A program made the translations under genes and the position numbers. A stretch of 38,314 nt of DNA from Candidatus Uhrbacteria bacterium RIFOXYB12_FULL_58_10 (GTDB taxonomy: Bacteria; Patescibacteriota; Patescibacteriia; UBA9934; GWF2-40-263). The notes under the pieces were generated by a model that was not told the DNA's origin, did no database searches, and saw only the letters and a list, made by a program, of their open reading frames with translations. Shown here piece by piece: positions 1 to 38,314 of the stretch (position 1 is its first letter; each line of letters starts with the position of its first letter). Where the stretch lies: contig CALRGA010000004.1 in NCBI GenBank assembly GCA_943357025.1, positions 1 to 38,314 on the forward strand. The letters are read 5' to 3'.

Positions 1-1
1 C

Positions 2-427
2 GGCAACCCGGAAACGACCACGGGAGGAAACGCGCTCAAGTTCTACGCGTCCGTCCGCATCGAGATCCGCCGCTCCGCGCAGATCAAGCAGGCCGAAAAG
101 ATCATCGGCAACCGCACGAAGGTGAAGATCGTGAAGAACAAGGTGGCCCCGCCGTTCCGCACCTGCGAGTTCGACATCATGTACAACGAGGGGATTTCGA
201 TCTCCGGCGACCTCCTCGACGTGGGCGTCCCGGCCGGCGTGGTCGGCAAGAGCTGCAACTCGTACTCGTACGGCGAGGAGAAGCTCGGCCTGGGCCGCGA
301 GAACGCGAAGACCTATTTGAAAGAACACCCGAAGGCGATGAAGGACATTCGCAAGGCGATCGAGAAAAAGATCGAGAGCGGCGAAGCGATGGTCCCGACG
401 GTGGCCGACGCGGGGGAGGCGGAGTAG
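2..427 (+). CDS. recA: Recombinase RecA, C-terminal part (5' truncated by window edge)
   Basis: Frame open from base 2: [30 protein letters not shown]...[28 protein letters not shown], characteristic RecA C-terminal core. Confidence 0.97.
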
Positions 428-463
428 AGGATCGCTCGGTTAATTAATGCATATCTGAGGAAT

Positions 464-769
464 ATGAGTAATCAACCGACCAATCAGGACTTGATGAACG
501 CACTCGTTGGGATCGATAGTAAAGTGGATGGGTTGCAGGGGGACATTCTTCGTCTGGAAGAAAAAGTTGAGGGTACTGAGAACGGCCTGATGAGGCTCAG
601 TTCAAAGCTTGATTCAGTTTTCAACAAACTCGATGCAAAAATCGATTCCGTCCACGACAAGCTGGACGCGAAGATTGAACAGGCGGTAAAGGACATCACG
701 GAGTCGGCCGAGGAATTCTCGACGGATATGACCGTCCGAATCCGCAAGCTCGAACTCGCCCGCGCCTAG
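464..769 (+). CDS. Small coiled-coil hypothetical protein (heptad-like LDSVFNKLDAKIDSVHDKLDAKIEQ repeats)
   Basis: 101-aa ORF with amphipathic heptads, followed directly by a strong terminator. Confidence 0.7.
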   Translation: MSNQPTNQDLMNALVGIDSKVDGLQGDILRLEEKVEGTENGLMRLSSKLDSVFNKLDAKIDSVHDKLDAKIEQAVKDITESAEEFSTDMTVRIRKLELARA

Positions 770-781
770 CCGCGCCAAACG

Positions 782-811
782 AAATCCCGGCCCTTTGCGG
801 GCCGGGATTTT
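782..811. terminator. Bidirectional intrinsic terminator
   Basis: aaatcccggccc-tttgc-gggccgggatttt hairpin with A/T tracts between convergent genes. Confidence 0.85.
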
Positions 812-840
812 AGGTTGAGAAGAAGTCGGCGCGAGGACTC

Positions 841-1121
841 CTATTCCTGAAGAATCACCAGTCCGTTCTTCGTCCTGCCCACGGCATACCCTTCGTACTT
901 TTTAAGTGCCGGCATTCCCTTCGCGGGAAACCGCGTCGACGGGGAGAAGAAAATTTTGGTGGCGAAATCAACCTTGGCAAGCTCTTCGACGAACGGGCAG
1001 GCGTCGCCGTCGCCGGAGTAGACGACGAGCGGGAGGCTCCGTGCTTCTCGGCGCCGGTGATCAGGGCGGGGAGGTCGGAGGTTGCGAAGGACGTCTGGGT
1101 GCCATTGAGAAGGATGTTCAT
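841..1121 (-). pseudogene. Small hypothetical gene apparently interrupted by a frameshift near 1020-1045
   Basis: MNILLNGTQTSFATSDLPALITGAEKHGA in one frame continues as SLPLVVYSGDGDACPFVEELAKVDFATKIFFSPSTRFPAKGMPALKKYEGYAVGRTKNGLVILQE in another; combined length 281 nt is not divisible by 3. Confidence 0.6.
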
Positions 1122-1153
1122 ATGGTGACATCGTATCTCCCCCCCCTGTTGGT

Positions 1154-1190
1154 AAAAGAGAACGCGCGACAATATTCGTCGCGCGTTCTC
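1154..1190 (-). terminator. Intrinsic terminator of the HTH/TM protein gene
   Basis: Perfect 13-bp stem gagaacgcgcgac/gtcgcgcgttctc followed by TTTT on the minus strand. Confidence 0.85.
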
Positions 1191-1194
1191 GATC

Positions 1195-1908
1195 CTACGG
1201 AATCCTCTCCGTTCCTCCCGGCCCCATGGCCGTGCTCTTGTCGGCCTCAAGGACGATGCGGCGGTATTCGGTTGCTGATCGGGAGTAGCGCTTTGCTCCC
1301 TCGACCTTGATGACGTTGACGCCGCGTTCAAGGGATACGTCGGTCTCGAACGATCCATTCGCGTTGAGCAGGATCTTCTGGCCGTTTACCTTCAGGTTCG
1401 TTCCCGGGTCCGTCTCGCCACGAACCGTCACCGACGCATTCCGCGTGGCGGCGCCGTCCTCAGGGCCGTAGACGAGGAGCGGGGGAGCGGAGGTGATGGT
1501 GCGGACCTCGTTGCCGATGTAGGCGGTGACGGCGACGAGGATGGCGGCAACTCCGGCGACCTTTACGAAGCGGTTGGCGACGGTGAACGCGCCGTGTCGG
1601 ACGCGCTGCCTCGGCATCGCGGACGCGCCCTTGAAGTCGCACGTGCCGCGGGCTTCCTCCCAGCGCTTCATGAAGTAGTCGACGTCCGACGTTTCAAGCG
1701 CGCGCAGATAGATGCGGAGGTAGTTGCGGGCGTATAGCGTTTCCGGGAGTGCGGAGAAATCGTCGCGCTCAAACGCGTCGAGGAAGCATTTGCGGACCTT
1801 CGTGCGTTCCTCAAGCTCGGACAGCGTCAATCCGGTCGCGCGGCGGAGCTCGCGGATTTCCTCGCCCAGGGTGTGGGCCGTGTTGAGTTTGCGGATGAGG
1901 AAGGGCAT
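1195..1908 (-). CDS. RodZ-like protein: N-terminal HTH, one TM helix, C-terminal Ig-like domain
   Basis: LGEEIRELRRATGLTLSELEERTKVRKCFLDAFERDDFSALPETLYARNYLRIYLRAL (HTH typical of RodZ-like proteins), TM VAGVAAILVAVTAYIG, C-terminal VTVRGETDPGTNLKVNGQKILLNANGSFETDVSLERGVNVIKV. Confidence 0.8.
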   Translation of the reverse strand: MPFLIRKLNTAHTLGEEIRELRRATGLTLSELEERTKVRKCFLDAFERDDFSALPETLYARNYLRIYLRALETSDVDYFMKRWEEARGTCDFKGASAMPRQRVRHGAFTVANRFVKVAGVAAILVAVTAYIGNEVRTITSAPPLLVYGPEDGAATRNASVTVRGETDPGTNLKVNGQKILLNANGSFETDVSLERGVNVIKVEGAKRYSRSATEYRRIVLEADKSTAMGPGGTERIP

Positions 1909-1984
1909 GAGGGAAGGGGATACGAACCTACGAATTGGCTACCAAACTACGAAACAACGAATTGCTACGGATGGCTACGAATCG

Positions 1985-4261
1985 TTAGAACGTGGCTTCG
2001 TCGTCATCAGTTTGCTTGGTTTCGGGGGATTCTGCAAACGACGGGTTTTCGGGGAGGCCGGCCTCGGTCATGTCGGTGTCGAAGGTTGGGATCGATTCGG
2101 CGATCTCGTCGGACTCGGGAGGCCAGGAGGTGACGAGCACCTCGCGGGGCTTGGCGCCTTCGCCGGGGCCGATGACGCCGCGTTCCTCGAGGAGATCCAT
2201 GATGCGGGCGGCGCGGCCGTAGCCGATCTTGAGGCGGCGCTGGAGGAGGGAAGTGGACGCGCGGCCCTGCTGAATGAGCGCCTGGACGGCCTCGTCGAGC
2301 AGCGGCTCGTCCTGGTCGCCATCATCGAGGACGGTGCCGGTGCGGGCGGTCTCGGTAATGGCGTAGTTGTAGTCGGGGATCCCTTCCTTCTTCAGGAACG
2401 ACACGACGCGGTCGATCTCGTCGTCCGACAGGTACGCGCCCTGGAGGCGCTTCGGCTTCGACAGTTCGGCGGATGTGTAAAGCATATCCCCGCGGCCGAG
2501 CAGCTTCTCTGCGCCGGCGCAGTCGAGGATCGTGCGGGAGTCGGTCTGCGATGCCACGGCGAAGGCGATGCGAGCCGGGAAGTTCGCCTTGATGACGCCG
2601 GTGATGACGTCGACGCTCGGGCGCTGGGTGGCGATGATCAGGTGGATGCCAACGGCGCGTGCCATCTGGGCGATGCGGACGATCGTCCCTTCCACCTCGC
2701 GTCCGCTCGACGCCATGAGGTCGGCGAGCTCGTCGATGATCACTACGATCTTCGGCATCTTTTCCTCGGCACGCTCGTTGTAGCTCGTTATGTCGCGCGC
2801 GCCGAACTTGGCAAGCACGTCGAGGCGACGTTCCATTTCGCGGACCGCCCACTTGAGCGCGTTGATGGCGTCCTCGGCCTTCGTGATCGGCGGGATGAGC
2901 AGGTGCGGGATCCCCTCATACATCTTCATTTCAACGCGCTTCGGGTCGACCATGATGAATTTGAGCTCGTCGGGGCCGTTCTCGTACAGCAGGGAAACGA
3001 TGATCGTGTTGAGACACACGGACTTTCCGGAACCGGTCGAACCGGCCACGAGCAAGTGCGGCATCTTCTCGAGCGACGCGGTCCAGGTGGCGCCGGACAC
3101 GTCCTTGCCGAGCGGGATGGCGGTGTTGTTGGAGCGCGACTTGAACGGTTTGGATTCCATGAGGTCGCGCAGCGAGACCGTCGCGATCGTCTGGTTCGGC
3201 ACCTCGATTCCCACGAGCGACTTGCCAGGGATCGGCGCCTCGATGCGGATCGGGTGCGCGGCGAGGGCGAGCGCGAGGTCGTTCTGCAGCCCGATGATGC
3301 GCGACAGCTTGATCCCCTGCGCCGGTCGCAGAGTATATTGCGTAACCGTCGGTCCCGTTGCAGTCTCGCTCATCTCGACGGGGATGCCGAACTGTTCGAA
3401 GGTGCGCGAGATGATCTCGATGTTTCGCTCAAGGTCGCCGGAATTGGCGTCGTTTACGCGGTATTCAAGCAGGTCGAGCGGGATGGCGACCTTACGGATG
3501 CGCTTGATGGTGAGCGCCTTTTCGGGCTTGGCACGCTCGGCCTCCAGCAGCGGCTTCACGGTGAAGATCGGCTCGGCCTCGGGTTCCTCGTCGATCTCGA
3601 TAAGGCTCTCTTCCTCCTCGTCCTCGATCGGGTCGGGTTCCTCGACGCGGGCGACGGACTGGCGGACCGGCTCGATGGTCTTGCGCATTTCGCCGCGGTG
3701 CAGCATCTCGCCGAATCGTCCGGTGATGTGCGTGTGGAACCCGATGAGGTCGCGCAGGGACGTGTTAAACACGAGCATGACCGCGACGAAAAGCAGGGCG
3801 GAGACGACCACGACCGCCCCCCAGAATCCCATTACGTTCGGAAGGATCGTCCCGAGGAACTGTCCGATCATCCCGCCGGCCGCCGAGATGTCCGTCGTGA
3901 ACGGGTTCGGCTTGTTCACCAGCAGCAGGTTCAAAAGCGCGTTGAAGGACAGAAAGAAAAAGAGGATCCCTAGGTGGTTCCACGTCGAGAGCCTGCCGCG
4001 ATCGGGAAACATCCCCGTGGCGCCGACGAGGATCAGCAGGATCGGGACGAGAAACTTGTCCCATCCGAACACGAGCGCAACGTACTTCGCGATGAACTCG
4101 CCAAGCGCCCCGGCGATGTGAAAGAACGAGAGAAATAGCAGCGCCGCGAGCGCGAAAAGCACGATGGCCGTTATTCCGCGCCGCGTCTCGGGATCGAGCG
4201 GCTTGTGCTGGCTTGGGCGGGAAGAGCCGGATTTGTGGGAAGATTTGGGTTTGCGCGACAT
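1985..4261 (-). CDS. ftsK: DNA translocase FtsK/SpoIIIE family
   Basis: N-terminal TM helices; PHLLVAGSTGSGKSVCLNTII Walker A; VVIIDELADLM Walker B; C-terminal winged-helix region LLQRRLKIGYGRAARIMDLLEERGVIGP; start chosen at MSRKPKSSHKSG rather than the upstream in-frame extension. Confidence 0.96.
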   Translation of the reverse strand: MSRKPKSSHKSGSSRPSQHKPLDPETRRGITAIVLFALAALLFLSFFHIAGALGEFIAKYVALVFGWDKFLVPILLILVGATGMFPDRGRLSTWNHLGILFFFLSFNALLNLLLVNKPNPFTTDISAAGGMIGQFLGTILPNVMGFWGAVVVVSALLFVAVMLVFNTSLRDLIGFHTHITGRFGEMLHRGEMRKTIEPVRQSVARVEEPDPIEDEEEESLIEIDEEPEAEPIFTVKPLLEAERAKPEKALTIKRIRKVAIPLDLLEYRVNDANSGDLERNIEIISRTFEQFGIPVEMSETATGPTVTQYTLRPAQGIKLSRIIGLQNDLALALAAHPIRIEAPIPGKSLVGIEVPNQTIATVSLRDLMESKPFKSRSNNTAIPLGKDVSGATWTASLEKMPHLLVAGSTGSGKSVCLNTIIVSLLYENGPDELKFIMVDPKRVEMKMYEGIPHLLIPPITKAEDAINALKWAVREMERRLDVLAKFGARDITSYNERAEEKMPKIVVIIDELADLMASSGREVEGTIVRIAQMARAVGIHLIIATQRPSVDVITGVIKANFPARIAFAVASQTDSRTILDCAGAEKLLGRGDMLYTSAELSKPKRLQGAYLSDDEIDRVVSFLKKEGIPDYNYAITETARTGTVLDDGDQDEPLLDEAVQALIQQGRASTSLLQRRLKIGYGRAARIMDLLEERGVIGPGEGAKPREVLVTSWPPESDEIAESIPTFDTDMTEAGLPENPSFAESPETKQTDDDEATF

Positions 4262-4309
4262 AGTGGGTATCAAAAAACAATCGTGGAATCGCCTCATTCT
4301 ACCATACGA

Positions 4310-4338
4310 TTGACAAAATCGCATTTTTATGGTCAAAT
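4310..4338 (+). promoter_or_regulatory. Sigma70-like promoter for the small membrane protein gene
   Basis: TTGACA (4310-4315) N17 TCAAAT (4333-4338), preceded by TGG. Confidence 0.6.
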
Positions 4339-4406
4339 ATGGCCTTTGGCGGCTGTCTCGCCGTGAGAAAACCGTTGGAGGAAAACCGTCCAGCACAAGG
4401 CTTAAT

Positions 4407-4697
4407 ATGCAAATGTTCTTCAAGCTTCTGTTCCACAAGCACCTTTCGGCCGTGGGCATTCCGGCCCTCTGGCGCTGGGCCAAGGGAATCGGGGTGGCCG
4501 GGGCGATCATCTGGGCCGTCCCGGACTGTATCCCGTTCCTCGACGAGATCACGGTCACGTGGCTCGGAATCTCCGTCCTCTGGGAGCTTAACTCCCGTGG
4601 CGAGATCGATGCCAAGTGGCTGCCCGAGGTCGTCCGCAAACGCCTCGGCAAAGGCCGCGAGGGCGCGATCGACGCGAAGGGCGACACCATCAAGTAG
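4407..4697 (+). CDS. Small hypothetical membrane protein
   Basis: MQMFFKLLFHKHLSAVGIPALWRWAKGIGVAGAIIWAVPDCIPFLDEITVTWLGISVLWEL...; good promoter upstream. Confidence 0.7.
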   Translation: MQMFFKLLFHKHLSAVGIPALWRWAKGIGVAGAIIWAVPDCIPFLDEITVTWLGISVLWELNSRGEIDAKWLPEVVRKRLGKGREGAIDAKGDTIK

Positions 4698-4800
4698 TCG
4701 CTGGCAACAAGAAGGCCTCTGCCGCGCGGGGACATCGTCCCTGGCGCGGCCCTCTACCTGACGGTGCCAGAAAGCTGGTACCCTTGGGCGGAGGTATCTC

Positions 4801-4998
4801 ATGGCAAAGAGCAAGATGTCCCAGCCGGTCGTCCGGCGTTTGACGGCGAGGGATCGGTTTAACGAGCCGATGCGCATTTCTATACCGCGTCGCGCAACGG
4901 GAGACCCGGTGGTGAATCGTCACGCCCCGGTATTTCAAGACCGTCGCAAGGCGAGCGACAAAAACCGCTGTCGGGAGACGGCACAGGAGGACGAATGA
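4801..4998 (+). CDS. Small basic hypothetical protein
   Basis: 65-aa ORF with a clear SD (GGAGG-N6-ATG). Confidence 0.45.
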   Translation: MAKSKMSQPVVRRLTARDRFNEPMRISIPRRATGDPVVNRHAPVFQDRRKASDKNRCRETAQEDE

Positions 4999-5128
4999 GC
5001 CATTGCTCTGGCCGTGTCGGATTCTCCGGCACGGTCCCTCGTCTTGGGAGTCGACGCGCGTCGACCGTCGAGACGGGGGAATTTTCCCGATGCCTTTCAG
5101 AAAACCACAAACAAAAGGAGGATCCGAC

Positions 5129-6172
5129 ATGAGCGATCCAAAAGAAAAGACTATCAAGCTTCCGGCAAGGCCGGAAGTGGCAATGAAGATAATTGCGGCG
5201 CCGGTCCGTCCGGCGCTGCTGCCGAAGCAGTCCTTGGCCAGGATGCCCGTTCGACCGGCAAGCGCGCAGCCCGTTCATTTGTCCGCGGGGCCGATCATGT
5301 TGCGACAAGGCCGTCGGACCGATTCCGCGCCTGCCCGACCGCGCGCCGCCGCCCCGATGACGTACGCGTCTACGCCGCCGAAACCGCGCGGCGAAATGTC
5401 CTTCGGATCGTTCGGCGCGCTTGCGTCGGCCGTTATTCCGACGAACAGGGAACGAGAGGCCGCCTGGCGCGCACGGTGCGAGCAGCGGTACGATTCCGAC
5501 AGAGCGTTTCGTGTCACAAGCGTCATTCACGCTCTGTATGAGGAGCCGATTGAGCGCGACGCGATGGTTCCGCTGACGGCGCGCGTACTCACGGCTCGGA
5601 CCTCTCTGGAAACCCAAGCGCTTCGCGAACAGGGTTACCGCCACTCCCGCGAGACGGCGAAGCTCGGCGATCTGAGCGGCCGGCGCGCGATTGCCCACTG
5701 GGAGAATGGCGCATATGCGGAGACTGTTATCCAGCAGGACGTTCCCGTCCACTGGTTCATGTCCCCGGACATTCCCGCGTGGAAGTCGCGCGCCGTTCCG
5801 ACGGAGCGCATCGGCCAGGCGACGACTCGCGTCGTGTCCGACCGAGGCGAGGAACTGTTCAAGGCAATCTTTGACGGGCCGACCTTCGAGCTTGTGGTCA
5901 GGCTGTGTTCCAAGCGATGGCAGCGGTACTGCAATCAGCACCATGGAACCGAGGAGAGCGCTCAGGCGCTTTACGACCAGCTGTTCGATGAGACCGTCGC
6001 GGATGAGTTCCGCAAGGCCGATCTTCGGATCGAGTACGCGTTCTCGATCGGCGAGGCGCGATTCGCCCGCCTTTGGAATCACGTCGTCGAGGCGTGCCGG
6101 CCCAAGCCGCCCGCGGCCGAGCTGATGGCGGAAGTCTCCGCTTCCGCGACGGATACTGCCGTCACGGCCTAG
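5129..6172 (+). CDS. Hypothetical protein with Pro/Ala/Arg-rich low-complexity N-terminus and globular C-terminus
   Basis: Strong SD AAAGGAGGATCCGAC-ATG; 347 aa; no family recognised. Confidence 0.75.
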   Translation: MSDPKEKTIKLPARPEVAMKIIAAPVRPALLPKQSLARMPVRPASAQPVHLSAGPIMLRQGRRTDSAPARPRAAAPMTYASTPPKPRGEMSFGSFGALASAVIPTNREREAAWRARCEQRYDSDRAFRVTSVIHALYEEPIERDAMVPLTARVLTARTSLETQALREQGYRHSRETAKLGDLSGRRAIAHWENGAYAETVIQQDVPVHWFMSPDIPAWKSRAVPTERIGQATTRVVSDRGEELFKAIFDGPTFELVVRLCSKRWQRYCNQHHGTEESAQALYDQLFDETVADEFRKADLRIEYAFSIGEARFARLWNHVVEACRPKPPAAELMAEVSASATDTAVTA

Positions 6173-6261
6173 CCCTCTGGATCCGCATCGCGCAGACCGC
6201 GACTCGGATCCGTCTTTTCTCCTGACCGTGACAAACCGTCGTGGTCGGAACTGAGGATCGA

Positions 6262-6576
6262 ATGGAGAGACAACCACTTGGAAACACGATCTATGTCGCG
6301 ATCGTCCAGCCTGGCGAGACTCGGAGTCACGTCGGGCAGATGTTCCGTGGAATTACGAAGGCGTTCGTCTTCGAAGGAATGACTTTTTCTCTTCTCGGCA
6401 GATCTCTCACGGTAACCGGCGTCCGCGGCAAGCATAGTTCGATCATCCATCTCGACGAACCCCTCGAGATCGAGAATTCGTCCGGCTTCGCCTTTTGCGT
6501 CGCCGTGCATCCGACCGAACCAAGGGCGACCGCGTTTATCGCGGAGGAGGGCGCTCGATCCACCGTCCCAACGTAG
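6262..6576 (+). CDS. Hypothetical protein, about 104 aa
   Basis: MERQPLGNTIYVAIVQPGETRSHVGQMFRGITKAFVFEGMTFSLLGRSLTVTGV...; SD GAGG-N5-ATG; same strand as the terminator downstream. Confidence 0.6.
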   Translation: MERQPLGNTIYVAIVQPGETRSHVGQMFRGITKAFVFEGMTFSLLGRSLTVTGVRGKHSSIIHLDEPLEIENSSGFAFCVAVHPTEPRATAFIAEEGARSTVPT

Positions 6577-6741
6577 CGGAGGTAACAGGATGGAAAGGAA
6601 TTCACTTTTCGCCTGTTGATACGTGACCAAGTCTGACATAAGCGACACGAGGTTGTTCATCTGCGCGACGGGCAATCTCGTATCGAACGGTCGCATGAGC
6701 TGACAATCGTTTTCAAGCCCGAAGAAGAGACGCCGACTTCT

Positions 6742-6769
6742 GGACCGTAATACGGTCCTTTTTCTTTTT
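6742..6769 (+). terminator. Intrinsic terminator
   Basis: ggaccgt-aat-acggtcc followed by TTTTTCTTTTT. Confidence 0.8.
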
Positions 6770-7101
6770 CCCTTGAACATCCTTCCAACACGGAGTATCA
6801 TTTTCCTGTCGATTCCCCCGTGGAATCTGCGAGGGACGGTACGGATATAGGCAGAACAACGTCAAGAGCGTTCCTGGTGCCCACGGGCGCCGGAAAAATC
6901 TCTCTCCTCTCGCTCGGAAATGGTGTCTTGTCTCTTCGACCCGTGGCCTTCCTTTGCAGATTTCGCTGGGGCATTGTGGATAAGTGTTTTTTTTGGACGA
7001 AAATTGGTTTTGGAGGCAGATTTTATAAAATTCGTGTTCAGCAGTTTTTTCGTCAAGGTTAGCTAATTTATTAAGCCCTTGACAAGGTTCTCGTCTTACT
7101 C

Positions 7102-7130
7102 TTGACTCAACCTCCTGAAGCTGGTACTAT
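7102..7130 (+). promoter_or_regulatory. rpoBC promoter (extended -10)
   Basis: TTGACT (7102-7107) N17 TACTAT (7125-7130) with TGG before the -10. Confidence 0.75.
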
Positions 7131-7280
7131 CCCGGTGCAATCTACACCCCGTTTGTCGCTGAATGGTCTACCGGGTGCCGACAGAAGAGAAGAAGTTTCA
7201 TAACTCCCTCCATGTCGCATTTCAGCACAAACAATTAATGAGCTTCACTCCGAACGAGTGACGTTTTTGTTTTCTCGCCT

Positions 7281-10200
7281 ATGAACTACCGACGCAATTA
7301 CGTGACGGAAAAGGACCGCAAGTACTTCCCGGGAGCCGTGAAGGACGCCATGGAGCTGCCCGACCTCATCGAGGTTCAGCTTCGGTCGTACCGCTGGTTC
7401 TTCGAGGACGGCCTCAAGGAGCTGTTCCACGAGGTGTCCCCCATCAAGGACTTCATCGGCCGCGACCTCGAGCTTTCGTTCGAGCAGTACTTCCTCGACG
7501 AGCCGAAGTTCAACGAGAAGGACTCCCGCGAGAAGAACGTCACGTACGAGGCGCCGCTTCGCGTTCGCACCAGGCTGGTAAACCGCCGCACCAACGTCAC
7601 CAAGGAGCAGGAGATCTATCTCGGCGACCTGCCGATCATGACCCCGCGCGGAACCTTTATCATCAACGGCATCGAGCGCGTCATCGTGGCGCAGCTCGTG
7701 CGTTCCGCCGGTGCCTTTTTCACGGCCGACGTGTATCGCGGACGACGCTACTACGGCGCGAAGATCATCCCGAACCGCGGCGCGTGGCTCGAGTTCGAGA
7801 CCGACCCGAAGAACGTCATCTGGGTGAAGATCGACCGCAAGCGCAAGGTGGCCGTCACCTCTCTGATGCGCGCGTTCGGCTACACCACCGACGAGGAGAT
7901 CACGGCGCTGTTCAAGGACGTGGACACGCACCCGACCAACCGCTACATCGAGGCGACCATCGCGAAGGACGCGGCCAAGGACGAGGCCGAGGGACTCATC
8001 GAGGTGTACAAGCGCATCCGCCCGGGCGATCTCGCCACGTCGGACAACGCGCGCGGGCTCATTCACTCGATGTTCTTCAACTTCGACCGCTACGACCTCG
8101 GCAAGGTGGGACGCTACAAGTTCAACCTGCGCTTCAACCTGGACGTCACCGACGAGGCCGTCGCGCCGGAAGCCAACCGCATCATCACCAAGGAGGACCT
8201 CGTGCACATCGTGAAGGAGGTCATCCGTTTGAACATCACGCAGGAGGAACCGGACGACGTCGACCACCTCGGCAACCGCCGCGTGCGCGCCGTCGGCGAG
8301 CTCATCCAGGGCCGTTTCCGCGTCGGACTCGCCCGCATGGAGCGCATCATCAAGGACCGCATGAGCACGCTCGACATGGAGACGCTCACCCCGGGCCGCC
8401 TCATCAACGCCCGCCCGGTCATCGGCGCGGTGCGCGAGTTCTTCATGTCCTCGCAGCTTTCCCAGTTCATGGACCAAACCAACCCGCTGTCCGAGCTCGA
8501 GCACAAGCGCCGCCTTTCCGCGATGGGCCCGGGCGGACTTTCCCGCGAGCGCGCCGGATTCGAGGTGCGCGACGTGCACCCCACCCATTACGGCCGCATC
8601 TGCCCGATCGCCACGCCGGAAGGACCGAACATCGGCCTCGTCGCCCACCTTTCCTCGTACGCCATCATCAACGACTACGGGTTCATCGAGACGCCGTATC
8701 GGAAGGTCGTGAAGGAGACCAAGAACGGCAAGACCTTGTCGCGCATTACCGATGAGATCGAATACATCAACGCGTTCAAGGAGGAGCGCTCCGTGACCGT
8801 TCCGGCCACCATCGCGGTGGACAAGGACGGCTACTTCGTCGACGAGATGGTCGGCGGCCGCAAGTTCGGCGAGCCGAAGGTCGTCAGCCAGAGCGAGGTC
8901 GACTACATGGACGTCTCCAGCCGCCAGATCATCTCCATCGGAACCGCGCTCATCCCGTTCCTCGAGCACGACGACGCCACCCGCGCCCTCATGGGAACGA
9001 ACATGCAGCGCCAGGCCGTGCCGACCATCAAGCCGGACGCGCCGATCGTCGGAACCGGCATTGAGTACCGTTCGGCGAAGGACTCCGGGCACGTCATCGT
9101 GGCCGAGCAGGACGGCGTGATCTCGAAGGTCGACGGCGGCCAGATTCAGATTACGGACGGAAAGAAGAACGTCTTCGACTACGAGCTCAAGAAATTCCTC
9201 CGATCCAACAACTCCACCTCCATCAACCAGAGGCCGGTGGTGATGCCGGGCGACAAGGTGAAGCGCGGCGACGTCGTCGCGGACTCCTCCGCCGTCGACA
9301 AGGGCGAGATGGCGCTTGGGCAGAACGTGCTCGTGGCGTTCATGAGCTGGGAGGGCTACAACTTCGAGGACGCCGTCATCATGAGCGAGCGCCTCGTTCA
9401 CGACGACCGCTACACGTCGGTCCACATCGAGAACTACATGATCGACGTGCGCGACACCAAGCTCGGCCCGGAGGTGGTCACTTCCGACATCCCGAACGTA
9501 TCCGAGGACAAATTGAAAAATCTTGATTCCGAGGGCGTCATCCGCATCGGCGCGGAGGTGAAATCGGGCGACATCCTGGTCGGAAAGATCACGCCGAAGG
9601 GCGAGACCGAGCTGTCGGCCGAAGAAAAACTGCTGCGCGCGATCTTCGGCGAGAAGGCACGCGACGTGCGCGACTCCTCGCTCTATCTCGAGCACGGCGA
9701 GCACGGCAAGGTGGTGGACATCAAGGTGTTCTCCCGCGAGGCCGGAGACAAGCTGAATCCGGGCGTCATCCGCCAGATCCAGGTGTCGGTCGCCGACATG
9801 CGCAAGATCCAGGTGGGCGACAAGGTCGCCGGACGCCACGGAAACAAGGGCGTCATCTCGAAGCTCGTTCCGATCGAGGATATGCCGTTCCTTCCGGACG
9901 GCACGCCGGTCGACGTCATCCTCACCCCGCTCGGCGTCGTGTCCCGCATGAACCTCGGACAGATTCTGGAAGTGCACCTCGGCCTTGCCGCCAACGCGCT
10001 CGGCTACCGCGCCGCCACCCCGGTCCTGAACGGCGTTACCGAGGAGCAGATCCACGGCGAGCTTGAGCGCGCCGGATTCCCGAAGAGCGCCCAGAGCGTC
10101 CTGTGCGACGGTCGCACGGGGAACCAGTACGGCCACCCGATCACCGTCGGATTCATGTACGTGCTGAAGCTTTCGCACATGGTCGAGGACAAGATTCACC

Positions 10201-10535
10201 AGCGCAGCATCGGCCCGTACTCGCTCATCACCCAGCAGCCGCTCGGGGGACGCGCGCAGTTCGGAGGACAGCGCTTCGGAGAAATGGAAGTGTGGGCGCT
10301 CGAGGCATACGGCGCCGCGCACATGCTGCAGGAGATCCTCACCATCAAGTCCGACGACGTCCCGGGCCGCTCGAAGGCCTACGAGTCCATCATCAAGGGC
10401 GAGGCGATCCGCAAGGTCAACATCCCGGAATCATTCAACGTGCTCATCCGCGAGCTCAAGGGTCTGTGTCTGGACGTTGAGCTCATGCAGGACGGAAAGA
10501 AAGTCGAACTTTCCGGAGAGAAGAAAATCAAATAA
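7281..10535 (+). CDS. rpoB: DNA-directed RNA polymerase subunit beta
   Basis: Full-length RpoB motifs, e.g. [63 protein letters not shown] and [16 protein letters not shown]. Confidence 0.99.
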
Positions 10536-10541
10536 CCCCAT

Positions 10542-14492
<3,951 letters not shown>

Positions 14493-14502
14493 GAATAGAA
14501 AG

Positions 14503-14533
14503 AGGCGGTCCGACGCGAGTCGGGCCGCCTTTT
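14503..14533 (+). terminator. rpoC terminator
   Basis: aggcggtccgac-gcga-gtcgggccgcct TTT (12-bp stem with one G-U). Confidence 0.85.
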
Positions 14534-14584
14534 GGTTGACGTCGCGCCATCGACGGAATGGCAGTCATTTTCGGAGAACAATGC

Positions 14585-14617
14585 TATACTCTCGCCGTTG
14601 TAACTAAATGTGTAGTT
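14585..14617 (+). promoter_or_regulatory. Extended -10 promoter and overlapping inverted repeat upstream of the TrmB-like gene
   Basis: TGC-TATACT (14585-14590); aacta-N6-tagtt (14602-14617) just before the ATG at 14620. Confidence 0.5.
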
Positions 14618-14619
14618 CT

Positions 14620-15339
14620 ATGTCGATCAGCGAGCTTCTCCGCCGCGTCGGCCTCGGAAAGAACGAGGCGGACATGTATCTCGCGCTGCTTGAGACGGGT
14701 CCGGCGACCATCTCGGACATTGCCAAGCGCACGGGACTGCACCGTCCGATCGTGTACAAGCATCTCCCCGTCCTCCAGGATCAGGGGCTCGTGACCGTCT
14801 CGCGCAAAGGCGAGCGCAACCTGTTCGTCGCGGAACCGCCGGACCGGCTCGAACGCCTGCTCGACGACGTGCGCGGGCAGTTGCAGATTGTACTTCCCGG
14901 GCTGACCGAATCGTTCCATGCGCGCGGGAAGCGGCCGACGGTGAAGACGCTCGAAGGCAAGAAGGGGATCAAGTTCGTGTTCGAGGACCTCGTTCGCACG
15001 CTGAAGCGCGGCGACACGTTTTATCGATACTCGTCCGCCAGCAAGAGCCGCGACGAGTATCTCCCACAGACGTATCGCGCCGCCCGCGACGCGAAGCAGA
15101 TCGAGCGGTTCGTGATCACGAGCCAGGCCCGCGCGTCGGAGAAGGGCCCGCGGATGGATCGGGCCATCAAGGTGTTCCCGAAGGAGTACGGTCTGTTCGA
15201 CTTCGACGTCACGCAGGTGGTGTACGGCAACAAGGTCGCGTTCATCGACTACGGGACGGAGACCGCGACGATCATCGAGAACCCGGTGTTCGCGGCGTAC
15301 CAGACCGCGCTGTTCCGGGCGCTGTATGATAGACTTTGA
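14620..15339 (+). CDS. TrmB-family HTH transcriptional regulator
   Basis: MSISELLRRVGLGKNEADMYLALLETGPATISDIAKRTGLHRPIVYKHLPVLQDQGLVTVSRKGERNLFVAEPPDRLERLLDD: TrmB-like winged helix plus effector-like C-terminal region. Confidence 0.85.
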   Translation: MSISELLRRVGLGKNEADMYLALLETGPATISDIAKRTGLHRPIVYKHLPVLQDQGLVTVSRKGERNLFVAEPPDRLERLLDDVRGQLQIVLPGLTESFHARGKRPTVKTLEGKKGIKFVFEDLVRTLKRGDTFYRYSSASKSRDEYLPQTYRAARDAKQIERFVITSQARASEKGPRMDRAIKVFPKEYGLFDFDVTQVVYGNKVAFIDYGTETATIIENPVFAAYQTALFRALYDRL

Positions 15340-15344
15340 AACGG

Positions 15345-15725
15345 ATGTCTTTCCTGCAGGCGCTGCGCCCTGCACCCGCGTCACTTTCTTTGAAGGCGGC
15401 AAAGAAAGTAACCAAAGAAATCCGCTCCGCCCGGCCATTCGCTCCTACGCCAGAACGCAAAAATCTGCTTCGGCTTCGGAACTCGCTTCTCGCCCGCGGG
15501 CTCGTACGCTAAGACAATCCTCGCTCGTCTGATGCCGCCAGCAGATTTTCACGTCCTGGCTGGGTCGCTCCGGCAGGGCGGCGACCGGATGGAGGTCTTT
15601 TCCATCCCATCCCGCCATGCAGACCGGGCGGCGGATTTTCCCGCCGTCGGGCGGGATCCCGCCCGACGGCGGGACTTTGCTCCAATCCCATTCCGCAAAA
15701 GAAAGTATGGCGGTGTGGCAGCCAG
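15345..15725. repeat. Hairpin-rich noncoding spacer element
   Basis: Series of inverted repeats: ctttctttg-N7-caaagaaag, ggatgga/tccatcc, and a 34-bp perfect palindrome at 15640-15673; no convincing CDS. Confidence 0.55.
15640..15673. repeat. 34-bp perfect palindrome, copy 1
   Basis: CCCGCCGTCGGGCGGGATCCCGCCCGACGGCGGG is exactly self-complementary; near-identical copy at 20075-20108. Confidence 0.9.
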
Positions 15726-15738
15726 CCACATAAAAAAA

Positions 15739-16245
15739 CTAGCGAAGCTCAATCTCAAACCCTCTCAACAGAGAAACCGCCTCCGGCAGGGAGAACTTCG
15801 CCCCGGCGATTTTATTCCCGTTCGGATCAACCAGATAATTCCTTGCCCGCGAGAAATCGGCCCGACGCAGGTCGCATTCGTAGAAGATCGATTCGTCGAG
15901 ATCCGAGTGTGAGAAGTCGGCGTCCGTGAGGTCGGTGCGGAGGAAGAAGCAACGGCGGAGGTCGCAGGAGACGAACTTTTGTTTGCGGAGCGCGAGTTCG
16001 GAAAAGTTGCATCCGTCGAGAATGCAGTCGACGAATGAGACGTCGACGGAAGGGAATGCGCGGCACTTTCGGAAGTCGACGCCGACGAGCTTGCATCCCT
16101 CGAACGCGACGGACGAGAATCGCGTATCCGCGAGATTCGTCGCGACAAGCGAGCAGGTCTCGAAGAGGACGTCCTCGAGGTCGACGCCGGCGAGGTCGTC
16201 GTTCGCGTAGTTTTTATAAGCGCGGCGGTCGATCATATCGGACAA
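15739..16245 (-). CDS. Pentapeptide repeat protein
   Basis: A(D/N)LxxxxF-type repeats: DLAGVDLEDVLFETCSLVATNLADTRFSSVAFEGCKLVGVDF...DCNFSEL...TDADFSHSDLDESIFYECDLRRADFSRA. Confidence 0.9.
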   Translation of the reverse strand: MSDMIDRRAYKNYANDDLAGVDLEDVLFETCSLVATNLADTRFSSVAFEGCKLVGVDFRKCRAFPSVDVSFVDCILDGCNFSELALRKQKFVSCDLRRCFFLRTDLTDADFSHSDLDESIFYECDLRRADFSRARNYLVDPNGNKIAGAKFSLPEAVSLLRGFEIELR

Positions 16246-16263
16246 GTATACGCCGTCCGACCA

Positions 16264-16289
16264 AACAAAAAAACCGGTCAGGGGACCGG
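16264..16289 (-). terminator. Intrinsic terminator overlapping the end of the membrane protein CDS
   Basis: Minus strand ccggtc-ccct-gaccgg-TTTTTTT. Confidence 0.8.
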
Positions 16290-16877
16290 CGAAGGCCTCT
16301 TGCCTCGCCCCGCGAACGCAAGCGAGGCGATGAGGCCGTTGACGAGGACGAGGTAGATCGGGAACGCGAGGTTCTCGACGTCGCGGATCTCACTCGAAAG
16401 CGTGCCGAGCGCTGCGGCGAGGGAGACGAGGAACCAGGGAAACCATGCCTCTGAGCGGGGGTCGCGGAACGTCTTTGCAATCGTCGGCCACGCGGCCACG
16501 AGGTCGGCGACGATGTTAAAACCGATCGCGAGCACGGCATCCTTCGTCACGACGTACAGCCCGATCGCGACAAGCGCGATGGCGAGGCACAACTTCTCGG
16601 TCAGGCCGAACTTATCGTCGCCGTATCCGCGGAGGCAGAGGACGACTACGAACGAGGTGCCGAACGTCGAGGCGACAAGCACGAAGAGCGCCCATGAAAA
16701 TCCGTCCGACGACGTGACCATGATCCCGATTGCGACAAGCTGCAGCAGCGTCCACAGCGCGAATGACACCACGTTCGGCCGCACCCCGTCCTTTCTTAGA
16801 ATGTCCTTCACGTACGGCACGATCGCGTACAGATGCACGACGGCCGCGGCGATCCCAATGAGCAAATGCCAGTTCAT
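16278..16877 (-). CDS. Multi-pass membrane protein, hypothetical
   Basis: Several hydrophobic helices: LLIGIAAAVVHLYAIVPYV..., SFALWTLLQLVAIGIMV..., LCLAIALVAIGLYVV. Confidence 0.8.
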   Translation of the reverse strand: MNWHLLIGIAAAVVHLYAIVPYVKDILRKDGVRPNVVSFALWTLLQLVAIGIMVTSSDGFSWALFVLVASTFGTSFVVVLCLRGYGDDKFGLTEKLCLAIALVAIGLYVVTKDAVLAIGFNIVADLVAAWPTIAKTFRDPRSEAWFPWFLVSLAAALGTLSSEIRDVENLAFPIYLVLVNGLIASLAFAGRGKRPSPVP

Positions 16878-16991
16878 AATCCCCCGTCTTGTCCGCGATA
16901 AGCTTAGCCCCGTTCAGCGAGTTTGTCGAGATCATCCATGCCTCGCAAAGCCGTTGAAAGGCGGGTGGTAATCTGTTAGGATGAGCGCGAT

Positions 16992-17678
16992 ATGTCCGGA
17001 CACTCCCATTGGCACAACATTCAGTTGAAGAAGGGAAAGGCCGACGCGAGGCGGGCCGGGGCGTTTTCGAAGTTGGTGAAGAACATTACCGTCGCGGCTC
17101 GCGAGGGCGGGGATGCGACGTTCAACTTTAAGCTGCGGATGGCCGTGGACGCGGCAAAGGGGATGTCCGTTCCGAAGGAGAACATCGATCGGGCGATTGC
17201 GCGCGGATCGGGGAACGGGGAGGACGGGGTGATCGAGGAAGTCGTGTACGAAGGGTTCGCTCCGGGCGGCGTCGCGATGCTTGTGGTCTGCCTCACGGAC
17301 AACCGCAATCGTTCCGTCGCCGAGGTGAAGACGGCCGCGTCGAAACACGGCGGCGTTATCGGAGTGAGCGGGTCCGTCATGTGGATGTTCGAGAAGAAGG
17401 GAATCGTTCGATCTTCGACAGCCGACGAGATGGCATTGATCGAGGCTGGCGCGGAGGATATTGCGTCGACGGACGACGGGATGTTTGAGATCGTGTGCGA
17501 GGTTAAGGACTTGCAGAAAGTCGCGGCGGCCGCGGGGAAAATCGACGGGGCGCAGATCGTGTACATCGCGAAGACGACGATGGACGTCGACGGGTCGAAG
17601 CGCGCCGAGCTGGAGGCGTTCTTGGAAATCATGGAAGATTTGGACGACGTCGACGCTGTGTATACGAACGAGGCTTAG
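16992..17678 (+). CDS. yebC: YebC/PmpR family protein
   Basis: MSGHSHWHNIQLKKGKADARRAGAFSKLVKNITVAAREGGDATFNFKLRMAVDAAKGMSVPKENIDRAIARG. Confidence 0.97.
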   Translation: MSGHSHWHNIQLKKGKADARRAGAFSKLVKNITVAAREGGDATFNFKLRMAVDAAKGMSVPKENIDRAIARGSGNGEDGVIEEVVYEGFAPGGVAMLVVCLTDNRNRSVAEVKTAASKHGGVIGVSGSVMWMFEKKGIVRSSTADEMALIEAGAEDIASTDDGMFEIVCEVKDLQKVAAAAGKIDGAQIVYIAKTTMDVDGSKRAELEAFLEIMEDLDDVDAVYTNEA

Positions 17679-17679
17679 T

Positions 17680-18159
17680 ATGAAGGACTCGCTCATTCTT
17701 GGCATCGACCCGGGCTATGGCCGAATGGGATTCGGGTGCATCGCCGTGTCGAAGGGGAAGACGGAGGCGGTCGACTTCGGGGTGATGACGACAACGGCCG
17801 GGGACGCGATCGAGATTCGACTGCTGCATCTCGCGACCGACCTGAACGAGATCATCGCGCACCTGAAGCCCGACCTGATCGCGGTCGAGAAGCTGTTCTT
17901 CGCGAACAATTCGACGACCGCCATGCGCGTTGCCGAGGCCCGGGGAATCGTCCTGCTGCTCGCGGCGCAGGCCGGGGTTCCGATCCTGGAGATCGGGCCG
18001 GCGCAGGTGAAGAAGGCGGTGACCGGCGACGGGGCGGCGAAGAAGCCGGCGATGCAGAAGATGGTCGCGACGCTGCTGAACCTGCCGCGCGTCCCGAAGC
18101 CCGACGACGCGGCGGACGCCTTGGCGATCGCGATAACCGCCAGCACCATGCGCTGGTAA
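17680..18159 (+). CDS. ruvC: Crossover junction endodeoxyribonuclease RuvC
   Basis: LILGIDPGYGRMGFG...LIAVEKLFFANNSTTAMRVAEARGIVLLLA...DDAADALAIAIT: RuvC catalytic motifs. Confidence 0.97.
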   Translation: MKDSLILGIDPGYGRMGFGCIAVSKGKTEAVDFGVMTTTAGDAIEIRLLHLATDLNEIIAHLKPDLIAVEKLFFANNSTTAMRVAEARGIVLLLAAQAGVPILEIGPAQVKKAVTGDGAAKKPAMQKMVATLLNLPRVPKPDDAADALAIAITASTMRW

Positions 18160-18165
18160 AACCAT

Positions 18166-18615
18166 ATGCCAACGAGACTCGTAAAAAAAATCGACCGTGC
18201 GCTGATCGGGTTCTCCCAGCATCACGCCCTCCAAATCGCCCGCGCCGCGTTCTTCGTCGTCTACTTCTGGTTCGGCGTCCTGAAGGTCGTCGGCGTCAGT
18301 CCCGCAAGTCCGCTCGTCGACGCGCTGCTCGCCGTCACGCTGCCGGCGGTCGATCCCGCGACGTTTAACGTCCTGTTCGGCCTGTTCGAGATGGCGATCG
18401 GCACACTTTTCCTTTTTTCAAAGTTCGATCGCGTCACGCTTCCCGTCTTCGTCGCGCACATCGTCATGACGACGCTCCCGCTCTTCCTCCTTCCGAGCCT
18501 GGTGTGGACCGCGCCGTTCGTCCCGACGATGGAGGGACAGTACATCCTTAAGAACCTCGTTCTCGTGGCCCTCGCCGCGGCAATCGTCGCACGGATGAAA
18601 AAGATCGACGCGTAA
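18166..18615 (+). CDS. DoxX-like small membrane protein
   Basis: Four hydrophobic helices, ARAAFFVVYFWFGVLKVVG...LFGLFEMAIGTLFLFSKFDR. Confidence 0.65.
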   Translation: MPTRLVKKIDRALIGFSQHHALQIARAAFFVVYFWFGVLKVVGVSPASPLVDALLAVTLPAVDPATFNVLFGLFEMAIGTLFLFSKFDRVTLPVFVAHIVMTTLPLFLLPSLVWTAPFVPTMEGQYILKNLVLVALAAAIVARMKKIDA

Positions 18616-18631
18616 TCGCGGCGAAATCAAA

Positions 18632-18663
18632 GCGCCCGGCCCCTTGCGGGACCGGGCGTTTTT
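18632..18663 (+). terminator. Intrinsic terminator
   Basis: gcgcccggcccc-ttgc-gggaccgggcgTTTTT. Confidence 0.85.
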
Positions 18664-18671
18664 ACGTGATC

Positions 18672-18941
18672 TTATGCTTGTCCCGCTTTGAAGCAGGCAA
18701 GGCACTTCACCGGCTTGTCGCCGCGTGGCTGAAACGGCACCTGGCAGGCGGCGTTGCATTCGGCGCAAACCGCGTCGAACATCTGGCGCGGCGCATCCAT
18801 GCGGTCGCGTTTCGCGCGCGCGCAGTCGCGGCAGCGTGTCGGCTGGTTGGCCCATCCCTTTTCCGCGAAAAAGGCCTGGTCGCGCTCCGAGAAGGCAAAT
18901 TCCTTTCCGCAGTCGCGGCAAACGAGTGTGATGTCTCCCAT
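18672..18941 (-). CDS. CxxC zinc-ribbon protein (two CxxC pairs per half)
   Basis: MGDITLVCRDCGKEFAFSERDQAFFAEKGWANQPTRCRDCARAKR...FDAVCAECNAACQVPFQPRGDKPVKCLACF. Confidence 0.85.
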   Translation of the reverse strand: MGDITLVCRDCGKEFAFSERDQAFFAEKGWANQPTRCRDCARAKRDRMDAPRQMFDAVCAECNAACQVPFQPRGDKPVKCLACFKAGQA

Positions 18942-19036
18942 ACGATATGAGTGGCTATGTTTAAACCTGGGTCACCGACCCAGCGGAAGCACGAGACTTA
19001 GGCATCGCGTTCTTCCGAAGGCTTACGACGCGGGGA

Positions 19037-19065
19037 ATATTACCATAAAAGAGAAGAAAAGTCAA
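19037..19065 (-). promoter_or_regulatory. Promoter for the zinc-ribbon gene, with a structured leader
   Basis: Minus-strand TTGACT (19065-19060) N17 TAATAT (19042-19037), TGG before the -10; about 90-nt leader containing hairpin ctgggtcggtgacccag. Confidence 0.65.
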
Positions 19066-19097
19066 CAAATCCACGTATCTCTTAGGAAAATAAGAAA

Positions 19098-19120
19098 AAA
19101 CACCTCGTGAACGAGATGTC
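19098..19120 (-). terminator. tRNA-Gly terminator
   Basis: Minus strand acatctcg-ttca-cgaggtgt followed by TTTTTT. Confidence 0.75.
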
Positions 19121-19125
19121 TTTTC

Positions 19126-19200
19126 TGGAGCGGGTAGCGGGAGTCGAACCCGCTTCATCAGTTTGGAAAACTGAGATAATAACCGTTATACGATACCCGC
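19126..19200 (-). tRNA. tRNA-Gly (TCC), CCA encoded
   Basis: GCGGGTATCGTATAACGGTTATTATCTCAGTTTTCCAAACTGATGAAGCGGGTTCGACTCCCGCTACCCGCTCCA; cloverleaf with TCC anticodon. Confidence 0.97.
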
Positions 19201-19216
19201 GCGTGGCGAAAGGATA

Positions 19217-20047
19217 TTACTTCTTTCGCTTCTTGGCAAATTTCCTGTGGACGAGAACGGACAGAATGGCCGCGAGGGTGGTAATGACGACCCATTTGGC
19301 GGCTGGCGGAATGTCGATCGTCGACGTTTCGGCTGGCGTCGGATACGTCTCGCCTTTCGGGGGTGGGAACCCGATACCCGGGACGACGTCGATCTCGGAG
19401 CTGTTTCCTTTTGCGACAGCCAGGACGACGCGCCAAGACGGCGTGACGTCGCCGGAGACTTCGGCGAAGGGGATGCTCATGGAAATCGTCTCGCCCGACA
19501 TCTCGAACGTCAACGTTGTCTCCTTGTTCGTCGCCCAGAAATCCGCGTCCTTGTTGTACCATCGGAAGTCGGTGTACCAGGGATGCTCGGGGGTCGTCTG
19601 GACCGTGAACTCCGCATCGGTTCCTACGCGCACTCCGCCGGGGGCGTTGTTCGCCGTATCGCCGTCCGCGTCGATGAGAATCGATAGCTGGATTTTCCTG
19701 TCGATCTTTTCTGGGATCGCGCCGCCGACGGTGACGACCGCGTCCCAGGTTTGCGCCGAGTCGTTCCTCGTCATCGAGACGGACGAGACGTCCCCGTAAG
19801 GCTCGGTAACCGATGTGACTCCGCCCTTGCGGTCCACGACGTCGCCGACCGGATCCTCGACGTCACCGTCGCCCGTAGAGATCTCGAATGCCTCGCGCTC
19901 CTCGGTCGTCGCAACCGGGGACAGCTGCGCGTCGGTGTAGCCGAGCGATCGCAAATAGTCGCTCGTGCCGGCGGCCGGGGCCGCGGCGAGGGCGAGAGAT
20001 GGGAGGAGGAGGGAGATGGCGATAAAAGTTTTTGGGATCGTCTGCAT
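19217..20047 (-). CDS. Secreted, C-terminally membrane-anchored hypothetical protein
   Basis: Signal peptide MQTIPKTFIAISLLLPSLALAAAP; C-terminal TM AAKWVVITTLAAILSVLVHRKFAKKRKK; start chosen at MQTIPK because the upstream frame runs through a repeat element. Confidence 0.8.
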   Translation of the reverse strand: MQTIPKTFIAISLLLPSLALAAAPAAGTSDYLRSLGYTDAQLSPVATTEEREAFEISTGDGDVEDPVGDVVDRKGGVTSVTEPYGDVSSVSMTRNDSAQTWDAVVTVGGAIPEKIDRKIQLSILIDADGDTANNAPGGVRVGTDAEFTVQTTPEHPWYTDFRWYNKDADFWATNKETTLTFEMSGETISMSIPFAEVSGDVTPSWRVVLAVAKGNSSEIDVVPGIGFPPPKGETYPTPAETSTIDIPPAAKWVVITTLAAILSVLVHRKFAKKRKK

Positions 20048-20051
20048 ATGT

Positions 20052-20223
20052 TTGGTCGGGCCGGCGGGGCTCGCCCCGCCGTCGGGCGGGGTCCCGCCCG
20101 ACGGCGGGAAACCCACGGCCTCCTGGGCATGGCTGCGCTGAGGCACAACGCCATGCCCGTTAAAGCGTCTCGGAGCCAAGCAGTTGGCTCCTCGCACCGC
20201 TTTAACTCCCGCACCAGGCGCGC
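20052..20223 (-). pseudogene. Degenerate tRNA-Pro 3' portion interrupted by two insertions
   Basis: Shares ttggtcgggccggcggggctcg (22 nt), aacccacggcctcctgg (17 nt) and ccaggcgcgc (10 nt) in order with the intact tRNA-Pro; a 36-nt palindromic insert lies in the T-loop and about 87 nt of hairpins in the anticodon loop; 5' acceptor and D-arm absent. Confidence 0.8.
20075..20108. repeat. 34-bp palindrome, copy 2
   Basis: CCCGCCGTCGGGCGGGGTCCCGCCCGACGGCGGG, one base different from 15640-15673. Confidence 0.9.
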
Positions 20224-20245
20224 GCTTATTACTTATATATTCCAT

Positions 20246-20321
20246 TGGTCGGGCCGGCGGGGCTCGAACCCACGGCCTCCTGGTCCCAAACCAGGCGCGC
20301 TACCAACTGCGCCACGGCCCG
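20246..20321 (-). tRNA. tRNA-Pro (TGG), CCA encoded
   Basis: CGGGCCG...CCTGG-TTTGGGA-CCAGG...GTGGGTTCGAGCCCCGC-CGGCCCG-A-CCA. Confidence 0.97.
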
Positions 20322-20329
20322 AACAAAGG

Positions 20330-20358
20330 AATACACACTAACGCCAGGACAGTATCAA
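20330..20358 (-). promoter_or_regulatory. tRNA-Pro promoter
   Basis: Minus strand TTGATA N17 TGTATT. Confidence 0.5.
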
Positions 20359-20389
20359 AAATCCCTTGCGATGGCAAGGGATTTTTACG
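20357..20389. terminator. Bidirectional intrinsic terminator
   Basis: aaaaatcccttgc-gatg-gcaagggattttt. Confidence 0.85.
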
Positions 20390-20440
20390 TTTCCCCCTCC
20401 TCATAGGGAGGAGGGGTCAGGGGTGGTCGTCTCGGACGGA

Positions 20441-21577
20441 TTAGTACGGAAACGCGATGCCTGGATCAACTCTCAAATCTCCTCCGGGTGCGAAATGAGT
20501 TTGCTCATCGTCGCTGATCGTAAGGAAGAACTTGCTCATGAAGCGCATGTAACTGAGCGTGTCTCCCGGGAGCGAGTAATATCCCGGCTCGCTTAGGTAG
20601 ACGACCTCGCCGCTTGGAAGCGCGCCGACCGATCCGGCCGGTGGAATTTCCTCGGTAATAGGGTCGCCGACCGTGTAGTTTCCCCAGAAGGTGTCCGGGA
20701 CGTCGATGACGCGCTTGGCCCAGCCGGTCCCGTAGATTGATACCGCGATCGCCTCGGTCGAAACCCAGCGGAGAACGCCGCCCGGCTCGACGGCGTAGAC
20801 CTTGGGGTCGGTCGTGATCTTCACGAGCCAGGTTCCCGGTCGGACCGTCACGTTCGGTCCGAGCGCGTACGTGGCGAGGTTCGCGGGGTCGATGTAGGCG
20901 ATGTCGTCGAAGTCCTCGTACCAGGTCTTGTACACGGTCTCTGACGGGAACGCGTGGCGCATCCCCTCGTCGTCGACCACGTACACCGCCTCGTCGACCG
21001 TCGTCGTGGGATCGCCGTCGTCGACGAGCCGCACGACCATTCCGCGCTGCGGGGTCGAGGTCTCGACGGACGAGTCCGTCGACTCCTCGGAGTCCGTCGG
21101 AATTTCCTCGTCGACGAACAGGGACGTGTCCTCGGACGCGATGGCATCGAGGCTCCAGAGCTCGTCCTCGACGCAGGTGACGCGGACGTAGCGGTACGGC
21201 TCGCTTCCGTCGTATGAAACGGTCGTTTCCGTCGAGTAGACCGCGAACGTTCCGGTGGTGTTCTGCAGGACGTTCGAATCGACGTCCAACAGCTCGACGC
21301 GCCAGGCCGCGCCGTAGTCGAGGATCCTGTAGGTGAGCGTCAGGTCGCCCGTGCCTTCCTCGCCGTCGCCCATGTCGAGCGTGATTGCCGCGCGCTCGTC
21401 CTGGAAGTCGGCGTACACTCCGTCGGGTTCGCCGACCGCGTTCGACGGGCGGTAGACGGAGATCGGGGACCCGATCGATTCGTCGGCGTAGACGTCCGAC
21501 GCGGCGAAGGCGATGGCGGTCGCCGGGGAAAGGCCGGCGAGGAGAAGTCCGAGTGCGAGGATGTTCGTGATGCGCAT
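20441..21577 (-). CDS. Secreted protein with C-terminal repeat domain common in CPR exported proteins
   Basis: Signal peptide MRITNILALGLLLAGLSPATAIAFA; RHAFPSETVYKTWYEDFDDIAYIDPANLATYALGPNVTVRPGTWLVKITTDPKVYAVEPGGVLRWVSTEAIAVSIYG..WAKRVIDVPDTFWGNYTVG. Confidence 0.85.
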   Translation of the reverse strand: MRITNILALGLLLAGLSPATAIAFAASDVYADESIGSPISVYRPSNAVGEPDGVYADFQDERAAITLDMGDGEEGTGDLTLTYRILDYGAAWRVELLDVDSNVLQNTTGTFAVYSTETTVSYDGSEPYRYVRVTCVEDELWSLDAIASEDTSLFVDEEIPTDSEESTDSSVETSTPQRGMVVRLVDDGDPTTTVDEAVYVVDDEGMRHAFPSETVYKTWYEDFDDIAYIDPANLATYALGPNVTVRPGTWLVKITTDPKVYAVEPGGVLRWVSTEAIAVSIYGTGWAKRVIDVPDTFWGNYTVGDPITEEIPPAGSVGALPSGEVVYLSEPGYYSLPGDTLSYMRFMSKFFLTISDDEQTHFAPGGDLRVDPGIAFPY

Positions 21578-21656
21578 AGAAGGATGTGATTACGAGTCCA
21601 GAATATCAGAATGCGCCGGTAGTGTATAATGATCCCATTCATAATGCCGCGCGAAT

Positions 21657-22499
21657 ATGTCGGATTGGAAAATTCCAAGCATGGAGGAGATCGCCAAATA
21701 TTTTTTGACGCCCACGCCTCCCGCTTCGGCGACACCGGACGCGGCGCGCGGGCCGGAGATTTCGCATCCCGAGCGAAAGAACCGTCCGTTCGCGGAGCGG
21801 CTGACGCGCGAGGCGGGCAGGGACACGCTGCGCGGCCATCGCATCGAGGTTTCCTGTCCGGGAGGAAAGGTAAGCGTGATCGACCGGTCCCGGACCGGCG
21901 GCGGTTCGCGCGAGCACCACGCCTCCGTGGAATTCATGGATTACCAGGCGGGGGCCGACGTAAGCGGCAAGGTGAGCGGCGAGACGGTTCGGATCCGCAT
22001 CGACAGGATCAGAGCCGTTTTTCCGAAGGACGTCACGATCACGTACAACGTCGCCAAGGACATGGCGAGCGCCTACGGGATCGGAAAGACGCTGAAGGAA
22101 CACGAGGAGGCGCACGTGGCGACTGGGATGGCACTAAGAACTCCCTCGTTCGTCGAGGACCTGTTTCGCGGAAGGCTGTCGTACACGTCCGCCGCCACCG
22201 GGGAAACCGTGCGTTTCGCGGGACTGGCCTTTCCCTCCGAATTCGTCAGCTCCGTCGGTTCGTTCACGAAGGGGAGGCCGATGCAGAAGGCGCTCGACGA
22301 CACCGCGACGCGCATCGCCGACCAGATCGGCGATGCGGCGATCGCGTACCTCAGGGACGTTACCGACTACATCGATATGGCCGAGAACCACGGCCCGCCG
22401 CTCCCGCCGAACGCGGAGATTACCGTGTACCGGATCGTCGGCGACAAGCTTGCCATGAAGCGGCCGCCGGAGCCGAAGAAGATCGCGATCATGATCTAA
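21657..22499 (+). CDS. Hypothetical protein with HExxH motif (putative zincin)
   Basis: 280-aa ORF; TLKEHEEAHVATGMALRT contains HEEAH; no signal peptide. Confidence 0.7.
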   Translation: MSDWKIPSMEEIAKYFLTPTPPASATPDAARGPEISHPERKNRPFAERLTREAGRDTLRGHRIEVSCPGGKVSVIDRSRTGGGSREHHASVEFMDYQAGADVSGKVSGETVRIRIDRIRAVFPKDVTITYNVAKDMASAYGIGKTLKEHEEAHVATGMALRTPSFVEDLFRGRLSYTSAATGETVRFAGLAFPSEFVSSVGSFTKGRPMQKALDDTATRIADQIGDAAIAYLRDVTDYIDMAENHGPPLPPNAEITVYRIVGDKLAMKRPPEPKKIAIMI

Positions 22500-22521
22500 A
22501 CGTGGTATGATTCCGTCGATC

Positions 22522-22550
22522 TTGACCGTTCCGCCGGTTTTTATTAGACT
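22522..22550 (+). promoter_or_regulatory. tRNA-Ile/tRNA-Phe promoter
   Basis: TTGACC (22522-22527) N17 TAGACT (22545-22550). Confidence 0.55.
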
Positions 22551-22576
22551 ACCGGCACGGCAAGAGAAAGCAGAGC

Positions 22577-22653
22577 GGGCGTGTAGCTCAGTTGGTTAGA
22601 GCGCGACACTGATAATGTCGAGGTCCCAAGTTCGAATCTTGGCACGCCCACCA
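22577..22653 (+). tRNA. tRNA-Ile (GAT), CCA encoded
   Basis: GGGCGTGTAGCTCAGTTGGTTAGAGCGCGACACTGATAATGTCGAGGTCCCAAGTTCGAATCTTGGCACGCCCACCA. Confidence 0.97.
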
Positions 22654-22659
22654 CCCAGC

Positions 22660-22734
22660 GCCTGGGTAGCTCAGTGGTAGAGCAGTGGACTGAAAATCCA
22701 CGTGTCGTCAGTTCAATTCTGACCCTAGGCACCA
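22660..22734 (+). tRNA. tRNA-Phe (GAA), CCA encoded
   Basis: GCCTGGGTAGCTCAGTGGTAGAGCAGTGGACTGAAAATCCACGTGTCGTCAGTTCAATTCTGACCCTAGGCACCA. Confidence 0.97.
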
Positions 22735-22766
22735 AAAGGACCGTTGCAAATCGCAACGGTCCTTTT
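22734..22766. terminator. Bidirectional terminator between tRNAs and pyrB
   Basis: aaaaggaccgttgc-aaatc-gcaacggtcctttt. Confidence 0.85.
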
Positions 22767-23724
22767 ACGTATAGATCGCATCCGGTCTTAGAATCATGAG
22801 CAGCAGTGCCATGCGGATATAGAGCCCGTTCCTCGTCTGCTCGTGGAAATACTTGGCGCGTGGATCCGCGTCGACTTCCGGGGAGATCTCGCCGACCCTT
22901 GGGAGCGGGTGGAGGACGATCGCGTCGGGCCGCATCGTCGCGACGTTCGCGGCGTTGAGCGCGAATCGCGTCTGGACTTCGAGGAACGCGGCTTCCCCGA
23001 GCGTCGCGTCAGCGAACCGTTCACGCTGGACGCGGGTCTGGTAGAAGACGTCGCAGGCGGTGAGCGTCGCGGCGAGGTCGTCGGTAACGGAGAAGGGGAT
23101 TCCGTCGATGCGGAGCTCGTCGAGGACGTCGTCGCGCATGGCGAGCTCGGGCGGGGAGCAGAAGATGAGGCGGAACTTTGCGTCGGGCGCGGCGTACTTA
23201 ATGATGAGGCGGCAGAGCGAGCGGACCGTCCGGCCGTGCTTGAGGTCGCCGCCCATCGCGACGACGGTCTCCTCGCGTCGGACGTTCGACGTGATCGTAT
23301 AGAGGTCGAGCAGCGCCTGCGTCGGGTGTTCGCCGTCGCCGTCGCCCGCGTTGATGATCGGAATTCCCGCGACGCGCGCCGCCGCCTCGGCCGCGCCGCG
23401 CTCCTTGTGGCGAATCACGATCGCGTCGATCTCGTACGACTCGAGCACGCGGATCGTGTCCTCGAGCGTCTCGCCCTTCGCGGCCGACGAGAAGATCCCC
23501 GCGGCCTCGGTGAAGTCGGTGCGCCCGCCGAGATACCGTGCCGCCAGCCCGAAGCTGGTCCGCGTGCGGGTACTCGGCTCGTAAAAGAGAAGGTAGACGA
23601 GCTTGCCTCGCAGGTAGTCGAGAACGCCGTGGTCGTGTCGCTCCTGCTTCAGTCGGTCGGCGGTCGCGAAGAGCGAGGAGATTTCCTCGCGTGAGAACTG
23701 GGACGCGGAGAGAACGTGCTTCAT
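22765..23724 (-). CDS. pyrB: Aspartate carbamoyltransferase catalytic subunit
   Basis: FYEPSTRTRTSFGLAARYLGG; NAGDGDGEHPTQALLDLYTI; VLHPLPRVGEISPEVD. Confidence 0.97.
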   Translation of the reverse strand: MKHVLSASQFSREEISSLFATADRLKQERHDHGVLDYLRGKLVYLLFYEPSTRTRTSFGLAARYLGGRTDFTEAAGIFSSAAKGETLEDTIRVLESYEIDAIVIRHKERGAAEAAARVAGIPIINAGDGDGEHPTQALLDLYTITSNVRREETVVAMGGDLKHGRTVRSLCRLIIKYAAPDAKFRLIFCSPPELAMRDDVLDELRIDGIPFSVTDDLAATLTACDVFYQTRVQRERFADATLGEAAFLEVQTRFALNAANVATMRPDAIVLHPLPRVGEISPEVDADPRAKYFHEQTRNGLYIRMALLLMILRPDAIYT

Positions 23725-23726
23725 AT

Positions 23727-23761
23727 AAAAACGGAACGCCTAGGGCGTTCCGTGATCATTT
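23727..23761. terminator. Intrinsic terminator between the KH gene and pyrB
   Basis: acggaacgcc-ta-gggcgttccgt hairpin flanked by A/T tracts. Confidence 0.7.
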
Positions 23762-24093
23762 TAAATGTCGAGATTGTCGACGGACACCACCGTGTCCGTT
23801 CCGGCCATCGCGGCGGCTTCTTCCGGGTTGCGCAGGCGGCGGGAGCCTTCCGGCTCGTAGATCTTGAGGTTGACGCGGGCGTTCACCTTCGCACCGACGA
23901 TCTTGAGAAGCGTACGGATGGCGCGCGCCGTCTGTCCCTGGCGGCCGATGACGTATCCCATGTCCTCCGGGTTCACGTGGAGGGTAAGGAGCACGCCGCG
24001 CTCGTCGATGATGCGATCAGTGGTGACGTCGTCTGGATGGTTTACGATGGCGCGGGTAATGAACTCAACGAACTCTTGGTCGAACTCTGCCAT
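23761..24093 (-). CDS. khpA: KH-domain RNA-binding protein, KhpA/YlqC-like
   Basis: FVEFITRAIVNHPDDV...LTLHVNPEDMGYVIGRQGQTARAIRTLLKIVGAKVNARVNLKI (KH GxxG = GRQG). Confidence 0.9.
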   Translation of the reverse strand: MAEFDQEFVEFITRAIVNHPDDVTTDRIIDERGVLLTLHVNPEDMGYVIGRQGQTARAIRTLLKIVGAKVNARVNLKIYEPEGSRRLRNPEEAAAMAGTDTVVSVDNLDI

Positions 24094-24192
24094 ATCAGTG
24101 CGTGGTGAATCACTAGAGAATAATAGAATAAGTATACACTACCATTCTTTTTTCATCCACAGCCTCTCCACAAGCCCCACGATCCCCAGCCC

Positions 24193-24221
24193 TTGACAGG
24201 GTTTTCTCCCTCGGCTAAAAT
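24193..24221 (+). promoter_or_regulatory. 16S rRNA promoter
   Basis: TTGACA (24193-24198) N17 TAAAAT (24216-24221). Confidence 0.8.
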
Positions 24222-24311
24222 ACCGGCACCTAACTGAATTGCAGACCTAGGAGATCGTTCACAATTGAATCGAGCCAAATAAGAACCTAAAGTCATTCGG
24301 AAGATTTTCTT

Positions 24312-24331
24312 CTGTGTGATTGCAACGTCTA
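24312..24331 (+). promoter_or_regulatory. 5' half of 16S processing stem
   Basis: ctgtgtgattgcaacgtcta is the exact reverse complement of 25966-25985 on the other side of the 16S. Confidence 0.85.
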
Positions 24332-24370
24332 TATCGATACAATCAGATATCCGGTCTTCGGACCGGATGT

Positions 24371-25872
<1,502 letters not shown>

Positions 25873-25965
25873 AGGGAATATGAAGCGCTTGCGCTTCTAC
25901 GATCCTAGGTCGAGATCAAATTCGTTTGATCAGATCAAAGTCGTCCGATGTACTTCGGACGCAGG

Positions 25966-25985
25966 TAGACGTTGCAATCACACAG
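25966..25985 (+). promoter_or_regulatory. 3' half of 16S processing stem
   Basis: tagacgttgcaatcacacag; a second nested 12-bp pairing is 24262-24273 with 26000-26011. Confidence 0.85.
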
Positions 25986-26016
25986 GTGACAATCTGGCAT
26001 CGATTCAATTGACAAT

Positions 26017-26040
26017 CCCCGCCCACCAGGGCGGGGTTTT
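26017..26040 (+). terminator. 16S unit terminator
   Basis: ccccgccc-acca-gggcgggg-TTTT. Confidence 0.9.
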
Positions 26041-26088
26041 GCTTTAGATGGGGGGGCGTGAGATAAAAAAACGAGACCACTTAGGATC

Positions 26089-26886
26089 TCAGTAGATACT
26101 TTCCTGGATAGCCGTGATCGCCTGCTCCGCAAGCTCCCTGCTCCGAGCGGCCACGACCCAGCGGCCGTTCTTGAGCTGAATAGAAATGACCGTACCGCCG
26201 GCTTCCTCCACGATGATTTGGTTCGCGAACAAGTCCCAGTCGTTTACAAGACGGGCGACGGCCACGTCGAGCGACCCTTGCGCCACAAGCGTGAACATCA
26301 GGAACCGCGGAACCGGCAGGTGCGTCTTGAATCGTGAAACGAGTACCCCGACGTCCATGCCAGCCCCGTACATTCGGTGCAGATGCCCGAAGCACGCGAT
26401 GGCGCGCTCAATGAGGCGAGGAGCGTACATCCGGTTTACGCACGGCTTCGCGACGATCTCATAACCTTCGAACAAATCTGGCTCCATGCGATACGTGCCG
26501 CAACCGCGCTCGGCGACCCAGATGGTCTCCCTCGCGGAATGCCCGAGGATACCGAGCTGGATCCCGTTCGGATCCTTCATGGCGATGAGCACGCCGTAAT
26601 CCTCCATGCCGCTGATGAACTGGATCGTTCCGTCGAGCGGATCGGCGTACCATACCCGCCCAGACGAACCGGCGGTCGTGCCTCCCTCCTCTCCGACGAA
26701 CCCGTCCTGCGGGAAGGCTTCGAGGATCATAGATCTTATGGCCGTTTCCGCTCGGGTATCCGCAACGGTTACGGGACTTCCATCCAACTTGGTAAACACC
26801 TCCACGCTTTTGGATTCCGCCAGGTGAATCTCCATTGCCTTCCTGCATGCCCTGAAAGGAGCTTTCAGTCTCTTGATTCTGGTCAT
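26089..26886 (-). CDS. Inositol monophosphatase family protein
   Basis: FVGEEGG...VWYADPLDGTIQFISGMEDYGVLIAM...; C-terminal NDWDLFANQIIVEEAGGTV. Confidence 0.93.
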   Translation of the reverse strand: MTRIKRLKAPFRACRKAMEIHLAESKSVEVFTKLDGSPVTVADTRAETAIRSMILEAFPQDGFVGEEGGTTAGSSGRVWYADPLDGTIQFISGMEDYGVLIAMKDPNGIQLGILGHSARETIWVAERGCGTYRMEPDLFEGYEIVAKPCVNRMYAPRLIERAIACFGHLHRMYGAGMDVGVLVSRFKTHLPVPRFLMFTLVAQGSLDVAVARLVNDWDLFANQIIVEEAGGTVISIQLKNGRWVVAARSRELAEQAITAIQESIY

Positions 26887-26919
26887 GATTCCACACCTTC
26901 CTTTTCGTTGTGGACGAAA

Positions 26920-26948
26920 AACTTACAATATTTATGCTGACCTGTCAA
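26920..26948 (-). promoter_or_regulatory. Promoter of the IMPase-family gene
   Basis: Minus strand TTGACA N17 TAAGTT; SD AAGGAAGG near the ATG. Confidence 0.5.
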
Positions 26949-26979
26949 TCATTCTGAAAAAAAGATCCTCGAGAGAGGA

Positions 26980-27543
26980 TCAGGACTCGGACGAACATGC
27001 GTTCGTGACGTGATTGAGGACCGCTTCCTCCACGCGTTCGCGGAGGATGGCGTCGGCCCACTGCCAAAGTGGAAATTCCCGGTCGTTGCCGGTAATCACG
27101 AGGCGTGCGCGGCCATTTATAATGACGATGCGCGGTCTTTCCACGTGAACGAAGCCGTTCGTGACGCGCGGCGGCGGCTCTATCTCGACGAACGGACGGT
27201 CGAGGGACGCGTACAGCAGGTTGCCATATCGTCCCGATACGCAGTCGACGATCATTTCCATCGGATACTGCTTCGCGATGCGATCGCTCACGAAGGACAA
27301 CACGTCCAGGGAGCGCTTGAGTCGGACCCGGATGAAGTCCAGAAGCCGGGCGGGCTCCATCCTCCCTTTGACGGTTACGTGGCTGCCGATCATTCCCGTC
27401 GCGACACAGAGTGGGGAGTAGAAAGTCACGAGTGCGGAATGTTGCCAGAGGAACAGGGTGAACGAGTCGTCGCACGGATCGCAGATTGGGACGGCGCTAC
27501 CGTCAGGATGGCGGCGATATCCGAGAGTCAGGGTAATGCCCAT
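26980..27543 (-). CDS. Hypothetical protein
   Basis: 187-aa ORF with natural-looking composition; terminator gatcct-ctctcg-aggatc-TTTTTTT at its 3' end (about 26956-26982). Confidence 0.7.
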   Translation of the reverse strand: MGITLTLGYRRHPDGSAVPICDPCDDSFTLFLWQHSALVTFYSPLCVATGMIGSHVTVKGRMEPARLLDFIRVRLKRSLDVLSFVSDRIAKQYPMEMIVDCVSGRYGNLLYASLDRPFVEIEPPPRVTNGFVHVERPRIVIINGRARLVITGNDREFPLWQWADAILRERVEEAVLNHVTNACSSES

Positions 27544-27640
27544 GTCGTTGCCTCCTACGTGTCACGCTACCAGCAATCGCGATCCGTGTACATAAAAATA
27601 AAAGCTGCCGGAACCAAGTCCCGCAGCTTTTCGTCTCGTC

Positions 27641-28861
27641 CTAGCGATGCCGGAACACGATCGCGTTCGGCAGCGTTCGGTTCGGCCCGTACTCGTATGC
27701 TCCTTCGAAGTACAGCGCGCTCGTAGCCCCGCCGTCGAGGTTCATCGCGTAGTCGGCGCCGATCGCCTCGTCGAAGATTGACGCGAGGTCGGTCACCGAG
27801 GCGCTGTGGGCGATGACGAGGCAGAAGTTCTTGCCGTCGAAACCGATCCCTCCGCGCGAGCTCTTCGTGGTCTGCGACGCGTTCACGACTTCGCCCGCGA
27901 CAACGTTCTCGCCGCCCTCCACGAGCGACGGATAGTTCGCGATCGCGGATTGTAGCTGCTTGCCCGACACGGACTCGTATGCCGCGACGGACGTTCCAAA
28001 GCTCGGCGTGCGATGGTAGAACCAGAGCGTTCCGTCCTCGTTCGTGGTCAGCATCGGGCCGGTCTGGTAGGGAAGGTCGAACTCGTTGCGCATGATTCCG
28101 GCCGCGGTGTTGTACACCGGCGGATCGAACGATCCGGTCTTGCCGGCGCACGACGCGTAGTCCGCCGGGCAGAAGTACGTGCCGTGGATTCCGATCGTCC
28201 CGCCGTTTTCGGCGACGAAATCCGCGAGAGTCTTCGTCGCGCATCCGTTTTCGCAGTCGCCCGTTTCGGCCGTGTCCGTGACCATCTCGTACGTCTCGCG
28301 CGGAATCGTCACGAGGTCGATGGTGAACGATCCGCGGCTCGTCGTAACGGTCTTCTTGAGATGCGTCGCGTCCGACGAGGAAATTGTCGAGTCGCCCGCG
28401 ACCGGAATCGTCGCCAGGTCCGCGTCCGTGATCCCGAGCCCGAGCGAGCTCATCGCCGCAAGCGCGTCGGCCGGGCGGCCGAGATACGTCCGCTCGAGCG
28501 TCTTCGGATACACGTACCACGCCTCGCCGTGCGACTCGACCTGCAGAAGAATCCGTCCGGACAGCCGCGACCGCATCGACGCGCTTCCCGGCGCCCCGCT
28601 TCCTGCCGCGGGGATCTGCGCCAGGTCCGCGTTCGAGATCCCAAGCCCAAGCGATCGCATGACATTGAACGCGTCGTCGGGCCGTCCGAGCGAATACCTC
28701 GTCAGCGATGCCGAATTCACGTACCATGCCTCGCCGTTCTGCTCGACTTGGAGCAAGATCATCCCGGAAGTCTGCGACGCAAGCGACGTCGAGGCCGAGC
28801 TCGGAAGCGGCAGCGCGAACGAGCAGAGGAGCACGAGCGCGAAAAGGCGTTGGATGCGCAT
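27641..28861 (-). CDS. Secreted phosphodiester-glycosidase (NAGPA) domain protein with two N-terminal tandem repeats
   Basis: Signal peptide; two copies of G(M/R)ILLQVExxGEAWYV...LGRPxDAxxxMxSLGLGIxxADLAxIPxAG; C-terminal GIGFDGKNFCLVIAHSASVTDLASIFDEAIGADYAMNLDGGATSALYFEG. Confidence 0.88.
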   Translation of the reverse strand: MRIQRLFALVLLCSFALPLPSSASTSLASQTSGMILLQVEQNGEAWYVNSASLTRYSLGRPDDAFNVMRSLGLGISNADLAQIPAAGSGAPGSASMRSRLSGRILLQVESHGEAWYVYPKTLERTYLGRPADALAAMSSLGLGITDADLATIPVAGDSTISSSDATHLKKTVTTSRGSFTIDLVTIPRETYEMVTDTAETGDCENGCATKTLADFVAENGGTIGIHGTYFCPADYASCAGKTGSFDPPVYNTAAGIMRNEFDLPYQTGPMLTTNEDGTLWFYHRTPSFGTSVAAYESVSGKQLQSAIANYPSLVEGGENVVAGEVVNASQTTKSSRGGIGFDGKNFCLVIAHSASVTDLASIFDEAIGADYAMNLDGGATSALYFEGAYEYGPNRTLPNAIVFRHR

Positions 28862-28887
28862 AGGATATTTGCGTGTGTAAGGGCGGG

Positions 28888-28916
28888 ACGATATCAGAAA
28901 ATAGGCCGTTTGTCAA
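28888..28916 (-). promoter_or_regulatory. Promoter of the NAGPA-domain gene
   Basis: Minus strand TTGACA N17 TATCGT. Confidence 0.5.
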
Positions 28917-28994
28917 CGATTATGACAAAAAAAAGCCTCGGGGTGTAAATCGTGGCTGGCCACGAAGCGTCAGATCATCTAGGATGGGAGCGAT

Positions 28995-29657
28995 ATGCCA
29001 AAGCAACGCCTTCGCCGATACGACGTGCTCACCATCTTTCCCGCGATGATTTCCGCGTACGCGCAGGAATCCATCTTGGGGCGCGCTCAGGAGAAGAAGC
29101 TGGTCTCGATCGTGGGGCACGACCTGCGCGACTGGGCGGAGGACAAGCATCGGCGGGTGGACGACACTCCGTATGGAGGTGGTCCGGGGATGGTGATGAA
29201 GGTGGACGTGTTCGACAAGGCAGTTAAAAAGGTCAAAGGGAAAAGGTCCAAGGTCAAAGTGATCGTGACTTCTGCTTCTGGAAAGAAGTTCACGCAGAAG
29301 GACGCGGTTCGCCTTGCGGAGTTCGACCTCATCTTTTTGTGCGGCCGCTACGAGGGAATCGACGCGCGGGTCGAGGAGCACATTGCGGACGAGGCGTTCT
29401 CGGTGGGGGATTATGTCCTTACGGGAGGCGAGCTGCCGGCGCTGACGATGATCGACGCGGTGGCGCGCAACGTGCCGGGCGTGCTCGGCGCCAAGGAGTC
29501 GCTCGCGGAGGAATCGCACACGGAGGAAGGGGTTCTCGAGCATCCGCAGTATACGAAGCCGGCGGTTTACAAGAAGTGGGCGGTGCCGGAGGTGCTGATG
29601 GGCGGGGATCACAAAAAAATCGCGGAGTGGAGAAAAAAAATGTCACGGAAGGCGTAA
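28995..29657 (+). CDS. trmD: tRNA (guanine-N1)-methyltransferase TrmD
   Basis: YDVLTIFPAMISAYAQESILGRA...DDTPYGGGPGMVMK...LCGRYEGIDARVEEHIADEAFSVGDYVLTGGELPALTMIDAVARNVPGVLG. Confidence 0.98.
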   Translation: MPKQRLRRYDVLTIFPAMISAYAQESILGRAQEKKLVSIVGHDLRDWAEDKHRRVDDTPYGGGPGMVMKVDVFDKAVKKVKGKRSKVKVIVTSASGKKFTQKDAVRLAEFDLIFLCGRYEGIDARVEEHIADEAFSVGDYVLTGGELPALTMIDAVARNVPGVLGAKESLAEESHTEEGVLEHPQYTKPAVYKKWAVPEVLMGGDHKKIAEWRKKMSRKA

Positions 29658-29677
29658 CGGGGCCAGGCCCCGTTTTG
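29657..29677 (+). terminator. trmD terminator
   Basis: acgggg-ccagg-ccccgt-TTT. Confidence 0.65.
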
Positions 29678-29685
29678 CGTCGAAG

Positions 29686-29711
29686 AAAACGACCCGACGA
29701 GCGTCGGGTCG
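29686..29711 (-). terminator. Intrinsic terminator (minus strand)
   Basis: cgacccgac-gctc-gtcgggtcg-TTTT on the minus strand. Confidence 0.65.
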
Positions 29712-29835
29712 AGATGGCCGTCAAGGCGAGTCACAGCGCCGCCTGGATCTTGCTGAGACGCGGTTCGTTGTCCATGATTCTCTCCGAGCCAGAGAGTGCC
29801 AAGACGCGGGCAGACTGTCAATGCTGGCACGAAGA

Positions 29836-29872
29836 AAAAGACCCAGGACGACCGTGGTCGTCGAAGGGTCAG
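29836..29872 (-). terminator. Terminator of the 113-aa hypothetical gene
   Basis: Minus strand gaccc(ttc)gacgac-cacg-gtcgtc(ct)gggtc-TTTTT. Confidence 0.7.
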
Positions 29873-30210
29873 GAGGCGACGTCCGGCGCGTCGCGCGGCG
29901 GCTCGTCGTAGTCTGATTCGGCAGGGAGGAGCTCGACCTCCCAGGTTTTCCACGCGTCGACCTTGCGGCCGTGTCGCGCGATCCACTGGACCGCGTGCTG
30001 GACGCGCTGCGGCCGCGGCAGCCCGGGATAGGCAGAGCGGAGATGCTCGCAAAGGGCAAATGTTGGCCGCGTCCCAGGCATGAGTACGGACGGCCGCTCG
30101 TTCGTTTCGACGAAATGATCGATCGCGTCGGCGTCGTGCAACGAGAGGCTGACGTACGCGATTTGCTGGGAAGGGGAAAGTCGGTATCGGACCAAGCGTT
30201 CTTCGTTCAT
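29869..30210 (-). CDS. Hypothetical protein
   Basis: 113-aa ORF MNEERLVRYRLSPSQQIAYVSLSLHDADAIDHFVETNERPSVLMPGTRPTFALCEHLRSAYPGLPRPQRVQHAVQWIARHG; terminator at the 3' end. Confidence 0.65.
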   Translation of the reverse strand: MNEERLVRYRLSPSQQIAYVSLSLHDADAIDHFVETNERPSVLMPGTRPTFALCEHLRSAYPGLPRPQRVQHAVQWIARHGRKVDAWKTWEVELLPAESDYDEPPRDAPDVAS

Positions 30211-30301
30211 AAGAGATCCTTTGGCGACGGGGATGATAGCACGGCTCGGCGATTCGTCAATGCGCGACGAGTCGGGTACGGCCTGCTACACTGTCCACGA
30301 T

Positions 30302-31036
30302 ATGACCGACGCCCACCACCTCCCGAACGTCTTCTCGTCGATCGTCGCGACCGCATGTCGCGTCGTTCCCGGCCTTTCGCACGTCGACCCGTCCAAGATC
30401 CTCGTCTGCGTCCGCAAGCTCCCGCCGACGCGGCTCGGGGAGACGCTTGGGTTGCGGCAGGCGAAGGCTCGGCGGGGGCACGATTCCGTCTTTTCGACGA
30501 TGGTCGTGGGCGGGCGGGAAATCCTGTACGTGATCACGTTCAACGTCTCGCTCGTCTCGACGTCGGCTCCGGCCCGCCAGGCGCTTGAGACGGTGATGCA
30601 CGAGCTGTGGCATATCGCCGAGGAGTGCGACGGGACGATCCGGCCGGTCCGGCACGGAAAGGGATTCAACGCGGCCGTCGCGGACCTGCATGACGCGTAC
30701 GTCTCAATCGGCGGACGGCTCGTTCCGACGTTCGACGATCACGCGCGCGTCCGGCTTCGGCATCTCCGTGGAAAGGGAAGGCCGGGAGTTCTGTCCGTCC
30801 GCCGCGGACTGTCACTTGTCTTGGCGCTTCCGAAGGCGTGGAAGGGCGAGTGGACCGAGGAGGACGTCCGCGAGCGGACGACGACCTTGTCGAAGATCCT
30901 CCCGGCGACGTTTCTCTACGCTTGCCCCGCGGGTCACTCGGTGACCCGGTATCGCGTTCTGAAGAAGCCGAGCTCGTGCGCCGTCTGCTCGCCGACGTTC
31001 GACCGGCGGTTCCTTCTCAAACGAAAAACCGCCTAA
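30302..31036 (+). CDS. Putative metallopeptidase (HELWH) with C-terminal zinc ribbon, SprT-like in layout
   Basis: ALETVMHELWHIAEECDGTIRPVRHGKGFN; C-terminal CPAGH...CAVC. Confidence 0.75.
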   Translation: MTDAHHLPNVFSSIVATACRVVPGLSHVDPSKILVCVRKLPPTRLGETLGLRQAKARRGHDSVFSTMVVGGREILYVITFNVSLVSTSAPARQALETVMHELWHIAEECDGTIRPVRHGKGFNAAVADLHDAYVSIGGRLVPTFDDHARVRLRHLRGKGRPGVLSVRRGLSLVLALPKAWKGEWTEEDVRERTTTLSKILPATFLYACPAGHSVTRYRVLKKPSSCAVCSPTFDRRFLLKRKTA

Positions 31037-31356
31037 GCGGCGGTTTCCGTTGCTTTCGCCTTTTCGGCGGCGATGGTCTTCTGGCGGGTCGAGGTCAAGT
31101 GCGTCACGTTGCGCTTCTTGCCGTCCACGATCTTCTGGTCGACCAGGATGTTCCAGACCGACTCGGAAGGCTGGGCGCCCTTGCTGATCCAGTATTGGAT
31201 GCGCTCGGCGTTCAGCGTGGTTTCCTTGGTGCGCGGGTTGCGGTGGCCGAGAATTTCCAAGGACTTGCCCCACGGGTCCTTCTGCTTGTCCATGATGACC
31301 ACGCGGTACATGGGCTGCTTCTTTTTTCCGACGCGGGTGAGACGAATTGACAGCAT
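31033..31356 (-). CDS. rpsP: 30S ribosomal protein S16
   Basis: MLSIRLTRVGKKKQPMYRVVIMDKQKDPWGKSLEILGHRNPRTKETTLNAERIQYWISKGAQPSESVWNIL. Confidence 0.98.
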   Translation of the reverse strand: MLSIRLTRVGKKKQPMYRVVIMDKQKDPWGKSLEILGHRNPRTKETTLNAERIQYWISKGAQPSESVWNILVDQKIVDGKKRNVTHLTSTRQKTIAAEKAKATETAA

Positions 31357-31395
31357 AGGTTTGGTTCAAACATGAGCGTGTTGAACGGTGCCGGA

Positions 31396-31424
31396 ATCAT
31401 AGCGGAAGGGCAGGAATGTGTCAA
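31396..31424 (-). promoter_or_regulatory. rpsP promoter
   Basis: Minus strand TTGACA N17 TATGAT. Confidence 0.7.
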
Positions 31425-31446
31425 TTGTGCTATCATTTGAAGCACT

Positions 31447-32643
31447 ATGACCACAGATGCCATTCGTGATCTTCCCGTCGGCCGCCAGGGCCAGGAGCTG
31501 CTGAAACTGTCCGACCGCGATGGCGGCGCCGTCCTTCGAAGGCTGAGGGACGAGGAAGTTCTCCAGCTCCTGAAGTACGTGGATCCCGACGAGGCGTCGG
31601 AAATTTTGAAGTTCGCCTCGCCGCGAAGGCGCAAGGTTCTCGTTCGCAGCCTGTCCGAGGAGATCAAGGGAAAGGTCGAGCGCCTCCTTTCGTTCCATCC
31701 GCACGAGGCCGCCGGCATGATGGACCTCAACTACATCCAGGTTCCGAAGGGCGCCACCTACGCGCACGTGGCCGACGACCTGACCAAGCACGAGAACATG
31801 ACCGGAAAGTTTCCGGTAATCCTCGCCGTGGAGGACGGCCTGCTCGCGGGGGAGCTGCACGGCCACGAGCTCGTGATGCACAAGCCGAGCGACAGGATCG
31901 CGGACGGCCTGAAGCCCGTCGCGACGGCGCGGTTCGACCTTCCCGAGCGTGACGTCGTCCGCATGTTCAAAGCCCATCCGCACACCCGCATCGTAGTGCT
32001 CGACGCCGACGAGGCGATCATGGGCGTCGTGTTCACGGACGACGTTTTGCGCGTGATGCGCGCCCAGCAGACACAGTCGCTGTACGACTTCGCCGGCGTG
32101 AAGCAGGAGGAAAACGTCCATGACACGGCGTTCTTGAAGGTGAGGTCGCGCGCCGTCTGGCTGGTGATCAACCTTGCGACGGCATTCCTCGCCGCGTCCG
32201 TCGTCGGCATGTTCTCGGAAACGATCGAGAAGACCGTCGTGCTCGCGGCGTTCATGCCGATCGTGGCGGGAATGGGAGGAAACGCAGCCACGCAGACGAT
32301 GGCCGTGATGGTCCGCGGGCTGGCCATGAAGGAAGTGGAGCTTGCGAGCGGCCTGCGCGTGGTCTTGAACGAGATCGGCGCGGGGTTCGTGAACGGGGCG
32401 ATCAACGGAATCATTGTCGCCCTCATCGCGACCGTGTTCAACCAGAACCCGATGCTCGGCCTCGTGACGGGAATCGCCATGGTGTTCAACCTCATGGTCG
32501 CCGGCGCCGCGGGTGCCACGATCCCGATGATCATGCAGAAGCTCGGCAAGGACCCTGCCACGAGCGCGACGATCTTCATCACCACGTGCACGGACGTCCT
32601 CGGGTTCTTTGTTTTCCTCGGGTTGGCGAGCATTCTGCTGTAG
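31447..32643 (+). CDS. mgtE: MgtE-like divalent cation transporter (MgtE N domain, CBS domain, TM domain)
   Basis: LLKYVDPDEASEILKFASPRRRKVLVRSL; HPHEAAGMMDLNYIQVP; MPIVAGMGGNAATQTMAVMVRGLA. Confidence 0.93.
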   Translation: MTTDAIRDLPVGRQGQELLKLSDRDGGAVLRRLRDEEVLQLLKYVDPDEASEILKFASPRRRKVLVRSLSEEIKGKVERLLSFHPHEAAGMMDLNYIQVPKGATYAHVADDLTKHENMTGKFPVILAVEDGLLAGELHGHELVMHKPSDRIADGLKPVATARFDLPERDVVRMFKAHPHTRIVVLDADEAIMGVVFTDDVLRVMRAQQTQSLYDFAGVKQEENVHDTAFLKVRSRAVWLVINLATAFLAASVVGMFSETIEKTVVLAAFMPIVAGMGGNAATQTMAVMVRGLAMKEVELASGLRVVLNEIGAGFVNGAINGIIVALIATVFNQNPMLGLVTGIAMVFNLMVAGAAGATIPMIMQKLGKDPATSATIFITTCTDVLGFFVFLGLASILL

Positions 32644-32661
32644 TCATCTTAATGAATTCCT

Positions 32662-33399
32662 ATGTCGAAGCACGATCAACCGTTACCGGATGAAATCAGG
32701 GAGGAGGTACCGAAGGAATCCAAGGACAACTTTAAGCCGTATAAAGGATGGACGTCGTCGACAAGCGTCGAGGAAATGAGCGCGACGGAAAGAAAGGCGT
32801 TTCGGATGCTTCCCAAGGGCGAGCAGCTTGCGTATCAGGCGAAGATTGACGCGGAGAACGCGGCGGCAACGGCGTATATGCAGGCGGAAATAGACGCTCG
32901 AAGGCTTACTCACGCTTTTGTCGAAAGCGACGTATCGCGAACCCTTCGGGAACTTTCGGAAAACATCGCCGCCGACGAGCGATTGGAGATGCGGCTGGCC
33001 GCGGAAAGGCTGGCGTTGGGAGAACAGCGGGAGTTCCTGATCCGCACGCTCAATGAGCTGTCCGTGATCCTCAAGGATGTCGCCAGAGAGGAGGATCTCG
33101 ACTCCATTCCAGGATGGGGCATTGCCGCCTTTGAGCTTCTTCCGTACGTGAGCATGGCATCCGCGTTCTTTGGTAAGGAAATTGCCACGAGGCGCGATCC
33201 GGGGACCGGAGAGGTCACGGGGCTCCGCCTCAAGGACCTGACCTCCGCCGAACGGGCGATCCACGCGACGATTGGCGAGATGGCATTCTCGAAGAAGATC
33301 ACGATGACGATCATGAAGGTCGTAAAAAAGGTTCTGGCGCGGTCCTTCAAGAGCTCCGTCGGACACGTGGCAGGAACCGTGAAAAAAGCGCTGACATAA
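32662..33399 (+). CDS. Hypothetical protein, helix-rich
   Basis: 245-aa ORF, charged/helical, with GWGIAAFELLPYVSMASAFFGKE segment. Confidence 0.7.
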   Translation: MSKHDQPLPDEIREEVPKESKDNFKPYKGWTSSTSVEEMSATERKAFRMLPKGEQLAYQAKIDAENAAATAYMQAEIDARRLTHAFVESDVSRTLRELSENIAADERLEMRLAAERLALGEQREFLIRTLNELSVILKDVAREEDLDSIPGWGIAAFELLPYVSMASAFFGKEIATRRDPGTGEVTGLRLKDLTSAERAIHATIGEMAFSKKITMTIMKVVKKVLARSFKSSVGHVAGTVKKALT

Positions 33400-33403
33400 T
33401 CAT

Positions 33404-33640
33404 ATGATCGATCTTAAAAAGATGGCAGCCATCCTCGCGGTCGCTCCGATATCGGACGACATGCGCAGGGGATACGTCAAGCTGATCCCGCAGCTCCCGG
33501 AAAAGTACGCCGAGCAACTTATGACGCTCCTTGAAAAGCATGTGCGCGACATGAAACACGTGGAGACGGAAGGAAAGAAGCTCGTCGCGAAGGTATTGGA
33601 CGGAAGGAAAATCGCGGCGGTAAAGAAGAAGATCAAATAA
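33404..33640 (+). CDS. Small hypothetical protein
   Basis: 78-aa ORF 4 bp downstream of the previous gene, lysine-rich C-terminus. Confidence 0.65.
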   Translation: MIDLKKMAAILAVAPISDDMRRGYVKLIPQLPEKYAEQLMTLLEKHVRDMKHVETEGKKLVAKVLDGRKIAAVKKKIK

Positions 33641-33668
33641 AGAAAAAATCCGACGGAACGTCGGACAG

Positions 33669-34271
33669 TCAGGAGTTCTGGAGCGTGCGCTCCAGGGGAA
33701 TGGAACGGTTCCAGGCGAGCCGCTCGATGGGGCGGCGACAGAGGACGGAGTGCTGCATTGCGAACGACTTTACGAACGCGGCCCAGGGGACATGCGCGTC
33801 CATGAGCGGAGATTGGTGCTTCGCGAGCGAGGCCACCACGTCGGCGATGACGATCGGGTCGGTGTCGCGGAGGAAGTCCCGCATCTCGTTCTCCGTGACG
33901 TCAAGCCTGCTCGCGTGGGCAAAGAAGAGGCGGACGATCTCGACGCGGATCCGCTGCGCGTCGGAGCCCTCCGTCGGGTGGTGCGCAATCGACGCGGCGA
34001 GTTCCTGCGCGAAGCGGATGTGGTCGGCAAGGACGCGCCGGCCCTCCGCGCGCGTCTCGTTCGTTCGCGCGTTCGAACGGTCCGCGATGACTGCGAGCAG
34101 CGCCGCCAGCATCGCGAGGAACGCGGCGTCGACGAGGAAGACGGCGGACGGGGAAATCCCATCGAACGGCAAACAGAGAAGGTTGGAAAGGACGATCGCG
34201 CCGACCGCCCGGAATGCGATCGTGCGGGCGAACGTCGTCGGTTCGGATTGCATACGCGCTCCGTAAGCCAC
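33669..34271 (-). CDS. Hypothetical membrane protein
   Basis: N-terminal TM pair AFRAVGAIVLSNLLCLPF...AVFLVDAAFLAMLAALLAVIAD; terminator-like hairpin tccgacg-gaa-cgtcgga just downstream. Confidence 0.65.
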   Translation of the reverse strand: MAYGARMQSEPTTFARTIAFRAVGAIVLSNLLCLPFDGISPSAVFLVDAAFLAMLAALLAVIADRSNARTNETRAEGRRVLADHIRFAQELAASIAHHPTEGSDAQRIRVEIVRLFFAHASRLDVTENEMRDFLRDTDPIVIADVVASLAKHQSPLMDAHVPWAAFVKSFAMQHSVLCRRPIERLAWNRSIPLERTLQNS

Positions 34272-34351
34272 GCAATGGTATTCCTACCGGAGAGCACGGT
34301 CAAGAAAAAATCAAAAGCGACCCGACCTTTCGTCGAGTCGCCCTTTTTTAT

Positions 34352-36604
34352 CTAGTGCCGCGCGCTCGCCTCTGCCGTCACGTCCGACAGATTCACGCTG
34401 AGCAAATTCGACACGCCGTCGTCGCCCATCGTGACGCCGTAGAGGACGTCCGCTTTCTCCATCGTCGCTCGGTTGTGCGTGATGACGATGAACTGGGTGA
34501 GCTTGGCCAGCTCCTCGAGGATGCCGGCGAAGCGGAAGGTGTTGGCTTCGTCGAGCGCGGCGTCGACCTCGTCGAGGACCACGAACGGGCCCGGGTTCAC
34601 GGCCATGATCGCGGACACGAGGGCGATTGACGTCAGGGCGCGCTCGCCTCCGGACAACAGGCTCAGCGATTTGAGCTTCTTGCCCGGCGGCGTGGCCTGG
34701 ATGTCGATGCCGACCACGCGGTCCTCGCGCTCCCGGATGCGCAGGGCGATCTTCTCGGTCTCGCCGAGCTGCGCGACTGCCGCGTCGAGGTCGTCGGCCG
34801 CGTCGAGCTTGACCTCCTCGCGCGACATCTTCACGAGGGAACACGATCCTCCGCCGAACAGCATCTTGAAGAACTTCTCGAACTCGTCGTTGATCTTCTT
34901 GAACGCCTTCTCGGACTGCCTGTGAATCTCCTCGTCGAGCTCGTCGATGATCTTCTCCGTGTCCGCCACGGCCGAGCGCAGGTCGCTCACCTGGCCGAAC
35001 AGGAACGAGAAGCGGGCGTTCGTTTCCTCGAATTCCTTCACGATCTCGGGGTCGATGCCGCCAATGAGCTCGAGCTTGTAGCGCAGGCGTTGGATCTCGG
35101 GATAGGCGGCCGCGGTGTCGACGGTAATTTCGACGCGACGTCCGCGGATGTCGCCGGCGAGTTCCTTCAGCTGCTCGTCCATGTCGCGGCCGAGGTTGGC
35201 CTGGCGTTCCTCGAGGCGCGCGAGGTCGATGGCGACCGCGTTGCGCTGGTTCTCGACCAGGTGGATTGCCTGCTGCTTTTGTCGCAAATCGCGCTGCAAA
35301 TCAAACAGCTCGGTGCGCACCTGCTTTTCGGTGACGGCGCGCGACTTCATGCTCTCCTCGAGCGTCTTCAGTTCCGCCTCGCTCGCGGCGATCATCTCGC
35401 CGAGCTCGACGATGCGGGCGATCGCCTTCGGGTCCGCGACCACGTCCTCAGGGCTCGGCCGCTGCAGGCGCGACACCAGCGTCGTCGACGCGCTCAGCAT
35501 CTCGTCAATTCTCGCGTACACCGCGTCGAGGTCCTTCATCTCGCGCAACCCCTTGAGCCCGAGCGTGACACCCTCGATCCCCTCGATGATCTTCGTCAGC
35601 GGCAGCGGCGCCCAGTTGCTCTGCGCGCGTACCTTCGCCATCTCGATTTCCTTCTGAACCTTGAACTGCTCGTCGCGGAACCCCGAGCGCTTCTTTTGCG
35701 TCTCGTTATATTCCTTCTGGATCGCCACGAGCCCGTCGTCCTGCACGTCCTTGTCCTTCTCCTCGCGTTCCATCGCCGTCACTTTTTCGACGAGGGCCGC
35801 GACGTCGGAGGTCTCCTTGTTCACCTGGATGTCGAGCCGGCCGAACTTTTCCCTCACGCCCGACAGCTCGTCCACCAGCTGCCACCACATGGTCCCGAAG
35901 TACCCGTGCTCGAGCTCACGCAGTTTTTTTTCGACCTCGGCGCGTTCCTGCAATCGCGACACCTGGCGCTTGAGCGACTTGAGGCGCGGCTCGATCTCGG
36001 TGAGGAGCATCTCGACCTCCGCGAGGTTCTCATACGTCCGCTTCAGCTTGAGCATCGACTCGTGGCGCTTGATCTGAAACTGCTTCACGCCGGTCGCGTC
36101 GTCGAAGAACGCCTTGCGCTCCTCGGGGGAGGAAACGAGGATGTGGTCGACCATTCCCTGGCCGATGACTGAGTACGACCGCTGTCCCACGTTGGCCTGC
36201 GCGAGCAGCAGCTGGATGTCAGAAAGCCGCGCGGCCGAGCCGTTCAGGAGATACTCCGAGTTGCCGTCGCGATACAGCCGGCGGGTGACGGTCACCTCGG
36301 AGAAATCGATCGGCATCGTCCGGTCCTCGTTGTTGAACGTCATCGAAACCTCGGCGAACCCGGACCGCCCGCGGCCCTCGGACCCAGAAAAGATGACGTC
36401 CTGCGATTCCTTCCCGCGCAAAAGCTTCAGCGACTGCTCGCCAAGCACCCACCGGATGGCGTCCGAAAAGTTCGATTTGCCCGACCCGTTCGGGCCTACG
36501 ACAGCCGTGATGGGGGATACTCCGCCCTTGGGAGGAAGGAACGACAGCGTCGTTTTCTGGGCGAATGTCTTGAATCCTTGGAGTTCGAGTTTGAGGAGAA
36601 ACAT
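34352..36604 (-). CDS. smc: SMC-family chromosome segregation ATPase, unusually short (750 aa)
   Basis: MFLLKLELQGFKTFAQKTTLSFLPPKGGVSPITAVVGPNGSGKSNFSDAIRWVLGEQS; C-terminal LSLLSGGERALTSIALVSAIMAVNPGPFVVLDEVDAALDEANTFRF. Confidence 0.93.
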   Translation of the reverse strand: MFLLKLELQGFKTFAQKTTLSFLPPKGGVSPITAVVGPNGSGKSNFSDAIRWVLGEQSLKLLRGKESQDVIFSGSEGRGRSGFAEVSMTFNNEDRTMPIDFSEVTVTRRLYRDGNSEYLLNGSAARLSDIQLLLAQANVGQRSYSVIGQGMVDHILVSSPEERKAFFDDATGVKQFQIKRHESMLKLKRTYENLAEVEMLLTEIEPRLKSLKRQVSRLQERAEVEKKLRELEHGYFGTMWWQLVDELSGVREKFGRLDIQVNKETSDVAALVEKVTAMEREEKDKDVQDDGLVAIQKEYNETQKKRSGFRDEQFKVQKEIEMAKVRAQSNWAPLPLTKIIEGIEGVTLGLKGLREMKDLDAVYARIDEMLSASTTLVSRLQRPSPEDVVADPKAIARIVELGEMIAASEAELKTLEESMKSRAVTEKQVRTELFDLQRDLRQKQQAIHLVENQRNAVAIDLARLEERQANLGRDMDEQLKELAGDIRGRRVEITVDTAAAYPEIQRLRYKLELIGGIDPEIVKEFEETNARFSFLFGQVSDLRSAVADTEKIIDELDEEIHRQSEKAFKKINDEFEKFFKMLFGGGSCSLVKMSREEVKLDAADDLDAAVAQLGETEKIALRIREREDRVVGIDIQATPPGKKLKSLSLLSGGERALTSIALVSAIMAVNPGPFVVLDEVDAALDEANTFRFAGILEELAKLTQFIVITHNRATMEKADVLYGVTMGDDGVSNLLSVNLSDVTAEASARH

Positions 36605-36684
36605 AGGGAATGGCTGGGGAGAGGATAACGGGGAAAGTATAGCATACCCCGGACTTTCCTCTGCGCCCGTAGCCGCCTAGTCGA

Positions 36685-36713
36685 TTGACCGTCGACCGAT
36701 CCGATGATAGGAT
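36685..36713 (+). promoter_or_regulatory. Promoter of the DHH phosphoesterase gene
   Basis: TTGACC (36685-36690) N17 TAGGAT (36708-36713). Confidence 0.6.
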
Positions 36714-36724
36714 CATCCATTCCT

Positions 36725-37708
36725 ATGGAATCCTACACCCACCGCAAAATTCATGACCTACTTCTAGCCGCGAAGCGGCCCGTGTTTATCGCGGACGAGC
36801 GGATCGATGGCGATTCGCTCGGATCGTCCCTCGCGATGGCGGACTTTCTCAAGGGGCGCGGGATCCGCGTGCCGGTGTTCGTCTCCGAGCCGATCCCCGC
36901 GAAGTATCGCTTCCTCCCAAACGTCGATCTCTGCACCACCGACGCTTCGATCTTCGACGACCCGTCCATCGATCTCGTCGTCTCCTTCGACTGCTCCGAC
37001 GCCGCATACGTCGCGCGTCTCCTCGCGCTCTGCCCGTCCCGCCCGACGACGATCAACATCGACCACCACGCGACGAACGCGCGATACGGCCAGATCAACC
37101 AGGTCGTCGTCTCGTCCCCCGCGACGGCGGAGGTCGTCTATCGCTGGTTCAAGGAAAACAACGTCGTCCCAAGCCGAGAGGCGGCCACCTGCCTGATGAC
37201 CGGGATCTGCTTTGACACGACGGTGTTCTCGAACTCCGGGACGAACCAGCGGGCGTTTGAGGCGGCGTCCGATTTGCTCATGGGCGGGGCGCGGATTCAG
37301 GAGGTGATTCGGAACATGTATCAGAATCGCGGGGTGAACGTCCTTCGCGTGTGGGGAGCCGCGCTTGAGCGGATTCGTCGTCATGAGTCGAAGTCCGTGG
37401 TCGCGACCTTTCTCACGCGGGCGGACATGGACGAGAACGGGGCGACCGACGACGAGGTGGACGGACTATCGAACTTTCTCAACCTGGTGACCGAGGCCGA
37501 AGTCCTCTTCGTCCTTCGCGAGACTCCGGACGGCGGGATCAAGGTTTCCATGCGCTCGACGGGACCGGACGTTTCGAAGATCGCCGCGGCCATGAACGGG
37601 GGAGGGCACCGCAAGGCGGCGGGATATACCGTCGCGGCCGGGGTGTCCATCTGCGACGACGCCGGATGCTGGCAACTGGTCGAACAGGCCGTCGCCATGT
37701 TAGAGTAA
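36725..37708 (+). CDS. DHH-family phosphoesterase (NrnA-like; DHH plus DHHA1)
   Basis: [21 protein letters not shown]...[12 protein letters not shown]...[15 protein letters not shown]...[14 protein letters not shown]. Confidence 0.93.
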
Positions 37709-37715
37709 TCGCACT

Positions 37716-38300
37716 ATGTCCATATTAATCCCGACCGTCATCGAAAAGACCCACATGGGCGAGCGCGCCTATGACATCTACTCGCGGCTCCTGAAGGACC
37801 GCATTATCTTTCTCGGAACCGAGATCGACGACACCGTCGCGAACCTCATCATCGCGCAGCTGCTGTTCCTCGAGTCCGAGGACAAGACCAAGGACATCAA
37901 GATCTACATCAACTCGCCGGGCGGCTCCGTCACGGCAGGGCTCGCCATCTATGACGCGATGCAGTACGTAAAGCCCGACGTGTCCACGATGTGCGTCGGC
38001 ATGGCCGCGTCGATGGGAGCGGTGCTTCTCGCGGGCGGTGCGGACGGAAAGCGGTTCGCGCTGCCGAACGCGGAGATCATGATCCACCAGGTGCTCGGCG
38101 GATTCTCGGGGCAGGCGACGGACATCAAGATTCATGCCGACCGGATCATGGTCATCAAGAACCGGCTGAACGAGATCCTCGCGAAGCACAGCGGGCAGAA
38201 GGTTTCTAAGGTCGCGGGCGACACGGAGCGCGACAACTTCATGGACCCCGTGGCGGCCCAGAAATACGGCCTTATCGACAAGGTGCTCGGGAAGATCTAG
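37716..38300 (+). CDS. clpP: ATP-dependent Clp protease proteolytic subunit
   Basis: [31 protein letters not shown]...[20 protein letters not shown]...[14 protein letters not shown]...[16 protein letters not shown]. Confidence 0.99.
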
Positions 38301-38314
38301 GCTACTTTGACAGA

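Follow-up and report, generated by a model that had tools for sequence, protein, structure and literature searches.

A structured, non-coding insert in a broken tRNA-Pro copy: probable member of a Patescibacteria element family that targets tRNA loops

tRNA genes are classic landing sites of mobile DNA and, to our knowledge, the known bacterial landings involve a large element with an integrase. Short palindromic DNA is represented by the Rickettsia palindromic elements (RPEs), mainly in-frame insertions in protein genes. The elements described here may be likened to RPEs, being short, palindromic, devoid of ORFs, dispersed in several copies and situated inside genes, but their targets are loops of duplicated tRNA genes and intergenic palindromes, and they possess a conserved multi-helix core and duplicate their target; we know of no sequence relation between the two. 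There is also some likeness to palindrome-associated transposable elements with IS200/IS605 MITE-like ends, in that two hairpins are present per element, one of the two classes distinguished below (class A) lies after a short G-run and folding would be single-stranded. However, IS200/IS605 elements are not known to make a target duplication, whereas tRNA duplications are observed here, and the Y1 transposase (PF01797), detected by profile search in 49 of the 73 genomes of the order, is missing in 10 of 31 class B genomes, which are incomplete drafts. In archaea, tRNA introns transpose between tRNA genes (PMC10714607) and a mobile-element model of tRNA disruption has been put forward (PMC3293823). 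Several insertion positions and different tRNA genes are common to those cases and ours, and in Caldiarchaeum a tRNA fragment lies beside a tRNA, but archaeal introns leave a complete spliced gene, whereas at the present locus an intact copy adjoins a broken one lacking its 5' part. The archaeal islands treated in PMC9897764 occupy tRNA genes, hold about 9 to 23 kb of DNA and leave an intact tRNA with a displaced fragment as a direct repeat, an arrangement resembling ours except that here there is no cargo and the insert measures about 0.1-0.2 kb. Dada DNA transposons share site-specific insertion into tRNA genes but are eukaryotic, encode a DDE transposase and generate 6-7 bp target duplications (PMC3706591).

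The tRNA-Pro locus and its broken copy

The window, the whole 38,314-nt stretch of DNA analysed, comes from one contig of a draft 0.89-Mb genome that is 96% complete; all genomes used are draft assemblies, mostly metagenome bins. On the minus strand an intact tRNA-Pro is followed by a broken second copy, the parts of which are given in Table 1 in the order in which they are read, down to the ATG of a secreted-protein gene. tRNA positions 1-21 are absent from the second copy. A repeat search of the window detected collinear exact repeats of 22 nt (20052/20245) and 17 nt (20110/20267) and a third collinear repeat of 17 nt at 88% (20207/20284), the longest exact left-hand match being 11 nt. A sequence-only reading of this DNA had proposed three shared stretches of 22, 17 and 10 nt; their order and the first two lengths hold, while the third is 11 nt. 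The same reading had described a 36-nt palindrome within the T-loop of the copy, nested hairpins in an anticodon-loop insert (about 86 nt by our coordinates), a missing 5' part and the ATG at 20047, all of which were recovered. Folding of the minus strand of the locus gave z = -6.1 relative to shuffled sequences, with 0 of 200 shuffles folding as well.

Table 1. Features of the locus in minus-strand order, with the hairpins of the class A element listed beneath it
Feature	Coordinates	Strand	Basis
Intact tRNA-Pro(TGG), undamaged copy	20246..20321	-	ARAGORN and Rfam RF00005
Spacer of 22 nt between intact tRNA and second copy, without a terminator-like site	20224..20245	-	
Start of second copy, GCGCGCCTGGT, tRNA positions 22-32 (anticodon stem 5' strand)	20213..20223	-	exact 11-nt match
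GCGGGA, remnant of anticodon loop (TTTGGGA in the intact gene), adjoining the insert	20207..20212	-	sequence reading
Class A element, ~86 nt, 3' side of anticodon loop	20121..20206	-	covariance model R2 and G003 homologue
Class A first stem, GTTAAAGCG/CGCTTTAAC	20159-20167/20198-20206	-	
Class A hairpin H1, GGAGCCAA-CTGC-TTGGCTCC	20172-20179/20184-20191	-	
Class A hairpin H2, GGGCATGG..CCATGCCC	20125-20132/20151-20158	-	
Second copy resumes, tRNA positions 39-55	20110..20126	-	exact 17-nt repeat
GC-rich 36-nt palindrome between T55 and C56	20074..20109	-	inverted repeat 16+16 nt, 100%
End of second copy, tRNA positions 56-76 including CCA	20053..20073	-	exact 21-nt match within 22-nt repeat
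Downstream gene, 276-aa protein, signal-peptide-like N-terminus (neighbour outside the element)	19217..20047	-	ORF list

The downstream protein gave no match in a Pfam search. Its reading frame (19217-20245, minus strand) continues upstream without a stop through all of the element, as far as an ATG at 20245; initiation at 20047, where signal-peptide-like sequence follows, is more likely. A scan of the window detected neither terminator-like nor promoter-like sites between tRNA-Pro and this gene, a result that concerns the sequence and is silent on actual transcription.

Relatives carry this locus without the insert. In G003, a genome of the same genus, contig C29 is fully syntenic, sharing with the window the gene order tRNA-Gly, secreted-protein gene, tRNA-Pro, 378-aa gene, tRNA-Ile and tRNA-Phe, and there tRNA-Pro directly adjoins the secreted-protein gene. 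The second tRNA-Pro copy is likewise absent from G004:C7 and G001:C12, bringing the same-genus genomes with an empty site to three. Thus, the insert and the duplication were either gained in the lineage of the window or lost in the others.

The T-loop palindrome belongs to a separate repeat family, other copies of which occur in the same genome, in G003 and in G004, mostly away from tRNAs. A further copy of the GC palindrome, 97% identical and away from any tRNA, is present in the window at 15637-15673. The site of the T-loop palindrome in the broken copy, T55|C56, is also the insertion point of class B (below). In G096, which belongs to another family, a single tRNA-Pro(GGG) copy (L252) has its anticodon loop occupied by class A and its T-loop interrupted, at the point used in the window, by a two-hairpin insert of a different kind, and at the end of contig C48 of the window's own genome (L037:1281-1400, G000:C48) the palindrome forms a tandem array inside the T-arm of a tRNA-Pro(CGG)-like 3' end. 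The combination of anticodon-loop and T-loop inserts found in the window is therefore not unique.

Class A and class B elements in other genomes

The class A insert of the window has a homologue in G003 (80% identity, E 8.0e-20). The tRNA copy that holds it is not of the same tRNA but of tRNA-Pro(CGG), and the insert again occupies the anticodon loop; there the broken copy is the 5' half (positions 1-31) and the intact tRNA-Pro(CGG) lies after it. A covariance model of the class A first stem and H1 (R2) matches the window at 20155-20212 with an E value of 2.0e-16, the window copy being a seed member. In most class A members the first stem reads GTCGAGGCG/CGCCGAGAC and includes a tandem G-A mismatch, for which the window copy has A-T pairs (GTTAAAGCG/CGCTTTAAC). 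The tRNA-sense strand is probably the strand that folds, since the G-A mismatches exist on that strand only. The right end of the window element, GCCCAGGA, overlaps tRNA sequence.

Within the order, R2 detects 30 class A copies, spread over 12 of 73 genomes and with 11 in G012 alone; it also matches 27 of 287 genomes of the class. Inspection by eye combined with exact matching covered 29 class A places, namely the window, five others of the order and 23 class-level loci, and in 18 of these the host is a tRNA-derived copy. Ten lie in the anticodon arm: the window, G003, G016, G020, G289 (L243), G263 (L245), G236 (L251), G096 (L252), G257 (L255) and G037 (L175), the last being called by reading, with its tRNA cut by the contig end. 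tRNA-Pro accounts for nine of the ten, in G003 (CGG), G016 (CGG) and G020 (GGG) as well as in G289, G263, G236, G096 and G257, which belong to other families. The D-loop is occupied at L248, L260, L262 and L263, with Phe, Met and Ile copies among the hosts, the variable region at L246 and L253 (Leu and Met) and, in weaker cases, the T-arm at L247 and L258. The insertion point usually follows GG or GGG, and the GG(G)-before-insert order seen at 20207..20212 recurs in other class A copies. This would be consistent with a target rule in which GG or GGG is supplied by proline anticodon loops (NGG-G37) and by D-loops (G18 G19), and the NGG plus G37 of their anticodon loops is probably the reason for the excess of proline tRNAs. 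In G012, class A copies are found in loops of inverted repeats other than tRNAs, for example CCTGAGCTTGTCGAAGG/CCTTCGACAGGCTCAGG, so that hairpin loops generally may serve as targets; of its 11 copies, which include loci L054, L089, L095, L183, L187, L196 and L197, many occupy long inverted-repeat loops.

The H1 core, GCCAACNGCTTGGC, gave 52 matches in the 73 genomes of the order compared with 6 for a reversed control. Part of these matches represent a longer element, class B, which measures 132 nt in 10 of 13 seed sequences. Its structure comprises 45 pairs, with 93.6% of cells paired compared with 74.3% (sd 1.1) in shuffles, and double-sided changes are observed at 30 pairs in 103 cells, the shuffles giving 17.9 and 30.6. 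When the structure was slid along the sequences, paired cells fell to about 35% in every version, although this test is partly circular, and the shuffle test less so, as the structure was drawn from the same sequences. Matches to the class B model (R1) occur in 31 of the 73 genomes of the order and 69 of 287 at class level; the phylum-level search, in which other classes are represented among the matches, gave 27 of 335 genomes. Within the order, the search detected none in the window's genus. Classes A and B both contain an H1 hairpin whose loop region reads AACTGCTT, together with another hairpin that bears an AT bulge of two bases (CGATGT..ACCG), and on inspection they are taken as related modules.

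Among 94 distinct class B copies, 81 have a tRNA gene at most 300 nt upstream on the same strand, with a median gap of 39 nt and with neighbours spanning 35 anticodons. Class B enters the T-loop at T55|C56 and the tRNA 3' end is duplicated, up to 64 nt. The direct repeat mostly begins 21 or 18-19 nt before the tRNA end, which corresponds to C56 with or without an encoded CCA, and in several copies it extends 54-64 nt, past the terminator. At L134, L139, L140, L153 and L155, class B is flanked by 54-62 nt repeats containing tRNA 3' end and terminator; at L139 the repeat runs on into another tandem unit. The terminators on either side of class B at tRNA-Met are in opposite order in L105 (G065) and L107 (G067), as if tandem copies had recombined. 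On their left side, many class B copies hold the tRNA 3' end in reverse complement, in some cases reaching through CCA. The class B 5' strand was initially assigned as copied from the tRNA 5' end, an assignment that did not hold, as L138, L146 and L147 pair through CCA, identifying the strand as the reverse complement of the 3' end.

Mobility and alternative explanations

Class B cores at tRNAs of different amino acids within one genome share a mean identity of 67.4%, and those at the same anticodon in different genomes 58.6%, averages that are a rough guide only because the genomes are unequally related. The near-identical pairs are the real evidence: cores at different tRNAs of one genome reach 94-98% identity, and the Pro and Asn copies of G292, between which the T-stem arms also appear to have travelled with the element, are 97.9% identical in the core. 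Near-identical copies at unrelated sites are found for class B cores and empty sites for the class A locus of the window. The case for mobility is good for class B, and class A is likely to be mobile as well.

Two observations bear on the level at which change occurs. G-U pairs constitute 1.8% of element pairs compared with 5.3% of tRNA pairs at the same loci (Fisher p about 5e-9, the cells not being independent). Between copies with cores at least 90% identical, 2.8 of the 9 H1 pairs differ on both sides and 0.4 on one side, and the H1 hairpin seems to be renewed as a whole. In L164/L202 (G292) and L224/L225 (G080), cores are 98-99% identical and H1 stems differ at several pairs, nearly all of them compensated. 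Jumps between perfect stems are expected from template switching in replication, which makes and repairs such stems (PMC8794818), or from exchange of whole hairpins. Combined, the few G-U pairs and the H1 jumps favour events at the DNA level, while being compatible with an RNA function, and the conserved purine-rich internal loops look RNA-like.

It is this RNA-like character that an alternative we regard as unlikely builds on, namely that the elements are functional structured RNAs, class B being tRNA-like (an acceptor/T-stem mimic with a CCA end) and class A a tRNA trailer. They would act as regulators of the processing or charging of tRNA or of the downstream gene, and would have been duplicated together with tRNA pieces; a structured regulatory RNA had also been among the options of the sequence-only reading. 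Strong covariation in class B, its constant 132-nt length in the 10 of 13 seed sequences, the conserved purine-rich loops, a 5' strand that complements the tRNA 3' end, CCA included, often with a second terminator, and the succession of tRNA, element and gene without a separating terminator in the window would all be accommodated. The patchy presence of the elements, with class B missing from the window's own genus, would not, nor would the scarcity of G-U pairs, the wholesale replacement of H1 between near-identical cores or the class A copies in non-tRNA palindromes. RNA function and a mobile-element nature are not mutually exclusive. The anticodon loop and the T-loop, the two sites occupied in the window, are known integrase sublocations in tRNA genes, reportedly described by Williams in 2002, a study cited in PMC9897764. 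This lends some weight to the view, held out by the sequence-only reading, that an att-like scar is involved. In that case a tyrosine recombinase would have inserted an island at the tRNA that was later lost, leaving a partial tRNA copy. The direct repeat of the tRNA 3' part, as expected of an att site, is explained in this way, but the view is improbable: the copies are only about 0.1-0.2 kb apart and enclose non-coding structured DNA in which an island with an integrase was not found, the same covarying structure recurs each time and across 35 anticodons, insertions also occupy the D-loop and variable region, and the repeats extend through each individual tRNA's terminator.

Template switching in the palindrome-rich tRNA genes might by itself produce partial tandem copies and hairpins as a by-product of replication, with no mobile element involved. 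It creates and mends perfect stems (PMC8794818), and the left arms, many of which match the tRNA 3' end in reverse complement, extend the terminator palindrome. That one conserved core and its H1 loop recur at tRNAs unrelated to each other, and in many genera, is beyond its reach, however, which makes it very improbable as a full account; it can only explain arms and duplications. A one-off tRNA pseudogene was to be inferred, according to the sequence-only reading, from empty sites in relatives combined with a lack of other copies. Empty sites are observed, yet many other class A copies exist and the reduction therefore fails. Its proposal of a palindromic element targeting tRNA loops is well supported by the homologous inserts in other tRNA loops of many genomes; overall, the interpretation of that reading is partly supported.

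Several further candidates were considered. Against a tRNA intron or a group I or II intron, the window copy lacks tRNA positions 1-21, its T-loop is interrupted and no Rfam intron match was obtained. An integron attC site was raised by the GCGTTAG ends in G071 and is unsupported for other copies: the R boxes RYYYAAC / GTTRRRY, sought by eye, are absent in classes A and B, and GCGTTAG-like ends occur only in the divergent G071 copies. These copies (L077, L108, L109 and L110) consist of divergent H1 elements followed by CCGCGTTAG, slightly resembling an attC end, and one lies directly behind tRNA-Gln. An IS200/IS605-derived MITE would agree with the hairpins. As a partner enzyme of the elements, neither Y1 nor a reverse transcriptase (RVT_1, PF00078) co-occurs consistently, RVT_1 also being missing in 10 of 31 class B genomes (drafts) and both being absent from G037, which carries class A and five class B matches. 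As the drafts are incomplete and copies may be relics, these gaps argue only against a strict need for the enzyme in the same genome.

A probable family of tRNA-loop elements and what it would mean

We consider it probable, though well short of certain, that the feature in the window is a short, non-coding, hairpin-folding insertion element of a Patescibacteria family that targets tRNA loops with tandem duplication. The family is apparently undescribed, and the window feature is most likely a member of it rather than a one-off pseudogene. A literature search, with subscription papers mostly outside its scope, retrieved no published description of a Patescibacteria element in tRNA genes; Rfam 15 matched only tRNA and 16S rRNA in the window at the gathering threshold, and a search of eight class B loci relaxed to E<=5 returned nothing but genuine tRNAs and noise below threshold. 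This preferred reading draws on direct observation of structured inserts that are homologous and occupy fixed positions in the loops of many different tRNAs, direct repeats of tRNA sequence, empty sites and near-identical cores at different tRNAs of one genome. Against it are counted the lack of a consistent Y1 or RVT_1 partner, the position of the G012 class A copies outside tRNAs, the RNA-like purine loops and the draft state of all the genomes.

Under the insertion-element reading, the main target of class A would be the anticodon loop, on its 3' side, with D, variable and T loops as further targets and a preceding GG or GGG as the typical context; class B would enter the T-loop between T55 and C56. 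Insertion would be accompanied by tandem duplication of part of the tRNA, leaving one intact tRNA gene. Copies would arise by transposition through an enzyme acting in trans, the tRNA-sense strand may fold as single-stranded DNA while moving, and template switching during replication could keep the stem arms perfectly paired. One partial tRNA-Pro copy in the window houses both class A, at its anticodon loop, and a second palindrome, at its T-loop; as positions 1-21 are missing and there is no clean short target repeat, tandem duplication followed by loss could also have produced this arrangement. More tentatively, and in our view less likely than not, the elements may be a new kind of mobile element, phylum-wide and based on ssDNA or RNA, which recognises folded tRNA-gene loops and carries perfectly paired hairpins that can be exchanged, H1 being renewed with every jump. 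Target duplication would let the host tRNA survive, and classes A and B would share modules.

On the insertion-element reading, cargo-free pieces of about 100 nt are found in every type of tRNA loop, with intact tRNA copies alongside, in a phylum of mostly unknown biology. They offer a system in which one can test how a cell survives insertion into an essential gene present once, and how perfect stems renew themselves. For annotation, the consequence is that fragments resembling tRNAs ought not to be called genes in these genomes.
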